64,000 nt of DNA from Vulcanisaeta moutnovskia 768-28 (GCF_000190315.1 NC_015151.1:1798001-1862000); one strand, 5' to 3'; counted from the first letter of the stretch, positions 1 through 64,000 are shown. Program-made: numbers and translations. Notes: generated by a model from the sequence alone, not told the origin.

Positions 1-337
1 CAATGGTCCTCAGTGCAACCTCGCTCTCTATATACGACAATAATACCCACTTAATAACGGGTGTAAATACGGGTATCCAATCAACAATCACATCCTTAAT
101 TGGTTGCTCACCAATATTATTAACTGCAATAGCCCTAGCGATTATTATGGCACTTCCATCCCTAAGTTCAAGTTCCCTAACGCCTCCATCAATAGCCACT
201 GCCTTATTATTATCATGCCTAGAGAAGGTGGGGAGTGATTTCCATAAATCCCTAATATCGCTGGCATCAATAATTTTACTTAATACACCATGCATTGTAT
301 TAATTCTTCTTAGACTGTGGTTCTCATTCAATTCCAT
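1..337 (-). CDS. nurA: NurA-type 5'-3' nuclease, N-terminal part (runs off the window)
   Basis: Reading the minus strand from ATG at 335-337 gives 112 codons open to the window edge, so the C-terminus is missing. Residues about 46-60 read VAIDGGVRELELRDGS and are followed by IIIARAIAV. This is the NurA pattern in which a metal-binding Asp sits in a (V/I)DG(S/G) motif followed by a hydrophobic strand. NurA works with the HerA ATPase in DNA end resection during double-strand break repair. Two HerA-family ATPases occur near 42-46 kb but are not adjacent. The plus-strand reading of the same bases has no recognisable motif and is taken as a shadow. The start codon is the only in-frame ATG seen upstream. 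Confidence 0.7.
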   Translation of the reverse strand, partial: MELNENHSLRRINTMHGVLSKIIDASDIRDLWKSLPTFSRHDNNKAVAIDGGVRELELRDGSAIIIARAIAVNNIGEQPIKDVIVDWIPVFTPVIKWVLLSYIESEVALRTI

Positions 338-505
338 TAATCGTTTATAATAAATGTCATAAAATATGTCGGCCACTAAATCATTAATGGTTTAACGTTA
401 TAATAGTTTTTGCTTATGTACATACTACTGGGTACAGTGTAAGTTTTAATGCCGTGTAGGTAAACATTTATTAATAGGTTGGCGTGAAATCCTCGGTAAT
501 GTATT

Positions 506-1258
506 ATGAATTTAAGGTACGTATTAATAACAGCGATAGTGGTAGTGGTAATAGTAGTCCTGATTTTAGTCTTTGTCCCGCATATAATTTATAAACCAAC
601 AGGTCCTAGCTTTAACGAATTATTTGCTTATACCAATAATAATACATACACAGCTAATTATAATTATTATGTTTATTCAAATATAGCTGGGCAGGTAAGT
701 ACTGAAGAATACCTCTTCTTATATAGCCAGAGAGGACCTATGGATAGGTACATAGTTGTTACGACCACGAGCTCTCCTCAAATGAGCCTTTACATAGTAA
801 CTACGCAATTAAGTAATGGAACGATGGTGCAGTGTGTAGCCGAACCCATGTACGCTGGTTGTTTTCCTGCAAATCAGACATTCAATTTAGTATACCTAGC
901 ACTCCCCATAGTTAATTCATCATCATTCACATTAATTGGTACCCAGAAAATACTTGGGTATAGTGCATATTGTTATGCTTCAAGGAATGTCACAACACTG
1001 GGAAGTGTAATGCCCAGTGCCGTCCAGGCGGGACTTGGTTCAGTCCCTGTAAATGTTACAAGTGAGATATGCATGACGCAGGATGGAGTACCACTTCTAA
1101 TAAAGCTGAGTGTATTCACAACACTAAGTGTTAGTGGTTATTCAGCACCATTAAACCTTACGCAAACATTACAGGTGACTAGTATTCAGGATGGGGTTTA
1201 CCTAAGTAATAATGCAACAACACTACTCAACTCACTGGGTATTAATGCCACAGGGTGA
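506..1258 (+). CDS. Secreted or membrane-anchored protein, 250 aa, unknown function
   Basis: Residues 4-25 form one hydrophobic N-terminal segment after a short basic start, so this is a signal anchor or signal peptide. The rest is rich in Asn, Thr, Ser and Tyr with many N-x-S/T sequons, typical of glycosylated crenarchaeal surface proteins. Four cysteines recur in a pattern (QCVAEP, AGCFP, AYCYAS, EICMTQDGVP) also seen in the 252-aa protein encoded at 23908-24666, so the two are probably paralogues. No catalytic motif is visible. The ATG at 506 follows an AT-rich promoter-like stretch at about 466-478. Function is not recognised. Confidence 0.75.
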   Translation: MNLRYVLITAIVVVVIVVLILVFVPHIIYKPTGPSFNELFAYTNNNTYTANYNYYVYSNIAGQVSTEEYLFLYSQRGPMDRYIVVTTTSSPQMSLYIVTTQLSNGTMVQCVAEPMYAGCFPANQTFNLVYLALPIVNSSSFTLIGTQKILGYSAYCYASRNVTTLGSVMPSAVQAGLGSVPVNVTSEICMTQDGVPLLIKLSVFTTLSVSGYSAPLNLTQTLQVTSIQDGVYLSNNATTLLNSLGINATG

Positions 1259-1315
1259 AGGATTTAATGGCAATCGCGATTCCCTTAAAAATAAGTTGCT
1301 ATTAACCGCGATGCC

Positions 1316-2143
1316 GTGAACAAAACAAACATAGAGATCTTCATACACCCAACCTGCTCAACATGCCATACATTAATTAGATTACTGAAGCAGTGGAATT
1401 ACCTAGATATTGTTAAGATAATAGATACCTCTAGGGATCCGTACACTGCAATGGAGAGAGGAGTTAGATCGGTACCGAGTATTTTCATTAATGGCGAGTT
1501 AGTATTTGCAGGGATAGTCGACTTCAAGAGACTTAAGGCAATGCTCGATGGCGAGTACTCAAGCAGTGTGTTCGAGGGTGACTTAAGGGAACTTGAGGAG
1601 AGATTTTTCAGGGGTGTTCTCGATAGCGTGGCTACAGCACTTTGGCTTTATGTTAATGAGGATTGTAATGCCCTCCTTAAAGATAGGGAATTCACAATGG
1701 CGATAACCAACATATCCATATACAGTAACCGCGAGGAGTTGTATGATGAATTACGTAGGTACTTAAGTGACGTTAATACATGTAGGGAAGCCATAAGGAG
1801 TAGAGAGGAGAGGTTCTTTGCCGTAATCACCAAGAATTTCACGAGAGAGATTTACTGGCTATATAATAGGTTTCTTAGTTGGAATGATATCTCTAAGTTA
1901 TATAATAAAGAGGTTATTGCTCACTGGATGATTGTACGTAGTGCCCTTGGTAGGGTTGGCCTTAGGGTGTACCCAATTAGTAATGAGAAATTTAAGGAAA
2001 AAGTTGAGAAGGTTTATAATTACATGAGCCAAGCATTTGATGAGTACATGAGGCAGGTCATTGATGAACAGGCAGGTATATTTAATGACCTGGAGTATGT
2101 TGAAGTTATTGATAATACAATGAAAAATATAAAGGTTCCTTAA
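1316..2143 (+). CDS. Thioredoxin/glutaredoxin-fold domain fused to a helical domain
   Basis: Residues 5-80 look like a small thioredoxin-like domain: a beta strand (IEIFIHP), a CSTC redox motif at residues 14-17, and the cis-proline region VPSIFINGELVFAG. Residues 85-275 are a helical region with no motif I recognise, rich in charged residues and with scattered cysteines. Start is GTG at 1316; the nearby ATG at 1311 runs into a stop after two codons. It lies 18 nt upstream of the radical SAM gene, so the two are probably cotranscribed and the redox domain could serve a neighbouring Fe-S enzyme (inference). The thioredoxin-fold call is firm; the role is unknown. Confidence 0.75.
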   Translation: MNKTNIEIFIHPTCSTCHTLIRLLKQWNYLDIVKIIDTSRDPYTAMERGVRSVPSIFINGELVFAGIVDFKRLKAMLDGEYSSSVFEGDLRELEERFFRGVLDSVATALWLYVNEDCNALLKDREFTMAITNISIYSNREELYDELRRYLSDVNTCREAIRSREERFFAVITKNFTREIYWLYNRFLSWNDISKLYNKEVIAHWMIVRSALGRVGLRVYPISNEKFKEKVEKVYNYMSQAFDEYMRQVIDEQAGIFNDLEYVEVIDNTMKNIKVP

Positions 2144-2161
2144 ATTAAAATCAATAGGGAC

Positions 2162-3874
2162 ATGGACCGAGTGGTAATACTCGATGGGTATACTGATGAA
2201 CCAGCTGGACTTGGTGTACCACCATACCTAGATGTTTATCCACGTTATATTGCTGGTGCTGTGTGGAGTGTTGATAAGTCTATTGATGTTAAGTACTTCA
2301 CTATTGACCAGGTTAGAAATGATTGGGTTAATTTCGTTAAGATTGCCAATGAAGCCCATGTACTCATTGTCATAGCGGGCATCGTAACGCCAGGTAAGTA
2401 TCTTGGTGGTGAACCAATAAGGCTTGAGGAAATTGAGAAGATCACAGGTGTAATTACCAGACCCATAAGGATTCTCGGCGGCCCTGTGGCTAGGTTTGGT
2501 TATGGTTCGGCAGGTGGTACAATAGCAATTCCAAGGAGTAAGTTCCAGGGGTATTATGACTTGGTGGTTACGGGTGACGTAGACTTAGTAATCTATGAAT
2601 TACTAAGAAATAATTACCAATTATCGAAGGTCTCGCCAGCCCTAATGCACATTGATTATGAATTAATCAACCAATTTGCAGTGTTGGGCTCACGTATAAT
2701 TACACAGCATCCCAATTACGGTAAGAACTTAATCATTGAGCTTGAAACCTACAAGTCCTGCCCAAGGTACATCTCAGGTGGTTGTTCCTTCTGCGCCACG
2801 GTTAGGTATGGCCCGGTTAGGTATAGGGAGGTGAAGGCCATTATTGCAGAGGTTGAGGCATTGTATGGTCTTGGGGTTAGGCACTTCAGACTTGGTAGGC
2901 AGGCCGACTTCTACACTTACATGGCCCACGACACAGGTAAGCTGGAATTCCCAAGGCCTAACCCAGGGGCTATTGAGGAGTTACTCGTTGGTATTAGGAA
3001 CGTGGCGCCCGAATTGGAGACTCTACACATTGACAATGTTAATCCAGGCACCGTTTATCACTGGCCCAGGGAGAGTATTGAAGTTACGAAGGTATTGATG
3101 AAGTACCACACGCCCGGTGACGTGGCTGCGATGGGTATCGAGACCGCTGATCCAAGGGTTGTCAAATTGAACAACCTAAAGGTGATGCCTGACGAAGCCT
3201 ACTTCGCAGTTAGGACGATTAGTGAGTTGGGTAGGGTTAGGGGGTGGAATGGAATGCCTGAGCTACTGCCTGGCATTAACTTTGTCATTGGTTTGCCCGG
3301 CGAGACTAAGGAGACCTTTAGGTTAAACATTGAATTCTTAAGGAGATTGCTTAATGATGATGTTTGGGTTAGGAGAGTTAACATTAGGCAGGTCCTTGTG
3401 CTACCACCGACACCGCTGTGGAATCAAGCCGATGAGATTAGGCAATTACTGAGGGTTCACAGGAAGTACTTCCTAGCCTTCAAGTACTGGGTTAGGAGGA
3501 ACTTCGACCATGAGATGCTCAGGAGGATTGTGCCAAAGGGCACAATACTAAGGAGAGTATTCACAGAGACTCACTATGGGGATGGGACGTACGCAAGGCA
3601 GGTAGGTTCATACCCACTGCTAATTTACATACCCACCAAGATAGAGCTTGGGAGGTGGATTGACATTGTCGTGTCTGAGCACGGCTTTAGATCTGTGATT
3701 GGCGTGCCATACCCAGTTAACGTTAATGAGGCGCCAAAGAGACTCCTTAAGTATATCCCTCACATGAGCAGGGAAATACTGAACAAAATAATTGCGGCAA
3801 GGCCAATAAAGGATCGCGAACAACTAAGAAGTATAATAAACAATGATGAATTGAGTAAGTACTTAACGTTATGA
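2162..3874 (+). CDS. Radical SAM enzyme with C-terminal helix-hairpin-helix (COG1031-like)
   Basis: A 570-aa protein. Residues 1-180 resemble a cobalamin-binding-like Rossmann region (VVILDGYTDEPAGLG, ILGGPVARFGYGSAGG). The radical SAM cluster motif is C200, C208 and C211 (CX7CX2C), embedded in SCPRYISGGCSFC. Further barrel motifs include GIETADPRVVKLNNLK and GINFVIGLPGETKET. The last 50 residues (ILNKIIAARPIKDREQLRSI) form a helix-hairpin-helix DNA/RNA-binding motif. This order is that of the archaeal/bacterial 'radical SAM with C-terminal HhH' family, whose substrate is unknown to me. It follows the thioredoxin-fold gene by 18 nt. Confidence 0.85.
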   Translation: MDRVVILDGYTDEPAGLGVPPYLDVYPRYIAGAVWSVDKSIDVKYFTIDQVRNDWVNFVKIANEAHVLIVIAGIVTPGKYLGGEPIRLEEIEKITGVITRPIRILGGPVARFGYGSAGGTIAIPRSKFQGYYDLVVTGDVDLVIYELLRNNYQLSKVSPALMHIDYELINQFAVLGSRIITQHPNYGKNLIIELETYKSCPRYISGGCSFCATVRYGPVRYREVKAIIAEVEALYGLGVRHFRLGRQADFYTYMAHDTGKLEFPRPNPGAIEELLVGIRNVAPELETLHIDNVNPGTVYHWPRESIEVTKVLMKYHTPGDVAAMGIETADPRVVKLNNLKVMPDEAYFAVRTISELGRVRGWNGMPELLPGINFVIGLPGETKETFRLNIEFLRRLLNDDVWVRRVNIRQVLVLPPTPLWNQADEIRQLLRVHRKYFLAFKYWVRRNFDHEMLRRIVPKGTILRRVFTETHYGDGTYARQVGSYPLLIYIPTKIELGRWIDIVVSEHGFRSVIGVPYPVNVNEAPKRLLKYIPHMSREILNKIIAARPIKDREQLRSIINNDELSKYLTL

Positions 3875-4256
3875 AAAATTGCACGATTATGATGATATAA
3901 ATCGTTTTAAGGATATAAACTACTCTAGAGTTAAGGGTTAAAGGAAATGCGTGAAGAGGCAGTTAAGGAGCTTGAATTAGCACGGCACCTTCTTGAAATA
4001 GGTTACCTTAATTATGCAGCATTTCACTCACACTAGGCTTTTTTGCAGAAAAGGCTTTGAAAATCCGGGATAAGTAATGGGTATGGGCTTATCGAACTTT
4101 AGGAGGGTGTAATCATGATAGCGGTGTTTATCCCTAATAGTGATCATTGTGCCGATGATTTACGAAATTCAGCGACGTAGGTATCAACCAAACAATGATA
4201 CCGGAAATTATAAGGAACGCATTCAATAGCAACCCTGAAAGTGTTTATTATAAATT
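3875..4256. other. Gene-poor gap of relics
   Basis: A 380-nt stretch without an intact gene. It holds the HEPN pseudogene (separate entry). Plus-strand frame 4159-4260 also has a 33-codon open tail, reading VGINQTMIPEIIRNAF near its middle, that vaguely resembles the C-terminus of an iron-type alcohol dehydrogenase. It has no start codon and collides with the 3' end of the minus-strand gene that ends at 4257. I see no RNA gene or clear regulatory site here. Confidence 0.35.
3947..4078 (+). pseudogene. Decayed HEPN-domain gene
   Basis: ATG at 3947 opens MREEAVKELELARHLLEIG then YLNYAAFHSH, and stops at TAG 4034-4036. The continuation in another frame, from about 4045, reads AEKALKIRDK. Together this gives the HEPN signature (A..dL..A...l..g.Y..AaFhaqQAaEKALK). 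Two lesions explain the loss: a CAG-to-TAG change in the conserved Gln and a one-base slip in the T6 run at 4038-4043. HEPN proteins usually pair with MNT nucleotidyltransferases as toxin-antitoxin modules; no partner remains here. Confidence 0.6.
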
Positions 4257-4781
4257 TTAAGGTACCTCAAATATAATACTTTCATAATTACCAACTTTAA
4301 GGCCTTTTCTCACGATTAATCTCAGGATGTTTCCACCACCCATTACCGAGCCTTCCCCGGCAAATTCATACTCAATAATCCTAAAACCCGGCGGGAAGAG
4401 CCAGACAATCTCATAATCATACTCGGCAACCTCCTCCTCATAATAATTCTCATACCTATTAACGCCACGCCTCAGATTACCCTTGAAGTATATGTAAAAC
4501 TCTAGGTAGGGCCTATCGAAGGAGCCCCTAAAGCCGAGACTAACATCAATAACCCTAGCCCTAACAGCCTCACCATTAATCTTAATAGTCTCCTCATCCA
4601 GGAAGCCCTGCATATTCCTCATGACAGTCCTCAACTCATTAAGTAATCCCTCCCTATTCCTCAGTAAGCCCCTGTAGTAATGATTCTCATCCAAGTACTC
4701 AAAAATGAGGTTCTCCCATACGCCGCCGTCGATCCCCATTGTGAATATACCCTCAGCATGTATCGGCACGGGCTCACTCAT
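4257..4781 (-). CDS. Conserved-looking hypothetical protein, 174 aa
   Basis: I do not recognise a family. The protein starts MSEPVPIHAEGIF and carries several aromatic-rich beta-like stretches (LEFYIYFKG, YDYEIVWLFPPGFRIIEYEF), with no signal peptide or membrane segment, so it is probably a cytosolic beta-rich protein. An upstream in-frame ATG at 4814 is unlikely to be used because it overlaps the TATA-like sequence at 4812-4821; the ATG at 4781 lies about 39 nt downstream of that box, leaving a leader of about 12 nt. It stands alone on the minus strand between a relic region and marC. Confidence 0.6.
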   Translation of the reverse strand: MSEPVPIHAEGIFTMGIDGGVWENLIFEYLDENHYYRGLLRNREGLLNELRTVMRNMQGFLDEETIKINGEAVRARVIDVSLGFRGSFDRPYLEFYIYFKGNLRRGVNRYENYYEEEVAEYDYEIVWLFPPGFRIIEYEFAGEGSVMGGGNILRLIVRKGLKVGNYESIIFEVP

Positions 4782-4811
4782 TAAGGATAAAAATGCATTT
4801 AGGTTCAAAAG

Positions 4812-4821
4812 CATTTATAAG
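4812..4821 (-). promoter_or_regulatory. TATA box for the gene ending at 4257
   Basis: Minus-strand CTTATAAATG lies about 39 nt before the ATG at 4781. It overlaps the more upstream in-frame ATG at 4814 and so argues against that start. Confidence 0.5.
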
Positions 4822-4888
4822 AGGACGGTATCTGGTCGTATTCACGTATTGGCTAGGCAGGAAGTTTTTATTTATTTCATTACTTAAC

Positions 4889-5500
4889 TTAACTAATATG
4901 CAATGATTCTATGTAATTTGTAATACCGGTCAGTATCATTCCTATGGCAAGCGCGGCGATTATCAGGCTCATGAACCTGCCAAGTACCTTAAGCGTATTG
5001 CTGCCCAGTCTCTTGAGTAGTGGTTGTGAGAACCTAATTACTGCATATGTGACTACTGAGCTTATTAATGCAGCTATTATGACCTCGTATATTGGGTATA
5101 GTGCCGAGAATAGTATTAACTCGGTTATTGTACCTGGACCAACGAGTAGTGGTGTCACTATTGGCACTAGCACGAATTCCTCGGGCTCCTTAACGGCACC
5201 AACAGCTCTGGGACCGCCGGCCATTAGGGTTTCCATGGCAATGCCCATGAGCAATACGCCGCCGGCAATCCTGAAGGCGTCCAGGTTAACGCCGAAGGCC
5301 TGTAGTATGTACCTGCCGCCGACTGCGAATATCACCATTAGTAAAGGTACGCTGATACCAACTAGTTGGTAAACCCTCCTTAATTGCTCTTGTTCCATGT
5401 TTATTATGTATATGGATAATGTTGGTATGGCGCCTATTGGGTTAAGTATTGCTATTAACTGGCCAGTCATGTTTAAAATATCTATTAAGGCTCCAGTCAC
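4889..5500 (-). CDS. marC: MarC/UPF0056 family integral membrane protein
   Basis: 203 aa with about six hydrophobic helices. The family landmarks are LNPIGAIPTLSIYI near residue 20, the GVLLMGIAMETLMAG region, and VPIVTPLLVGPGTIT near residue 110. Bacterial MarC was once linked to multiple antibiotic resistance, but the transport role of the family is not established. Start is GTG at 5500; an in-frame ATG at 5470 is a possible alternative but would cut into the first helix. A single gene, followed downstream by the gene ending at 4257 on the same strand. Confidence 0.85.
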   Translation of the reverse strand: MTGALIDILNMTGQLIAILNPIGAIPTLSIYIINMEQEQLRRVYQLVGISVPLLMVIFAVGGRYILQAFGVNLDAFRIAGGVLLMGIAMETLMAGGPRAVGAVKEPEEFVLVPIVTPLLVGPGTITELILFSALYPIYEVIIAALISSVVTYAVIRFSQPLLKRLGSNTLKVLGRFMSLIIAALAIGMILTGITNYIESLHIS

Positions 5501-5650
5501 AGTGAATCAACGCCTAATAACTATAATAACCTTTCACTAATATATTTCTAAGGAATACGTCACCATTAAACTCAGTGAGATGAGATAATCATCTAATCAA
5601 TAATGGCATTAAAGCGTAAAAACCACTTAGAGACCTTGTGGTATTAGGGC

Positions 5651-5704
5651 GGAATGATGATGAATTGGGAACTGATTAGTGACGATGGGTATCCTAACTG
5701 ACTC
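5651..5704 (+). ncRNA. C/D-box guide sRNA candidate
   Basis: In order: C box ATGATGA (5654-5660), 11-nt guide TGAATTGGGAA, D' box CTGA (5672-5675), 4-nt spacer, C' box TGACGA (5680-5685), 12-nt guide TGGGTATCCTAA, D box CTGA (5698-5701). Box order, guide lengths and total size (about 50 nt) match archaeal dual-guide C/D RNAs that direct 2'-O-methylation. It sits in the gap between marC and the metE-like gene. I could not match either guide to an rRNA or tRNA target from memory. No strong TATA box is obvious upstream. Confidence 0.7.
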
Positions 5705-5790
5705 ATGCCTAGGGTTTGTTTTGATCAGCAAGGATAGCACTCTTCATTTTTATCGAGCCGGTCCGTACTCATCATTCATAGAAGTGATCC

Positions 5791-6942
5791 TTACTTCTCG
5801 CCATATTTCTTCCTTAATATTCTTGCTGCCTCGGTCATTGAGCGTATCTTGGAGAAGGCTATCCTCCTCTCAAACTTCCTATACATACCAGGCGCAAACC
5901 CACAGTCAGGGTTCAGCCATATCCTCCTTGGGTCAAGAACTTTCACAACCCTCTCAGCCCTTTGAACGACGATTTGTGGATCCTCAACCTGTGGATTCCT
6001 AACATCAATAACGCCAAGCCCAAGCTCCTTATCACTGGGTAAATCCTTAGCAAATACTGCTGGGTCACCACTACCTGGACTTGCATACTCAAGCACGTAC
6101 TGCCTAACCTTTATATCATAAACCTCGGGTGCTAATCTCTCAAAGCCTATACCATAGAATGGCGAGTCCGGGTTTGGCCACCTATCCATATGCATCCCAA
6201 TCCTTACGCCATCAATTCCCTTGACAGTCTCATTCACTAAGTCCCTGGCTAGGTAAAGCTCGTTCTTGAAACCCCTGTACTTCTGCCCATGTATTGCCTC
6301 AATAACTTTCCTATACCTATCAGGTTCATTCTCCTTTGCTTCCGTTAAGTCGCCAAGCATTGGTTCATCAAGTTGTATGAAGTCCACACCAGCATCCCTA
6401 AGCCTAATGATCTCTTGCCTAAGCACCTTAATGTAGTCCTGGGCTAAATCCTCAGGTTGTGGGTATACCTGCCTTGAGTATTTGGCATCCCAGGTCTCCC
6501 ACATGATTAGGTATGGACTTGGTAATGTGATCTTGATTCTCCTATCAGTGACGGACCTAGTGAATTTGAATTCGTCAAGAGCTATTACTGAATCCCTTAT
6601 TTGTTCAACAGCAACTGCCCTCCAGTAGGTTAGTTGTGCCTTGTATTGCTTCATTATTTCTATTGCCCTTGGATTAATATCAGTCACGTAAATCAACCTA
6701 AATCCAGGTATTTTCTGACCAACAAACGCCACGAAGCTAGTCCTTCTCTGCTCTCCATCGGTTAATACATCGAGTCCTGCCAACTCCTCCTCCTTAACGG
6801 TCAACTTAACAGCATCATCCAAGTATTCATCAAGTTCCTCCTTACTGACTTCACCTTTATTATACCTATCAAAGGCCTCGATTAGCCACCTAGGCCTTGG
6901 GAAGCTACCAACCACAGATGTTGTGAAGGTTAGTTCCTGCAT
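5791..6942 (-). CDS. Cobalamin-independent methionine synthase-type protein (MetE C-terminal-domain family)
   Basis: About 383 aa, corresponding to the catalytic half of MetE only. It begins MQELTFTTSVVGSFPRP, the family N-terminus. Landmarks are LDVLTDGEQRR, QLDEPMLGDLTE, GIGFERLAPE and LNPDCGFAPG. MetE uses a zinc site of His, Cys, Glu and Cys. Here the final Cys is present (PDCG), but the usual H-x-C reads HMDRW, so the first Cys is Asp. The protein probably methylates homocysteine from a folate-free or pterin donor, as inferred for short archaeal MetE forms. ATG 6942 is preferred over ATG 6975 because a TATA box at 6963-6972 overlaps the latter and lies 30 nt upstream of the former. Confidence 0.8.
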   Translation of the reverse strand: MQELTFTTSVVGSFPRPRWLIEAFDRYNKGEVSKEELDEYLDDAVKLTVKEEELAGLDVLTDGEQRRTSFVAFVGQKIPGFRLIYVTDINPRAIEIMKQYKAQLTYWRAVAVEQIRDSVIALDEFKFTRSVTDRRIKITLPSPYLIMWETWDAKYSRQVYPQPEDLAQDYIKVLRQEIIRLRDAGVDFIQLDEPMLGDLTEAKENEPDRYRKVIEAIHGQKYRGFKNELYLARDLVNETVKGIDGVRIGMHMDRWPNPDSPFYGIGFERLAPEVYDIKVRQYVLEYASPGSGDPAVFAKDLPSDKELGLGVIDVRNPQVEDPQIVVQRAERVVKVLDPRRIWLNPDCGFAPGMYRKFERRIAFSKIRSMTEAARILRKKYGEK

Positions 6943-6962
6943 TAATCCACAGGAATTACTTA

Positions 6963-6972
6963 GTTTATAAAG
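6963..6972 (-). promoter_or_regulatory. TATA box of the metE-like gene
   Basis: Minus-strand CTTTATAAAC begins about 30 nt upstream of ATG 6942, the spacing expected for a leaderless transcript. It overlaps a spurious upstream ATG at 6975. Confidence 0.6.
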
Positions 6973-7037
6973 CATTACGCCGCCTCATTCATGCGAGAAC
7001 ATTGTGTATATTTAGAATAGTGAGATTAACTCGGCAA

Positions 7038-8111
7038 TTATGGTGCTGGGCCAATTGCAGCAACCTTAGGATACGGCCTAGCTTCCCAAACAGCTCTCAA
7101 GCCACACACGTACCTAGTAAGTCTCTCTATGCCTATACCAAATCCAGCGGTCTTTAATGGGTATGACTCCCTAAGCATTTCTAGATACCACCTATATTTA
7201 TTTGGGTCCTCGCCACCCTCCCTCATCCTGGCAATGACCTTTATGGGTTCATATTCACGCTCAGCACCACTAATTGCCTCGCCGAAGCCCTCTGGATAAA
7301 GCATGTCGAAGTCCCTGAGTATGCCGGGTCTCTGTGGATCTTCTCTGTCATAAAAACCCCTAGCTCCCTTTGGATAGTCAATAATAAAGAGCGGATTTTC
7401 ATGATAAGCCGAAAGGAATTTCTCGCATTCCCACCTTATCTCAGTATTTGGTGGGTTCTTACAGCCCAGCTCATTAACAAGTTCCACAGCCTCCTTATGC
7501 GTATACCTCTTAAATGGCTTTTTGAAGTCTGGAAGTTGCCTATTGAGTCTTATCTCGAGTTCTTTACCGTAGTTATCCTTAACTCTCTTAATAACGTATA
7601 TTATCATGTCCTCGGCAAGGTCAATCACTTGGTCGTAAGTGGCGCCATAAACCTCGAGGTCCAATTGGTAAAACTCGACTAGGTGCCTACCGGTGAATAC
7701 ACTGTCATTGGGTTCAAACCTAATGTTTGGGCTTAGGAAGTAGATTTTACCGAGCGAAGCAGCCATGTATTGCTTATAGAGTATGGCGCTCGACATTACC
7801 TTGTACTCCATGCCGTAGAAGTCCACGGTGGCCTGCTTAGCGCCTCTAATCCCTGGGTCAGTTACTGGGCCAATTATTGGTGCCAGGACCTCAGTAAAAC
7901 CTCTCGAATTGAGGAAGTCCCTTAGGGCATCAATTATTTCGGCCTGAACCTTGAAGACGAGTTTATACTTATCCTCTCTAGCCCACCTCCATGAGTGCAC
8001 GAGCCACTCCCTAAGGAATTCCAAGTACTTTCCCTGATCATTAACAAACTTCTCAAATTCCAGAACGGCAGGGTGGAAGTAAGGCTCCTTCCTTTCAGGC
8101 CACTTCTCCAT
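7038..8111 (-). CDS. AsnRS/AspRS-like asparagine synthetase (archaeal AS-AR type)
   Basis: 357 aa with a class II aminoacyl-tRNA synthetase catalytic core but no N-terminal OB-fold anticodon-binding domain. Motif 2 reads NIRFEPNDSVFTGRHLVEFY and motif 3 GFGIGIERLTRYVCGL; substrate-site stretches include GPVTDPGIRGAKQ. Truncated AspRS/AsnRS paralogues of this build in archaea make asparagine from aspartate and ammonia with ATP. The first ~45 residues (KFVNDQGKYLEFLREWL) replace the anticodon domain. ATG 8111 begins MEKWPERKEPYFHP. It could instead act as a stand-alone synthetase-like paralogue; the missing tRNA-binding domain favours asparagine synthesis. Confidence 0.8.
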   Translation of the reverse strand: MEKWPERKEPYFHPAVLEFEKFVNDQGKYLEFLREWLVHSWRWAREDKYKLVFKVQAEIIDALRDFLNSRGFTEVLAPIIGPVTDPGIRGAKQATVDFYGMEYKVMSSAILYKQYMAASLGKIYFLSPNIRFEPNDSVFTGRHLVEFYQLDLEVYGATYDQVIDLAEDMIIYVIKRVKDNYGKELEIRLNRQLPDFKKPFKRYTHKEAVELVNELGCKNPPNTEIRWECEKFLSAYHENPLFIIDYPKGARGFYDREDPQRPGILRDFDMLYPEGFGEAISGAEREYEPIKVIARMREGGEDPNKYRWYLEMLRESYPLKTAGFGIGIERLTRYVCGLRAVWEARPYPKVAAIGPAP

Positions 8112-8188
8112 ATAGCAATCCCCAGAACTAAATCGCTTTTAAACATGCCCTAAAAAATAACAATAATTACCGCATAAATATCAACGTA

Positions 8189-9676
8189 TTACCCATCATT
8201 AATCATAGAATCTATATCTAATGTATTCTTAATTATCGAGGAAAATTTGTCAATTTGTCTCAACAATAATTCAATACTCGATAATTCAAGTGAATTACGT
8301 TTAGGTAATCCAGCAACCTCCCTGGCCATATTAAGCACAAAGTTCCTAAAGATCGGATCACCTAACGAATCATGCAGCGTTATTCCAATCATTAAATCCT
8401 CCTCCCTAAATACCCCATCTTTTTGCTCTACATCTCTCCCGTTCCTCTCCCTTATTACTATTAATGGATCATCACCTACATATTGAGGAACACCTCTATG
8501 TATTTCATAACCACTGATCTCGACACCCTCTATCTCACCCCTCAAACCAACTGCTCTTGACAATGATACTATCTTATCAGCGCCATAGATTGTATTAACA
8601 TTAATGAGACCAAGCCCATCATAATTACCAGGAATACCAGCCTCAAGCCCATATGGATCACTCAGTACCTTGCCCATGGCCTGAAAACCACCACATATAC
8701 CTAAAATAACGGCTGAACCCTTGAACTTCATTAATGCCTTATCCAAGCCAACCCTCCTCATCCACTCAAGGCTCGCAACCACATTCTTAGAGCCAGGTAA
8801 TATAATGAGGTGAGGCTCACCTAATTCCCTAGGGCTTCTAACAATCCTGACAGTGACGTCATCCTCAAGAATTAATGAGTAAATATCATTGAAATTTGAA
8901 ACGTATGGATAGGCAATCAACGCAATATCCAGTGGCCCGTTACCAATCGGTCTTAGATCCATGGAGTCCTCAGGCCATAACCATAAATCATCAACATAAG
9001 GCAAAACCCCAAGGACAGGCTTACCCGTCTTCTTCTCAAGCCACTTTATAGCTGTACCCAGTAATTTCTCATCCCCCCTGAACTTATTAATGATAAAGCC
9101 CTTAACCAGTTTCCTCCACCTTGGTGGTAATGAACTCATTAAGCCAAGGCCTTGAATGAATGAACCACCCCTATCAATGTCTAGGACAACAAATACGTTG
9201 GCCCTAAGCCACTCGGCAGGTCTGAAATTGGCTATATCCCTACTAACCAGGTTAGGTTCATAGGCTGATCCAGCACCCTCACCAATCACTAAGTCAAAAT
9301 CCTCGGTCAACTTACGTATACTCGCCTTAACAGCGTTAATTGCGAGACGTCGAATCGCACCATTATTGAGGTACTCATTAAAGAGCAATTGAGCCCTTGA
9401 TTTACCAAGTATTATATACTCTGCCTTGGTACTCGACATGGGTTTTATTAGGACTGGGTTATGGTAAATACTGGGTTTTACACCAGCTACATAGGCCTGC
9501 ATGGCCTGAGCCAGCGCTATTTCACCGCCTTCAATAGATGGGTAGCTATTGAGCGACATGTTCTGGGCTTTAAATGGTGATACGTGAAAACCCCTGGTGC
9601 TGAGAATCCTTAATAATGCACTAACTATCACTGTCTTTCCTGAATCACTCATTGTGGATACTATGAATACATTCAC
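8189..9676 (-). CDS. cbiP: Cobyric acid synthase
   Basis: Amidates cobyrinic acid a,c-diamide side chains using glutamine and ATP in cobalamin biosynthesis. The N-terminal dethiobiotin-synthetase-like ATPase has STMSDSGKT (P-loop) and FKAQNMSLNS. The C-terminal class I glutamine amidotransferase has nucleophile Cys in ILGICGGFQAMG and His in GITLHDSLGDP. Length of about 495 aa is normal. The reading frame extends to ATG 9715, but a TATA-like ATTATTTTA lies about 30 nt before GTG 9676, which also starts right at the first beta strand (VNVFIVST), so GTG 9676 is preferred. Other corrin genes in the window are cobA, cbiB and a CbiX-like gene. Confidence 0.9.
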   Translation of the reverse strand: MNVFIVSTMSDSGKTVIVSALLRILSTRGFHVSPFKAQNMSLNSYPSIEGGEIALAQAMQAYVAGVKPSIYHNPVLIKPMSSTKAEYIILGKSRAQLLFNEYLNNGAIRRLAINAVKASIRKLTEDFDLVIGEGAGSAYEPNLVSRDIANFRPAEWLRANVFVVLDIDRGGSFIQGLGLMSSLPPRWRKLVKGFIINKFRGDEKLLGTAIKWLEKKTGKPVLGVLPYVDDLWLWPEDSMDLRPIGNGPLDIALIAYPYVSNFNDIYSLILEDDVTVRIVRSPRELGEPHLIILPGSKNVVASLEWMRRVGLDKALMKFKGSAVILGICGGFQAMGKVLSDPYGLEAGIPGNYDGLGLINVNTIYGADKIVSLSRAVGLRGEIEGVEISGYEIHRGVPQYVGDDPLIVIRERNGRDVEQKDGVFREEDLMIGITLHDSLGDPIFRNFVLNMAREVAGLPKRNSLELSSIELLLRQIDKFSSIIKNTLDIDSMINDG

Positions 9677-9878
9677 TGAGAGACTAATAATGTAGGGTAA
9701 AATAATCCTTACCATCTAATCGATCTTCCTTGCAATGCTCATTGGTGCAATTCTAATTAAACCCATTAAGGTTTTCATCAAAGCTAGTGCCAGCACTGCA
9801 ATATACGTGGGAAATAACGAAAAACCAAAGGAATTAAGAGAAAAAGAAAGATATGCATGATAATATTTAAAGACGATT

Positions 9879-10047
9879 CACCCCAACCCTAAAAGGTGAG
9901 GCTTTAAGTACGTCGAAGTGAGACTAAGGCGTAGAATATTGGGTCATCATGTAACGATTAACGGTGTGAAACCATTAAGCCCCATCAGGGACTAACACCC
10001 AAGACCCCAAGGTAGAAACTCCATCTCTTAAAGGGCGGGGAGGAGGT
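9879..10047 (+). mobile_element. Miniature IS200/IS605-like element (ends only, no transposase)
   Basis: The 9716-10106 gap has no intact gene. The left part carries CCCCAACCCTAAAAGGTGAG then GCTTTAAGT (9881-9909), nearly identical to the sequence after the GH57 gene at 33986-34019. The right part ends AAGGGCGGGGAGGAGGT (10031-10047), the kind of G-rich end that follows tnpB genes in archaeal IS605-type elements and forms the 3' part of their omega RNA. Nothing between encodes tnpA or tnpB, so this looks like a deletion derivative (MITE) or a solo omega-RNA relic. Boundaries are approximate. Confidence 0.5.
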
Positions 10048-10106
10048 TATCTATTAAGAGGAGAAAATTTAAGTACCTTCATGAAATTATTAATAGTGAT
10101 ATTGAT

Positions 10107-10520
10107 ATGACTGAGTGGACAACCATGAGGAATTATAAACTGTGGATTGGTATGGCGCTTATGGGATTATCAATATATCTAATAATTAAGTTATACGATA
10201 GCTTGTTCCTAAGCCTTAAAGTACCTATAGTGGCTGTTGGCCCTGATGGTGCATTAAAGGTAATCGGGTCGATACAACCATTCACAAGCCCTGTATTGGC
10301 GTATGATATAATAATGAGCATTATATTAACGGCTATATTATCATCCATAGCCTCAATACTTATTTACTCCTCACTAGTATTAAACAGTAAATATAGGGAT
10401 AATGTGAGGTATCAAGGTAATTTAATGGTGAATATTGATAACCACGACAATAGTATCGATGCCATAAGCAGTATTGCACTATCAAGTTTAGAAAGAAAGG
10501 CCTTGCAATCAAATACGTAA
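10107..10520 (+). CDS. Two-helix membrane protein; N-terminal half of a probable membrane-bound regulator
   Basis: 137 aa with two hydrophobic segments, about residues 10-28 and 72-95, flanking an extracytoplasmic loop (VPIVAVGPDGALKVIGSIQ). The C-terminal tail ends SSLERKALQSNT. Ten nt later, in the +1 frame, a winged-helix domain starts and its frame is open backwards through QIRKRGGMM. Joined as ERKALQ-QIRKRGGMMTQAEL they give the linker and HTH of archaeal membrane-associated transcriptional regulators (COG2512 type). One extra base near 10509 (CAATCAAAT) would explain the split. As written it may encode a separate membrane subunit. Confidence 0.6.
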   Translation: MTEWTTMRNYKLWIGMALMGLSIYLIIKLYDSLFLSLKVPIVAVGPDGALKVIGSIQPFTSPVLAYDIIMSIILTAILSSIASILIYSSLVLNSKYRDNVRYQGNLMVNIDNHDNSIDAISSIALSSLERKALQSNT

Positions 10521-10530
10521 GAGGGGTGGT

Positions 10531-10710
10531 ATGATGACCCAGGCGGAATTAGGGCGTGAGTTAGGGCTAAGTAAGTATCAAGTGTCAAGACTTGTGAAGA
10601 GACTTGAGGCTAAGGGAATTATTGAAAGAAGGAGGGCTGGTGTTACTAATGTTTTGATTTTACATAGTGGTCTTAACACCCTGGACAAGCTCAGTAAGAA
10701 TAAGGACTAA
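10531..10710 (+). CDS. Winged-helix DNA-binding domain (probably the split C-terminal half of the preceding gene)
   Basis: 59 codons from ATGATG at 10531, beginning MMTQAELGRELGLSKYQVS and continuing RLVKRLEAKGIIERRRAG, a complete MarR/TrmB-like winged helix ending before TAA 10708-10710. A GGGGTGG stretch 1-7 nt upstream could be a weak Shine-Dalgarno, so independent translation is possible. The sequence GGMMTQAELG is the usual junction in COG2512 membrane-bound regulators, so a frameshift from the upstream ORF is the simplest reading. Its 3' end overlaps the convergent gene that ends at 10660 by 51 nt. Confidence 0.6.
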   Translation: MMTQAELGRELGLSKYQVSRLVKRLEAKGIIERRRAGVTNVLILHSGLNTLDKLSKNKD

Positions 10711-10959
10711 GTTATCCCTATTACCTTGGGCATTGATTAGTGCCTCCAAACCCTTCTTAGTAAGGTAAACCCCTGAGTATGGCTCCCACCTAATCAGACC
10801 TAGGTTCTTCAGTTCATTTAAGTAACGTATTAACCTATCGTAGGGCACACCAACCATCAAGGCAAGCCTACTTAACCTATCGCAATTACCCATCTTATCG
10901 AGGGACAGTATTATATCCGAGTATATCTCAACCCTAGTCCTTGGTCTCTTCCTATACAT
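10660..10959 (-). CDS. Winged-helix transcriptional regulator (COG3432-like)
   Basis: About 99 aa from ATG 10959: MYRKRPRTRVEIYSDIILSL then a helix-turn-helix (DRLSRLALMVGVPYDRLIRY) and wing (LGLIRWEPYSGVYLTKKG). This is the small archaeal 'predicted transcriptional regulator' fold, usually a dimer binding promoter DNA. The frame stays open to a TTG at 11025, but that adds a non-family, cysteine-rich extension, so ATG 10959 is preferred. It is convergent with the split regulator upstream. Target genes are unknown. Confidence 0.75.
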   Translation of the reverse strand: MYRKRPRTRVEIYSDIILSLDKMGNCDRLSRLALMVGVPYDRLIRYLNELKNLGLIRWEPYSGVYLTKKGLEALINAQGNRDNLVLILTELVQGVKTTM

Positions 10960-11091
10960 CAAGAGAGTTTGCTCTGCAACAGTCTTTAACCATATCGTAA
11001 AGGCGCACAGGCAACTAAACGGCAACCTTATTGCAACCTTTAGTAAAATGCGATAATGATTTTGAATGATTTTGATGGTTGTGGAGAGATT

Positions 11092-11661
11092 TTACGAATG
11101 CTTCTCAGTTGATGCGTGAATTACCGGTATTACTACACACTTACCATTACCAGTGATGGCAACATTATTCACCGCGCCAAAATCGATACTAACATCATAG
11201 TTAGTACCATTAACGACTATAGGACTTGGTTCAAGGGGTATTTCGAACTTACCACTCGGTAACGTGCAGTTATAGACCTGCCCGTTAACATATGCTTGGA
11301 CGCTAGTAACGTATAATCGTATTATGTTGTACGTACCATTAGTCAACGAACACTGAACAACGAGTTGACTAGTATTAACTAGCTGCACCAGATCAAAGGT
11401 TGTTTGCGTTAGGCTACAGGTTACCCAAGTATCGTTGCCACCACCCTCCTTATGAAAGGCAATTTCATTTATTGTTACATATAGGTGATCAACCTTAACG
11501 GGTTTATCAGATAAATAGACGTATACCTGGCTTATTGGGTTAGTAGTTCCGCTAAGTATTATGCCTATGCCATGCCCACCAAGCATTAGATAGGCAACCA
11601 CTCCTATTATTACTATTACAACCACTATAGCACCTATAACCCAACCCTTCACTTGAACCAC
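11092..11661 (-). CDS. Membrane-anchored DUF4382-type surface protein
   Basis: 189 aa. Residues 6-27 form a single N-terminal hydrophobic anchor (VIGAIVVVIVIIGVVAYLML). The extracellular part begins ISQVYVYLSDKPVKVDHLYV and continues TINEIAFHKEGGG with N-x-T sequons, matching the DUF4382 domain, a beta-sandwich-like domain found in lipoproteins and surface proteins and of unknown function. GTG 11661 lies about 31 nt downstream of a TATA-like TTTAAGTAA stretch. No linked partner gene is evident. Confidence 0.75.
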   Translation of the reverse strand: MVQVKGWVIGAIVVVIVIIGVVAYLMLGGHGIGIILSGTTNPISQVYVYLSDKPVKVDHLYVTINEIAFHKEGGGNDTWVTCSLTQTTFDLVQLVNTSQLVVQCSLTNGTYNIIRLYVTSVQAYVNGQVYNCTLPSGKFEIPLEPSPIVVNGTNYDVSIDFGAVNNVAITGNGKCVVIPVIHASTEKHS

Positions 11662-11780
11662 CCAACTGCATCATGGCAATATTACTTAAAAAGTATGTTG
11701 AAGAAACCACCGTGAAATTTCCATGAAAAAGCCCCACTCATTATTTTTAAACCATTGAAACCAGGTGAGCTTTAACCCTA

Positions 11781-13109
11781 ATGACTGAAAGAATTACATG
11801 GTTAAAGAGGGACTTAAGCACGCTAGAGTTACTGGCTCTTGGGTACTCGGACGTATCATCAACCTACTACTTCACGCTAGGCATAGTCGCACTTAATTCA
11901 GGACCCTTACTACCAATAACGATGCTCCTAGGATCCCTATCCCTATGGCTCGTTGGACTGGCATACGCGGAATTTGGAAGTTCAATACCAAGGACCGGCG
12001 GCGCCTATTATTACATCCACCGCGAACTGGGTAGTACCTGGGGCTTCATTGCAGGTTGGTTATTGAGCTTTGACCAAATACTAATGATTGCATATGGCGC
12101 CCTGGGCACGATTAATTACCTCAGCGTAATAATTCCCTCTGTCTCGCGATGGCCTATGGACTCTGTATTGTCAATCCTAGTCATAATAATGATAATGGTG
12201 ATAAATATACTTGGGATAAAGACCTCCGCACGTTTTAACCTAACCCTACTGACAATTGATTTACTTGGAATAATGACATTATTGGTATTCGGTTACTACC
12301 TGGTAATTAGTCACGGGATTGTTATACCCAGGTTATCATTCAATTATGATTATTTAATTCATGGATTAACATACTCATTTAGGGGTTACACGGGTATTGA
12401 TGTTATTGCGCAATCAACGGGGGAGGCCATGACTCCCTACATATCGGTACCAAGGGCGATAATTGGCGTCTCCGTATTATCAACAACTGTGGCATTGCTA
12501 ATATCATTATTGACAATATTATCGGGCGCGTTAACGACAGTTTCCAGCAATGTTGGTGATCCCATAGGTGCCCTGGCAAGGTACTTGCTCCATAATACGT
12601 ATTTGTCTACCTATATCTCAATATCAATAGCAATAGTGCTTCTAATATCTGTAAATGCTGGTATTGTGGACTTCTCAAGGAGCATCTACGTAATGAGCGA
12701 AGATGGCTTATTGCCAGGCAGGTTAAGTAGTGTCCATGGTAGGTATAGAACGCCCCATTTAGCAATAATAATTTCATCATTAATAGCAATGCTATTCGTG
12801 ATACCAGGCAGTGTTGAGCTTATCGCGGACTCCTACGCAATAGCTTCGACTATAGTGTATTTAATGACCATGATCGCACTAATAATATTCAGAAATAAGG
12901 AGTCTAACCTAGTGCGTTACCTCAGGATGCCTGGCATAGTCATAAGACGGATAGAAATACCTATTGTGTCGATTATTGGTATCGCCATATACACATTCTC
13001 AATTGCTCTCATAATCCTAATTAAGTCGATGTATGTGTTAGTGGTGCTGTCATGGTTATCCATAGGCATATTACTGTACCTACTTAATAGATCTTCTCGA
13101 CGCACTTAA
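11781..13109 (+). CDS. APC-superfamily amino acid permease
   Basis: 442 aa with about 12 hydrophobic helices. The start MTERITWLKRDLSTLELLAL is followed by GYSDVSSTYYFTLG in the position of the substrate-binding first helix, then FGSSIPRTGGAYYYIHRELG, the classic APC consensus. Further on, FRGYTGIDVIAQSTGEAMTP fits helix 6. It probably imports amino acids or polyamines by proton symport, although the substrate cannot be read. Its 3' end overlaps the convergent RCK gene by 26 nt. Confidence 0.88.
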   Translation: MTERITWLKRDLSTLELLALGYSDVSSTYYFTLGIVALNSGPLLPITMLLGSLSLWLVGLAYAEFGSSIPRTGGAYYYIHRELGSTWGFIAGWLLSFDQILMIAYGALGTINYLSVIIPSVSRWPMDSVLSILVIIMIMVINILGIKTSARFNLTLLTIDLLGIMTLLVFGYYLVISHGIVIPRLSFNYDYLIHGLTYSFRGYTGIDVIAQSTGEAMTPYISVPRAIIGVSVLSTTVALLISLLTILSGALTTVSSNVGDPIGALARYLLHNTYLSTYISISIAIVLLISVNAGIVDFSRSIYVMSEDGLLPGRLSSVHGRYRTPHLAIIISSLIAMLFVIPGSVELIADSYAIASTIVYLMTMIALIIFRNKESNLVRYLRMPGIVIRRIEIPIVSIIGIAIYTFSIALIILIKSMYVLVVLSWLSIGILLYLLNRSSRRT

Positions 13110-13731
13110 CCACGAAGTCCGAGGCACCAACAATAAATAATTTATCGCCAGACTCAATCCTAAGCTCCTCATCACTAATTATCACATCCTCACCCCTTAT
13201 AATCAGTGGTATTGCAACACCGCACCTCCTTGCCACATCCCTCACCTCCTGATTTATGTATGGCGACTCCGAACTAATCACGACGTAATATGCCTGCACC
13301 TTATCATCTGAATAGAGCAATTGTTTAAACGGTAACTTTAAGTAATGAGCAATCTTCGACAGTACAGCATCAACAATAGGTATTGCATAGACACCTAACT
13401 CAATAAACGCATCGAGGTACTTTTCCTTATTACCAACCAATGCTATTATTGTCGGCACACCCCTCGACTTAGCAATCCTGGCAACCTCCAGGTTGGATTC
13501 ATCGTCCATGGATAGAACCACAACCTCGCTTTCATCGATCCCAGCATTCCTAAGAATGGATTCATTCCTTGAATTGCCAATATAGACATAGGCAGGGACA
13601 CCCCTACCCAGTTTTGCCTCATTCTCATTACTTGCAATCATACTTACATCATAACCATTACTAACCAATAGCCTAGCAACTACAATGCTAATGTCATTTA
13701 TCCCAATCACCAATGCCTTACGCACACGCAT
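13084..13731 (-). CDS. TrkA-type RCK (KTN) regulatory protein
   Basis: 215 aa. Residues 5-130 are an RCK_N Rossmann domain (ALVIGINDISIVVARLLVSN; VVVLSMDDESNLEVARIAKS) that would bind NAD(H) or nucleotides. Residues 140-215 are an RCK_C-like domain (EELRIESGDKLFIVG). Such proteins gate potassium transporters or channels and in archaea also attach to APC-type carriers. It is convergent with, and overlaps by 26 nt, the APC permease, which hints at a functional pairing. A second RCK protein, fused to a channel, is encoded at 16882. Confidence 0.85.
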   Translation of the reverse strand: MRVRKALVIGINDISIVVARLLVSNGYDVSMIASNENEAKLGRGVPAYVYIGNSRNESILRNAGIDESEVVVLSMDDESNLEVARIAKSRGVPTIIALVGNKEKYLDAFIELGVYAIPIVDAVLSKIAHYLKLPFKQLLYSDDKVQAYYVVISSESPYINQEVRDVARRCGVAIPLIIRGEDVIISDEELRIESGDKLFIVGASDFVVKCVEKIY

Positions 13732-13758
13732 TAGGCAGTTCAGTATTTAAAAACCGAT

Positions 13759-14724
13759 TTACCTAAGGTCCACTTGCCTACCATAACCCTCGAGAAACCT
13801 CCTCAGGTCATCCTCCCTAGGCAAGTTCTCCTCATCGCCCCTAACCATCACGACCATGGCAGCCGCAGCTGAAGCTCTTCTCATTGCTTTCTCCACATCA
13901 TGACCCCTAAGTATTGATGCAAGGAAAACACCTGCATAGGCATCACCAGCGCCAATCGGATCCTTAACAGGAACCCTAAAGGCATCAACCTTAACAATCC
14001 TACCCTCCCAATATGCCACTGAGCCCTTAAGGCCAAGCTTAAGCACGGCTCTATTAATACCAAACTTTGAGCGTAATTCCCTAAGCACATCATCAATGGC
14101 GGATATACCGAGCAATAGATTAGCCTCGTCCTCATCGAGAAACACAATATCTGCAAAATTAAGGGCCTTAGACAATACATTAATTGCATCATCAACGTTA
14201 GCCCACAGCTTCCTCCTATAATTAACATCAAACGACGTAGTGACGCCCTTACTACGAGCAACCTCTAAATACTTAAACGCAGCTGACCTGGCAGTATCGC
14301 TAATGGCCATGGTTATACCCGTAGTGTGAAAAACCCTAGCGCCACTAACGTAGTCTGGATCCACATCATCAGGGCCTAGAGCAGAGGCCGCAGAACCCCT
14401 TCTGTAATAGAGCACATCACTAACACCTGGTATTGGGTAATTTCTCTGAACGAAGTAAATACCCGTGGGCCTCTCGGGATCAAACTTAACGTGACTAACA
14501 TCGACGCTCTCACCCCTAAGCCAATTATAAATGAACAAGCCAAACTCATCAGCACCAAGCCTCGTTATTAACCCGCAACTAACATCAAGTCTGACCAGGG
14601 CAACACAGACGTTAGCCTCGGTACCAGTTGCATGCTTCTCAAAGTAGGTAACGTGCCTAAGCGGTCCATCGGTCACGGCATTAAACTGAACCAGAGGCTC
14701 ACCTAAAGCCACAACCTCAGGCAT
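13759..14724 (-). CDS. kdgK: 2-keto-3-deoxygluconate kinase (PfkB family)
   Basis: About 321 aa. PfkB motifs are the N-terminal EKHATGTEANVCVALVRLD and the C-terminal anion hole and catalytic Asp in DPIGAGDAYAGVF. Substrate-side stretches (YYRRGSAASALGPDDVD, SFDVNYRRKLW) match archaeal KDG kinases of the semi-phosphorylative Entner-Doudoroff branch. ATG 14724 (MPEVVALGEPLVQF) lies 29 nt after TATA-like TTAATAATG, so the in-frame ATG 14742 that precedes it is probably not used. A related sugar kinase activity cannot be excluded. Confidence 0.85.
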   Translation of the reverse strand: MPEVVALGEPLVQFNAVTDGPLRHVTYFEKHATGTEANVCVALVRLDVSCGLITRLGADEFGLFIYNWLRGESVDVSHVKFDPERPTGIYFVQRNYPIPGVSDVLYYRRGSAASALGPDDVDPDYVSGARVFHTTGITMAISDTARSAAFKYLEVARSKGVTTSFDVNYRRKLWANVDDAINVLSKALNFADIVFLDEDEANLLLGISAIDDVLRELRSKFGINRAVLKLGLKGSVAYWEGRIVKVDAFRVPVKDPIGAGDAYAGVFLASILRGHDVEKAMRRASAAAAMVVMVRGDEENLPREDDLRRFLEGYGRQVDLR

Positions 14725-14817
14725 TAAAACTGCAACAACCATGCATTATTAAGGAATTACTCTAACATATTAAATGAAACTAAAACCTTAAAAACAACAC
14801 AGTTAGGAAAGGATCGA

Positions 14818-14933
14818 GGGCCCGTAGTCTAGCCTGGTAGGATGCCCAGGGGCATGAAGCCCCGCCTAAGCCTGACGAGGACCATATCTAAGAACGCGGG
14901 AGATCCCGGGTTCAAGTCCCGGCGGGCCCACCA
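14818..14933 (+). tRNA. tRNA-Val(GAC) with two introns, CCA encoded
   Basis: Acceptor GGGCCCG pairs with CGGGCCC, discriminator A and CCA follow. The T arm is CCGGG-TTCAAGT-CCCGG. A standard cloverleaf appears only if two introns are removed. Intron 1 (22 nt, about 14848-14869) splits the anticodon stem at 29/30 and contains a GGGGC-ATGAA-GCCCC hairpin with bulges CCA and AAG. Intron 2 (17 nt, about 14878-14894) lies at 37/38. The spliced anticodon arm is CCCGC-CTGACGC-GCGGG with anticodon GAC. Multiple intron tRNAs are typical of Thermoproteales. Confidence 0.85.
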
Positions 14934-15081
14934 ATTCTATCATTATTCATAATATTATTGTGAATTATTTAAAATAAGCTGTTTTTACTTAGATTTTAAT
15001 TTTATTTATCTTTTACATGTGTAATGCTCTAAATTCAGATCTATAAGATAAAATTTATAAATAATTAAATAAATAATAACT

Positions 15082-16770
15082 ATGCGTTTTATTAGGGGTT
15101 TTCCGTCGACCATGATGGATGATTATCCATTAAATGTTCATGCAATAATAAGGCATGCTGCTTTATACTTTGGTGAGAATGAGGTTGTGTCTAGGGACGT
15201 TGATGGTAATATCATTAGGTTAACGTATCGTGATACCTATGATAGGGTCCAGAGAATGGCTTCAATGCTTGAGGGTGAGTTAGGCGTGAGACCTGGTGAT
15301 AGGGTTGGTGCATTGGGTGTTAATACCCATAGATATTACGAGCTATACTATGCCGTGTCAGGAATTGGCGCCGTCTTTGTTGAGATGAACTTCAGGCTCT
15401 CACCCATTGAGATAACCCATGTGGCTAACCACTCAAAGGTTAAGGTATTATTCATAGATGCGCCGCTCTTACCTCAATTTAAGAGTATAATTCCGCAGTT
15501 TAAGCATGTTGAGAAAGTCATAGTGATGGGTAAAGTGAACGAGACTATTGAATTAAGTGGATTGAAGGTTTATCATTACGAGGACTTAATAAAGAGCGGC
15601 AGTAAGTATGACTTTCCTCTTATTGATGAAAAATCGGCCTGTTGTGCATGTTATACATCAGGTACAACGGGTATGCCGAAGGGTGTTTATTATTCACATA
15701 GATCTTTCGTACTTCACGCAATGGCTATTCACCAGGTATTTCCCATGAACCCAAGCGATTCGCTACTCCAACTTGTTCCACTATATCACGTTAATGGATG
15801 GGGCATGCCCTTCGCGGCCACGATAGTTGGCTCAAAGTTAGTATTTCCAGGTATGTGGAGTATTAACGATCTTAAGCCCATAATTGACTTAATGATAAAT
15901 GAAGGAGTTACGCGATCAAACGGGGTACCCAGTGTTTGGATATCAATACTTAACTACTTGAGGTCAATGAATCCTAAACCACGCTTCAACATGAAGGTCG
16001 TGAGCGGCGGCTCAGAGCCACCGGTGGCTATGATGCGCGGCTTAAGTGAATTTGGTATCGAGGTAATACATGCCTACGGTTCCACAGAGACCTCCCCACT
16101 CACACATGTGTACGTAATTAAACCTGAAGTACTTAATAAATTAAGGAGTGATGATGAGTATTGGTCACATAGGGCTAAGCAGGGCTTACCTGTGTTTCCC
16201 ATGGAGCGTAAAGTCGTCGATGAATATGGCCGTGATGTCCCCTGGGATGGGAAGACTCCTGGTGAATTACTTGAGAGAGGCCCCTGGGCCATTAGAGAAT
16301 ACTTTAACGATAAGAGGACGTTTGATTCATTCTATGGAGAGGGCTTCGATATTTGGTGGAAAAGTGGTAATGCAGTTGTTATTGATGAGGATGGGTATAT
16401 GAAGATTGTGGATAGGCTCAAGGATTTAATAAAAAGCGGTGGTGAATGGGTATCAAGTGTTGATATGGAGAATTACCTAATGGCGCACCCAGTAGTTTAT
16501 GAGGCTACAGTAATTGGAGTACCGAATCCAAGGTGGGGCGAGAGACCATTGGCTTTCGTGGTCTTAAAACCTGAGTATAAGGATAAGAATAAGGATGCCT
16601 TAAGGAAGGAGTTACTAGATCACTTATCAAGTAGGTTTGTAAAATGGCAGCTGCCAGAGATATTATTTGTTGAGTCAATACCAAAGACGAGTACCGGAAA
16701 ATTCGATAAGAAAGTGCTTAGAGAACAATATAAAGATTACTTTGGTAAGGAAAAGAATAGTGAGATATAG
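15082..16770 (+). CDS. Fatty-acyl-CoA synthetase (AMP-forming)
   Basis: 562 aa of the ANL adenylating superfamily. The P-loop-like motif YTSGTTGMPKGVYYSHR is near residue 192, the adenine site YGSTETSPLTHVY near residue 333, the hinge DRLKDLIKSGGEW in the C-terminal half, and the catalytic lysine in KTSTGKFDKKVLR near the end. The overall sequence resembles long/medium-chain acyl-CoA ligases, giving acyl-CoA plus AMP and pyrophosphate. ATG 15082 follows an AT-rich TATA region (TTTATAAATAATTAAATAAA). A stand-alone gene after tRNA-Val. Chain length specificity cannot be read. Confidence 0.9.
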   Translation: MRFIRGFPSTMMDDYPLNVHAIIRHAALYFGENEVVSRDVDGNIIRLTYRDTYDRVQRMASMLEGELGVRPGDRVGALGVNTHRYYELYYAVSGIGAVFVEMNFRLSPIEITHVANHSKVKVLFIDAPLLPQFKSIIPQFKHVEKVIVMGKVNETIELSGLKVYHYEDLIKSGSKYDFPLIDEKSACCACYTSGTTGMPKGVYYSHRSFVLHAMAIHQVFPMNPSDSLLQLVPLYHVNGWGMPFAATIVGSKLVFPGMWSINDLKPIIDLMINEGVTRSNGVPSVWISILNYLRSMNPKPRFNMKVVSGGSEPPVAMMRGLSEFGIEVIHAYGSTETSPLTHVYVIKPEVLNKLRSDDEYWSHRAKQGLPVFPMERKVVDEYGRDVPWDGKTPGELLERGPWAIREYFNDKRTFDSFYGEGFDIWWKSGNAVVIDEDGYMKIVDRLKDLIKSGGEWVSSVDMENYLMAHPVVYEATVIGVPNPRWGERPLAFVVLKPEYKDKNKDALRKELLDHLSSRFVKWQLPEILFVESIPKTSTGKFDKKVLREQYKDYFGKEKNSEI

Positions 16771-16881
16771 TGATTTTAATATAGTGACTATATATATTCA
16801 TTGCAAATCGCGAATAACAAATAATGACATACTAGGAATCAAGTAATCTTTTAATAGGTCGTTAACTCATGGTAATTGTTT

Positions 16882-17901
16882 ATGGTCATACCTATTACTG
16901 CTTTGAGGATTTTGAAAAGGCTTCGTAGGATTGCCCGAAGCGTTATATTTTACTCATTAATTTTGTTCTTGGCTATTTTATTCATTGGCGCCCTTATTAT
17001 GTATTTGATTGAGTATGGTAAGAACCCTGGATTTAACAATTATTTTAATGCTGTTTGGTTCGTGATGGAGACTATAACAACCGTTGGTTATGGCGACATT
17101 GTACCTAACACATTCCTTGGTAAGGTGGTTGACATGGTTATTATGCCCGTGGGTATTGCCGTAATAAGCCTACTGACAGCCTCAATAGCCACTGAATTAA
17201 CTAATGTTGCGATAATGAGGAGCATGGGCCAACACACAACCTCAAAGGGTAAGCATATTATTGTGATTGGTGATGTTGATAGAGCCTTAAGGGTTATTAA
17301 TGTCATTATCGACTTAATGAATAGAAAGGGTGAGGTCGTTGATATTCTTTATCTGAATAATGGTGATAAGCCGTCGTCATTACCTGCCGATGTTGAGTTC
17401 ATTCACGGGGATCCATTCAATACTAATGACTTGTTAAGGGCTGGTGTTGATAAGGCCTCTACGGTAGTGATACTTCCATTTAATGATCCTGATACTAAGA
17501 CAGCCGATGCGAAGGTTATATTATTAATCATGAGTGTTAGGAAGTTGAATACTGACGCTTATGTGATTGCTGAGGTTCTTAATGAAGTTAATAGGGATTA
17601 TGCATTAAGGGCCGGTGCTAATTCTGTGATTTCCCTGGGCTCCTTCACGACCATTATGATAGCTAATGAAGTCTTTGATCGTGGTTTATCATCAGTACTA
17701 ATGAACATAATTAATAAGGGTAACCTGGGCCTAATTAAGGCCGATGAGTATGTTGGATCACGCTTCATAGATGTCATGCAAATGATTAAGTCGAAGCTAA
17801 ATTATTTAGTCATTGGTGTAGTTAGGGGTAATGAGGTTATTCTTAATCCAAGTAATGATTTCGTAATTCAATCAAGCGATTCACTACTAATCATTAAGTG
17901 A
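16882..17901 (+). CDS. MthK-like potassium channel with RCK domains
   Basis: About 339 aa. Two transmembrane helices flank a pore loop whose selectivity filter TVGYGD is at residues 67-72. The RCK_N domain (HIIVIGDVDRALRVINVIID) follows, then a second half ending in an RCK_C-like region (DFVIQSSDSLLIIK). It would conduct K+ and be gated by cytosolic ligands such as Ca2+ or nucleotides, as in MthK. ATG 16882 is preferred over in-frame TTG 16876; a TATA-like TTTTAATA lies about 30 nt upstream. Its 3' end overlaps convergent hemD by 34 nt. Confidence 0.9.
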   Translation: MVIPITALRILKRLRRIARSVIFYSLILFLAILFIGALIMYLIEYGKNPGFNNYFNAVWFVMETITTVGYGDIVPNTFLGKVVDMVIMPVGIAVISLLTASIATELTNVAIMRSMGQHTTSKGKHIIVIGDVDRALRVINVIIDLMNRKGEVVDILYLNNGDKPSSLPADVEFIHGDPFNTNDLLRAGVDKASTVVILPFNDPDTKTADAKVILLIMSVRKLNTDAYVIAEVLNEVNRDYALRAGANSVISLGSFTTIMIANEVFDRGLSSVLMNIINKGNLGLIKADEYVGSRFIDVMQMIKSKLNYLVIGVVRGNEVILNPSNDFVIQSSDSLLIIK

Positions 17902-18572
17902 TTAATTAGCACCCTCAAAATACCGTTAAGCGTGTATTCACTTGGTATTAATGCATTTATGCCATCGCTCTTCATTCGATTTGCCGTAACCCTGCCAATG
18001 GCTACTGCAGTCTTGCCCTTAAGCACGTTCTTAGTGCAATCCTTCATTGCTTCATAAGTCATGGAGCTCATGAAAACCACGTAGTCGACGTAATTAATAA
18101 GCCTACATGCAATATCAACACTGATTGGATCGGGTGTTAAGTCATAAATACCATATTCAACTGCGTCATAACCAATTCGCTGAAGCTCATTTTTCACATA
18201 GTCATTGCCCCTTAATGACCTCAGTATCACCACCTTTCCTCGTGGTAATTTCTTCATTATTTCAATAATGCCATAGCTTGAGAATTCACTGGGCATCTCG
18301 CACTTGACACCCAACTTCTCCACCTCATTGCATGTTTGTGGCCCCACGCCAATGACCCTTACGCTACCACCCAACTTCCCTAAGGCGTTCCCTAGGTACT
18401 TTACCACTGTCGTGCTCATTACGATTATATAATTAGCATCCTCAAGGGATATCTTATTAATCACATCCTCATTAGGCGTGATTTTAATGACAGGTATTTG
18501 TATAATATCAACGCCATTTATCGAAATTGGCCTTATCTTTCCTGACGCCCTAAGAATCAGGACTTTAACCAT
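17868..18572 (-). CDS. hemD: Uroporphyrinogen-III synthase
   Basis: 234 aa of the fast-diverging HemD family: alternating Rossmann-like halves with ANYIIVMSTTVVKYLGNAL and VDYVVFMSSMTYEAMKDCTK, and the characteristic VRVIGVGPQTCNEVEKLG and KTAVAIGRVTANRMKSDGI. It cyclises hydroxymethylbilane to uroporphyrinogen III, the branch point to haem, sirohaem and cobalamin; cobA at 38229 acts next. ATG 18572 lies inside the 3' end of the upstream epimerase gene (16-nt overlap), suggesting translational coupling. Confidence 0.85.
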   Translation of the reverse strand: MVKVLILRASGKIRPISINGVDIIQIPVIKITPNEDVINKISLEDANYIIVMSTTVVKYLGNALGKLGGSVRVIGVGPQTCNEVEKLGVKCEMPSEFSSYGIIEIMKKLPRGKVVILRSLRGNDYVKNELQRIGYDAVEYGIYDLTPDPISVDIACRLINYVDYVVFMSSMTYEAMKDCTKNVLKGKTAVAIGRVTANRMKSDGINALIPSEYTLNGILRVLINHLMISSESLD

Positions 18573-19522
18573 TCGCCAACACCAAGTTCCTGCGATAAAG
18601 CCTTAGCCGTTGTCTCAATAGCATCCTTACTGCTCATATTTGGTTTCCAACCAACTTCCCTCACTATCTTATCTATGGATAATAACATTCGTTTAACATC
18701 TCCCGGCCATCCTCTGCCATCTGGTGTCGCTGGTCTGTACGTAATCCTCGGATTAAAACCTGATACTTTAACAATAATATTGACTATCTCCCTAACGTTT
18801 ATTAAATCCCAATTACCCACATTATACACATAAACACCGCTATTCTTCACCGCATATTCCCAAGCCATTAATGTGGCGTTTATCGTATCAGTTATGTATA
18901 GGTATGACTTCTCCTGAGTTCCATCACCAAGAACCTCAAGTTCCTCTGGGTTCTTCCTCAGCTTCATTAGTAAGTCATAAATCACGCCATGCCTAAGCCT
19001 AGGACCAACAATATTCGCATACCTAAGAGCCACGCAGTTCATTCCATAAAGCCTAGCGTAGGTTCCGCACATTACCTCACCAGCTGCCTTAGCAGCTCCG
19101 TAGATACTAATGGGTTGTATTGGGTGATCCTCAGGTGTTGGTATGACCCTAGCGTCACCATACACTGTACTAGATGATGCATAGACAATATTCTTAATGC
19201 CATATTTACGGGAAAGTTCAAGTACGTTAAATGTAACCAATATGTTCTCATCAAAGTGCGTCCTTGGTTCAGTTACCGATATCCTAACCTCGGGGTTCGC
19301 AGCAAGGTGAAATACAGTATCAACGTTTTGGAAAGCCTCGGGATCACTAGGGTTCTTTAGGTCATCCTTAACAAATCTTATCCTGTCTATTACATCACTA
19401 AGCCTTCCTAGGTCTCCAGAGCTTAGATTGTCAATCACAATCACATCAAACCCAGACTCTACAAGTTTTTCCGTTAGGAATGAACCAATAAAACCAGCAC
19501 CACCAGTTATTAAAACCCTCAT
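18557..19522 (-). CDS. NAD-dependent nucleotide-sugar epimerase/dehydratase (GalE-like)
   Basis: 321 aa extended short-chain dehydrogenase. The NAD-binding GGAGFIGSFL is at the N-terminus, a Ser-Thr active site appears in YASSSTVYGD, and the YxxxK catalytic pair is in ISIYGAAKAAGE. The sequence LRYANIVGPRLRHGVIYDLL is typical of archaeal UDP-glucose 4-epimerase-like proteins, which supply sugars for N-glycans or lipids. It shares a 16-nt overlap with hemD downstream and lies 6 nt from a small membrane gene upstream. The exact sugar is unknown. Confidence 0.88.
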   Translation of the reverse strand: MRVLITGGAGFIGSFLTEKLVESGFDVIVIDNLSSGDLGRLSDVIDRIRFVKDDLKNPSDPEAFQNVDTVFHLAANPEVRISVTEPRTHFDENILVTFNVLELSRKYGIKNIVYASSSTVYGDARVIPTPEDHPIQPISIYGAAKAAGEVMCGTYARLYGMNCVALRYANIVGPRLRHGVIYDLLMKLRKNPEELEVLGDGTQEKSYLYITDTINATLMAWEYAVKNSGVYVYNVGNWDLINVREIVNIIVKVSGFNPRITYRPATPDGRGWPGDVKRMLLSIDKIVREVGWKPNMSSKDAIETTAKALSQELGVGEWLKS

Positions 19523-19528
19523 TACTAA

Positions 19529-19933
19529 TCACCTCATTAATGCTAAACCAACTAAGCCAATTATTAAACCGAGTAGAAGCCCCGTATTACCTAGAAATAT
19601 TTGAATCAGGAGTAGGATAAGTAGCACAACTCTCATTGATCTACCTATTTCATGAGACTTACCCTGAAACGTGCTGGTTATTAAGTACATCATTATTAAT
19701 ACTAGGATTATTGATATCGTACCCAATAACCCAATAAAACCCTGCTGAAGGATCTCATTGATTTGCGCTGATATGTAGATTGAGGGTAACGAGGACATTA
19801 TTGACTCTATGAAGCTGGTGTTCTCATAATACTCAAATTGAAAATAAATAAGTATACTGGCATTAGCTAAGTATAGCAACAGGCTTATGCTAAGGAGTAC
19901 ATGCCAAGCCCTAACTCCCTGTGCCTTACTCAT
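19529..19933 (-). CDS. Small integral membrane protein, 134 aa
   Basis: Three or four hydrophobic segments: about residues 10-30, 65-85 and 100-130. The loop between the first two reads FQFEYYENTSFIESIMSSL. No family is recognised. It lies between two minus-strand genes, 19 nt downstream of the rhomboid-like gene and 6 nt before the epimerase gene, and is likely part of that operon. The C-terminal glycine-leucine-rich helices resemble small accessory membrane proteins. Confidence 0.65.
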   Translation of the reverse strand: MSKAQGVRAWHVLLSISLLLYLANASILIYFQFEYYENTSFIESIMSSLPSIYISAQINEILQQGFIGLLGTISIILVLIMMYLITSTFQGKSHEIGRSMRVVLLILLLIQIFLGNTGLLLGLIIGLVGLALMR

Positions 19934-19952
19934 TAATGAACAATCACTAACT

Positions 19953-20720
19953 TTAGGTTATAAATATTGCAATAATAATCCCAGCAAGCATACTTATGAA
20001 GTGACCTAACCTATTAATCCCAAAACCATCTATCACAAGCACAGGTGGTAGTGGTATCAATAACCATATTGATTCATAAATCGTATATAGTATTATTAAG
20101 AAGTTAAACACGTGTACTGGTTTACCGGGCTTCTTTACTACATTTATTAATGAAGCCATTAAGACAACTCCTAATAATCCCATGGTCATTGCGGATAATC
20201 CATACGTTACTATAATCCTGTTATACATTAGGGATAGAAATACAGTAGATACCCCAATACCAACTATGCCAGTTAAAATACCCGCTAGTAAGTAATACCT
20301 AAGTCTAATCTCCAGTACTGCGACTGCCGTTGCAAGAATGAATGTGGGTAATGTACCAACTAAATCCGTGGCGCTATCGGGTAATAATGAAACAAATAAG
20401 TAAATAATAATGTAAAGAAATCCCCTAGCTATGTTTTGCTTCATTTCGATAAGTGCCTTATTTAAGATTAATTCGGGTCTTATTAAAAATACAGAGGCAT
20501 AACTAATTAACACTATTAATGTTATTACGAATACGTAGGAGTAACCAATACCTAATCCCCTATGCAACTTGGCAAGCACATAGATAAATACCAGGGATAA
20601 TATGAATTCAGGGATTAAGGCGTAATAGCTAGGCGTTAATAGGGCTATTACCGTACTTATTGCCACTATGATGAGCACGGTAGGGTAATAAAGCACTAAT
20701 GCCGATGCCCTAACTCTCAT
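19953..20720 (-). CDS. Polytopic membrane protein with rhomboid-like motifs
   Basis: About 255 aa with about seven hydrophobic helices. Two stretches recall rhomboid proteases: TYGLSAMTMGLLGVVLM, with a Ser in the GxSx-type position, and further on INRLGHFISMLAGIIIAIF, with a His followed by small residues as in the catalytic-His helix. Intramembrane proteolysis is therefore possible but unproven; the rest is divergent. Start ATG 20720 is preferred over ATG 20738 because the bidirectional TATA element at 20743-20759 would place the transcript start near 20731. First gene of a minus-strand operon with the small membrane protein, epimerase and hemD. Confidence 0.6.
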   Translation of the reverse strand: MRVRASALVLYYPTVLIIVAISTVIALLTPSYYALIPEFILSLVFIYVLAKLHRGLGIGYSYVFVITLIVLISYASVFLIRPELILNKALIEMKQNIARGFLYIIIYLFVSLLPDSATDLVGTLPTFILATAVAVLEIRLRYYLLAGILTGIVGIGVSTVFLSLMYNRIIVTYGLSAMTMGLLGVVLMASLINVVKKPGKPVHVFNFLIILYTIYESIWLLIPLPPVLVIDGFGINRLGHFISMLAGIIIAIFIT

Positions 20721-20742
20721 AAATCTTCCTAATTTCATGAAA

Positions 20743-20759
20743 ATATTAAGCTTTAATAT
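20743..20759. promoter_or_regulatory. Near-palindromic bidirectional TATA element
   Basis: ATATTAAGCTTTAATAT is almost its own reverse complement. It lies between the divergent rhomboid-like and CbiX-like genes. TATA-like boxes can be read both ways, with likely transcript starts near 20778 (plus) and 20731 (minus). Confidence 0.5.
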
Positions 20760-20790
20760 GTATTACATTAACGTGACACTTGGCATCAAT

Positions 20791-21363
20791 GTGAAAATAA
20801 TAATCGTGCTTCATGGATCACAGGATAGCGATTACGTAAGTAGTGTAAGGTACTTTGCGAGTAGGGTTGGTGTTAATTACGCATTTATTTCATACACCAA
20901 ACCACTAGTAAGTGATACTATTGGTGATTTATATATGCCGTTATTTGTTGGATACGGTAAGGATTATGAAAAGGCTGTGCTTATGACGGGTTTTAGGACA
21001 CCACCACTACTGAGATGGCCAAGAATTAAGGAATTTTTACTAAGTATGGGGCCTGGCTTATACGTATTTCATGGGGATACAAATCCTAGGTTTATAAATG
21101 ACGTTGGTAAATTAGGCCTGCATGACGTTGCGTTTCTTAAGATTAAACAAACATTAGAGGAGTACGTAAGTAATCATTGCCCAGATAGGGTAATACCTGT
21201 GGTTTTAACTCGTGGCGTAATTTACAAAGAGATAGTAAATACTGTGAACTCGTCATGCTCAAAAACAGAGGTGCTAAATCCATTGTTTGAGCTCGACTCA
21301 TTCATAAATTACTTCAAGGATGTATTGCCTTGGTTGATAAAGAATACAAGGCCTATAGGGTAA
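20791..21363 (+). CDS. CbiX-like chelatase-family protein (cobalamin pathway)
   Basis: About 190 aa starting VKIIIVLHGSQDSDYVSSV, which fits the beginning of CbiX/sirohydrochlorin chelatases, where the His is a metal/catalytic residue. The central LYMPLFVGYGKDYEKAVL replaces the usual P-(L/F)-x-G-x-H motif; the second His is missing. The gene ends 2 nt before the cbiB ATG, so an operon and a corrin role are likely, but the enzyme may be inactive or altered. The reading frame opens at ATG 20737; GTG 20791 fits the promoter spacing and the family start better. GTG 20773 is another candidate. Confidence 0.5.
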   Translation: MKIIIVLHGSQDSDYVSSVRYFASRVGVNYAFISYTKPLVSDTIGDLYMPLFVGYGKDYEKAVLMTGFRTPPLLRWPRIKEFLLSMGPGLYVFHGDTNPRFINDVGKLGLHDVAFLKIKQTLEEYVSNHCPDRVIPVVLTRGVIYKEIVNTVNSSCSKTEVLNPLFELDSFINYFKDVLPWLIKNTRPIG

Positions 21364-21365
21364 TT

Positions 21366-22319
21366 ATGATAATTGAACTATTAATACTATATTACGTGAC
21401 TATTCTAATAGCATCAGTAATATTAGATTTGATACTTGGTGAACCTAAGGGTATTTTCATAAACATTCATCCTGTTGTTCTTTGTGGGAAGATAGCATAT
21501 AAATTATTTAAATCAGGTGGTAAACATTACGGTGTATTCCTGTGGTTCGCTTCCGTAGTTCCAATAGCAATTATTTATTACTTAATACCACGTGTTCTAA
21601 TCGTAATTAATATCGTGATAGGCATTATCGTTTATGCATATTTTTTGAAGTTAACATTTTCTATAAAGCTAATGAGAGACTACGCTAAGAAAATAATGAG
21701 GAGTATTGAGTCGGGGGATTTAAATAATGCACGTACTTTCACACAAGAAATCGTTAGAAGGAATGTTTGGGAGCTAGATGCTGCCCATTTAATGTCGGCT
21801 GTGATTGAAAGTTTAGCTGAATCCCTTGTTGATGGTCTTCTTTCGCCCTTATTTTACTTCGCATTGTTTGGATTGCCAGGAGCCTTACTCCAAAGATTAT
21901 CCAATACCATGGATTCCATGGTCGGTTATAGAGGGTGGCCCTACGAGGATGTTGGTTGGTTTTCCGCCAAGATTGACACAATATTGAATTACATACCCGC
22001 AAGACTATCATCTATAGTAATATTAGTAGCATCTGCATTGATAGGGTTGGACTGGAGGAATAGCATTAGGATTGCAGTTCGTGAACATGATAATGTAAGA
22101 AGTATTAATTCTGGTTGGCCTATGGCATCCTTCGCTGGGGCATTGGGAACTATGCTTGAGAAGGTCGGTGCATATAGGATTAATAGTAATATGCCTGGTC
22201 CTGATATAATTAAGTTGAAATCAGCTCTTAGGTTATTTGATGTCTCGGTTATTATAGTACTAGTAATTATCTTAATATTCTTGATTGTTAGAGCGCTCCT
22301 TGTATCATTATTTATTTAA
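21366..22319 (+). CDS. cbiB: Adenosylcobinamide-phosphate synthase
   Basis: About 317 aa integral membrane protein that attaches aminopropanol (phosphate) to adenosylcobyric acid. Family motifs are ILDLILGEPKGIFINIHPVV at the N-terminus, ESLAESLVDGLLSPLFYFAL, and NTMDSMVGYRGWPYEDVGWF, followed by DWRNSIRIAVREHDNVRSIN, all characteristic of CbiB/CobD. ATG 21366, 2 nt after the upstream stop, starts MIIELLILYYV; an in-frame start at 21330 would lie inside the previous gene. It likely forms an operon with the CbiX-like gene. Confidence 0.93.
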   Translation: MIIELLILYYVTILIASVILDLILGEPKGIFINIHPVVLCGKIAYKLFKSGGKHYGVFLWFASVVPIAIIYYLIPRVLIVINIVIGIIVYAYFLKLTFSIKLMRDYAKKIMRSIESGDLNNARTFTQEIVRRNVWELDAAHLMSAVIESLAESLVDGLLSPLFYFALFGLPGALLQRLSNTMDSMVGYRGWPYEDVGWFSAKIDTILNYIPARLSSIVILVASALIGLDWRNSIRIAVREHDNVRSINSGWPMASFAGALGTMLEKVGAYRINSNMPGPDIIKLKSALRLFDVSVIIVLVIILIFLIVRALLVSLFI

Positions 22320-22497
22320 TGAGGAAAATCCACACTAATTATCGATTTTATACCTTATACTAAGTGAATAATTTGTTTATTACCTGTATGTAATTAATGA
22401 TCTTTATTTTTTACGGTAGATTATCTAATGGTTCATATATAATATTTAGGAATAACCTTTTTATACTAGACTAAGATGCATATTTTGGTAGATTACT

Positions 22498-23007
22498 ATG
22501 GCTTCCATAACCACATCAAGTGGAGAGGCGACACCGGCTGAAATCGAGAGGCAACTAACCGAAAGACAACTCCAGGTTCTTCAATACCTACTTAAAAAGG
22601 CTGTCCCGCTTAAGGTGTACACGGTATATGCGGATCAGGATGAGCTGGCCAGGGAACTGGGGATGACTAGGCAGGCACTTAGTGTTCACCTTAAGAAGCT
22701 TAAGGACTTTGGGTTAATAAGGACCGGCCGTGAATTCGTTGATGTAACGGATAAGGCGCTTAAGGTATTAAGAATGAGTTCTAATGAAGCGATAATACTC
22801 GTTAAGGTGCAGCCTAGGTATAGAACGATAATTTACGAGAAGATTAAAGAGCTACCCATTGAGAAGGCCTATAGGGTGTCTGGTGATTATGATGTAATAC
22901 TAATAACGAGGGAGGTTAATGTAAATGATATATTGCGTGTATTAAGCATGATGGAGGGTATTGAGGATACAAAGACCTTCATATCCCTAGAGACACTTAG
23001 GGAGTGA
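22498..23007 (+). CDS. Winged-helix transcriptional regulator with Lrp/RAM-type domain
   Basis: 169 aa. Residues 20-85 hold a helix-turn-helix (DELARELGMTRQALSVHLKK and KDFGLIRTGREFVDVTDKAL). Residues 95-165 form an alpha-beta ligand domain, IILVKVQPRYRTIIYEKIKE, followed by AYRVSGDYDVILITRE, as in Lrp/AsnC RAM domains that sense amino acids and drive oligomerisation. A TATA-like CTTTTTATACT sits about 35-40 nt upstream of ATG 22498. Targets unknown; the DUF357-RibL gene lies downstream. Confidence 0.85.
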   Translation: MASITTSSGEATPAEIERQLTERQLQVLQYLLKKAVPLKVYTVYADQDELARELGMTRQALSVHLKKLKDFGLIRTGREFVDVTDKALKVLRMSSNEAIILVKVQPRYRTIIYEKIKELPIEKAYRVSGDYDVILITREVNVNDILRVLSMMEGIEDTKTFISLETLRE

Positions 23008-23115
23008 GTGCCACCTTCAATTAATCCTTTAATCAAAATACTACGATATAATTTTACTATTACCACGCTGGAAGGTTTATTAACTATATAGGGATTATGC
23101 ATTCACGTAAGAGCC

Positions 23116-23817
23116 ATGGAGGCGGCAAATCCTGAAACTAGGATAGACGCGTACATAAGGAATGTGGCTAATGCACTTGTTCAAATAGAGAGGGAGGGTG
23201 TTAAGAATGATGTAGTTGAGATAGCAAGGGCATATCTAAAGGATTCGATATATTACTTGTCAAGGGGTGATCAATTCAATGCATTAGCAACGATTGCATA
23301 TGCCGAGGGCCTACTCGACGCATTAAGGCTACTTGGAATTGCCCAATTTAACTGGAGTAAGACGGATGACTTAATCAGGAGGGCTCAGAATAAGGTGTTT
23401 GTTGCTGGTACATTTGAAATAATTCATCCAGGGCACATAGCCTACCTAAGGCATGCTTGGACTCTTGGCCGAGTCGTTGCAGTGATTGCCCGTGACTCAA
23501 CGGTTAGAAGAATTAAGAATAGGGACGTTATCATACCCGAGAGACAGAGACTGGAGGTTGTTAGTAATATTGTTTATGTTCATAAGGCTAGACTTGGCTA
23601 TGAGGATGACATGTTCAGGGTAGTTGAGGAGGAAAGACCAAACATAATATTACTTGGTCCTAATCAACCATTTAATGAGAATTCGTTAAGAGAGGAATTG
23701 AGGAAGAGGGAATTGGGCAATATCGAGGTCGTTAGATTTAATGACTATGTTGATTGCCCACTATGTAGCACTACAAGGATACTTAAGGCTATAAGTAATA
23801 GATTCAATCAAGGTTAA
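23116..23817 (+). CDS. ribL: DUF357 domain fused to FAD synthase-type nucleotidyltransferase
   Basis: 233 aa. Residues 5-80 are a helical DUF357 domain (ARAYLKDSIYYLSRGDQFNA). Residues 92-230 are a cytidylyltransferase-like domain: VFVAGTFEIIHPGHIAYLRH with the HxGH nucleotide site, and CSTTRIL near the C-terminus. Archaeal RibL makes FAD from FMN using CTP or ATP. The DUF357 fusion is common in Crenarchaea. Start ATG 23116 is embedded in a promoter-like region (TTTATTAACTATATAGGG upstream). Confidence 0.85.
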   Translation: MEAANPETRIDAYIRNVANALVQIEREGVKNDVVEIARAYLKDSIYYLSRGDQFNALATIAYAEGLLDALRLLGIAQFNWSKTDDLIRRAQNKVFVAGTFEIIHPGHIAYLRHAWTLGRVVAVIARDSTVRRIKNRDVIIPERQRLEVVSNIVYVHKARLGYEDDMFRVVEEERPNIILLGPNQPFNENSLREELRKRELGNIEVVRFNDYVDCPLCSTTRILKAISNRFNQG

Positions 23818-23907
23818 GTTAAGAGGCATATTTACACGATTCAATGAATTCCCAGATAGGCATAATTCTATTTAGGATCCTATCGTTAAGTATACCAATT
23901 TAAGTAA

Positions 23908-24666
23908 CTATGGTATGAGCCCTCTCGTTACTTGCGCGAATTCGTATTGATTAAACGTAAATGAATAACTCAGGAGGGTCATATTTATGTTCATGAACAT
24001 ATTACTAAATCCTATCTGATGTTCAGGATATACATATATTGATATGTTAGTCGGAATACCATTACTTAAAATACATAGTTCTGTCACATTAATTATTAAT
24101 GGTAATTCCTGTACTCCACCCTGAGTTGGTGTTATTGTGATTGTGGCCGTAAAACAATAAGTGGTTTTACTATTCCACATACCAGTACCTATGTACTTAC
24201 TTTCGTTAAGCACTGTTGTTACATACCTGGTTACGTTCATGTAAGGAGCGCAATGAGTTATTGTTTGCTGACCTAGGAAATTGAGCTCCATGGCGTAGCA
24301 AAGCTCATCATCATACCTCCAGAAAGCAAGGTCGAAATTATTGCCCGTCTTTACAAGGTGTCCAAATGATAATGTGCCATTTATTACGGTTGCATCATTT
24401 ATTGGCGTTCTGGATATCGTAATGACACCCATTAATTGCCCTGACTGAAATGGAATACCCGAAATACCTGGTAACTCATTATTTATAATAAATGCGGGAC
24501 TTACTACTATATTGTAGGTTAACGATACATTTCTCGATAATAACTCCCTAGTACTTAAAATGGCTGATTCAGGACTACTTCTCATTGATAACGCAAGATA
24601 CGTAGTTGCGCCTATGATTACTACCGCCGCAATCATAACTGCAATTAATAACGTGGTTTTCATCAT
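23908..24666 (-). CDS. Secreted or membrane-anchored protein, paralogue of the 506-1258 product
   Basis: 252 aa with an N-terminal hydrophobic segment (residues 4-26) followed by a Thr/Asn-rich extracellular part with many N-x-S/T sequons. The spacing of cysteines (DELCYAMEL, ITHCAPY, TTYCFTATI, VTELCILSNGIP) matches the protein encoded at 506-1258; in both, a YC(Y/F) motif is followed by an N-V-T-(S)-E-(I/L)-C-x6-G-(V/I)-P stretch. Probably a surface protein family of this genus. Function unknown. Confidence 0.7.
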   Translation of the reverse strand: MMKTTLLIAVMIAAVVIIGATTYLALSMRSSPESAILSTRELLSRNVSLTYNIVVSPAFIINNELPGISGIPFQSGQLMGVITISRTPINDATVINGTLSFGHLVKTGNNFDLAFWRYDDELCYAMELNFLGQQTITHCAPYMNVTRYVTTVLNESKYIGTGMWNSKTTYCFTATITITPTQGGVQELPLIINVTELCILSNGIPTNISIYVYPEHQIGFSNMFMNINMTLLSYSFTFNQYEFAQVTRGLIP

Positions 24667-24702
24667 ATCATTAATGTTGCTTAATTTATTAAAGGTTTTG
24701 AT

Positions 24703-26235
24703 TTAATATCTCCTTGCGATTCTCAACCAGTAGTTCGCCTGCTTATCATTACATGCTAAATCCCTTAAGCCATTAATATCCCTACTCGCATCCTTATCTA
24801 AAGGCACACCCAATGCATCAGCATCAAGTAATTGCTGAATCTTCATTCCGCAATCATTATCACCACTCCAGGGAACCTCAACAACACCACCCCTATCAAG
24901 CCACTTCCTAGCCTCATCCACTGTAGTAACCTTGGTAGTCATGGACCTAAGGAACTCCCATGCCGTGTTCCTCAGATTATCATTTATTGTGTTCAATAAT
25001 TCCCTTACCGTGTCAACGATGCCATCACGTGGAGCAACGTACTTCTCCAGTGTATCCCTCCTAGCCAGTACCACTTGCCTATTCTCGATATCCTTAGGCC
25101 CAATCTCTATCCTGAGCGGTACACCCAACATCTCCCAATAATTGTACTTCCAACCCGGCGTTCTATCAGTCCTATCATCTATCTTAACCCTAATGCCCAC
25201 ATTACTGAGTTCCTCCTGTATGGACCTGGTCTCCCTTAGGATTATTTCCTCTGTTCCCTTGTACATTATGGGAATTATAATAACCTGTATAGGCGCTACG
25301 TTTGGCGGTAGTACAAGACCCTTATCATCACCGTGCATAGCAATCATAGCTGCAATAACTCTCTCGGAAATCCCATAACTCGTGGTGTGGACATAGTCCC
25401 AATCACCATTTGGCGTTAGATATTTAACATCAAAAACCTTAGAGAAGTTCGTGCCCAAATAATGAACAGTGCCTATTTGCATTGTCTTTCCATCAGGCAT
25501 CACGGTATCAAATGCCATGGTATAAACAGCACCCGCGAATTTATCCCACTCAGGCCTTTGATTAATTAGGTATGGTATACCGAGGTAATCAAATATCTTC
25601 TTATAGATCTCCACAGCTTCCCTAACCTGTCTTTCTGCATCCTCCCTGTCTGCATGTGCTGTGTGAGCCTCCTTAAACATCGATATCTCCCTAAGCCTAA
25701 TCATGGGTCTAGTGGCCTTCGTCTCAGCCCTGAACACACTTACTATTTGGTAAACCCTGAAGGGCAGGTCTGTGTGGTCCTTAATCCATAGCTTAAACAT
25801 GGGCATCATTGCCGTCTCACTTGTCGGTCTTAACACGAGTCTCTCCTCATTAGCACCACCCTTACTAACCCAGAAGACCTCGCTTTCAAAGCCCCTAATG
25901 TGTTCGCTTTCCTTTGCGAGAAATTCATAAGGTATGAATACAGGGAATAATACCTCCTGATGCCCTGTCTCATCGTGTAGGAATCTGACGTAAGTCTCTA
26001 CTAATCTCCTGATCTTCATGCCATATGGTCTCCAAACATACGCACCCTTTACTGGGTATCTATAATCATAAAGTTCCGTCTCCATTATGACCCAGTTAAA
26101 CCAGTCAGTAAAGTCCTTCCACTTCTCTCTAGGTCTCTTCTCTCCAGGCTTGATGAGTTGTAGCTTGGCAATAAAGATCCCCCGTTGCTGTTTAAGAAAG
26201 GTCTTAAAAACATTGTGTTCCTGAGAATGCTGCAT
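24703..26235 (-). CDS. proS: Prolyl-tRNA synthetase (archaeal/eukaryal type)
   Basis: 510 aa class II aminoacyl-tRNA synthetase. Motif 1 region [20 protein letters not shown] is followed by [14 protein letters not shown]; motif 2 is [20 protein letters not shown] with [12 protein letters not shown]; motif 3 lies in [20 protein letters not shown]. The archaeal C-terminal extension with [17 protein letters not shown] and [18 protein letters not shown] ends in the family's C-terminal Tyr. It charges tRNA-Pro. Start ATG 26235 is the only in-frame ATG upstream of the conserved core. Divergent from the ferredoxin gene. Confidence 0.95.
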
Positions 26236-26246
26236 AATATTTAACT

Positions 26247-26254
26247 ATTTAAAC
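26247..26254 (+). promoter_or_regulatory. TATA box for the ferredoxin gene
   Basis: ATTTAAAC begins 28 nt upstream of ATG 26275, as expected for a leaderless transcript. Confidence 0.5.
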
Positions 26255-26274
26255 TAATACGTGATAAAGCCCTA

Positions 26275-26475
26275 ATGACATTTAGATTAAAGATTGAGGT
26301 ACTAAGTAATTGCATTGGCTGTGGAATATGCTGGACCATATGCCCCAAGGGCGTTTTGACCGGTAAGTTAAGAGAAAGGGCCTCTGTACTAAATGAGTCA
26401 TTATGCTCAGGATGCTTTTCCTGCCAAAATAATTGCCCATACTCATCAATTAAGGTAATACCAATCCAATCCTAA
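26275..26475 (+). CDS. Small 2[4Fe-4S] ferredoxin
   Basis: 66 aa with two cluster motifs, CIGCGICWTICPKG and CSGCFSCQNNCPYSS, each CxxCxxCxxxCP, so it binds two [4Fe-4S] clusters and transfers electrons. The arrangement resembles the short ferredoxins that serve oxidoreductases and radical SAM enzymes. It overlaps the convergent hypothetical gene by 4 nt and is divergent from proS. No dedicated partner is visible next to it. Confidence 0.9.
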   Translation: MTFRLKIEVLSNCIGCGICWTICPKGVLTGKLRERASVLNESLCSGCFSCQNNCPYSSIKVIPIQS

Positions 26476-27179
26476 CTCAATATCATAGGTAGACCTGTTG
26501 ATTTTACGAAATTTATATACTCGTTATCATTAATAAGACGTAAGAACGCCTCTGTTAAATCCCTACTCGTGACGATGTAATCTCCAATATACTTAATGAT
26601 GTAATCCACGGTTCTAGGTAGGTAATCATTACCCAGTTTTCTGCTTGATATGAGAGCCAGTAGGTCAATGGGTGTTGGTATTAAGGGGCCCAGTAATATT
26701 ATGTCAGTTGAGTTAGGTAAGTTCTCTATAAATTGAACATAATTGTCAAACACGATAACGGACTGTTGGTGAAGAACCGAGGAACCAACCCTAACTAAAT
26801 TTCTAGATAATCTTAGCCATTCATCATAGTTAATTTTATCACTAAGCCTATACTTAATTATTAATCTAGCAATATCAATACTGATATTCATAGTTCTTTT
26901 AAGTCTGTCGATATTTTCATAGCAATAAATTACTGCTGATGGTTCAAAGACCATTATTACCCTTAGGAAGTCAGATACCCAACCCCAAAGTCTAACAAAT
27001 GAATCACCGAACTCCATAAGAAGTCTAACTGCATCGTTAGGGTTCATTATAGCTAATCTACAATATTCCTGGGGTAGTGGTAATGATAAGCGTCTAAAGC
27101 GTTTAATAACTATTGGAAGTATGCTTTTAAGCATGGGGATTGATGCCTCAATATTGGGGGCAAAGATCATCAAACCCAT
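26472..27179 (-). CDS. Hypothetical protein, about 235 aa
   Basis: No recognised family. From ATG 27179 (MGLMIFAPNIEASIPMLKSI) the protein is mostly helical with Arg/Leu-rich stretches and a possible hydrophobic N-terminus. Features include IMNPNDAVRLLMEFGDSFVR and TDIILLGPLIPTPIDLLALI. A TATA box CTTATATAG at about 27203-27211 sits about 31 nt before this ATG, so the in-frame GTG 27197 upstream is less likely. A C/D-box RNA candidate lies upstream on the same strand. Confidence 0.6.
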   Translation of the reverse strand: MGLMIFAPNIEASIPMLKSILPIVIKRFRRLSLPLPQEYCRLAIMNPNDAVRLLMEFGDSFVRLWGWVSDFLRVIMVFEPSAVIYCYENIDRLKRTMNISIDIARLIIKYRLSDKINYDEWLRLSRNLVRVGSSVLHQQSVIVFDNYVQFIENLPNSTDIILLGPLIPTPIDLLALISSRKLGNDYLPRTVDYIIKYIGDYIVTSRDLTEAFLRLINDNEYINFVKSTGLPMILS

Positions 27180-27219
27180 TATTAATACTATTAACACTCA
27201 TTGCTATATAAGGAGTTAT

Positions 27220-27282
27220 CATTCAGGAATACCCGAGTTCCTCATCATTACTACCTCAGAGGCCTGTTTCTTCATCAACCAG
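27220..27282 (-). ncRNA. C/D-box guide sRNA candidate
   Basis: Minus strand, 5' to 3': C box TTGATGA (27272-27278, T in the first position is a deviation), 12-nt guide AGAAACAGGCCT, D' CTGA (27256-27259), 7-nt spacer, C' ATGATGA (27242-27248), 15-nt guide GGAACTCGGGTATTC, D box CTGA (27223-27226). Architecture and size match archaeal C/D RNAs. The D guide is longer than the usual 10-12 nt. Targets were not identified. It lies between the hypothetical gene and the divergent kinase gene. Confidence 0.65.
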
Positions 27283-27319
27283 GTTTGTTTATATTAATGC
27301 ATTAATTAAGTTATTTTTG

Positions 27320-28051
27320 ATGAGCAATTACGAGACCTTTATCAAGATATGCGAACGCATTAATTGCCCAAGGAGTTACGTAGGTTCAGTACTAAGTGAA
27401 TTATCGAGACTAGGTGTGACGGAGATCCTTAGTGATGGTACTGTTGAGTTCATGGGCTTTAGACTATTGGGTAAGGGCCAGAATAGCCTTGTGTTTAAGT
27501 GCCGTGTTGGTAATGATTACTACGCCTGTAAGATTAGGCGTTTTGATTCATCAAGGCCAAATCTACTGAATGAGGGTAATTACCTAAGACTTGCTAATTC
27601 CATAGGTGTTGGACCAAGGTTAATTGGGTATGCAAGTAATGTATTAATCATGGAATTGATAAATGGTGCACCAATACAGAAGTACGTAATTATAGCAGAT
27701 CCAATGGAGTTGAAGGAAGTTCTTAAGGATCTTCTTTGGCAATGCCGTAGGCTAGACTCCATAGGACTAGCGCATAATGAGCTAAGTAGGCCCCAGGACC
27801 ACATAGTCATTAGTGGCGGTAAGGCCTTCATAATTGACTTCGAAAGTGCCAGTCTGAATAGTAGGGTTAGTAATGTTGCTCAATTACTAAATGCATTAAT
27901 AATGGGTAGGGGCTTTGTTCAGGATCGTATACGGTCAGTTACGGGCATAAGCATTAATTTCTATGAATTACGTGAAACAATTAGGAGGTATAAATCCACG
28001 AGAAGTGATGCTGACTTCATTCAATTACTCAGGTTACTTAGCCTTAAGTAA
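27320..28051 (+). CDS. Archaeal Ser/Thr protein kinase (COG2112-like)
   Basis: About 243 aa. A glycine-rich loop GKGQNSLVFKC is followed by a lysine in ACKIRRF, a catalytic loop variant HNELSRPQDHIVI, and a metal-binding IIDFESAS. This order matches the small archaeal predicted kinases related to RIO/Bud32, with an N-terminal helical extension (residues 1-45). The likely role is protein phosphorylation; the target is unknown. ATG 27320 follows an in-frame TTG directly; ATG is preferred. Convergent with the PUA gene (18-nt overlap). Confidence 0.85.
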   Translation: MSNYETFIKICERINCPRSYVGSVLSELSRLGVTEILSDGTVEFMGFRLLGKGQNSLVFKCRVGNDYYACKIRRFDSSRPNLLNEGNYLRLANSIGVGPRLIGYASNVLIMELINGAPIQKYVIIADPMELKEVLKDLLWQCRRLDSIGLAHNELSRPQDHIVISGGKAFIIDFESASLNSRVSNVAQLLNALIMGRGFVQDRIRSVTGISINFYELRETIRRYKSTRSDADFIQLLRLLSLK

Positions 28052-28570
28052 CTCTTGGGATAAATTCCATAGCTTGTCGCCAAGATGATGTATTACTTTA
28101 ATGACCTTACCCTTCGTAGTACTCTTCATTTCATCCGAGGTCATTAGTGATATTCCAATGCCTACATATCTGCCCTTGAGATCCTTAATCATTAGTAAAT
28201 CACCAATGCCGAACTCACCACTTATATCCTTTATTCCTGGTCTCATTACATCAGCTCCATTAACTATGTGTGGTACTGCGCCATCATCAACGGTTATTGT
28301 TGGATAACTAGGTATATACGTTGGATTAAGGTAGAAGTATGTTAATAATGGGATTACGTACTCCCTCTGGCCTGAGTCTATTTTCACTGTTAACTTTGCC
28401 ACTAGGGGTTTATCATCTATTAAATATACTGTGGTTGTTTCATTTAATTCGTAAACCTCGACCTTCTTAGCATTTCTGAAAATTGGCCCCAACTCGCCAA
28501 CTGCATTGCTCAATTCCTTAATATCCTTATTACTAAGAAAGTACCTCTTAACCACAGTAATTATTTGCAA
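28034..28570 (-). CDS. PUA-domain RNA-binding protein (Tma20/MCT-1 homologue)
   Basis: 178 aa. The PUA domain spans residues 85-165 with YPTITVDDGAVPHIVNGADV and MRPGIKDISGEFGIGDLL. The N-terminal pre-PUA region (RYFLSNKDIKELSNAVGELG) matches the archaeal predicted ribosome-associated RNA-binding proteins related to eukaryal MCT-1/Tma20, which act in translation re-initiation and recycling. A role in translation is likely. Start ATG 28570. Its 3' end overlaps the kinase gene. Confidence 0.85.
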   Translation of the reverse strand: MQIITVVKRYFLSNKDIKELSNAVGELGPIFRNAKKVEVYELNETTTVYLIDDKPLVAKLTVKIDSGQREYVIPLLTYFYLNPTYIPSYPTITVDDGAVPHIVNGADVMRPGIKDISGEFGIGDLLMIKDLKGRYVGIGISLMTSDEMKSTTKGKVIKVIHHLGDKLWNLSQELLKAK

Positions 28571-28634
28571 GGCTCATTAATAAGTATTTAGTACGTAACT
28601 CAATATTTAATAGCAAGTATTTAACATAAGTAAT

Positions 28635-28973
28635 GTGTCTTCAGAAATAATAACAAGGGCTGAGTTCGAAAGGATCGTGCTTAAGGTTGGTAAGGTCATA
28701 CATGCAGAGAAGGTTCAGGGTTCAAGGAAGTTATTGAGACTTATTGTGGATGTTGGCGATGAAAGGAGACAAATAATTACGGGCCTTGCTGAGTTCTATA
28801 AACCCGAGGATTTAATTAATAAGTACGTCGTAGTAATAACGAATTTAGAGAGTAGGAAGATCTTTGGTTATGAGAGTCAGGGAATGATACTAGCATCATG
28901 TGATGAGAAGAATCCAACAATAATAACAATCGATAAGCCACAGGATGAACAAATAGGCAAGAGAGTTTGCTAG
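28635..28973 (+). CDS. tRNA-binding domain protein (MetRS beta / EMAPII-like)
   Basis: 112 aa of the OB-fold tRNA-binding domain found at the C-terminus of bacterial MetRS and in EMAPII. Landmarks are IVLKVGKVIHAEKVQGSRKL, RQIITGLAEFYKPEDLINKY, and IFGYESQGMILAS. In archaea a stand-alone form can work with methionyl-tRNA synthetase. Start is GTG 28635; an ATG at 28633 stops after five codons. It precedes the M16 peptidase gene by 7 nt, so they form a probable operon. Confidence 0.88.
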   Translation: MSSEIITRAEFERIVLKVGKVIHAEKVQGSRKLLRLIVDVGDERRQIITGLAEFYKPEDLINKYVVVITNLESRKIFGYESQGMILASCDEKNPTIITIDKPQDEQIGKRVC

Positions 28974-28980
28974 AGGTGTA

Positions 28981-30198
28981 TTGTTTAAAATTCCTAGGCT
29001 AAAATCGATAACGGTGAATATAGAGTATTACATGCTAGATAATGGACTTAGGCTATTGATAAATAGGATTGAATTACCAACAATAGGCATAGCTGTTGGT
29101 GTTGGCATAGGTTCGATTTACGAAAATGAACATTTACGTGGCATAAGCCACTTTGCTGAACACATTATTTACAGGGCGTACCCAAACATTGACCTGGAGA
29201 TAGAGGGGTTAGGCGGCGTTTCAGATGCATATACTGAACGAACACTCACAATATACCTATTCGAGGTAATACCAAGTGAGTTAAGGAATTTACTAAGGCT
29301 TATTTATAAAATGTTTAGTAATAGGAAGGTAAATAGTGAGGACTTCGAGAGGGAAAGACAAGTCATACTCTCGGAGATAAAAATGAGGAATGATGACCCA
29401 GGTACATTAATATACGATCTAGGACCCAGGGCATTGTTTGGAGATAGTGATTATGGGTATCCCATCATTGGTTCTGAGGAGAGTATTTCATCAATGACAA
29501 CTAAGGACCTTGAGGATTTCCTGGAATCATACTATACACCGGATAATATGGTAATAAGCATTGTTGGCTCCATAAACATGCCAACCAATGAAATAATGGA
29601 ACTATTCAATAAGTGGGATGGTAAATCAAGCCGTAAGAAAGTCCCAACAATGGGTAAGGGAGGACCCATAACTATTAGGAAGCCCATCGAATCGGCTTAC
29701 TTATCATACTCCTGGCAATATAATGTAGTTAATGAGGACCCGTCCCTACTCTCAATTAAATCATCATTACTGGAATTTCATTTAGTAAATGGACTCAGCT
29801 CATACTTAATGTCTAGGTTCAGGAATAAGGGCTTAACATACACAATTGATATGGATAGGGATTACTTACCAGGTACGTATTATTATCAATTAGTAATATC
29901 GGCAGTTAATGAGGGAAGTATTGACATTGTGAAAGAGGAATTAACCAATGCCTTATTAAATATTAATGATGTCTTCAGGGATGAACACTACTTAAATAAG
30001 CGTATGAACTACCTTAAATACCTAATAAGTGATTACTTACGTAGGCCAACCCAAATGGCGGAGTCCATGAGTTATATGGAATTAAAGCTGGGGAATCATG
30101 ACATTGAGGGATTCAATAAGGGGCTTGAGAATTATTTCAGGGATTCATTGAGCAACTTAATGACTAATGGTGTATGGTCTGCAATAATACCTTTATAA
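28981..30198 (+). CDS. M16-family zinc metallopeptidase
   Basis: 405 aa. The inverted zinc motif HxxEH is at residues 57-61 (SHFAEHIIYRA), with the downstream conserved Glu in the ERERQVILSEIKMRNDDP region. The C-terminal half follows the M16 pattern of a second, non-catalytic domain. It could process peptides or precursor proteins. Start is TTG 28981, supported by a GAGGTG Shine-Dalgarno a few nt upstream that overlaps the end of the previous gene. Translation coupling with the tRNA-binding gene is likely. Confidence 0.88.
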   Translation: MFKIPRLKSITVNIEYYMLDNGLRLLINRIELPTIGIAVGVGIGSIYENEHLRGISHFAEHIIYRAYPNIDLEIEGLGGVSDAYTERTLTIYLFEVIPSELRNLLRLIYKMFSNRKVNSEDFERERQVILSEIKMRNDDPGTLIYDLGPRALFGDSDYGYPIIGSEESISSMTTKDLEDFLESYYTPDNMVISIVGSINMPTNEIMELFNKWDGKSSRKKVPTMGKGGPITIRKPIESAYLSYSWQYNVVNEDPSLLSIKSSLLEFHLVNGLSSYLMSRFRNKGLTYTIDMDRDYLPGTYYYQLVISAVNEGSIDIVKEELTNALLNINDVFRDEHYLNKRMNYLKYLISDYLRRPTQMAESMSYMELKLGNHDIEGFNKGLENYFRDSLSNLMTNGVWSAIIPL

Positions 30199-30271
30199 TA
30201 TTAGTGTATTACAGTATACGTAAACTTTACGTACACATATTAATGCGCTAATTAATATTATTAGAGTATTA

Positions 30272-31045
30272 TTATTGTATTCCCGATTTTTCCTTAATCT
30301 CCTTAAGTAATAGTGCCATGGCATCTCCTGCCTTGCACCGTATAATTACGTCAGCAATATAATCAAGATCCGTGGATTCCATATTTATAATTATCACCTT
30401 ACCACCCATCTCCTTAACGAATATTGGTATATAGGCGGCCGGATAAACAGATAATGAAGAACCAACTACCAAAACGGCATCGCTCATTAGGGCTAACTCC
30501 CTAGCCTTATCAAAATCCTTAACAGGCTCTCCAAATAATACGGTGTCAGGCTTAAGAATACCACCGCACTCATCGCAAAGCGGTGGTATTTGCCCACTAT
30601 CTATCTTCCTAATAGCAACCTCCATTGGATAGGTGCGGCCACACGCAATGCATACGGCCCTCTTCATGGTGCCGTGAAGCTCTATCACATTCCTAGAACC
30701 AGCCACCTGATGAAGTCCATCAACATTTTGCGTAATAATAGCCTTTATAATCCCCATCCTCTCAAGCTCAGCCACCGCGTAATGCGCAGTGTTTGGTTTT
30801 GCCACAAATAACGTACTCATCCTCATCCTGTAAAACAACCAAAAGTCCTTTGGATTCTGCAGGAAATAATCAATTGATGCGATCTCAGGATTATATTGTT
30901 TCCATAATCCCTGAGGGCCCCTAAAATCAGGTATTCCTGACTCGGTGGATATACCAGCGCCTGTGAAGACTATTGCATGCCTTGCATTAATTAATATGTC
31001 AGCGGCCTTTTTAATATCCTCAGTATTGCATTGATGCTCACTCAT
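30272..31045 (-). CDS. Sir2-family NAD-dependent protein deacylase
   Basis: About 257 aa. The NAD-binding motif FTGAGISTESGIPDFRG is near residue 30, the catalytic His is in NVIELHGTMKRAVCIACG, QNVDGLHQ precedes it, and a CxxC-x20-CxxC zinc ribbon (CIACG, CDECG) is present. The GSSLSVYPAA segment and the C-terminal NMEST-like NAD motif complete the fold. In Crenarchaea, Sir2 deacetylates chromatin protein Alba and acyl-CoA synthetases. ATG 31045 is preferred over the TTG at 31051. Confidence 0.93.
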   Translation of the reverse strand: MSEHQCNTEDIKKAADILINARHAIVFTGAGISTESGIPDFRGPQGLWKQYNPEIASIDYFLQNPKDFWLFYRMRMSTLFVAKPNTAHYAVAELERMGIIKAIITQNVDGLHQVAGSRNVIELHGTMKRAVCIACGRTYPMEVAIRKIDSGQIPPLCDECGGILKPDTVLFGEPVKDFDKARELALMSDAVLVVGSSLSVYPAAYIPIFVKEMGGKVIIINMESTDLDYIADVIIRCKAGDAMALLLKEIKEKSGIQ

Positions 31046-31121
31046 TATCAATCACTATTTAGTACATAACCTTACTCAATTATAAGTATTAATCTCAATA
31101 AACACCAGGTCAAGAGAGTAC

Positions 31122-31129
31122 TTTTATAT
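31122..31129 (+). promoter_or_regulatory. TATA box for the C/D RNA at 31151
   Basis: TTTTATAT lies about 29 nt upstream of the predicted RNA 5' end near 31151, in an otherwise gene-free gap. Confidence 0.55.
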
Positions 31130-31150
31130 TGGATAAAAGTAGGTGTTTTA

Positions 31151-31204
31151 GTGTGATGATCTGACGACGGCCTGACATAATTGATGAACGCGTTGGTTCT
31201 GAGT
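31151..31204 (+). ncRNA. C/D-box guide sRNA, D' guide matches 16S rRNA
   Basis: C box GTGATGA (31153-31159), 12-nt guide TCTGACGACGGC, D' CTGA (31172-31175), 6-nt spacer, C' TGATGA (31182-31187), 11-nt guide ACGCGTTGGTT, D CTGA (31199-31202). The D' guide is complementary over 11 nt to the conserved 16S sequence GCCGUCGUCAG; by the N+5 rule the target is the U near E. coli position 1062. The D guide is unassigned. A good TATA box lies upstream. The rest of the gap between the sir2-type and glycosyltransferase genes is AT-rich with nothing else seen. Confidence 0.85.
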
Positions 31205-31292
31205 ATTTAATGAAGGCATATAATTTACCTTTGTTCTTTAGTTGTTCGGTTTAACTAAATGTCAATTAATCATTGTATAAATAAACCTAGAC

Positions 31293-31880
31293 TTATTTAG
31301 GTTTTGTTTTTGCATGACCTAACTCATCATAGATTTTATCAAGATCCTTTACGTTCCTGATCTCTATGGCATTTATTCCGTAATGATCCCTTAGGGATTC
31401 AAATGTTGGCTTATTATGGGCAATTACGTAATTAGCCGATGAAAAGGCGTATTTCTCCCAGTCCCTTATCGTTAGGCTTAGTAGGCTCATGGCGCCACCT
31501 GACCTAATTGGTTCTGTAGAATACGCACTAACTATGTAGGGTACCCTAAGCCTTTGAGAAATGATCTTAGCTATTACTGACGCGATCCATTCATGCGCAT
31601 GTACGAGATCTAGGTCCCTGGGTATTACATAGGGTATCCTGGATAGTATTTCAACGAGTAGGAAGTGCATGTATGCAATGACATCACTAAACCAACTATC
31701 ACTCACTGTATATATATGTACATTACCATCCATATAACTACCATCAAAATTAGCCGGGTGTACTAGGTATATTTCGTACTTATTAGACAATTGAGTGACT
31801 AAATCTCTTATTTGGAAGGCTAATGTTCCAATGACCCTATACGGTGGGTATTCTGTACTTATATGCAGTACCTTAACCAC
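31293..31880 (-). CDS. GT-B glycosyltransferase N-terminal domain (truncated, glycogen-synthase-like)
   Basis: 195 aa starting MVKVLHISTEYPPYRVIGTL, the usual N-terminal beta strand and donor/acceptor region of GT4/GT5 starch/glycogen synthases, then LVHAHEWIASVIAKIISQRL and PYIVSAYSTEPIRSGG. The C-terminal Rossmann domain that binds the nucleotide sugar is absent, so by itself it should not transfer sugar. It may be a partner subunit or a relic. It lies beside the GH57 gene, which suggests a glycogen or alpha-glucan locus. Start ATG 31880 is well placed. Confidence 0.65.
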   Translation of the reverse strand: MVKVLHISTEYPPYRVIGTLAFQIRDLVTQLSNKYEIYLVHPANFDGSYMDGNVHIYTVSDSWFSDVIAYMHFLLVEILSRIPYVIPRDLDLVHAHEWIASVIAKIISQRLRVPYIVSAYSTEPIRSGGAMSLLSLTIRDWEKYAFSSANYVIAHNKPTFESLRDHYGINAIEIRNVKDLDKIYDELGHAKTKPK

Positions 31881-31885
31881 ATTAT

Positions 31886-32125
31886 TCAGCAGTAAATACT
31901 ACTTAATTTAATTATTGCAGTTGATGTTAGATGGACCGAGTCGTTAATTGTATTTACGTAACCAAGCACCTTAAGTTTATCAACAATACTCCGAACCTCA
32001 TCAATTCTCAAACCAACTATTCTCGCTAAATCCTCGAGTTTAACAGCTCTTTCCTTATCAATGGCAGCTAGGGAATGAAGGACCTGCATTATATTCCTTA
32101 TCTTTGATTCATAGCTAGCTTCCAC
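31886..32125 (-). CDS. Small winged-helix DNA-binding protein
   Basis: 79 aa with KLEDLARIVGLRIDEVRSIV and DKLKVLGYVNTINDSVHLTS, a complete winged helix. It precedes the truncated glycosyltransferase gene by 5 nt on the same strand and is divergent from GH57, so it may regulate the glucan locus. Start ATG 32125 is clear. Confidence 0.7.
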   Translation of the reverse strand: MEASYESKIRNIMQVLHSLAAIDKERAVKLEDLARIVGLRIDEVRSIVDKLKVLGYVNTINDSVHLTSTAIIKLSSIYC

Positions 32126-32227
32126 AAAGTGTTATTGATCAATTTCCTTATTAATAAATTTCTCTATCCTTAGTCCGTGAATTAAGGATTGAAAATATAA
32201 AAGTACTTATATAATTATTAGCTCGCA

Positions 32228-33985
32228 GTGAAAACGGTGTCTATAGAGCTAACAACGAATAAGGTGCTTTACGAACCTGACGAGGATATAATCATTAATA
32301 TAATAGTAAGGGGATTAACTAGTAAGGAGGATGTAGAATTAACTGTAATTAAGGACTCGCAGGAAGTAATTAAGCGCATATTGCAGGCAATACCACCTGA
32401 GTCGGAAATTATGGATCACATAAAGATAAGTGTTGAGGGTACTTATGAAATAGGCGTTAAATGTTGTGGTTCCGAAAGCAAGGTTCCAATAATGGTGATG
32501 GAGAAGCCAGAAACACCCATTAGGTTCGTCTTGGTGTTTCATAATCATCAACCAATTCATAAATACCCAAACGGTATTTACCACGGTCCCTGGGCATTCC
32601 AACACACTTGGGCGCCGGAGTTCTACCCAATGTATAACGTGGGGCCCTACCTAGTACATGCAAGGTTTGCGAGTAAGTATAGGGTATCCATAACGTATAA
32701 CCTAAGCCCAAGCCTACTATGGCAGTGGGATGACTTATTAAGTAATGGTACTTTCATTGAGAATAAGGATTTCATTGAGTATATTGGTACCTGGGACTCG
32801 AGAATAGCACTAATTAAGGAGGCCATTAATACATATTCTAAGTTGGCTAATGATGGTGTTATAGAGATCTTAACAAGCTTCCTTGCGCATCCAATAGCTG
32901 GTTACTTAATTGAGAGGTTTGATATTGATGATTTATTACGATGGGAATTGAGGAGAGGTAAGGAGGTTACTGAGAAGGTATTGGGTGTGAAGGCAGTTGG
33001 TATGTGGCTGCCTGAGCTGTATTTCTCTGAGAAGTTGAAAAACATATTGTGCGAGGAGGGTATTGAGTATACGGTGCTTGATGGTGTTTATCATCTAGGC
33101 GAGTCCATTAGGGATAAGAGCTCATTATATAGGATTTATAGGCATGATTGTCTAACAGTACTATTTAGGGATACCGCACTAAGTGACTTATTGAGTTTTC
33201 AATTGAATAAGGCTAGTAATGCTCAAGAGGCTGATGTCAATGCAAGAAGATTAATCATGGAATTAATGATGAGGATTAACTATGTAAAGGATGGAGTACT
33301 AACAATGGCATTAGATGGAGAGAACTGGATGATACTGCCAACACCAAATCCATATGCAGCACTACTTCTTGAAAGAATAATGATGTACCTATCACAGTCT
33401 AAGCTAGATGGTTATATAATGCCCGTTAGACCGTCAATTATTAAGGAATTCCATGACGAGATTAAGGAGATACCAACAACGTCATGGTTAGGCTCACCGA
33501 CTAAGTGGATTAGTGAGAGGGCAGATATGCAGTCAAGGCTTTGGTCCATGGCTCAAGTCGCAATTGATAAATGGAAAGTATATGAGGAGGTTTTTGGTGA
33601 TGATGAGGAATTAAGAATGTCCCTTGCAATGACATTAGATAGTGATTATTATTGGGCTGAGTTCATAAATATCAACCATATTGGCGAGTGGGCTTATTCC
33701 GTAATAAGCAGAGTCGAGAACGCGCTCAACGCCTTAGTAATAAGGTTTAGCCAAGGAAACAATCAAATAGAGATTATAATTAACAACAGGTGGATTAAGG
33801 ATGCGAATTTAATAGTGGGTATTGAATTACCGGAAACGTATATGGAACATAATATTAAGGTCAAGGCCGGCTTCTCAGAATCAATAAGGATTAATGGTTT
33901 TAATAACATAAACCTATCATTATTAACACCAAAAACAAGAACACCAATAATGAAGGTAATTAAGATAACACGTAAGGCTATATGA
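32228..33985 (+). CDS. GH57 alpha-amylase/glucanotransferase family protein
   Basis: 585 aa. Residues 1-95 form a beta-sandwich-like N-terminal domain. The GH57 barrel follows: VLVFHNHQPIHKYPN, the nucleophile Glu263 in GMWLPELYF, and the acid/base Asp363 in ALDGENWM. The C-terminal 90 residues form another beta-rich domain. GH57 enzymes act on alpha-1,4 or alpha-1,6 glucans; the activity here (amylase, 4-alpha-glucanotransferase, branching) cannot be separated. Start is GTG 32228, with the TATA-like ACTTATATAATT about 30 nt upstream. The truncated glycosyltransferase is nearby. Confidence 0.88.
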   Translation: MKTVSIELTTNKVLYEPDEDIIINIIVRGLTSKEDVELTVIKDSQEVIKRILQAIPPESEIMDHIKISVEGTYEIGVKCCGSESKVPIMVMEKPETPIRFVLVFHNHQPIHKYPNGIYHGPWAFQHTWAPEFYPMYNVGPYLVHARFASKYRVSITYNLSPSLLWQWDDLLSNGTFIENKDFIEYIGTWDSRIALIKEAINTYSKLANDGVIEILTSFLAHPIAGYLIERFDIDDLLRWELRRGKEVTEKVLGVKAVGMWLPELYFSEKLKNILCEEGIEYTVLDGVYHLGESIRDKSSLYRIYRHDCLTVLFRDTALSDLLSFQLNKASNAQEADVNARRLIMELMMRINYVKDGVLTMALDGENWMILPTPNPYAALLLERIMMYLSQSKLDGYIMPVRPSIIKEFHDEIKEIPTTSWLGSPTKWISERADMQSRLWSMAQVAIDKWKVYEEVFGDDEELRMSLAMTLDSDYYWAEFININHIGEWAYSVISRVENALNALVIRFSQGNNQIEIIINNRWIKDANLIVGIELPETYMEHNIKVKAGFSESIRINGFNNINLSLLTPKTRTPIMKVIKITRKAI

Positions 33986-34019
33986 CCTCCTCCCCACCCT
34001 AAAGGGCGAGGCTTTAAGT
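33986..34019 (+). repeat. Solo end-like repeat of the 9879 element
   Basis: CCTCCTCCCCACCCTAAAGG then GCGAGGCTTTAAGT begins right after the GH57 stop and overlaps the stop codon of the convergent amidohydrolase. It matches the left end of the IS605-like miniature element at 9881-9909 with a few changes. It can fold (CCTC/GAGG, CCCT/AGGG), so it could also serve as a terminator for both genes. Confidence 0.5.
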
Positions 34020-35180
34020 TGTAACTTTAAGAATCTCAGATCCATTAATTATGTATGCTACATCCATGCTAGAAATCCTGGTGATCACATAATCATGCAC
34101 GTAATTAATATCCACACCCTCATAACCAACTTGAAGAGCCAAGCCCCGCATTAATTCCCCCTCCCTCATAATATAGCCAAAGCCCCATGACCAAGCCCAT
34201 GAAGTAAGCATCTTGAGAATATTTATAGAGTGTAATTCCTCACCCCTCATTAGCAATCGTACTAATTTAATTTCTTCCCAAGGATCAGGCTCTACCAAGG
34301 CTACATTATCAGTGCCAATCAGTGGTCTTAAGCCCCTCCTTATCATGGTACTTATTTTTGGTATTTTTCCCGTGAACTCCATGTTTGATCTTGGGCATGT
34401 AACCACGGGTAACATGGGCAACCTCATTATGTCTCCATCATTCAACTGCGTTAAATGAACAAATACAGTATTACCAATCATTAATGTGGATAATGCCCTA
34501 TCTAAATCACCATCAGAATATGTATCCTCAGTCTCAGATACATGCGTACTTATGGGCAATCCGCGTGAGCCACCTAATTTTGAGGCTATTTTCAATTCAG
34601 CCATCGTATAATTAAGTGGTGATATTAATGATATACCAAACCCTCTATCAACAAAGTACTTTATTTCATCCTCAAACTCCTCATTAACATCCTCCTCCTC
34701 ATTAGGTCTAACATAAGTCCTAAATACACTGGGCTCGGCTAAGGGCACGATACATAACCCCGCCCTCCTTGCCTCTTCAATAACGATATCAGTAAATGAC
34801 TTACCGTATTCAATAATTGACAATAGACATCCAATACCGTAACTCCTAATTCTACGAAAGACCATAGCTAAACCATTTCTTAACGACTCAGGCTTGGCCT
34901 TACGTAAATAATAATACTTTAAGCCATATGGTGCGCCCACCACATCATCAATATAATACTTATTGAATAAGTCCATTAAGAAGTAATCAAGTACGTGAAT
35001 ATGAGCATTGGTTAATTGGGGCATTAGTATTACGTTGCCCAAATCAACAACGTTGTTACTACCTGGTATTTTCCCAATACCAATCACCTCATCATCAGAT
35101 ATATCGATAACAGCATCCTTAATTGGAATTAATTCCTGATCCACTAATGCTATTAAGGACTTAATGCTTAGTCTACGCAT
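34014..35180 (-). CDS. Amidohydrolase-superfamily deaminase/hydrolase
   Basis: 388 aa TIM-barrel metal hydrolase of the chlorohydrolase/cytosine-deaminase branch. Metal ligands appear in LTNAHIHVLD (HxH), STHVSETEDTYSDGD (His-x3-E), VFVHLTQLNDGD (His) and LIGTDNVALVEPDPW (Asp). It likely deaminates a nucleoside or guanine-like ring, or hydrolyses an amide; the substrate is unknown. The family also includes SAH/MTA deaminases. Start ATG 35180; divergent from the flavoprotein-like gene at 35226. Confidence 0.82.
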   Translation of the reverse strand: MRRLSIKSLIALVDQELIPIKDAVIDISDDEVIGIGKIPGSNNVVDLGNVILMPQLTNAHIHVLDYFLMDLFNKYYIDDVVGAPYGLKYYYLRKAKPESLRNGLAMVFRRIRSYGIGCLLSIIEYGKSFTDIVIEEARRAGLCIVPLAEPSVFRTYVRPNEEEDVNEEFEDEIKYFVDRGFGISLISPLNYTMAELKIASKLGGSRGLPISTHVSETEDTYSDGDLDRALSTLMIGNTVFVHLTQLNDGDIMRLPMLPVVTCPRSNMEFTGKIPKISTMIRRGLRPLIGTDNVALVEPDPWEEIKLVRLLMRGEELHSINILKMLTSWAWSWGFGYIMREGELMRGLALQVGYEGVDINYVHDYVITRISSMDVAYIINGSEILKVTT

Positions 35181-35225
35181 TTAGGAAAGTACAGTTTAAG
35201 TAAATTAAAATTAATGCTTTAATTA

Positions 35226-36311
35226 ATGAGAATAGCAATTGTGGGTTTAAATACGGGAACCGCCATTTATGCGCAGTACCTTGCCAAGAATGGTCATGAG
35301 ATAACAGTATTTACTGAGAATAGGGGTGATGTTGAGGTGATGGACCTACTACCGCATGCGCTATTGGATATAGTTAATAAGGAGTCCATTAAGTTATTCA
35401 CTAGGAAGTATCTCGAGGATTTACTTGGAATAAGTGTTGTGAATACACGACTTCAGTCAGTAATGATTAAGGGAAACAATGTATTACTAGCAAGTTCATT
35501 AGATGGACAATACCATAAGGATAGGTATGATAGAGTAGTGATAGGTTCTGAGTTATCAATAAAGGAGCCAGGTAATTGTGTAAGTATTTATAGAACCGTT
35601 CTTTCACAGGGTTATTACTTAGTTAATGGTAATGACATTGGCAAAAACACTGAGATATTATTATTCATGGCTGATTTAGGTGGGTATGCAGTTACGAATT
35701 CACCATTGGCAATGGATGATGACCTCATCAAATCCATACCAATTAATAGGGCTGGTGAGACCAAGGTATGTTTAACTACCAATTATGAGGTTGTTAAGCC
35801 CGTAATAGATACCATTAATGAGGACAATCGATTCATCGGTAAAGGATTCACCATGAGAGATTCCTTAAGTGGTGCTGACTATGTCGTTAACAGGGATTAT
35901 CAATTAATCATTATGGGCAAGTTATTAGCATTGAAGGACCTGGATATCATAGATTCATTGCCTCTAATGCCTCGCCTGGAACTTGGTTTCTCTAGGGATT
36001 GGTCCTTTCTGTCCATAGGTTTAACAAGGAATGAGTTAATCCCTATCTTTAGGGATTTATCATCATCCAGGATTGCGTATCACTCATCGGATAGTGACAT
36101 TATCGCTAAGGTTATTCATAGGGGTAATAAGTTACTAAGTATTCAAGTGCTGACGAGAGGAGTTAGGCTCCTAAATTGGTTTTTCTCTATTTACTCCATG
36201 GTTATGCTTAACAAAGTTGCTTACCTAGTACTTGATATGGGTTATGAAAGAACTTTCAACACATTACGAGGATTACTTGAGCAATTGATGCTGAATTTAT
36301 ATAATATATAG
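35226..36311 (+). CDS. FAD/NAD(P)-binding-like protein, divergent
   Basis: 361 aa. Only the N-terminus is recognisable: MRIAIVGLNTGTAIYAQYLA then KNGHEITVFTE, a beta-alpha-beta dinucleotide fold in which GxGxxG is altered to GLNTGT. The pattern DRVVIGSELSI resembles the second strand of pyridine nucleotide-disulphide oxidoreductases. No redox-active CxxC is seen. Substrate and even activity are uncertain; the rest is hydrophobic-charged with no motif. Start ATG 35226. Confidence 0.55.
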   Translation: MRIAIVGLNTGTAIYAQYLAKNGHEITVFTENRGDVEVMDLLPHALLDIVNKESIKLFTRKYLEDLLGISVVNTRLQSVMIKGNNVLLASSLDGQYHKDRYDRVVIGSELSIKEPGNCVSIYRTVLSQGYYLVNGNDIGKNTEILLFMADLGGYAVTNSPLAMDDDLIKSIPINRAGETKVCLTTNYEVVKPVIDTINEDNRFIGKGFTMRDSLSGADYVVNRDYQLIIMGKLLALKDLDIIDSLPLMPRLELGFSRDWSFLSIGLTRNELIPIFRDLSSSRIAYHSSDSDIIAKVIHRGNKLLSIQVLTRGVRLLNWFFSIYSMVMLNKVAYLVLDMGYERTFNTLRGLLEQLMLNLYNI

Positions 36312-36372
36312 GTAATCATTATTAGTAAGTTGACAAATAAGTTTTATTAATAACCTAACGATACATTAATCA

Positions 36373-37698
36373 GTGCCCGGCATACTGGCTAACGTTGATT
36401 ATGAGGAACCACTAACTAGGTATAGGATAAGGGAGGTGCTTATTGAGGCCCGTAAACGGTCAATAAGTTACATAGATAAGATGAAGCAGGAGGTGCTTGC
36501 TGATTCATTCTACGTGCACTATAGACAGCCAATAATGAGAATGCCTGTTGAGAATGAGGATATGGAGGCATCGCTATGGAGGTTCGTGGTCTCCACGTAC
36601 ATAAGGAGTGAGACTTATAATGACGTATCCAGAATAACTAGGCTAAATGGTAGGTTATCCAGGGTTATGGCAATAAAGCTACTCAAGGTGTATAATAGCA
36701 TACTAAGTAAGATGGATAGAAATGAGGCCTTTAGGCAAATGGTCGAGTCCGCAATGGATCGGAGGAATTCATCCTCCAGGGAGAGTAGGATGAACCTAGA
36801 GCGGGAGGTTCGATCATTAATAAACTTCTACGTCGGTAGTATGAAGAAGGTTAGTGAGACCGTTAATAAGGTTAAGATGCTCTTTGGGGATTCCGTAGGC
36901 CATGAAATAGCGGACATATTATTAAGCACAGACATCGACCCATACAGGCTTAGGCTAATCTCAATGCTAAACTCATTAATTAAGTTAATCGTGGATACAA
37001 AATATACTGTGGATACTGTTGATGATACTGATGCTGAGCGTGTTGGTACCATTGGCGGTGTTAAGCGGATGACGAAGGCCTCGGAACTTAAGGACATGAT
37101 ACCAAGCGAGAGAATGCTTATGAAATTCGCCAAACCAGTCTTTGCATATAGACTAGCCATGGGCAACGTACTAGTCAGGGAAAGAAGAGCCATCAAGAAG
37201 CCCAAGATATATATGCTTATTGATAAGAGTGGTTCAATGTTCTATACAGTTAACGTGAATATATTCGAGGTTGGTGCCATTAGTAAAATAACATGGGCAA
37301 CAGCCCTAGCCGTAATACTGGCAATGAAGGGTGGAAGCCTAGCAGTTAGGTTCTTTGATCAGCAGGCATACCCAATATTGACTAATAAGAAGGATGTCAT
37401 AAGGATGCTGCTGTCATTAATACCACTAGGTGGTACTGACATATCGAATGCCGTGAGGGTATCCGTTCAGGATGCATTGGATAAGTCATCATTGAGAGAA
37501 TATAAACTTGTTGTGATAACTGATGGTGAGGACGATAATGTCGACCCAACAGTATTTAACAGGGCTAAATCAGTATTTAAGTCAGTTAAGGCATTATTAA
37601 TTGGCGGTGAAAATAGTATTATTGAAGAGAATGTAGACACAATAAAGATCCAGGAATTAACGAGCGAAAGCCTATCCCATACAATTAAGAAGATTTAG
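36373..37698 (+). CDS. VWA-domain protein (CoxE-like)
   Basis: 441 aa. A helical N-terminal region (1-270) precedes a von Willebrand A domain with a complete MIDAS: YMLIDKSGSMFYTVN (DxSxS), LIPLGGTDISNAVR (Thr), and LVVITDGEDDNVDP (Asp). Such proteins normally work with a MoxR-type AAA ATPase to assemble metal centres, but no ATPase gene is next to it here. Start is GTG 36373. The preceding flavoprotein-like gene ends about 60 nt upstream. Confidence 0.85.
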   Translation: MPGILANVDYEEPLTRYRIREVLIEARKRSISYIDKMKQEVLADSFYVHYRQPIMRMPVENEDMEASLWRFVVSTYIRSETYNDVSRITRLNGRLSRVMAIKLLKVYNSILSKMDRNEAFRQMVESAMDRRNSSSRESRMNLEREVRSLINFYVGSMKKVSETVNKVKMLFGDSVGHEIADILLSTDIDPYRLRLISMLNSLIKLIVDTKYTVDTVDDTDAERVGTIGGVKRMTKASELKDMIPSERMLMKFAKPVFAYRLAMGNVLVRERRAIKKPKIYMLIDKSGSMFYTVNVNIFEVGAISKITWATALAVILAMKGGSLAVRFFDQQAYPILTNKKDVIRMLLSLIPLGGTDISNAVRVSVQDALDKSSLREYKLVVITDGEDDNVDPTVFNRAKSVFKSVKALLIGGENSIIEENVDTIKIQELTSESLSHTIKKI

Positions 37699-37744
37699 TC
37701 CCTTTTACTGGTGCTTTGTGGGAATTATTAATAATTACTGGTAA

Positions 37745-38176
37745 TTAAGTACTAAGTAGACTCGAACTCTCGAAACAATTAATAGGTGAATCGCATACGA
37801 CAACTTGAGTCTCAGTAATTTCACTAATGCCCATATTTCTTAACACGTCCAAGACTTTATCCATTAGATACCAAGCAAGGCATTCACCAGTAGCTCCCTC
37901 AGGTATGCAGGGAATTTCGACATACTCGTTGGGTGTTAATTCCCGAGTCTCCTCATTCATTGACTTAATGTATTTACCGTCAAAGGCGCTAATTATGCCC
38001 TGAATCTCATGCCTAACCTTATCAATATCCATAATCAGTGTTCTTCTACCGTTCACACATAGTCTTATGGTTATGTCATAGTTATGCCCATGGATGTTTC
38101 CATAAACACCACTAAACCTAACCCTATGAGCTCCAGAGAACATGAACCTCATGGATAGGCAGGTAGTCTCAACCAC
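37745..38176 (-). CDS. PTPS/QueD-family protein lacking the usual catalytic residues
   Basis: About 143 aa T-fold protein. Zinc ligands remain: FSGAHRVRFSG (His) and NIHGHNYDITI (HxH). In QueD a catalytic Cys precedes HGH (CGRLHGH) and a DH pair follows; here these read VYGNIHGH and FDGKYIK, so both the Cys and the His are replaced, and the C-terminal ETC is CDSP. It is thus a non-canonical paralogue. The reading frame opens at 38215, but GTG 38176 fits the TATA-like TTTTTATG about 23 nt upstream. Divergent from cobA. Confidence 0.6.
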   Translation of the reverse strand: MVETTCLSMRFMFSGAHRVRFSGVYGNIHGHNYDITIRLCVNGRRTLIMDIDKVRHEIQGIISAFDGKYIKSMNEETRELTPNEYVEIPCIPEGATGECLAWYLMDKVLDVLRNMGISEITETQVVVCDSPINCFESSSLLST

Positions 38177-38228
38177 AGTACTAGCAATAATACACATAAA
38201 AATGCATTTCCCCATAAATTAACCTAAG

Positions 38229-38990
38229 ATGGTTGGTAAGGTCATAATTGCCGGAGGTGGACCTGGTGATGAGGGTTTACTCACGTTAAGGTGCATTGAG
38301 GCATTAAAGATGGCAGATGTTATTATATATGATAGGTTAATACCTAAGTCTGCACTGAGGTATGCACGTTCAGATGCTAGGCTCATTTATGCAGGTAAGG
38401 AGCCAGGAAGACATGTTATGGAGGAGGACGAGATAATAAGGATTATGATAAATGAAGGAAGTAATGGTAAGATCGTGCTTAGGCTTCACGGTGGTGATGC
38501 ATTCCTATTTGGTCGAGGATTTGAAGAATGTACTGCCGTATTAAATGAAGGTATACCCTGCGAGGTCATTCCTGGTGTGACATCAGCAATAGCAGTGCCA
38601 GAGGCGTACTTAATACCACCCGTATTACGTGGTGTCTCAAGCTCCGTAGCCATAGTGACGGGTGTGGAGGATCCCAGAAAGGGCAGGTCATTCGTGAACT
38701 TCAGGGAATTAGCCAAGGCTGTGAATACCATTGTAGTTTTAATGGGTGCATCAAGAATTAATGAAATAGCCAGGGAGTTGATCGAGGGTGGTATTAATCC
38801 TAATACATACGTGGCAATAATAACGAGAGCCTTCATGAAGAATAGCAAGATCATAATAACGACAGTGACTAAATTAGCCACGGGACAAGTCAATGCTGAG
38901 AACCCCTCAGTAATAGTAATTGGGGATGTTGTACGTGAAGGATTGAAAGCAATGAAGGCAGTAGGAACAAACTTTGAGCTAAACGTTTAA
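38229..38990 (+). CDS. cobA: Uroporphyrinogen-III C-methyltransferase (SUMT)
   Basis: 253 aa SAM-dependent methylase of the tetrapyrrole methylase family. Landmarks are the N-terminal KVIIAGGGPGDEGLLTLRCI, GGDAFLFGRG in the SAM site, GIPCEVIPGVTSAIAVPEAY, and IVVLMGASRINEIARELIEG. It makes precorrin-2, shared by cobalamin and sirohaem routes, from the product of hemD. No sirohydrochlorin domain is fused. Start ATG 38229. Supports a B12 pathway scattered across this window. Confidence 0.93.
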   Translation: MVGKVIIAGGGPGDEGLLTLRCIEALKMADVIIYDRLIPKSALRYARSDARLIYAGKEPGRHVMEEDEIIRIMINEGSNGKIVLRLHGGDAFLFGRGFEECTAVLNEGIPCEVIPGVTSAIAVPEAYLIPPVLRGVSSSVAIVTGVEDPRKGRSFVNFRELAKAVNTIVVLMGASRINEIARELIEGGINPNTYVAIITRAFMKNSKIIITTVTKLATGQVNAENPSVIVIGDVVREGLKAMKAVGTNFELNV

Positions 38991-39011
38991 TAGGAGACAC
39001 CATGGACTAAT

Positions 39012-39074
39012 TACTAGTGATGAAGCACGAGCGTGGCGGATAATGATATGACGAACTTGCGCCCATACTGACTT
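39012..39074 (+). ncRNA. C/D-box guide sRNA candidate
   Basis: C box GTGATGA (39017-39023), 13-nt guide AGCACGAGCGTGG, D' variant CGGA (39037-39040), 8-nt spacer, C' TGACGA (39049-39054), 13-nt guide ACTTGCGCCCATA, D CTGA (39068-39071). A TATA-like GTTTAATAGG sits about 28 nt upstream, at the end of cobA. The D' box is atypical but a similar CGGA D' occurs in the RNA at 60429. Targets unassigned. Confidence 0.6.
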
Positions 39075-39125
39075 AAATCATTAAGGTTATGTATTAAAGT
39101 ATTGGTACAAAGTGGTAATTCAATT

Positions 39126-39644
39126 ATGAAGAGGATACTAGTATTAACGGAGGTTGAACTCCCAAGTGACTTCCCAAGGCAAGTTGAGCATTATCTCAGT
39201 GACCTAGTCCGGGTTGAGATGAGGAGGACGGACTTTGAGGGATTGAAGTCACAGTTCAGAGACGTCAGAAGGGGCCAAATAAGGGCCGACGCGCTCCTTG
39301 ATTACTTGGAGCCCAGGGTCAAGAATTACGAGGGATTCGACAAGATAGTACTTGTGATCAACGACAATGGTTATGTGGAGGGACTAAACTTCGTATTTGG
39401 GGTCGCAAAGATAGGCGGAGCACTGGCCCTGATATTCACGAAGAGATTACGTGGAGAACAATCACTTTATCAACTGAGAATACTTAAGGAAGTACTCCAC
39501 GAACTAGGTCACTCCTTCGGACTAGACCACTGCACAGACCCAAGGTGCGTCATGTACTTCAGCAACACAATAGAAGACACAGATAGGAAAGGCCCAGGAT
39601 TCTGCCAAAGATGCATGGCAAAACTACAATTAATACTACGCTGA
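39126..39644 (+). CDS. amzA: Archaemetzincin metallopeptidase
   Basis: About 172 aa. The zinc motif HELGHSFGLDHC (starting His at residue 125) is followed by CVMYFSNTIEDTD, the Met-turn, and CQRCMAKL, giving the extra Cys4 zinc site typical of archaemetzincins. Peptidase M54. Substrates unknown. ATG 39126 (MKRILVLTEVEL) is chosen over the upstream in-frame TTG at 39102, since a TATA-like TATTAAAG lies about 30 nt before. The upstream C/D RNA shares this region. Confidence 0.93.
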   Translation: MKRILVLTEVELPSDFPRQVEHYLSDLVRVEMRRTDFEGLKSQFRDVRRGQIRADALLDYLEPRVKNYEGFDKIVLVINDNGYVEGLNFVFGVAKIGGALALIFTKRLRGEQSLYQLRILKEVLHELGHSFGLDHCTDPRCVMYFSNTIEDTDRKGPGFCQRCMAKLQLILR

Positions 39645-39797
39645 CCGCATAATATAAAAATATACCTTATTATTTTATATTATTTTGTATTCTACATTAA
39701 TTTATTAATTTATTTTATATACTTTATTAATTTAATATTTTAGATTAAAGTTTGGTTCATTAGACCTTCGTTAATTATGGCGACATATCTTCCGGTG

Positions 39798-40189
39798 ATG
39801 ATTGTACGAAAGGATTGCTTATATTAGACAGGTTATACCTAGGGTAAAAGGATATCGCATATGTCTAATGAAATCTATAACATTCTTCGGAATGCAATAT
39901 TACGAAAGGCACAGAATCCTCATGCTCAATTTATTTTACCTAAAGATCAACAGATTATTTCGGAATATTTTAAGTCTAATTTATATACTATTATAAAATA
40001 GGTATTCATTAACGATGAAAACGACTTAAGGATTCTAGCAATATGGGATAGAAAGGAAAATAACGCTTGCCTATTCAATATAGATGAAGTAATACGATTT
40101 TAAGTAACCAAGAAATAAAGTTCTCTAATGAGGGAATTATTAAGATAGGTAGTTTCATGAGTATTCAGAGAAAAGGAGGTTTGCTTTAA
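39798..40189 (+). pseudogene. Decayed restriction endonuclease gene
   Basis: The gap between amzA and the methyltransferase (39645-40208) is AT-rich. From 39861 one frame reads MSNEIYNILRNAILRKAQNP on to FKSNLYTIIK, stops at TAG 39999-40001, and continues in the same frame VFINDENDLRILAIWDRKEN to TAA 40103. A different frame continues LSNQEIKFSNEGIIKIGSFM then SIQRKGG. The IGSFMSIQRKGG tail is typical of type II restriction enzymes. One amber codon and one frameshift (at the T4 run, 40098-40101) therefore inactivate a probable partner of the adjacent methyltransferase. The N-terminal part also has stops. Confidence 0.55.
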
Positions 40190-40208
40190 GATTGAGATCG
40201 TTTAAATT

Positions 40209-41771
40209 CTATAATCCTAAGTACTTATTTATTACTTCATCAATATTGTTTACATTTCGTAAATCTATATTCATAATCTTTGATGGCACTGGAATAGCTA
40301 AGTAGTCATCTTCTAACAGCCTTGTCCAAGTCTCTGAGATTCTCCTACCAAATACTTTTATTGTTTCTTTAAATATTGATGAGTTATACCAAGCAGCAAT
40401 TAATGGATTATTAGTCTTTATTACGTAGAAGTTCTTTGATGCACATAAAGGTCTTTCTGAATAATTGGCAATGACCTTATTTCTCTCTAGATCTATCTTA
40501 TCGTGAATAAATATATATCCATGGGGTTTCTTAACCTGAAGTTGTCTCCAAACATGCTGATACCACCTACTCCCAAACTTCAAAGCCGGTATGTTTAAGC
40601 CCTCGCCCCATTCTACGTATTTCCCTAAGTCACCCTTGGGTTCCTCGGTTATTGCTAAGACGTAATATTCAGGGTCACTTATATAAATATTATCATTGTA
40701 ATACTCAGGCTTCCTTAAGCACTTAACCAAGTATTTCCTGGGTATTACAAGTTTTGTACCATTACTCCTATTGCTTATAATAATTGATGACTCATCCTCT
40801 CTCACAATAGCCCAGTGGGCATTAGGAATGAAGAAGAAGTCCGGGCCATACATCTCAACGCCTCTGGCAATTTCATGTTTATTTAAATAACGTAATAAGC
40901 CATTATCCAATGCTCTCTCTATAATTGAGATAAGCATGCTCGCTCTTTCATAATTAAATAGGCTGAGCCAATTCCTATCTGCAAAAGCAGGCAGCTTTTG
41001 CAGATTTATTGTACCAGTTTTCCTTAACTTTCCTTCATAATAGTAAATCTCCGTCTCTACGTTTGAGCCATCAATAAAGCCTATTAATCCGCTTTTCTTC
41101 CTGGCAAATATTATCAATTCCTTAAAGCCACTACCATCACTAAATGACGGGGTAATCCTATTCTCCACAAGTCCAATCACGTCATACCTCGACTTTAGTA
41201 ATTTCTTAGCACCTTTACCCTGCTCTGTATAGAACGTGGATGCAGGTATCACGAGGATTACATAACCACCATCCTTAAGTATGTAGTCTATCAAGAAGAA
41301 GGAAAGGACGTGAAGGCCAGGGTCCCTTCTCACAATAAGCTTACCATAACCCATTGAGTCCATCAACCTTATTAATTCATCTCTATTACGAACTAAGTGC
41401 CACCTAACGAAGGGCGGGTTCGTAATAATGAGGTCAGCCCTATAACTCCATGCAATCTTAAAGGTATCGCCACATACTACTTCGACATTATCATATAGTG
41501 AGGATAAAATTTTACGAGTTAACTCACAAGGTCCTTTGTTGATCTCTATTGCTATTACCTTCTTAGGCTTAATAAGGTCATTAATAGCTGAGAGAGTGGC
41601 GCCAGAGCCTGCGAACGGATCCATAACAATTATATTTTTTCTGTAATCTTCACTTAATTCCTTAAGAAAATTCCTAATTACGGCTAAGCCATCACGGCTT
41701 GTATAATATGACGAAGTACTCTTCCTATCTACACTCCTCTGAATCTCATACTGCTCATCAATTAAATACAT
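40209..41771 (-). CDS. DNA N6-adenine methyltransferase (TaqI-like)
   Basis: About 520 aa. Motif I is VMDPFAGSGATLSAI, motif IV is IITNPPFVRWH, followed by a large target-recognition half (VEMYGPDFFFIPNAHWAIV). It would methylate adenine in DNA using SAM. The neighbouring restriction-enzyme gene is decayed, so this is an orphan modification enzyme. The frame opens at GTG 41783; ATG 41771 with GGTGAGG a few nt upstream is preferred. The AT-rich surroundings suggest acquisition by transfer. Confidence 0.85.
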   Translation of the reverse strand: MYLIDEQYEIQRSVDRKSTSSYYTSRDGLAVIRNFLKELSEDYRKNIIVMDPFAGSGATLSAINDLIKPKKVIAIEINKGPCELTRKILSSLYDNVEVVCGDTFKIAWSYRADLIITNPPFVRWHLVRNRDELIRLMDSMGYGKLIVRRDPGLHVLSFFLIDYILKDGGYVILVIPASTFYTEQGKGAKKLLKSRYDVIGLVENRITPSFSDGSGFKELIIFARKKSGLIGFIDGSNVETEIYYYEGKLRKTGTINLQKLPAFADRNWLSLFNYERASMLISIIERALDNGLLRYLNKHEIARGVEMYGPDFFFIPNAHWAIVREDESSIIISNRSNGTKLVIPRKYLVKCLRKPEYYNDNIYISDPEYYVLAITEEPKGDLGKYVEWGEGLNIPALKFGSRWYQHVWRQLQVKKPHGYIFIHDKIDLERNKVIANYSERPLCASKNFYVIKTNNPLIAAWYNSSIFKETIKVFGRRISETWTRLLEDDYLAIPVPSKIMNIDLRNVNNIDEVINKYLGL

Positions 41772-41783
41772 TAGATTCCTCAC

Positions 41784-42088
41784 CTTATAACTTTATTAAT
41801 TTTAAATCCCTGGATTTTATAGTTTCCGTTGAGAAATACGTATTTTTCTCTCAATTATTTAACCACATTTCCTCATATTCAGGGTTAATATTCCTCATTA
41901 AACACTAAATTAGGCGCATCATCATTACACGGGCAGTTTAACAAAAATAATTGTGAAGATACAAAATCCTATGGGTATTAAGGTCCTAAGTTGGTTACTA
42001 CTATTAAGTATTAGTAGGAATGAAAAAAGTAACACGGTAACTACCAGTGTAAAATCATTGAAACAAAATATGGAAGAGGTGACGATTG
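41784..42088. other. Gap between methyltransferase and ATPase operon
   Basis: About 300 nt, AT-rich. Contains the methyltransferase promoter region (minus strand) and the 52-codon ORF starting at 41971. No RNA gene or repeat seen; a minus-strand ATGATGA at about 41926 lacks the matching D boxes. Confidence 0.4.
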
Positions 42089-42129
42089 ATGTCGAGCTCG
42101 AGCTTGAACCTACTGAAGGTAAGCAATAA
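41971..42129 (+). CDS. Small ORF (52 aa) leading the HerA operon
   Basis: ATG 41971 begins MGIKVLSWLLLLSISRNEKS and ends EVTIDVELELEPTEGKQ. It overlaps the start of the first ATPase by 41 nt. A hydrophobic N-terminus and an acidic C-terminus are visible, but no family is recognised. Evidence for real coding is only its length, the weak TATA-like TTTAACAAAAAT about 30 nt upstream, and the position. The ATPase Shine-Dalgarno lies inside this ORF. Confidence 0.35.
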   Translation: MGIKVLSWLLLLSISRNEKSNTVTTSVKSLKQNMEEVTIDVELELEPTEGKQ

Positions 42130-43807
42130 GTTAATCATCGGTCTACGCATCAAGAAGGAACTTGATGCTTGGGACCTAGTGCAAGTGCTCAATGGTTTGA
42201 GGATTACCGTAATAAAGGATGAGGTGAGCTCCATAATACTACATACGCCAACCCACATCCCATTGTTCACTGGTATACATAGAGATAGGATAGGGCATTT
42301 GCTTAATAAGTGGGTTGATTACGTGGAACCACTACCATCAGGAATAACACTTAGCGTAATCGACAATGTATCGATGAGTTTCTCGGAGGTTAAGGTCAAG
42401 GCAATACCAGAGGTTCAGGTATCCACACCCACTATAATAACAATGTGCAAGCTAGGCGATAACCAAGTGAGGTACTCATTATTCCTAAGAGGAAGTACCC
42501 ATGGAAAAACTGACATACTCTCATGCAATAATAAGGCATTTCTACCGCAGCTCAGGGATAACATAGACCTAGCCCTCAAACCGTCACCAAAGCCAGGGCA
42601 TATGTTCATGACAAAACACTATCCAATAGATATAGACCTCACGAGACACTTGATAGTGCTTGGCGCCACAGGCTCGGGAAAAACCACGCTCGTGAAATTA
42701 CTAATAAACAATGCCCTCCAAAAAGGCATGTTTAATAAGATCGTAATCTTCGATCCAACAGGTGAATACTCGCTATACTTAATGGGTCGCGGTTACGTGG
42801 CCATACCCGGCATAGACATAGCGGTTAATCCACTGACGCTACCACGGCATAGAGCTAGTGAACTACTTGCAATGGCCATTCAAGCGGCTGCGTTCCTGTA
42901 TGGCGAGAACGATAATGGCGGATTCTCATTCATTCAGTTAGAGGTTCTTGAAAAGGCCTTTGAGAGACTTGGCGATAGAAATACCCTGAGGGATCTATAC
43001 ATTGCGTTGAATGATCTTGAGCAAGAGTTGAGGAGGAATGATTATTTGAACGCGATCTCTGCAGTGAGGCGTAGGTTGAGGAAGGTGATGATAACTGCGC
43101 TCATGAGGAATGTGCTAAGCACGAGTGCTATTCAGTCCAGGTTATTAGTCATAAACATGGCGCCACTTTACTTCGTATCTCAGATTACCGCGATAATATT
43201 TACACTAACATTCCTCGAGGTGCTCAGTGGTATGCTCAATAATTCCCTCATTGTTATTGATGAAGCTCATAGAATTCTCAATAGGTATGTGGTTGGTGAG
43301 TCGATTATTGAGAGGTTGATTAGGGAGGGTAGACATGATAGCACTACGCTCGTTCTCGTGACTCAGAATCCACTTGATATTAAGAGGAATGTGCTTGACA
43401 TTGTCGGCCATTACGTGGTCTTTAAATTGAATGGTAAGTCTGCAGTTGAGGCTGCGGATTTGCTGGGTATTGATAAGGACATTGTTATTAAATTGAAGTC
43501 TCTCGAGTTTTATTACCATAGTAATGACATTACCGTTAAGGCATATATAATGGGTAATCCAGGGATTAACTACTTAGTTGCTTCAGGCATTATTTATAGG
43601 AGGTTGCTTGAGAACGTTAATGACCAGGATTATGTTAATTCCATGATTAAGAAATTTGGGCGTTCACTAAGTCCTGTATTGATTCCCCAAGTCATTGAGC
43701 TGGGCAGGAGGTTGGGTTATGATGTCAAATCCATTATTCAATTGGCGGCTAAGAAGGACCCCGAGTACTTCAGGCTGCTTTCTAGGGTGATTACTGGTGA
43801 GGAGTAA
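42089..43807 (+). CDS. HerA/FtsK-superfamily ATPase, first of a pair
   Basis: About 572 aa. N-terminal domain (1-170) precedes the ATPase: Walker A GATGSGKTT at residues 192-200, IVIFDPTGEYSLYLMG, Walker B IVIDEAHRIL near residue 391, and the RLIREGRHDSTTLVLVTQNP region with a sensor/arginine motif. HerA-family ATPases are hexameric DNA translocases in repair, packaging or DNA transfer. No TM segment is obvious. ATG 42089 has GAGGTGA at about 8 nt upstream. It overlaps the next ATPase gene by 11 nt. Confidence 0.8.
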   Translation: MSSSSLNLLKVSNKLIIGLRIKKELDAWDLVQVLNGLRITVIKDEVSSIILHTPTHIPLFTGIHRDRIGHLLNKWVDYVEPLPSGITLSVIDNVSMSFSEVKVKAIPEVQVSTPTIITMCKLGDNQVRYSLFLRGSTHGKTDILSCNNKAFLPQLRDNIDLALKPSPKPGHMFMTKHYPIDIDLTRHLIVLGATGSGKTTLVKLLINNALQKGMFNKIVIFDPTGEYSLYLMGRGYVAIPGIDIAVNPLTLPRHRASELLAMAIQAAAFLYGENDNGGFSFIQLEVLEKAFERLGDRNTLRDLYIALNDLEQELRRNDYLNAISAVRRRLRKVMITALMRNVLSTSAIQSRLLVINMAPLYFVSQITAIIFTLTFLEVLSGMLNNSLIVIDEAHRILNRYVVGESIIERLIREGRHDSTTLVLVTQNPLDIKRNVLDIVGHYVVFKLNGKSAVEAADLLGIDKDIVIKLKSLEFYYHSNDITVKAYIMGNPGINYLVASGIIYRRLLENVNDQDYVNSMIKKFGRSLSPVLIPQVIELGRRLGYDVKSIIQLAAKKDPEYFRLLSRVITGEE

Positions 43808-45905
43808 ATTAATAATCGTCATTATTGCCGCTGTTACTACTTACCTTATTGACCATAGGGTTTACCTGATTATTATTAACACGTTAATACCCCTCATCTT
43901 GATTAAGGACTTAGTTGGATTTAGGGAGCAGGTTAGGTTGTTTATTAATGATGGTGATCCCATCGAATCTGTGAGAATTAGTCTGGCGGGTATTATGGTG
44001 AATGGCAGGGAGTTGGTGGGTCTTAGGGTATTGGGTGTGACCTATACCTTTGATTCTGCGTTCGAGGAGGCACTGGCTAGGGCTCGTGCATTGATTCGCT
44101 TATTTTCAAAGTATAGGATTATCATTCTAGTGTCGTCGAGTGGTGATTACATTATTGGTATTGATAAGGATACTTATCAGGAATTATTTACTGAGCTTGA
44201 ACGATTAAATATTAAGGTTGTTAGAATTAATGGTTTTGAGTTGGCTAATGCTTTGAGGCTGCGTGTTAGGCGCAGGTCATTAGTTAGGCTTCCGCTCCTC
44301 CTCCTATTCATTCCGCTCCTAATTACAGTTTCGGCTTATGTATTTCTTATATTTCCCATATTGTATACTATTTACTCCATTGGTGATTTATCGAGGAGGA
44401 AATTTGTAATTAATGCAGAATTTAACAATGAGGTTGTTCGTGATCTAAGGGCTACGATGGTCATGGATAGTACGATGATCAAGGCTGAGGCATTAAGCTT
44501 TAGGAGCAGGATTTTCCATGCTCATGCAAGTATTTTACTAGTGATATCGAGTAATGATGAGTTAAGGGACTGGGTTAAGAGCACCGCTAGTAGGGTGTAC
44601 AGTAAATTCTTAATGCTTAGGCACGTTAGGTACTTCCTTAGTTATAAGGATTTTGAGGTTACATTGAGAAGGATTCAGCAGGGTGAGGATGTATACTCGC
44701 TCTATCTAGCTAGCACCGCTAGGTTTGACTCCTCATTTAAGTGGAGGTGGGTGCCATCATTGCCGATATCAAAGGTTCTTAATGCTAATTATAGCCGTGC
44801 ATGGTCCATGGAATTGAACCTAGCAACACTCACACCATTCTCACTTCAATTAATTAATGAGAAACGCGGTTTAGCCATAATTGGTAAGGACGTTAACGGT
44901 AGAGATATTTATTGGTCATTCAGTGGGTTGAGTCCTCACACCTTGATAATAGGACCGACTGGCGCGGGAAAGACCACATTGGCCATGAGTATTGCCTATC
45001 AGGTCAAGCGGAGGTTGGGGAGTAATGTTAGATTAATAATAATTGACCCTCATGGGCATGCTAACATCCTTAATAGGTTGATTAGTATAAGGATTATCGA
45101 TTTAGGTAAGAGCAGGGTTGTGACAAATGAATTATCTGCATTAATTGAATCAATACGAATGTCAAATCCACTGCTTTCAATAGGCACCGAAGGTGCATTA
45201 TTACGTATGGCAGGTATTGGTGGTGATGGAATTTCGAGCATTAATGAATTGCTGAAACGGCTTGAGGAATTGTCAAATAATATAATATTGAAGGAGGCAT
45301 ATTATAACCTGTATAATGCGTTGGCGCCCATTATCAATTATTACAATGACTTTGGTAGAAATATGTTACTTAATATACATGATCTGCTTAATGATGACAT
45401 TATTTTCATAATGAAATCAATATTGAGCGATGAATTATTGAGGTATTTAACAATGCTCATACTACTTTCAGTTACTAGAAGAGCGGTTTCTGAATGCCGT
45501 AATCCACCATGCCCATTGAAATACTTAGTAATTATTGATGAGGCTCATAATGTGCTTAAGTTACCGAGTGAATATAGGGTGCTTGGTGTTGATGATCCTG
45601 TGGAGAGGATGTTTAGGGAGTTGAGGAAATTCGGTGTAGCGTTATTCGCATTGATGCAGCCGCCACTCAATGTCCTTAATGAGGGTATTTTAGGGAATGT
45701 AGGTACTACAGTTATTCTATCAGGGAACTCGCAATACGTTTCTCATGTAGCGTCAAGTATTAATGGCATGGACAATGATGACACACTATGGTTATTGAGT
45801 GGGCAATATAGGGCTTTAGTTTTGCACCAGGGTGAGCCTAGGTCTATTAGGGTGTCTCAGCTTTATGTTCCTAGGGAATTAATAATGAAGAAAACTAATG
45901 AGTAA
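43797..45905 (+). CDS. Membrane-anchored HerA/FtsK-superfamily ATPase, second of a pair
   Basis: 702 aa. Hydrophobic segments at about 4-40 and a longer stretch at about 162-195 (LVRLPLLLLFIPLLITVSAY) indicate membrane anchoring. The cytosolic ATPase has Walker A IIGPTGAGKTTLAMS at 386-394, LIIIDPHGHANILN, and Walker B YLVIIDEAHNVL near residue 581, followed by FRELRKFGVALFALMQPP. This build resembles VirB4/CedB-type DNA-transfer ATPases of Crenarchaea, but no import pore or pilin gene is adjacent. Start is GTG 43797, 11 nt inside the previous gene, so translation is coupled. Confidence 0.75.
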   Translation: MRSKLIIVIIAAVTTYLIDHRVYLIIINTLIPLILIKDLVGFREQVRLFINDGDPIESVRISLAGIMVNGRELVGLRVLGVTYTFDSAFEEALARARALIRLFSKYRIIILVSSSGDYIIGIDKDTYQELFTELERLNIKVVRINGFELANALRLRVRRRSLVRLPLLLLFIPLLITVSAYVFLIFPILYTIYSIGDLSRRKFVINAEFNNEVVRDLRATMVMDSTMIKAEALSFRSRIFHAHASILLVISSNDELRDWVKSTASRVYSKFLMLRHVRYFLSYKDFEVTLRRIQQGEDVYSLYLASTARFDSSFKWRWVPSLPISKVLNANYSRAWSMELNLATLTPFSLQLINEKRGLAIIGKDVNGRDIYWSFSGLSPHTLIIGPTGAGKTTLAMSIAYQVKRRLGSNVRLIIIDPHGHANILNRLISIRIIDLGKSRVVTNELSALIESIRMSNPLLSIGTEGALLRMAGIGGDGISSINELLKRLEELSNNIILKEAYYNLYNALAPIINYYNDFGRNMLLNIHDLLNDDIIFIMKSILSDELLRYLTMLILLSVTRRAVSECRNPPCPLKYLVIIDEAHNVLKLPSEYRVLGVDDPVERMFRELRKFGVALFALMQPPLNVLNEGILGNVGTTVILSGNSQYVSHVASSINGMDNDDTLWLLSGQYRALVLHQGEPRSIRVSQLYVPRELIMKKTNE

Positions 45906-45935
45906 TTTTGAGGGGGAGTACGTAGTGGGTAATAT

Positions 45936-46376
45936 TCAACTCATTTCATCACCATTAAGTTCATTATTGTCATTATTGTTTAAGTAATATGACCGATCAG
46001 ATACAAAAACCTCAACCTTTTTAGCATTTAAGTTCTTGGCTATATGTTCAAAGGCGGCCATTGGATTTGTATGATTACCACAGGTGTATACGTCAACCGT
46101 TGCATAGGCATGCTCAGGCCAGGTATGGATTGATATATGGCTCTCGGCAACAATGGCGACTACGGAAATTCCACCATTAACCCCAAATTTATAATAAAAT
46201 GTTGATACTACTAATGCACCTGCAATATCTGCAGCCTCTCTAACGATTTTTAGTAAATACATCTCATCCTTAAGTAATTCTCTATTGCAGCCATATAGAT
46301 TTCCATATACGTGTACTCCATACACCAATGCATTCCTTTCCCTACCCCCCAACTCTATTAAGGTTTGGGCTGTCAT
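45936..46376 (-). CDS. speD: S-adenosylmethionine decarboxylase-type proenzyme (SpeD/ArgDC family)
   Basis: 146 aa pyruvoyl enzyme precursor. The self-cleavage site is the Glu-Ser of ESHISIHTWPE, where Ser becomes the pyruvoyl group, followed by ATVDVYTCGNH with the conserved catalytic Cys. In Crenarchaea this family includes both AdoMet decarboxylase and arginine decarboxylase, so the substrate cannot be decided by eye. Start ATG 46376 has a GGGGGAG stretch directly upstream; TATA-like TTTATATAGG lies about 50 nt upstream, so a 20-nt leader is likely. Confidence 0.88.
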   Translation of the reverse strand: MTAQTLIELGGRERNALVYGVHVYGNLYGCNRELLKDEMYLLKIVREAADIAGALVVSTFYYKFGVNGGISVVAIVAESHISIHTWPEHAYATVDVYTCGNHTNPMAAFEHIAKNLNAKKVEVFVSDRSYYLNNNDNNELNGDEMS

Positions 46377-46544
46377 CTCCCCCTATATTGAACGTTTTTT
46401 GAATAAAGCGTACCCAACCCCTATATAAACATATCCCCCTAAAAGTCAATGGTATTATCAGTGAAATTCGTGATACATTATGTTCTCACGGCCTACTCTA
46501 TTGGGGATAAGTGTTAAATACTTCAAGTGTAATTTATTTGCTGA

Positions 46545-47159
46545 ATGGAAGAGCTTAATTATTTTAAGAATGCGTATGTAGAAATTGGAAATTTTATTCT
46601 GAATGCCCTTAATGCCATTAATATTAAGGATGTCGAGTCCTTCATAAACGCCCTAATAAATGTTTATAAGAATGATAGGAAGGTGCTCGTCGTCGGCGCT
46701 GGTAGATCAGGTCTTGTGGGTAGGGCATTCGCAATGAGGCTCATGCACCTGGGTTTTAGGTCCTACGTACTTGGTGAGACCATAACACCCAGTGTTGGCG
46801 AGGGTGATCTCGTGGTTGCTATTTCAGGTAGTGGTACGACGACGATGGTTGTAGCCGCAGCTGAAGCAGCTAAGAGAATGAAGGCCATGATTATTGCAAT
46901 AACGAGTTATAGAGACTCACCACTGGCTAGTTATGCAGATTTAGTTGTTCAGGTGCCCGGTAGGACGAAGGTAGCCAAGATGGATGATTACTTCGCTAGG
47001 CAAATACTTGGTCTTCATGAACCACTGGCGCCCTTGGGAACGTTATTTGAGGACACAACCATGGTTCTCTTAGATGCAGTAATCGCAGAGTTAATGTATA
47101 GGCTTAAAAAGACGGAGGATGAGATAAGGATGAGACATGCAAATATTGAGGTACCCTAA
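46545..47159 (+). CDS. hxlB: 6-phospho-3-hexuloisomerase
   Basis: 204 aa SIS-domain protein. Landmarks are [40 protein letters not shown], and [20 protein letters not shown], matching archaeal PHI, which isomerises 3-hexulose-6-phosphate to fructose-6-phosphate in the (reverse) ribulose monophosphate pathway. No hexulose-phosphate synthase gene is adjacent. ATG 46545. In Thermoproteales the enzyme serves pentose supply when the oxidative pathway is absent (known for archaea in general). Confidence 0.88.
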
Positions 47160-47186
47160 AATTATTAATTATTATATTCTTCTTTA

Positions 47187-48320
47187 TTATCTTGACTCCT
47201 CCTCGCTTTCCATAGCCCTAATACCAACATTTACCAAGCGCTTAAATACTCTATCAATCAGTCTAACATAAACTCCCTTCTGGCCAACGAAGGCTCCGAA
47301 GGCATTTCTCCTAACAATAATCATGAGTTCAGGACCTGCAAAATCAACATCGACAATGTGCTTACCAATCCAGCCAACCGGGTGCAATGCCCTAATCCAC
47401 TCCCTGAAGTTAAGGTTCATCTCCACGGTCCTAACCCTCAGGTTGCTCTCACCCTCAATCGCCTTAATCCTCTCACCACCCTTACCAACCACCCTACCAA
47501 GGTGACCCTCCTTAGCTATTATTAATGCGTCAGGTACGTTCTCACTCTTAATGCCGAGATTTTCCTTATCCTGCTTGAACTCGATAACAGTAACCACATC
47601 AGCATCAGGTGCATGAACTCTTATTAAGTCAAGTATTTGTCTCTCCACATTGCTTAACTCCCTCCTTCTCATCCTTAACTCAAAGGACACCTTAACACCC
47701 CTCTTCGCGCCTGGTCTAACTATGTCCTTGAGTCCAAGGTCGATGACAACGGCATTTTCTTCATTAAGAAGTACCTCCCTAAGTAATGTCGCGCCGTCCT
47801 TATCAACACCAAGTGGTCTCTGAAGTACTGGGTCACCCGCAATTATCAATCGTGAATTCCTACCAATCCTCATGAGAATCTCAGCCGCGTTCTCAGGCTG
47901 GGTGCTTTGGGCATCATCTAGGAATATTAATGAATCATCAAAAGTCCTACCCCTTAGGTAGGATACATCAGTGACCATAACCCTACCATCCTGGAGAAGC
48001 TTTGTTATCTCCTCCCTATCCATTAAACCCTCGAGAATGTCCTCAAGATAAGTCGAGGCAATTCTGTAGTATAGATCACCGAGTTCCTCAGGCGTTAATG
48101 ACCTGCCCGTACTCACATCAACCACGGGCCTAGCAATTATAAATCGCTTATAGGTCCCTGCAAGTACTGAGGATATGCCATACACACATGATATTAGGCT
48201 CTTGCCAGTACCTGTTGGTCCAAAAACACCCACTATCTCGTTCCTCGAGTCCTTGAGTGCGTTCAGGAACCTCTCTTGCCCAATACTCATGGGCTTAATC
48301 TTATCTAGTAATGATGACAT
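47187..48320 (-). CDS. PhoH-like ATPase with KH RNA-binding domain
   Basis: 377 aa. The N-terminal PhoH-like ATPase has Walker A VGVFGPTGTGKSLISC near residue 34, LIFLDDAQSTQPENAAE (Walker B) and SRLIIAGDPVLQRP. The C-terminal half includes a KH-like GHLGRVVGKGGERIKAIEGE with the GxxG loop, and a second related motif NAFGAFVGQKGVYVR. Possibly an RNA-dependent helicase or translocase. Start ATG 48320. Divergent from the hxlB gene region and close to the LOG-family gene. Confidence 0.87.
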   Translation of the reverse strand: MSSLLDKIKPMSIGQERFLNALKDSRNEIVGVFGPTGTGKSLISCVYGISSVLAGTYKRFIIARPVVDVSTGRSLTPEELGDLYYRIASTYLEDILEGLMDREEITKLLQDGRVMVTDVSYLRGRTFDDSLIFLDDAQSTQPENAAEILMRIGRNSRLIIAGDPVLQRPLGVDKDGATLLREVLLNEENAVVIDLGLKDIVRPGAKRGVKVSFELRMRRRELSNVERQILDLIRVHAPDADVVTVIEFKQDKENLGIKSENVPDALIIAKEGHLGRVVGKGGERIKAIEGESNLRVRTVEMNLNFREWIRALHPVGWIGKHIVDVDFAGPELMIIVRRNAFGAFVGQKGVYVRLIDRVFKRLVNVGIRAMESEEESR

Positions 48321-48363
48321 CGTATCATGATTAATTAATGGGTTTTTAAATCCTTACTTGTGG

Positions 48364-48897
48364 CTAACCAAACGCCGCCTTCACAGGCGTAATCCTCTCA
48401 CGGCAAATCTCCCTGGCGAGCTTGACTGGGTCGTCAAAGTACCTAATCCTAATAACTTTCCTCTCATCGATATACTCAGGAAATGCCTTAGGCAGGTTAT
48501 CACTGCTTAAGTTTGTTCCCGTTAAAACATATGCAGGCTTACCCATTGCATAGGCAAGTAATACCTCAATAATTGTGCCAGCGCCTCCACCCAACGCCAC
48601 AAGAGCATCGCTGGACCTAACCATTATGACAGACCTACACCTAAACTCGCACCCACTGTCAATCCTAATGGCATCACTTGGTAACTCAACATCATGTCTC
48701 TCCAGGGGAAGTATAACAACGACTTTGAAGCTCAACTTCAATGCTTCATCGACTATGGACTTCATGAATCCCCAATAGCCACCAAGTAATAATGTGATTG
48801 ATGGGCATTGGGAATGGAGTTCCTTGAGGAATTCCCTAGCCATGGCTTCATTTTTCGGATCCACAGGGCTAGAATGAGCTGCTATGGCTATCTGCAT
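48364..48897 (-). CDS. LOG-family (TIGR00725-like) Rossmann protein
   Basis: 177 aa. Features are IAIAAHSSPVDPKNEAMARE at the N-terminus, and the nucleotide-binding GGGAGTIIEVLLAYAMGKPA, i.e. the GGG-(x)-GT-x2-E pattern of LOG/YvdD-like phosphoribohydrolases. In this subgroup the substrate is unknown. The family acts on nucleoside-monophosphate or signalling nucleotides. Start ATG 48897 gives the standard first strand. Confidence 0.8.
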   Translation of the reverse strand: MQIAIAAHSSPVDPKNEAMAREFLKELHSQCPSITLLLGGYWGFMKSIVDEALKLSFKVVVILPLERHDVELPSDAIRIDSGCEFRCRSVIMVRSSDALVALGGGAGTIIEVLLAYAMGKPAYVLTGTNLSSDNLPKAFPEYIDERKVIRIRYFDDPVKLAREICRERITPVKAAFG

Positions 48898-48936
48898 TAT
48901 GACTACGTTGGACTAGTACTTATAATATTTAATCCC

Positions 48937-49989
48937 TCATCGGCTACTTAGTACTTCCTTGAGCATCGGTATTATGTAATTATCAATTATGTAATTAATA
49001 ACATCCCTACAACCATTACAGTTAATAGTTGATACTCTAAATACGGGTATTGAATTATCAATAAGGGCTACATTACTCAATGCCGTGCCTACCTCGCTTT
49101 CCATTGCTATATCAATCTTATTTATAAGTACAAGCGTTGGCGCATTGAAATTGTCTTTAATCTCTCTCAACAGGTTTACTTGCTCTATTAGTGAATAGCC
49201 ACTATGATTTGTTGGGTCTACTATGAAGACTATGACTCTTGCCAAGTACTTAAGTGCCAGTATTGCCTGAAGTTCGATCCTATTACGTTCACTTAACGAC
49301 CTATCAAGGAGTCCGGGTGTATCTATTACCTGAACCTTCACATCGTTGAGTACCGTGAAGTGACCAACATGTAACTCCTTAGTAGTGAATGGATACTCAG
49401 CAACCTTAGGCTTACCACTACTCACACACCTAACGAAGCTACTCTTCCCAACATTAGGCATGCCAGACACAACTATTGTGAATAGATTTGGGTCTATGTT
49501 TGGTAGTTTATCGAGTTTTGTTGCTGTGTTCTTTAGGAAATCAAGTTCCGGCTTCAAATCCATGAGTAGGTTCCTTATCCTGGCTAAGAAGTTCCTCCTC
49601 GCCCTGGTTATGTCATTACTCGTCGTTGCTGATTTAATGGATAAGACAGTATCCTTATAAATTGATGAGAGGGCTTTCGTGGCATGACCAACCTTTGCCA
49701 GGGAGTGCTTATACATGGTCCTATCAATCATTAACTCAATCAACTCCCTATAGAATGGATGCAGGGAGTCTAGGAAGGGCATTCCAAGGGCCACATCACG
49801 AAAGGCATCGCTTAAGTACCTCCTAACTTCCCTAACCCTCCTCAACTCAAGCCTCCTCAACCTATCAATGCCAGGTTCAACACTCGGATTCCTAGTCTGA
49901 AGGCTAAAGTAAACACCAATCACGGCATTCCACAACTCCTCACTGGTCGGTACATGAGGTACCTTAATCACGTTAATGACCAGCATCAT
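48937..49989 (-). CDS. NOG1-type GTPase
   Basis: About 350 aa. The N-terminal helical bundle (residues 1-160) is the Nog1 domain. The GTPase domain has G1 VVSGMPNVGKSSFVR, G3 VQVIDTPGLLDR, and G4 LVLINKIDIA, with NCNGCRDVINYIID at the C-terminus. Nog1 proteins assist large-subunit ribosome assembly. TTG 49995 precedes; ATG 49989 with a TATA-like TTTATTAA about 24 nt upstream is preferred. Confidence 0.88.
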   Translation of the reverse strand: MMLVINVIKVPHVPTSEELWNAVIGVYFSLQTRNPSVEPGIDRLRRLELRRVREVRRYLSDAFRDVALGMPFLDSLHPFYRELIELMIDRTMYKHSLAKVGHATKALSSIYKDTVLSIKSATTSNDITRARRNFLARIRNLLMDLKPELDFLKNTATKLDKLPNIDPNLFTIVVSGMPNVGKSSFVRCVSSGKPKVAEYPFTTKELHVGHFTVLNDVKVQVIDTPGLLDRSLSERNRIELQAILALKYLARVIVFIVDPTNHSGYSLIEQVNLLREIKDNFNAPTLVLINKIDIAMESEVGTALSNVALIDNSIPVFRVSTINCNGCRDVINYIIDNYIIPMLKEVLSSR

Positions 49990-50081
49990 TACCAAGGTCC
50001 CCTTAATAAACGTTTAACCAAATAATATACATAACCTAAATAGCCACAGTAATTAATAGGCGATAATAATTAGTTAATGAG

Positions 50082-50651
50082 ATGAGCATTAGCAAATTGA
50101 GCGTTGCAGGGCTCCTAATATTCATTGGCGTGGCTGAATTCCTACTACTAATGCTCATTGCAGAGGCGCTTTACCCAGGATACTCCGTCTCCCGGAATTA
50201 CATTAGCGACTTGGGTGTTGGGTCGACGGCAGTTATATTCAACTCCTCAATAATAATCATGGGCCTCCTACTAATAATTGCTGCAGTCCTCGCATGGGGA
50301 CTCAGCAGGATCTTCGCAATAACAATAGCCCTAACGGGCATTGGTGCAATGGGCGTTGGCATATTCCCAGAGACCATACATCCATTCCACCTAATCTTCG
50401 CATTAATAGCCTTCCTATTCGCATCAATATCGTCATACCCAACAATAAGGATATCGAGAAGTCCAGGCAGGGTACTATGGCCAATACTGGGTACCGTGGG
50501 CCTAATCGCCCTAATACTATACATACTGAATATGTACCTGGGCCTAGGTCCCGGTGGGATGGAAAGAATGATAGTATACCCAAACCTAATCTGGGCCTTA
50601 GCATTCGCGGCAGAACTAATGAACTACCCATCACAAAGATCTAAACCCTAA
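50082..50651 (+). CDS. DUF998-like integral membrane protein
   Basis: 189 aa with about six hydrophobic segments. Landmarks are the N-terminal GVAEFLLLMLIAEALYPGYS, VSRNYISDLGVGSTAVIFNS, and GVGIFPETIHPFHLIFALIA, all characteristic of DUF998 proteins of unknown function. Start ATG 50082. The tRNA-Thr gene follows 40 nt downstream on the same strand. Confidence 0.8.
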   Translation: MSISKLSVAGLLIFIGVAEFLLLMLIAEALYPGYSVSRNYISDLGVGSTAVIFNSSIIIMGLLLIIAAVLAWGLSRIFAITIALTGIGAMGVGIFPETIHPFHLIFALIAFLFASISSYPTIRISRSPGRVLWPILGTVGLIALILYILNMYLGLGPGGMERMIVYPNLIWALAFAAELMNYPSQRSKP

Positions 50652-50691
50652 CAACCGAAAAAACTTAAATCCCCAATAAAAACACAAACTC

Positions 50692-50781
50692 GCCCCGGTA
50701 GCTCAGCCTGGTAGAGCGCTCGCTTGGTATGTTAACCCAAATAGCGAGAGGTCCCGGGTTCGAATCCCGGCCGGGGCTCCA
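50692..50781 (+). tRNA. tRNA-Thr(GGT) with a 13-nt intron, CCA encoded
   Basis: Acceptor GCCCCGG pairs with CCGGGGC; discriminator T, then CCA. D arm AGCTCAGCCTGGTAGAGC; anticodon stem CTCGC/GCGAG; T arm CCGGG-TTCGAAT-CCCGG. Between the anticodon stems lie 20 nt, of which TGTTAACCCAAAT (about 50733-50745) is the intron at 37/38. Loop after splicing is TTGGTAA with anticodon GGT. A TTGG/CCAA helix with TAT and ATA bulges gives a clean bulge-helix-bulge. Confidence 0.93.
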
Positions 50782-51245
50782 TTTAAGGCATTTGTTCTTC
50801 ATTTGATTTTGTGGCCTGGGTGGAGTTACTGACTGTTTAATTAGTTATCATTAGTTATCAATTACAGTAACATGTATTATCACTAAATTAACTTTTTAAT
50901 TGATATGGTGTTAACCCAACTCAACTTAGTTATGACTTAGCTTCAATAGGTGTTAATGAATTTAGCTTAGTTAATGGGTTAAACTCCAGCATTGTGGTGG
51001 GCCCATTTCTATGGACGCTCATTGGGTTGGCAATTACAGTTCCCATAAATAATACCAAGGGTTACTTGGTTTGTAACCCTGGTTAGTGTGTCTGGGATTT
51101 TCAATATCCCAACCTTTGGCTTCGTGGTTAATGTATCGGGTTATTACGATCATGCATTGAGTTGCAAGTCATGACTGCTTCTCGGCTGGTTTTCTCTTTC
51201 TATTAAACATTAATTTTTTATACTTCCCTGGGGTTTGGTTTTGTA
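50782..51245. other. Gap after tRNA-Thr with a decayed surface-protein gene
   Basis: AT-rich 460-nt stretch. Besides the relic reading frame (separate entry) it contains the promoter of the AbrB-like gene (about 51205-51225, TTTTTTATACTT). No RNA gene was found. Confidence 0.4.
50904..51174 (+). pseudogene. Relic of a secreted or surface protein gene
   Basis: Open frame without a start: YGVNPTQLSYDLASIGVNEF, SLVNGLNSSIVVGPFLWTLI, GLAITVPINNTKGYLVCNPG, then TAG 51084-51086. A shifted frame continues VSGIFNIPTFGFVVNVSGYY DHAL-like to TGA 51172-51174. Thr/Asn-rich, with sequons, as in archaeal surface proteins. No family recognised; low confidence. Confidence 0.35.
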
Positions 51246-51572
51246 ATGGATGGTCAAGAATTGAGGCAGAGGCGTGGTGCGCCAGGTTATAGGGTTACTA
51301 AGTTACCATATAGGGTTAGGGTTTACCTGAATAACCAGGTCTTGATACCAGCGAATTTAGTTAGGGTTTTAGGTATTTCTGGGCTTAAGTATGCGGTCAT
51401 TACTGTCTCATACAATGGGATCCTAATTACTGTTAAGGGCGTTAAGTTACTGAGGACTAGGCACACGGACTCTAGGCAGTTTACTATTCCTAGGGAGGTT
51501 AGGGAGGCCTACGGGATTAGACCTGGCGATGAAATCGAGATAATAGACATAAAGCCCTTCAGACTCTCCTAA
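51246..51572 (+). CDS. AbrB/SpoVT-type DNA-binding protein, two-copy fold
   Basis: 108 aa. The C-terminal half, SRQFTIPREVREAYGIRPGD then EIEIIDI, is a classical AbrB swapped-hairpin. The N-terminal half (YRVRVYLNNQVLIPANLVRV and LGISGLKYAVITVSYNGILI) has a similar strand pattern, so one chain may hold two repeats. Such proteins are antitoxins or regulators. ATG 51246; a TATA-like TTTTTTATACTT sits upstream. It is convergent with the DUF2079 gene with a 4-nt overlap. Confidence 0.7.
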   Translation: MDGQELRQRRGAPGYRVTKLPYRVRVYLNNQVLIPANLVRVLGISGLKYAVITVSYNGILITVKGVKLLRTRHTDSRQFTIPREVREAYGIRPGDEIEIIDIKPFRLS

Positions 51573-53398
51573 TTGCAAACTGGCCCATTAATTATAAACC
51601 TCTCTATGTATATGGTCGTGTTAACCACGTAATTGGCATACACAGTTATCGCAATACTCCCGTAATACTTATTGTATATTGTGATTAATGATTCGTTATT
51701 ATCTATCGTTAGGTCTATTGTATACCCATTAACTTTTATGTATGCTAATGTTATGTTTAACAGCCTTAAGTATTCGGGACCCACCCATGAGTACTGTATT
51801 ACTATGTCGTACTGACCTGGTGGTAATGTCACATTTACCATGAACCAAGTCCCAGGCGGCTCATTGGATGTGTGGGCTATCTTGCCATTAATTGCCTGCC
51901 CATTGATTAATGAGACTGTACTTGGCGTTATGTTTAGGGCGACTGGTTCGCATATTACTGGTTTGCCTGTGTAATTCGCCCTTAGGACCAATAATGAGTT
52001 TCCAAGCACCATGTATACTCCATAGCCCTCCATTAATGCCGCATTCACATACTCATTATACGGCGTGCCCCACCAAGTGAACCAGGGGCTGTTCGGCTGA
52101 GCCACTATGTACTCGGGCCTTAACCATGGGTACCACTGTGTGTAGGCGTTTATGTTGTTTGAGAATGGTGGGTATAAATTATTCTGGACAAGCACTGTGG
52201 CGTTACTCGGTATTAATCTCAATGCATTCCAAATTTCGTAATCAACCCTAGTCAATTGATATTGAAAGTGAATTAGTGGGCTAACGCCGAGGAGCACTAT
52301 TAACGTTGAGATCAGTATTAACGCCATTAACCTCCTCTGCTGCTCGGTGTGTGTTTTCGACACGGCAATTAGTGACGACAATATTATGAACGGTATTGAG
52401 AATGAACTATACTGGAAGAATGGGCTGTAGTAAATGACATCGTTCGTTAAGAAGGATGCCAGTGGCCACGTAAGCGATGGGAGGACCAGCGGGTCTAGGA
52501 AGGATGTGAATGCCGTTGGTGCGTAGAGCTCTAGGAAGTATAGGAACTTCTCAGTGCCATGCATTGAGTATAGTCTCGGTATCAATAATGGGTCCTTAAT
52601 GACTGAAATAAGGATGCCGAAGCTAAATGATGAGGCGTATTGCTCAGGTAGGCCCGAGAGTGGGGATGCCGTTGTTGGCCCGAGTGGATTGAGAACAGTC
52701 TTCATCCATAGGGCGATTAGGAGGACGACCATTGATATCGCGATTGTTAATACACCATGAATTAATTCACGCCTTCTCCTGGCATTAATAATTACGTAAT
52801 ACAGGCCAAGCAGTGTCATGGGTATTGGTGCAAACTCGATGGTACCAAGCGTAAGTAGTAACATTGGGTAGTAAATTCTCCACCTCCTCGTTATTAGGAA
52901 GTACGTTGAGTATAGGGCCAGGGGCATGAATATGGCCTCCATGTGGAAATCGAAGGAGTTTACACCCTGGACCAATGGGTTCACTAGGTAGATGATTGCA
53001 AAGAAGGCGCCTAACCAATCCCTACCCAAGTATTTACCTAACCAGTAAATCGGCAGTGCGCCGAGGGCTATGAGTATTGTTTGAGCCACAAGTAACGTGG
53101 CTGGGCTTGGGTATACCGCGTATATGGGCAGGAATAGGAATAGCGTTGGTGAGAAGTGGACGTCCAGGAAGCTATAGCCTATTGGCCCTGGCCTCGGTAT
53201 TATCGCCACATCAACGCTCTCATAAAGCAGCCTATGGTAGTACAACGTTGACGCCAATGCCTGGGCGAAGACGCCAAGGTCTGCGGCATGGGTATGGAAG
53301 GTTAGGTATTTCAATAATGTATAGTATGACATCAGCACGATGTATACCGCTATACCGAGGTAAACCACCAGGCCACTAGCACTGACTGGTCTCCGCAT
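51569..53398 (-). CDS. DUF2079-like polytopic membrane protein
   Basis: 609 aa. The first ~390 residues carry about 11 hydrophobic helices (e.g. LGIAVYIVLMSYYTLLKYLT, LFLFLPIYAVYPSPATLLVA); ADLGVFAQALASTLYY and VHFSPTLFL match the DUF2079/GT-C-like family consensus. The remaining part is extracytoplasmic, with N-x-S/T sequons and FMVNVTLPPGQYDIVIQY. A role in glycosylation or cell surface assembly is possible. Start ATG 53398. Overlaps the AbrB gene by 4 nt. Confidence 0.75.
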   Translation of the reverse strand: MRRPVSASGLVVYLGIAVYIVLMSYYTLLKYLTFHTHAADLGVFAQALASTLYYHRLLYESVDVAIIPRPGPIGYSFLDVHFSPTLFLFLPIYAVYPSPATLLVAQTILIALGALPIYWLGKYLGRDWLGAFFAIIYLVNPLVQGVNSFDFHMEAIFMPLALYSTYFLITRRWRIYYPMLLLTLGTIEFAPIPMTLLGLYYVIINARRRRELIHGVLTIAISMVVLLIALWMKTVLNPLGPTTASPLSGLPEQYASSFSFGILISVIKDPLLIPRLYSMHGTEKFLYFLELYAPTAFTSFLDPLVLPSLTWPLASFLTNDVIYYSPFFQYSSFSIPFIILSSLIAVSKTHTEQQRRLMALILISTLIVLLGVSPLIHFQYQLTRVDYEIWNALRLIPSNATVLVQNNLYPPFSNNINAYTQWYPWLRPEYIVAQPNSPWFTWWGTPYNEYVNAALMEGYGVYMVLGNSLLVLRANYTGKPVICEPVALNITPSTVSLINGQAINGKIAHTSNEPPGTWFMVNVTLPPGQYDIVIQYSWVGPEYLRLLNITLAYIKVNGYTIDLTIDNNESLITIYNKYYGSIAITVYANYVVNTTIYIERFIINGPVCN

Positions 53399-53432
53399 TT
53401 ACTGAGGTCATGGTTAAGGAATTATTAAGTAA

Positions 53433-54191
53433 TTACTTCATGAAATCAAGTATTGATGGTCCACCGCTCCTCTCATGCTTAATCTCCTGGCAATTAATGC
53501 TTATCGAACTTAACCCCTCATTACTAACCTCGAGTATTATTGGCTTCCAAATGTTTGTGAACGCGGCATTAATTATATAGGAATTACCGGACTTAACGCA
53601 CCTAGTCACGGAATTGTGGGCATGACCATGTATTGCAATAACATTATTACTAAAGATTGCATTCTCTAAATCCCTAACCCCAAGACTCGGCCAAATCCTT
53701 GGGTCCTCACCCTGGAGGGTCTTAAACGTTGGTGCATAGTGTATTAGTAGGATTGTTAATTCCCTCGATGAGTTAATGGTTTTCTTAAGCCACTCAACCC
53801 TGCGCCTATACGTATCCGCTATGTGAGGTATGTGCTTTAATTGCCACGTTGTTGGTCTCTCCAGGGATCCCTTTGAACCGATTATCCTGAGTGCCACGTC
53901 ATTTATCGTTAATTTAATCACGTCATCATCAAGCCACTTAATGACACCGAGTTCTCTGGCCTTCGGCATGACCTCATCGTATTCCTCATTGCCTGGTACA
54001 GCAATTATTGTGTCACTTAGTTTCTTTAGTTCGTTGATTAATATTTTCAATCCCTCAATCTTCCCCTCCTCCATTAGGTCACCTGCTATGAGCACGGCAT
54101 CGAACCTGCCAATATCCTTAATAGACTCCCTAAACCTTGGGAAGTACTTTGGCGAGTGAATGTCTGCTGTGGCGAGTATCCTAGCGACCAT
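53433..54191 (-). CDS. Calcineurin-like metallophosphoesterase
   Basis: 252 aa. Motifs: ILATADIHSPKYF (D-x-H), VLIAGDLMEEGK (GDxxx), IAVPGNEEYDE (GNx-E/D), LLIHYAP (His), and IAIHGHAHNSVTR (GHxH). The binuclear metal site is complete. Substrate unknown; class fits DNA, nucleotide or protein phosphatases. Start ATG 54191. It is divergent from the GNAT acetyltransferase gene at 54244. Confidence 0.88.
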   Translation of the reverse strand: MVARILATADIHSPKYFPRFRESIKDIGRFDAVLIAGDLMEEGKIEGLKILINELKKLSDTIIAVPGNEEYDEVMPKARELGVIKWLDDDVIKLTINDVALRIIGSKGSLERPTTWQLKHIPHIADTYRRRVEWLKKTINSSRELTILLIHYAPTFKTLQGEDPRIWPSLGVRDLENAIFSNNVIAIHGHAHNSVTRCVKSGNSYIINAAFTNIWKPIILEVSNEGLSSISINCQEIKHERSGGPSILDFMK

Positions 54192-54243
54192 TTAATAGGT
54201 GGTAAAGCATATTATTAAATTACTTTTCCAGGTTTATGATTAA

Positions 54244-54753
54244 ATGAAAGGTGGCTTTGAACTACGGAGGTGTGATCCAGACGATGACATGGACATAATA
54301 GTAAGTCTTGAGATAGAGATATTCAAGCCAAGTGAGCAGTATACCCTAGGTTTCATTAATTGGTTGTGCAGAAACTGCACAAATTACTCCTACATAGCAT
54401 TCATGGATGGTAAGCCCGTGGGCTACATAATATCATGCATAGAGGGCCTTGGTAGGGGTCACGTGATATCCGTTGGAGTCCTCAGGAACTATAGGAGGAT
54501 GGGCATCGGTAACACATTAATGTGCCAGTCAATATGCTCAATGGCTGAGAGGGGCATTGATCACGTGATACTCGAGGTTAGGGTATCAAACACACCGGCC
54601 ATAACCCTTTACAGGAAGCTTGGCTTCGACGTGCGCGACGTATTAAGGAGCTATTACAATGACGGTGAGGATGCTTACTTGATGATACTCGAGAATGATA
54701 AATTTAAGGCATTAATAAGTAAATGCTGCTCAGTAGCCAAACAATCTTCTTAA
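54244..54753 (+). CDS. GNAT-family N-acetyltransferase (RimI/Ard1-like)
   Basis: 169 aa. The acetyl-CoA motif [14 protein letters not shown] follows [11 protein letters not shown], and the C-terminal [18 protein letters not shown] is the usual motif B of RimI/Ard1 proteins, which acetylate protein N-termini or ribosomal proteins. A cysteine cluster (LCRNC) is unusual. ATG 54244 is the natural start. Its 3' end overlaps the convergent flavoprotein gene by 24 nt. Confidence 0.87.
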
Positions 54754-55908
54754 GTACGTCTGCATCCAACGATCCTTCTGCACCGTGTAATCCCTCTTCG
54801 GCTCAGGGTCCTTACTCGGTTTTGGTGGCTGTTGCGTGTAGTCAAAGCCGAATTGAACACTTATGGTCTCCAACTTACCTTCAATATTACCGACATAAGC
54901 CCAACCAACGAATGCATACTGCACAGACACCCTCTCATTGCTGCCGAGGTCCTCCAGGATCTTATTGGTGGCGAATAATGCGCTCTCTAGGGCGATCTCC
55001 TGGTTCTTTGGATATGGCAGTTTCGCCGTATCGCCGGCGGCAAGTACATCATCAAACTTAGGACTTCTCAGGTCTGTTGGTGACCTAATCTCAACCCAAT
55101 CAGTGCCTAGGCCAGCATCCCTAATGAATGATGGAACCCTGTTAGGTTCAAGCATTGCCAGTAGGTCGTACCTATACCTCTCACCGCTTCTCGTTATTAC
55201 TTCCTTATCATTCATCTCAACGATTTCTTGGTTCGTGACTAGCTCAATACCTGCCTTATCATAAATCGCCTTAACAACATCAGCAATAACTGGTGGTTGT
55301 GTCTTATCATTGGCATCGATGTGTATTATCCTAACCTTATCCCTAACACCCCTGTACTTAAGTATCGTGTGAATAAGCAACGCAGTCTCAGTCGGTGCAG
55401 GGGCGCAGCGATAGGGAGCCTTTGGTGCGTACACTATTACTGTGCCCTCGTTCATGCTCCACACCCTATTCTTGAGCACGTGGATCCTACCTGGGTCATA
55501 AACATTAGTGTTCATGTACCAATACTTATCGTAGCCGTTTATTGACGACCCATCAAAGACCACGCCGGGTGCCAGTACTAGGTAGTCATAGTCTAGGCTC
55601 TTCACGTTATTCCCGAGCAAGGTCTCGGTGTAATTAACAACTCTATTACCTGGGTCTATACTGACCACGTCGCCAGTAACCACATTAACGCCCTTCAAAC
55701 CAACCTCCTCATAACCCCTAATGATCCTGCCATACTCCTCCTCATTAGTTAATAACAACGGTCTCGTAGGACCACCAACATAATGCCTATCCCTCGTTAT
55801 AACCGTAACCTCTACCAAGTCCTTAGCCCCCTCAATCAGTGTATTAGCTACCGTCAACCCAGCAATCCCACCACCAATTATAACCACCTTTTTACGGGTC
55901 ATACCCAT
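54730..55908 (-). CDS. FAD oxidoreductase of the sulfide dehydrogenase/SQR family
   Basis: About 392 aa. FAD-binding [20 protein letters not shown] at the N-terminus; second dinucleotide and catalytic region [20 protein letters not shown] with the conserved Cys; [20 protein letters not shown] as the FAD-site motif near the C-terminus. The C-terminal part has aromatic helices that could attach to the membrane. Sulfide oxidation with quinone or cytochrome acceptor is likely. The frame opens with TTG 55911; ATG 55908 or ATG 55902 is preferred. Confidence 0.85.
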
Positions 55909-55911
55909 CAA

Positions 55912-56226
55912 GGCATGGCTAAGCCACGTGAATATAAAACAAAACTCTAAGTCAATGGCATTTAGAAGGTAATGCCCAGTTCATTTAAATTACAAAAGGC
56001 TGTACCTAAAATCATGGGTTTAATGAACCTGATTAGGGTTAAAATAACGATGCAAAACGCCTCAATGTCAATATTCGATATAAAAATATTGGTGGTAATA
56101 TTTTTATCGAGATGGCAATATTTAGGATTTTTATCATTATATTTACTTAATAATATACAACATTGTTTAAGTATTTTAAATGTAGCAATAATTCTTGGTA
56201 TGGAGATGAAAAGAGCGGGTTAAAAT
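55912..56226. other. AT-rich gap
   Basis: Contains only an 83-codon plus-strand frame (55972-56223) of low-complexity, IQ-rich residues with no motif. The flavoprotein promoter (TTTTATATT near 55930) lies here. No other structure seen. Confidence 0.4.
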
Positions 56227-56720
56227 AAGGGGATTACCGACCTTTGACGTAATATGGAATAATATGGTTAATGCCCATAACTCAAACCTGGGCTTTAGAA
56301 TGGTCATTAGGGTTCACCTACACAGGGATAACATAGAGAGTGTTGAGTCATTACCGAGGAGGTTTGCCGAGATTTTGAGGGGGTGATGGTAGGTTCTCCT
56401 TCCATATAAGGTCAATATCGAGACTAGGTGGTTCGAATGATGATAGGGTTTATCCAGTCAATAATAATGTTGTTGAGGAGATTATGGAGTACGCGAGATC
56501 GCTTGGGTTGAAGCTCTTTGAATTACCATCACCTTACATATGCTATGTATCGTGGCTTAACTCATTCGTGGTAATGCCCGATGGAACATTGAGTAAGTGT
56601 ATGGTTAGGCTCTATGACGATGTTAATGGGGTCGGTGAATTGAATAACGATGGTACGCTGACCATTGATGAGGATAAACTACTATGGTGGGCTAGGAGAA
56701 TCATAAATAATGACTTAAAA
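56227..56720 (+). pseudogene. Radical SAM/SPASM peptide-modifying enzyme relic
   Basis: The N-terminal SAM-binding part is gone. Residual frames read GLPTFDVIWNNMVNAHNSNL with GFRMVIRVHLHRDNIESVES, then after a one-base slip in the G5 run near 56378-56382, RFSFHIRSISRLGGSNDD, and a SPASM C-terminal part SYICYVSW-like with VVMPDGTLSKCMVRLYDD. This is the middle and end of a SPASM-type maturase. The frame continues into the membrane half described next. Confidence 0.6.
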
Positions 56721-57269
56721 ACAACGGCAATAATAATCTTTCTATTAATAATATCAATCGATATCCTGAGCTACAGCGTATTATCCCTCTATTACAACGT
56801 GGCCTTGCTTGCAAGTATTGACAATGTGTTCGGCCTAATAGGTGCGGTGCTTGGGTCTATGCTTACGCCTAGGTTTAGGGTTGATAGGTTAAATGTTATT
56901 TATGTTCTCGCAGTAACGGCGCTGATCATTAGAACAGGATTTGGCGTAATACCCATAACGATCAGGAGCTTAATAATTGCTGTACCACTACTATTCATAA
57001 CAAACCTGGTGTATAACATATTCATTAATGCATTCTTCACAGCGATTGGGAGTGCTCTCATTTACGTGACTCCACGTAGTGAGTTCGGCATTGTCTATTC
57101 ATCGGCATGGGCCATGTTCACGGTGGCGCAGGTTTTAAGTGCTGTTATCTGGGCCTTCATAGGCACTGCCATAGGCGCGCCTGAGGCTCTATTACTAGCG
57201 ATGGTAATGGGCGTAATAGTATTTTTAGCTCTAAATGCTGTCTATGGGAAAGTAAGTCTTAAGGATTAA
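56484..57269 (+). CDS. Chimeric ORF: SPASM tail joined to C-terminal half of an MFS exporter
   Basis: 261 aa. Residues 1-75 belong to the SPASM relic. Residues 78-255 form about six hydrophobic helices (TAIIIFLLIISIDILSYSVL, PLLFITNLVYNIFINAFFTA, LLLAMVMGVIVFLALNAVYG) that match the last six helices of an MFS transporter. A deletion seems to have fused a peptide-maturase gene to its exporter gene. The product is unlikely to transport. Coding ends at TAA 57267-57269. No intact partner peptide was found. Confidence 0.55.
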   Translation: MEYARSLGLKLFELPSPYICYVSWLNSFVVMPDGTLSKCMVRLYDDVNGVGELNNDGTLTIDEDKLLWWARRIINNDLKTTAIIIFLLIISIDILSYSVLSLYYNVALLASIDNVFGLIGAVLGSMLTPRFRVDRLNVIYVLAVTALIIRTGFGVIPITIRSLIIAVPLLFITNLVYNIFINAFFTAIGSALIYVTPRSEFGIVYSSAWAMFTVAQVLSAVIWAFIGTAIGAPEALLLAMVMGVIVFLALNAVYGKVSLKD

Positions 57270-57384
57270 GGGGATTAACGTTAAGAAAGGAGGGTGAAGG
57301 AATAATACTAAAAGTAAGAGGCTTGGTAGAGGTCTTAAGATCATTAATGATATTGGGAGGCTAATGCTGTTTCGTTCAATTTAT

Positions 57385-58338
57385 TCACGCCTTTAATCTA
57401 GAGACAAGCAATTTATTGCCCACGGCATTAATTGTTAATAGACCATCATCGGAGAGCCAGGCAATGTATGATAGAAGGGCCGAGCGATTCAATAGGTAAT
57501 TATGCGGTGAATCAATGCTTATGCCAAGTGATGAGAAGATTTTCATGATCAACTCCTCAAGCATCACGGAATCACTAATGTTATTAAGCACAAAATCCCT
57601 CAACCTATTTATTGCATTTAAATTCTCATTAATAACGCTAATAGCCTCAGGAGGTCTCAGTACATTGCCGTGGGCAGGAACCACGTACTCAAATTTACCC
57701 ACCACCTCAAGCAACTTCCTAAGGCTTTCGAGTGCCGACTTAACGTTGAGGTGGTACGGTGCACCATACTTCTGTATAATGTCTACTGGGAAGAACGCAT
57801 CGGCTGTGAACAATACATTACCGTAGGATATCCCAACCATACCCATCGTATGCCCTGGTAATGGCATCGCCTCAAATCCCACCTCCCTACGTAGGTCATC
57901 CAAATCCCTAACAGGCACGCCCTCTGCCTCAAGAAGCTTGGTCCGGAGCAGCTTGGGCGGAAATGAGCCGAAGAGGTAAAGTGGCTCAAGCACTGGCCTC
58001 TCTATGAAGGGTTTGTCCTCAGGTGTTGCGTAGACTGTGGCGCCGCTCCTCTTAACAATTAATGCATTACCACCAATGTGGTCTGCGTGATGATGCGTAT
58101 TAACAATGGCCCTAATTTTAAGGTTCAGGGATTTAACGGCATTAAAGATTCTTCGGCCTGAATCCTCATCAATCCCGGTATCAATCACCACGCATTCATT
58201 ATCATCAACAATGAGAACACCGGCATTTGTCCTGCCAGGTACCACATACACGTTATTCGAGAGCTTCTGCAGTTTTTGTGATTGCATTGATGATAATGCA
58301 TTAACATTATTTTTAAGCAATTCAACAGGCCTAGGCAT
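57385..58338 (-). CDS. Metallo-beta-lactamase-fold hydrolase
   Basis: About 317 aa. The zinc motif is IVNTHHHADHIGGN (HxHxDH), with PLPGHTMGMVGISYGNVLFT and YVVPAHGNVLRPP completing the site. Such enzymes are thiolesterases, lactonases or nucleases; the substrate is not visible. Start ATG 58338 lies inside the end of the cystathionine-lyase gene (ATGCCTAG overlap), so coupled translation is likely. An upstream in-frame start at 58356 lies within that gene. Confidence 0.85.
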   Translation of the reverse strand: MPRPVELLKNNVNALSSMQSQKLQKLSNNVYVVPGRTNAGVLIVDDNECVVIDTGIDEDSGRRIFNAVKSLNLKIRAIVNTHHHADHIGGNALIVKRSGATVYATPEDKPFIERPVLEPLYLFGSFPPKLLRTKLLEAEGVPVRDLDDLRREVGFEAMPLPGHTMGMVGISYGNVLFTADAFFPVDIIQKYGAPYHLNVKSALESLRKLLEVVGKFEYVVPAHGNVLRPPEAISVINENLNAINRLRDFVLNNISDSVMLEELIMKIFSSLGISIDSPHNYLLNRSALLSYIAWLSDDGLLTINAVGNKLLVSRLKA

Positions 58339-59500
58339 GGTTAAGTGCTTGGTCAAGGTCGCTGATTATGTCCTCGACATCCTCAAGACCAACACTAAGC
58401 CTAAGTAGGTTATCCCTAATGCCAGCCCTAGCCCTATCCTCAGGGCTCCAATGAACGTGCGTCGTACTGGCCGGATGGGTTATTATGCTCTCGGTACCAC
58501 CAAAGCTCACGCTCGGGATTATCATCTTCACATGCTTATAAACAGCCAAGGCCTCCCTTAAACCACCCTTAACCTCGAAGCTCACAATCCCACCACAGTT
58601 ATTAAGGAGCTTCTTAGCCAGCTCGTACGACTCATGGCCATTTAGGCACGGATAATAAACCCTTTCAACCTTCGGATGCTCCATCAAGAACTCAGCAGCA
58701 GCCCTTGCATTCTCCTCGTGTTTTCTCATCCTGATGTGGAGGGTTTTCAATCCCCTATCCACCAGGAATGCCGTGAATGGCTCCATCACAGTGCCAATGA
58801 ACCTCCTCCACTCCCAAACACTCTTCATAGCCTCAGCGTCACTGCCAATCACGAAGCCAGCAACGACATCATTATGGCCACTTAGGTACTTAGTGGCGCT
58901 GTGAATTACGAAGTCGGCCCCATACTCAATTGGCGTGATACCAATGGGTGTAGCCAACGTATTATCAACAATGACCTTAGCACCAACATCGCGGGCAAGC
59001 TTCACGATCTCGGGTATGTTGTAAACCCGAAGCAGTGGGTTTGACACTGACTCTATGAATACCAGGTCAATACCCTTAACGAGCGATTTAATCACACTAT
59101 CATTACCTGGATCCGTAATTACGACCCTAACCCCAAACTTACTCAACCTCTCAAGCAGCACCAGTGTGGAGCCGTAGACATCCAGTGGTATCAAGATCTG
59201 CATGCCGGGTTTAAGCAACGCCATTAGTAACGTCGTTATGGCGGCCATACCACTTGAGGTACCCACGGCATCAGCACCATGCTCGAGCTCAGCCATCTTA
59301 CTCTCCACGGAATGAACCGTCGGATTATCCTCCCTAGAGTACTTAAGCGGAACGACACCGTGCAATGACGGCTTCCTCTCGGGCTCCCTAAAATCAAATA
59401 ATGCCGTTTGGTATATGGGCTCAATCACAGAACCAATATCATCACTAGTATGCCTAACACCACCACGCACGCTCTTCGTGCCCTTACCCACGAAACCCAT
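58331..59500 (-). CDS. Cystathionine gamma-lyase/synthase-type PLP enzyme
   Basis: 389 aa. Cys/Met-metabolism PLP family: YSREDNPTVHSVESKMAELE, GTSSGMAAITTLL, and the lysine region FVIHSATKYLSGHNDVVAGF, with SVSFGGTESIITHPASTTHV near the C-terminus. It may make or cleave cystathionine or act on O-acetylhomoserine; the precise reaction cannot be chosen by eye. It is the first gene of an operon with the MBL-fold gene. With the metE-like gene at 5791 it supports transsulfuration/methionine synthesis. Confidence 0.9.
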   Translation of the reverse strand: MGFVGKGTKSVRGGVRHTSDDIGSVIEPIYQTALFDFREPERKPSLHGVVPLKYSREDNPTVHSVESKMAELEHGADAVGTSSGMAAITTLLMALLKPGMQILIPLDVYGSTLVLLERLSKFGVRVVITDPGNDSVIKSLVKGIDLVFIESVSNPLLRVYNIPEIVKLARDVGAKVIVDNTLATPIGITPIEYGADFVIHSATKYLSGHNDVVAGFVIGSDAEAMKSVWEWRRFIGTVMEPFTAFLVDRGLKTLHIRMRKHEENARAAAEFLMEHPKVERVYYPCLNGHESYELAKKLLNNCGGIVSFEVKGGLREALAVYKHVKMIIPSVSFGGTESIITHPASTTHVHWSPEDRARAGIRDNLLRLSVGLEDVEDIISDLDQALNHA

Positions 59501-59532
59501 GGTTTTAAGGCTAGTAGTTAAGTATTGCGTCC

Positions 59533-60390
59533 CTAACCACTGACTTTTGACCTAATGCTAGCCTCAATCTCCTGACTAATCTCGCGACCCCTCCTGGCCG
59601 TCTCCTCAATCATCCTCATTATCAAACCCCTCAAACTACCCTCCTCAGCAACCTTAATACCTCTAATCGTGACACCCCCAGGCGTCGTAACCTCCTCAAC
59701 AACCTCCCACGGCCTCTTAAACCTAAGCAACTCAGCACTAGTCTCCAGAGTTCCTACAGCCAACTCCCAGGAAATATCGGTCGGTATACCAAGCAACAAC
59801 CCAGCCTCCCAAATAGCCTCAAATATCAAAGCCATAAAGGCAGGGCCAGAGCCACTGATGGCTGTTATGGCATCCATATAGCGCTCATTAACAACGACGC
59901 ACCTACCCATTGAACCAAATATATTGCAAGCCCTCCTAACATCATCCTCAGAAACCCTAGAGCCAGGCGCTATTGCCGTCACACCCCTCTCTATCACAAT
60001 GCCAATATTGGGCATAGCCCTAATGACCTTTGACGGCACAAGCTCCTCAATAATCCCCGTAGTCACACCAGCCACAACCGAAATGAGAAGCTGCTCATTA
60101 CCGAGGATATTACGTATCGGTATCAACGCATCGAGAACCTGGTAAGGCTTAACGGCAAGTATCACGACATCAGCATCCTTAACAACCTCCGCATTATTCG
60201 TGGAGACAAAGACGCCGGGCAATTCACGCCTAACCCTATTAACACTCTCAACCCTTCTAACACTACCACTTATGCTTGAAGGATCAACACCAGACTTTAT
60301 CAGGGACTTAGCTATGGCGGTCCCTATTTTACCAAGCCCTATTATTGCATACCTGGCAATAAAACCACCCAATAAGCCAAGCCACAACAC
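59533..60390 (-). CDS. proC: Pyrroline-5-carboxylate reductase
   Basis: 285 aa. Dinucleotide-binding YAIIGLGKIGTAIAKSLIKS, VILAVKPYQVLDAL, and family C-terminal motifs AITAISGSGPAFMALIFEAI and TPGGVTIRGIKVAEEG. It reduces pyrroline-5-carboxylate to proline with NAD(P)H. The reading frame opens at GTG 60390; the TATA box CTTATAAATAGG about 29 nt before TTG 60372 suggests the real start is at the TTG or close to RYAIIG. Confidence 0.9.
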   Translation of the reverse strand: MLWLGLLGGFIARYAIIGLGKIGTAIAKSLIKSGVDPSSISGSVRRVESVNRVRRELPGVFVSTNNAEVVKDADVVILAVKPYQVLDALIPIRNILGNEQLLISVVAGVTTGIIEELVPSKVIRAMPNIGIVIERGVTAIAPGSRVSEDDVRRACNIFGSMGRCVVVNERYMDAITAISGSGPAFMALIFEAIWEAGLLLGIPTDISWELAVGTLETSAELLRFKRPWEVVEEVTTPGGVTIRGIKVAEEGSLRGLIMRMIEETARRGREISQEIEASIRSKVSG

Positions 60391-60428
60391 CTATTTATAA
60401 GCATTGCGTTGGCTATAGATAATATGGA

Positions 60429-60484
60429 TATGTCAGCCAAGTGATCCACATCATCAAATCCGACGGCTAGGATCTCATCACTAA
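60429..60484 (-). ncRNA. C/D-box guide sRNA candidate (left of a divergent pair)
   Basis: Minus strand: C GTGATGA (60475-60481), 12-nt guide GATCCTAGCCGT, D' CGGA (60459-60462), 2-nt spacer, C' TGATGA (60451-60456), 14-nt guide TGTGGATCACTTGG, D CTGA (60433-60436). A TATA-like GTTTAAAGG on the minus strand at 60503-60511 is about 25-28 nt upstream of the C box. Guide targets unassigned. Confidence 0.7.
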
Positions 60485-60485
60485 A

Positions 60486-60511
60486 ACTTTAAAACCAGGG
60501 CTCCTTTAAAC
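60486..60511. promoter_or_regulatory. Crossed TATA boxes of two divergent C/D RNAs
   Basis: Plus-strand CTTTAAAACC (60487-60496) is about 28 nt before the C box of the plus RNA; minus-strand GTTTAAAGG (60503-60511) is about 25 nt before the C box of the minus RNA. The two transcripts are divergent with promoters that lie between them and cross. Confidence 0.5.
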
Positions 60512-60516
60512 AATTA

Positions 60517-60573
60517 ATAGTGATGAGGTTCAAGAGCTATGAACGATGACGGCAAACGGCGGAGTACTGAACT
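60517..60573 (+). ncRNA. C/D-box guide sRNA candidate (right of the divergent pair)
   Basis: C GTGATGA (60520-60526), 10-nt guide GGTTCAAGAG, atypical D' (CTAT, 60537-60540), C' variant CGATGA (60544-60549), a 17-nt region CGGCAAACGGCGGAGTA, and D CTGA (60567-60570). C to D is 51 nt as in other archaeal C/D RNAs, but D' and the long D-side region are irregular. The TATA box above fits. Less certain than its divergent neighbour. Confidence 0.45.
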
Positions 60574-60612
60574 ATTTAAATACTTTAACAATACACGCTA
60601 AGGCGACGTATC

Positions 60613-61320
60613 ATGAATCAAGCAATAATCGCAGTGCCATTAATACTAGGATTGATCATTATACTTACAATTTACGAAATGCCGTTCATATACGATAACG
60701 CGTACGTAAAGACGGTAGAGTTGAACGAAGACTCGTCAATAATAGCCGTCTCAGATCTACATTTAGAATCTAATACAAGAGACCTCAACTGTATCGGTAA
60801 TTATATAAGGAGCATTAATCAAGATAATAATATTTACCTAATAATTAACGGAGACCTATTCGACAGAGCACATGGGCAGTCACTAAGTCAATCACATATA
60901 CATGAATTAATACATCGCCTGAACCTAACTAGTATAGGTAGTTTGAGGAAGGTGATTTATGTAATGGCAATGTACGATCACGACCCAAGGGTTAATTATG
61001 GTGAGGTTCATTATGAAATTAACGGCGTGAGTATCAAGGCGATTCATGGAGTATTGAGGGTAGTCATGGGTAATAACACTTACTGGTTTTTACACGGTGA
61101 TTACATAGTTAAGAATGGATTAATTGCATCGTTAATGAATAAACTACTTAACGGAGCATACGATAGGCTAGTTAGGTTTACAATTAATGCAAAGACCGGC
61201 GCAAAGGCCACTGACTGGATCGTGATTGGGCATACACACGTACCTGGTGTAAATAGGGGGTTACGCATTGTCAATACTGGTTCCTGGATAGATAGTGCCC
61301 CGTTCCCCGCATCCCACTGA
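60613..61320 (+). CDS. Membrane-anchored metallophosphoesterase, 3' end cut by an inserted element
   Basis: 235 aa. N-terminal hydrophobic segment (residues 3-20) then metal motifs IIAVSDLHLESN, IINGDLFDRAHGQ, LHGDYIVKN and IGHTHVPGVN. After NTGSWIDS the frame leaves the family and ends APFPASH at TGA 61318-61320, in a GC-rich sequence unlike the gene. The usual final strand and C-terminus are missing. The TnpB element that begins at about 61298 has therefore truncated the gene. Start ATG 60613; TATA-like TATTTAAATAC upstream. Confidence 0.75.
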   Translation: MNQAIIAVPLILGLIIILTIYEMPFIYDNAYVKTVELNEDSSIIAVSDLHLESNTRDLNCIGNYIRSINQDNNIYLIINGDLFDRAHGQSLSQSHIHELIHRLNLTSIGSLRKVIYVMAMYDHDPRVNYGEVHYEINGVSIKAIHGVLRVVMGNNTYWFLHGDYIVKNGLIASLMNKLLNGAYDRLVRFTINAKTGAKATDWIVIGHTHVPGVNRGLRIVNTGSWIDSAPFPASH

Positions 61321-61440
61321 TTCTCTTCACCCTTCTGCCTTCGTCGGGCTTTGCCCCATCCTCGGGGTGTCATCTTATCACGTGCCCACGGGGCTGGGGC
61401 CGGTGGGTTCATTGCCTTTCGCTCCCACCGCCGGCTTATC
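61300..61440 (-). ncRNA. Candidate structured RNA transcribed away from tnpB
   Basis: The gap between the truncated gene and the small ORF (61321-61514) is GC-rich. On the minus strand it can form several stems: GCCGG...TGGG with CCCACCGGC, CCCC-GAGGAT-GGGG, and GGGC-AAA-GCCC. A minus-strand TATA-like CTTATAAAT at 61459-61467 is about 25 nt from its predicted start near 61435. Its 3' end would run into flanking chromosomal sequence at the insertion edge, as an omega RNA with guide would. Inference only. Confidence 0.35.
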
Positions 61441-61449
61441 AGGGGTGTT

Positions 61450-61482
61450 TTTTGCTAATTTATAAGCTTTTTGTTAGCAAAA
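61450..61482. repeat. 9-bp inverted repeat
   Basis: TTTTGCTAA (61450-61458) and TTAGCAAAA (61474-61482) are perfect inverted repeats around a 15-nt loop containing TTATAAGC. It lies between the structured region and the small ORF, so it could be an operator or an element-internal site. Confidence 0.6.
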
Positions 61483-61514
61483 GGTTTAAATAATAGTTTG
61501 GCTAAACCCTCCTA

Positions 61515-61679
61515 ATGGCGAGGGTGTATACGGTCTTTGGTACTGTGATGGTTGACCAGAGGAAGCACGGCTACGAGTACTTGAAGATATGGATTGGGAA
61601 TAAGCCAGTGTTGAAGGAGCTGGTTGGGAAGAGGGTCATTGTGATCGTGGTGGTTCCAGATGAGGAGGTTAGTTCATAG
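61515..61679 (+). CDS. Small transposon-associated protein, 54 aa
   Basis: ATG 61515 begins MARVYTVFGTVMVDQRKHGY and continues YLKIWIGNKPVLKELVGKRV, ending in a run of Val and DEEVSS. The WIGN-K...LVGKRVIVIVV pattern resembles AbrB-like or 'putative transposon-encoded' small proteins often found upstream of archaeal tnpB genes. It overlaps the tnpB start by 20 nt. A TATA-like TTTAAATAATAG lies about 28 nt upstream. Confidence 0.6.
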   Translation: MARVYTVFGTVMVDQRKHGYEYLKIWIGNKPVLKELVGKRVIVIVVVPDEEVSS

Positions 61680-62775
61680 AACCCTTTTGATTAAGAGACC
61701 ACTGAGACTCTTCAGCGCCGAGGAGCAGGATGCCTTAGTTAAGGTGCTTAACCGTGTTGATGCTTTAGGTAATTTGTGGGCTAGGGGGTTTGAGGTCTAT
61801 CCCGTGGATTTAGACTCAAGGTTTGTTGACAAATTCAACTACTTTAAGAATGAGTTAAGGGCTCAAAATGCAAAGAGGTGGTTGGTTAGAATTCACGCAA
61901 TATTTAATGTCGGCGTGAGGCTCGCTAACGAGCGTGATATGGGTCAAGGCGTCTTCATTGATTTAACTATGAACATAGTGAGGCTCAGGTGGGTTATTAA
62001 GGGTAGGGCCATCACCATCAGCCTCACGGAAAGTGAAGCTAAGTATATTCGTGATAGACTTAGCGAGGGTGGCAAGCCTAAACTAGCCAGGGCCTGGGTC
62101 GATGGCGAGAATCTGTACATAGCCATAACTTTCGAGCGTGATGTTGAATCAATCCAACTAAGTGACCGTAGATTGGTTATTGATGTGAATTCCTGGAGGA
62201 ATGGTATAGTTTGGGCGTTGGTTAATGGCAAAGTAGGCTCAATGGGTAGGGAGAGGCCGAACCTAGGTTGCATTGAGATGCTCTATAAACATGTTACTAA
62301 GCTTGGGCAAAAGTATGGGGCCTTGAAGAGGCTTGGTCTTCATAAATCGCAGTATGGCAGGAGGCTTTGGCGCGAAATCAAGGCCACTAGGCGTAGGCTA
62401 TACGCCTATCTAAAGGATTATGCTCAAAAGCTGGCCCATAAACTGGCTCAGAAGGCTTTGAAGTACAGGGCTGGGGTTATTATTGATGATGTTCTTGAGG
62501 AGTCCAGGCGTGGATTAATGGAGGAGGGGTTGCCCAATGGGTTGGCTAAGGTCTACATGCTGTATTTGAGACGTTTCGTGAAGCTTTTAACAAATCAACT
62601 AGAGTGGTACGGTATTCCCTACGAGTTCAAGAGACTACCAAGCACAATATGCCCAGTCTGCGGTAACGAATTGGTGCAACTGCCAAATAGGCTGATGCAA
62701 TGCCCAAAATGCGGACTCAAAGCCAACAGAGACGAAATACCAATAAAATGGGCACTCATTTTAGCAAACCTATAG
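61660..62775 (+). CDS. tnpB: TnpB-like RNA-guided nuclease / IS605-type OrfB
   Basis: 371 aa. RuvC-I: LVIDVNSWRNGIVWALVNG (Asp). RuvC-II: GVIIDDVLEESRRG, where the usual Glu is Asp. RuvC-III Asp in LKANRDEIPIKWALI. A zinc ribbon CPVCGNEL...CPKCG separates the last motifs. Length matches TnpB. The three acidic positions remain, so activity is possible, with an E-to-D change in the second. Start ATG 61660 overlaps the small ORF. No tnpA neighbour; mobility would need a helper in trans. Confidence 0.8.
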   Translation: MRRLVHRTLLIKRPLRLFSAEEQDALVKVLNRVDALGNLWARGFEVYPVDLDSRFVDKFNYFKNELRAQNAKRWLVRIHAIFNVGVRLANERDMGQGVFIDLTMNIVRLRWVIKGRAITISLTESEAKYIRDRLSEGGKPKLARAWVDGENLYIAITFERDVESIQLSDRRLVIDVNSWRNGIVWALVNGKVGSMGRERPNLGCIEMLYKHVTKLGQKYGALKRLGLHKSQYGRRLWREIKATRRRLYAYLKDYAQKLAHKLAQKALKYRAGVIIDDVLEESRRGLMEEGLPNGLAKVYMLYLRRFVKLLTNQLEWYGIPYEFKRLPSTICPVCGNELVQLPNRLMQCPKCGLKANRDEIPIKWALILANL

Positions 62776-62816
62776 GCTTACCGTCAACAAAACGCCTAAT
62801 AGAGAATTTAGCAAAA

Positions 62817-62975
62817 TCATGCACCTTTTATGTATCTGCAGCCTGCGGCTAGGGCTATTAGGATTATGCCGAATGCTACTAGGGTTGATACTCCGAGTAG
62901 TGCACCTATCCCTATTGATAGTCCTCCAGCTGTTATTGATGCTGATGTGACTGACTTCATGCGTTGGTAAAGCAT
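62817..62975 (-). CDS. Small single-helix membrane protein, 52 aa
   Basis: ATG 62975 reads MLYQRMKSVTSASITAGGLS and then a long hydrophobic stretch IGIGALLGVSTLVAFGIILI ending GCRYIKGA. A TATA-like AATTTAAATATGG on the minus strand sits about 35 nt upstream. Too short to place in a family; looks like a real small membrane peptide. It lies between the tnpB element and the PD-(D/E)XK-like gene, divergent from the latter. Confidence 0.5.
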   Translation of the reverse strand: MLYQRMKSVTSASITAGGLSIGIGALLGVSTLVAFGIILIALAAGCRYIKGA

Positions 62976-63041
62976 CAGCGCAGTTGCTCAATCTGCGGTT
63001 TGGGTTAAGCCATATTTAAATTAAGTGGTGCTGAATATATA

Positions 63042-63530
63042 GTTGGCAGGGACGTCGAAGACCTGAGGAGGGATGTTGAGGAATTAAGGAAATATGTCGA
63101 TAGAGAGATCAAGCTCCTATCAATCAAGTTAGACGCATTGGGCGCTCGTTGGAGCGTGGTCACCGAGGATGCCTTTAGGGATGGTGTTAGGGAGATCCTC
63201 AGGGATACGGGCTACACGATGGAGAGGTGGTTGTACTATGATGCTTATGGCTACGTCTATGGATACCCAAGCGAGATTGAGCTGGACATAGTTGTTAAGG
63301 ACGGCATTACCATGATCGTGAAGATCACATCGACAATAAGGAGGACTGACATAATCGCCATACACTGCAAAGCCGAACTCTACACCAAGGTCACGGGAAG
63401 ACCCATCGATAAGGTACTGGCGATAACACCATTCATAAGCGATAAGAACCCGGACTACGTCAAGGTAATGGCCGAGAGGATGGGTATAAAGATAATAACG
63501 CCAGAGGGCATGACAGGACAAGGGCAATAA
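63042..63530 (+). CDS. PD-(D/E)XK-fold-like protein with coiled coil, catalytic E-x-K lost
   Basis: The start is unclear. An open frame from about 63042 begins VGRDVEDLRRDVEELRKYVD, a coiled coil, and continues GARWSVVTEDAFRDGVREIL, the family landmark of archaeal DUF3782/COG5493-like nucleases. The core reads IELDIVVKDGITMIVKITST; relatives have a VEIK/VEVK-like motif where this has VKIT, so the catalytic Glu and Lys are missing. No ATG is present near 63042; CTG 63063 or TTG 63138 are the in-frame candidates. Divergent from the small membrane gene. Confidence 0.6.
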   Translation, partial: VGRDVEDLRRDVEELRKYVDREIKLLSIKLDALGARWSVVTEDAFRDGVREILRDTGYTMERWLYYDAYGYVYGYPSEIELDIVVKDGITMIVKITSTIRRTDIIAIHCKAELYTKVTGRPIDKVLAITPFISDKNPDYVKVMAERMGIKIITPEGMTGQGQ

Positions 63531-63989
63531 TCATAAGTGCTTAAGTTCGGTGGTTAATAATGCAGTGCCAATCATTACCCAGGCAATGAGTAGTAGCACT
63601 AGCCCAACGATTATTGGGGCTAGTATGGCACCTATTACGTAGAGTAAACCACCAATTCTAACGTAATTACTGCCCGTATATACATAGGTTCTCTTGGTAA
63701 TGCGGTACATGAATATTGACGAAATTATTAACGGTATAGACGCAAAGATGCCCACGACCATGATGAGCTCCATGAACTGTAGAAGCTCCGTAAATGGAGT
63801 ATACACAAATCCATATACTCCATTATGCCCATAATAAACGCCAGGCATACCAATGGCATGGACTATAATCATAACAAGCATAGAAAAGGCGGGGTTATGA
63901 ATAAAGAAGAGCAGGAAAATGCCAACGATAAACACTACGAACGCTGTAATGGCTAGTACGAACCAGGTAATCACATAATTCCTCAACAC
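63531..63989 (-). CDS. Polytopic membrane protein (DUF973-like), possibly cut by the window edge
   Basis: 152 aa with four hydrophobic segments: about residues 5-30, 35-55, 75-95 and 113-145. Starts at GTG 63989 (reads LRNYVITWFVLAITAFVVFI). The frame stays open to the window end, so the true start may lie beyond. The pattern resembles the DUF973 archaeal membrane proteins, of unknown function, but the match is weak. No neighbour informs the role. Confidence 0.55.
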   Translation of the reverse strand: MLRNYVITWFVLAITAFVVFIVGIFLLFFIHNPAFSMLVMIIVHAIGMPGVYYGHNGVYGFVYTPFTELLQFMELIMVVGIFASIPLIISSIFMYRITKRTYVYTGSNYVRIGGLLYVIGAILAPIIVGLVLLLIAWVMIGTALLTTELKHL

Positions 63990-64000
63990 ATTATCACGAA

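Follow-up and report, generated by a model that had tools for sequence, protein, structure and literature searches.

The Ted system, which mediates DNA exchange in Thermoproteales, comprises TedA, TedB and TedC with a HerA-like protein and ParA, and its loci are accompanied by HerA-like genes (PMC9905601). DNA import by the Ced system of Sulfolobales needs two HerA/VirB4-type ATPases, CedB and CedD (PMC11868833). The locus of Vulcanisaeta moutnovskia described here encodes an operon with two ATPases which, as judged from profiles and trees, are paralogous to the two motor ATPases of Ted.

The operon and its surroundings

The analysed window, a stretch of 64,000 nucleotides, comes from a genome assembled as one contig of 2,298,983 bases. 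Its plus strand carries a small ORF and two ATPase genes, overlapping head to tail in a compact three-gene operon. All three ORFs had been proposed at these coordinates in a sequence-only reading and were confirmed there, together with the 11-nt overlap of the ATPase genes. The features of the region are as follows.

40209..41783, minus strand: lone adenine DNA methyltransferase, a neighbour and not a partner; present in 5 of 10 loci, patchy across the genus
41943..41951, plus strand: TATA-like A/T-rich stretch AAAAATAAT, as read from the sequence, with the first ATG about 24 nt downstream
41971..42129, plus strand: small leading gene (52 aa), probable from frame and dN/dS evidence
42089..43807, plus strand: ATPase 1, a soluble HerA/VirB4-superfamily ATPase (572 aa), near the HerA-like ATPase of Ted loci (TedH)
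42662..42685, plus strand: Walker A of ATPase 1 (GATGSGKT), conserved motif
43256..43270, plus strand: ATPase 1, Walker B motif IDEAH; invariant REGRH (43322-43336) and TQ.P motifs come after it
43797-43807, plus strand: overlap of the ATPase genes (11 nt), with the GTG start of ATPase 2 and the TAA stop of ATPase 1
43797..45905, plus strand: ATPase 2, a membrane-anchored TedB-family (VirB4-type) ATPase (702 aa) with a GTG start
43821..43877, plus strand: ATPase 2, residues 9-27, its first hydrophobic stretch, at the same place in TedB
44295..44351, plus strand: ATPase 2, residues 167-185, its second hydrophobic stretch, at the same place in TedB
44952..44975, plus strand: Walker A of ATPase 2 (GPTGAGKT), conserved motif
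45534..45548, plus strand: ATPase 2, Walker B motif IDEAH; an RE.RKFG motif (45615-45635) comes after it
45936..46376, minus strand: S-adenosylmethionine decarboxylase, convergent; a constant flank of the pair and not a partner

The spacing of the TATA-like stretch would fit a leaderless archaeal transcript, and several sister loci also have an AAAAATA-like stretch before the ATG. Scans for sigma-70 promoters and terminators gave counts at chance level, such models not applying to archaea. The start of ATPase 1 was set at the ATG at 42089, kept in 10/10 loci; the TTG chosen by the gene-calling tool lies 3 bases earlier.

The small ORF, described earlier as a 52-codon frame leading the operon, shares 41 nt with the start of the ATPase 1 gene and encodes a product with a short hydrophobic N-terminus and an acidic, beta-like C-terminus. 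Its frame was open in the same register in 10/10 Vulcanisaeta loci, the window included, and the termini were conserved in most of them (MG..VL.WLLLLSIS and EEV.I.VELELE). Outside the overlap, dN/dS was about 0.09-0.45 in the usable pairs with the window, values which are weak by themselves given the short length and saturation. The ORF is probably a real gene because the frame was kept across strongly diverged copies.

The pair had been placed beside restriction-modification DNA. A methyltransferase gene indeed adjoins the operon; it is a lone gene with no recognised restriction gene beside it and, because it is present in just 5/10 loci, it was regarded as incidental and not as a partner of the pair. 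At the other end of the region, positions 1-199 of the window hold the start of a NurA-family gene (C1:1797240-1798199, minus strand), one of five in the genome.

Kinship of the two ATPases

Walker A and B motifs and significant DUF87/HerA-type matches were found in each protein (DUF87 at 4.6e-16 for ATPase 1 and 5.3e-07 for ATPase 2), in line with the earlier assignment of both to HerA/FtsK-type ATPases. The motifs kept in both are Walker A and Walker B, with REGRH in ATPase 1 and RE.RKFG in ATPase 2. AlphaFold predictions made with few homologues reached a pLDDT of 34 and 39 for the two ATPases, too poor to use.

The sequence-only reading had likened ATPase 2 to VirB4/CedB-type ATPases. The VirB4 type held, whereas CedB, the top NCBIfam model for this protein, scored 51 bits against a cut-off of 700, and the precise relative proved to be TedB. 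Comparison with a TedB profile, built from the Ted loci of Pyrobaculum-, Caldivirga- and Thermocladium-type and Vulcanisaeta genomes, gave an hhalign E of 4e-38 over 426 columns; profile-profile values for CedB and CedD were 8e-14 and 6e-15. The N-domain alone (residues 208-372) matched TedB at 1.4e-12, compared with 0.05-0.18 for the N-domains of CedB, CedD and HerA, and the first 200 residues gave no significant profile match. ATPase 2 and TedB also have a common layout, with hydrophobic segments at residues of about 10-30 and 165-200 and Walker A at about 390. Both hydrophobic stretches recurred in 5/5 full-length orthologues, in agreement with the membrane anchoring proposed for this protein. 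In the tree, ATPase 2 stood beside TedB with support of 98/95 (SH-aLRT 96 in a reduced set), not inside the TedB clade: it was sister to 12 TedB rows, all on one side of a branch supported at 100/98. By these comparisons ATPase 2 is neither CedB nor HerA; it belongs to the TedB (VirB4-type) family as a divergent member, a paralogue and not TedB itself.

ATPase 1 consists of a ~180-aa N-domain followed by a RecA-like core. Its only hydrophobic stretch (residues 353-371) falls within the ATPase core, and for this reason the protein is still considered soluble, as first proposed. In profile comparison the core was closest to a Pyrobaculum group (E 2.5e-25) and to TedH, the HerA-like ATPase encoded in Ted loci (E 2.6e-24). 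The tree joined ATPase 1 to the Ted-locus HerA-like group and the Pyrobaculum relatives with support of 95/84, at a point where, as the tool warns, long branches meet; in a reduced tree without the Pyrobaculum group it still joined the Ted-locus ATPase (SH-aLRT 98). Among the N-domains tested, none matched that of ATPase 1 significantly, and an apparent full-length match to CedD was gone when the N-domain was tested alone. On this profile and tree evidence ATPase 1 has, together with some Pyrobaculum proteins, its closest kin in the HerA-like ATPase that Ted loci carry. The AU test rejected a single origin for the two proteins (p 0.008), and with it tandem duplication as the source of the pair.

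Outside the genus, the genes most closely related to ATPase 1 (L159:7179-9501 in the Pyrobaculum-type genome G031, L161:7391-10555 in G026, and L117:2-1868) directly adjoin a gene with a TnpB/Cas12f zinc-ribbon domain (PF07282, 7.6e-8 and 1.9e-13); in L117 the neighbour was assigned to this type by 58% identity. A domesticated TnpB paired with a HerA-like ATPase in those relatives is possible, with chance insertion sequences as the alternative.

Inheritance of the pair and the Ted loci of the genus

The pair is syntenic across Vulcanisaeta: in the sister genomes, too, it has a CobA/SUMT-like gene and an M54 protease upstream and SAM decarboxylase, SIS and PhoH-KH genes downstream; in the most diverged member, G011, the downstream gene order was kept only in part. 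ATPase 2 was traceless in only one of 12 genus members, a MAG with 54% completeness. Frame breaks in several draft genomes were read as sequencing errors because they hit almost every gene of the region. In G011, which is 99% complete, ATPase 2 carries a frameshift after residue ~66 (L047:10162-10185), possibly an assembly error or a sign of a decaying copy. Where unsaturated, dN/dS was 0.11-0.19 for both ATPases and 0.02-0.12 for two neighbours, values by which the ATPase pair is under purifying selection. No orthologue of ATPase 1 was found in 81 genomes of the class, where weaker relatives exist, and none of ATPase 2 in 300 genomes of the phylum at 1e-20; the virus and plasmid collections searched contained no relatives of the pair.

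In the same genome, about 860 kb away from the pair, a Ted locus was recognised at C1:956-992 kb. Its genes were assigned through blast matches in Thermocladium-type loci and in the P. calidifontis-type locus L069, whose pilin fits the signal-peptide description of TedC (PMC9905601).

L041:3336-5429: TedB
L041:8135-8956: ParA
L041:13406-13819: TedC candidate with two TM segments
L040:9137-10414: HerA-like ATPase
L040:11273-15568: TedA-like protein

The TedC candidate was linked through a Thermocladium-type protein located beside TedB; compared directly, it showed no significant match to the P. calidifontis pilin, and a PDB sequence search with it found nothing. Several Ted loci share a conserved protein of 250-300 aa, in most cases encoded next to the HerA-like ATPase (L040:10359-11264, L162:8036-8911, L167:5139-6050, L168:12226-12996 and L069:9901-10656). 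The L040 copy had no Pfam match, and the protein is a possible unrecognised Ted component.

No tedA pore or tedC pilin was recognised around the pair in the window or in sister loci, and at the pair locus the sister genomes showed neither pore nor pilin nor DNA-processing genes. The earlier statement that pore and pilin genes are absent is thus correct for the pair locus and does not extend to the genome, given the distant Ted locus. Four Vulcanisaeta and two Pyrobaculum-type genomes had both TedB and a HerA-like gene in their Ted loci. Ted and the pair co-occurred in 4/4 near-complete Vulcanisaeta genomes, and in sister genera Ted was present without the pair. The Ted cluster of one species, G010 (L164-L165, G010:C1:1222000-1258000), belongs to another lineage: its TedB is 28% identical and its TedC-like protein is nearest to the Pyrobaculum one. 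G010 nevertheless keeps the orphan pair (80% and 59% identity). This case suggests that Ted clusters are exchanged between species.

Proposed function and comparison with known systems

The families of both ATPases, their active-site motifs, the operon structure, genus-wide conservation, purifying selection and the presence of a Ted locus in the genome were established here. ATPases of the VirB4 and HerA families should each form a ring which moves a DNA or protein substrate with ATP. The operon would then encode a paralogue of the two-ATPase motor of Ted that diverged and was inherited vertically. In it, ATPase 2 would form a TedB/VirB4-type ring held in the membrane by its two hydrophobic segments and ATPase 1, kin to the ATPase of Ted loci, a soluble HerA-like ring. 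ATPase 1 may collect or pump cytoplasmic DNA and pass it to, or receive it from, the ring of ATPase 2, which would move the DNA through the membrane. It may do so as an accessory motor in trans, using the TedA pore of the distant locus, or along a route of its own without a pilus. DNA as the substrate, ring formation, the relay and the pore used are all four what we infer. With slightly more confidence than doubt, we regard the pair as a domesticated two-motor membrane DNA translocase, aiding Ted in trans or working without a pilus. In this sense the DNA translocation or uptake system of new composition proposed in the sequence-only reading may still hold.

An accessory role is allowed because Ted co-occurs with the pair in all four near-complete genomes. 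An independent role is allowed as well because the pair is confined to the genus, is indifferent to the Ted lineage and lacks pore and pilin genes. An obligatory complex with one particular Ted is disfavoured because Ted of sister genera does without the pair and the pair is kept in a genome whose Ted is of another lineage. A narrower reading, in which a conjugation-derived two-motor DNA translocase shed its pilin and pore and is now a Ted-independent machine of the genus core, is tentative and rather unlikely.

After duplication, the pair could alternatively have become an independent, FtsK-like chromosomal DNA pump without a pilus, moving the cell's own DNA in segregation, repair or membrane clearing. 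The pair being genus-core and vertically inherited while the Ted locus of one species is of another lineage, the lack of copies in virus and plasmid collections and the lack of a visible pilin or pore gene at the locus all agree with such a pump; the nearest relatives of known context, however, sit in Ted loci, and other Thermoproteales manage without the pair. We consider it unlikely, if worth keeping in mind.

Other tasks of VirB4-family ATPases are pilus assembly and effector secretion, and the VirB4/TedB homology would also suit a motor for protein or pilus export in place of DNA. No pilin or secreted-substrate gene was recognised nearby, however, and ATPase 1 groups with HerA-like proteins, which leaves this function improbable. 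Similarly small is the probability of an anti-virus defence in which the membrane and soluble HerA-like ATPases act on incoming DNA, perhaps with the adenine methyltransferase, as in MADS-like or other HerA defence. The top PADLOC match of both ATPases was mad8 (5e-21 and 8e-21) and that of the methyltransferase was mad2 (5e-23), whereas the methyltransferase is missing from 5/10 loci, the locus has a constant place between housekeeping genes instead of in a variable island, no nuclease partner accompanies it, and the profile matches to TedB and the Ted HerA-like ATPase are strong. A canonical HerA-type end-resection helicase pair working without NurA, an option raised in the sequence-only reading, is very improbable despite the DUF87 central domain of both proteins: neither is HerA by curated cut-off, profile or tree, repair-helicase models with cut-offs of 800-970 gave only 31-43 bits for ATPase 1 and 16-22 bits for ATPase 2, the N-domains do not match HerA-type N-domains of the same genome, and separate HerA-like and NurA genes lie elsewhere.

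Among described systems, MADS provides the best PADLOC match of both ATPases (mad8) and differs in that the methyltransferase of the locus is inconstant, there is no defence island and other components were not seen; with only mad8 and mad2 matches in the PADLOC scan of the ATPases and the methyltransferase, and the latter in 5/10 loci, membership was rejected. The DUF87 ATPase core of both proteins is held in common with HerA-NurA, from which the pair differs by its other N-domains and the lack of a NurA partner; membership was rejected as well, the best HerA-repair model reaching 42.5 bits against 800 and the NurA copies being located elsewhere in the genome.

The likeness to Ted lies in the presence of both ATPase kinds in one gene cluster and in the TedB topology and length of ATPase 2. 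Unlike Ted, the pair locus has no TedA pore, TedC pilin or ParA, ATPase 1 has the extra ~180-aa N-domain, and the operon has a small leading gene of its own; the pair is also genus-restricted, with ATPase 2 outside all sampled TedB sequences. Membership in Ced was rejected, with CedB at 51 bits against 700 (ATPase 2), CedD at 51 bits against 600 (ATPase 1) and no N-domain match. As in Ced, two HerA/VirB4-type ATPases are present, whereas membrane segments occur in both CedB and CedD and in the pair only in ATPase 2.

The compact three-gene operon makes the role of the second ATPase and pilus-less DNA movement by VirB4-type motors testable. The comparison suggests that two paired ATPases, TedB with a HerA-like protein or CedB with CedD, drive the conjugation-like machines of archaea, and that such a motor pair can be duplicated and kept without a pilus. 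By analogy with CedB and CedD of Ced, the two-motor arrangement may be general.
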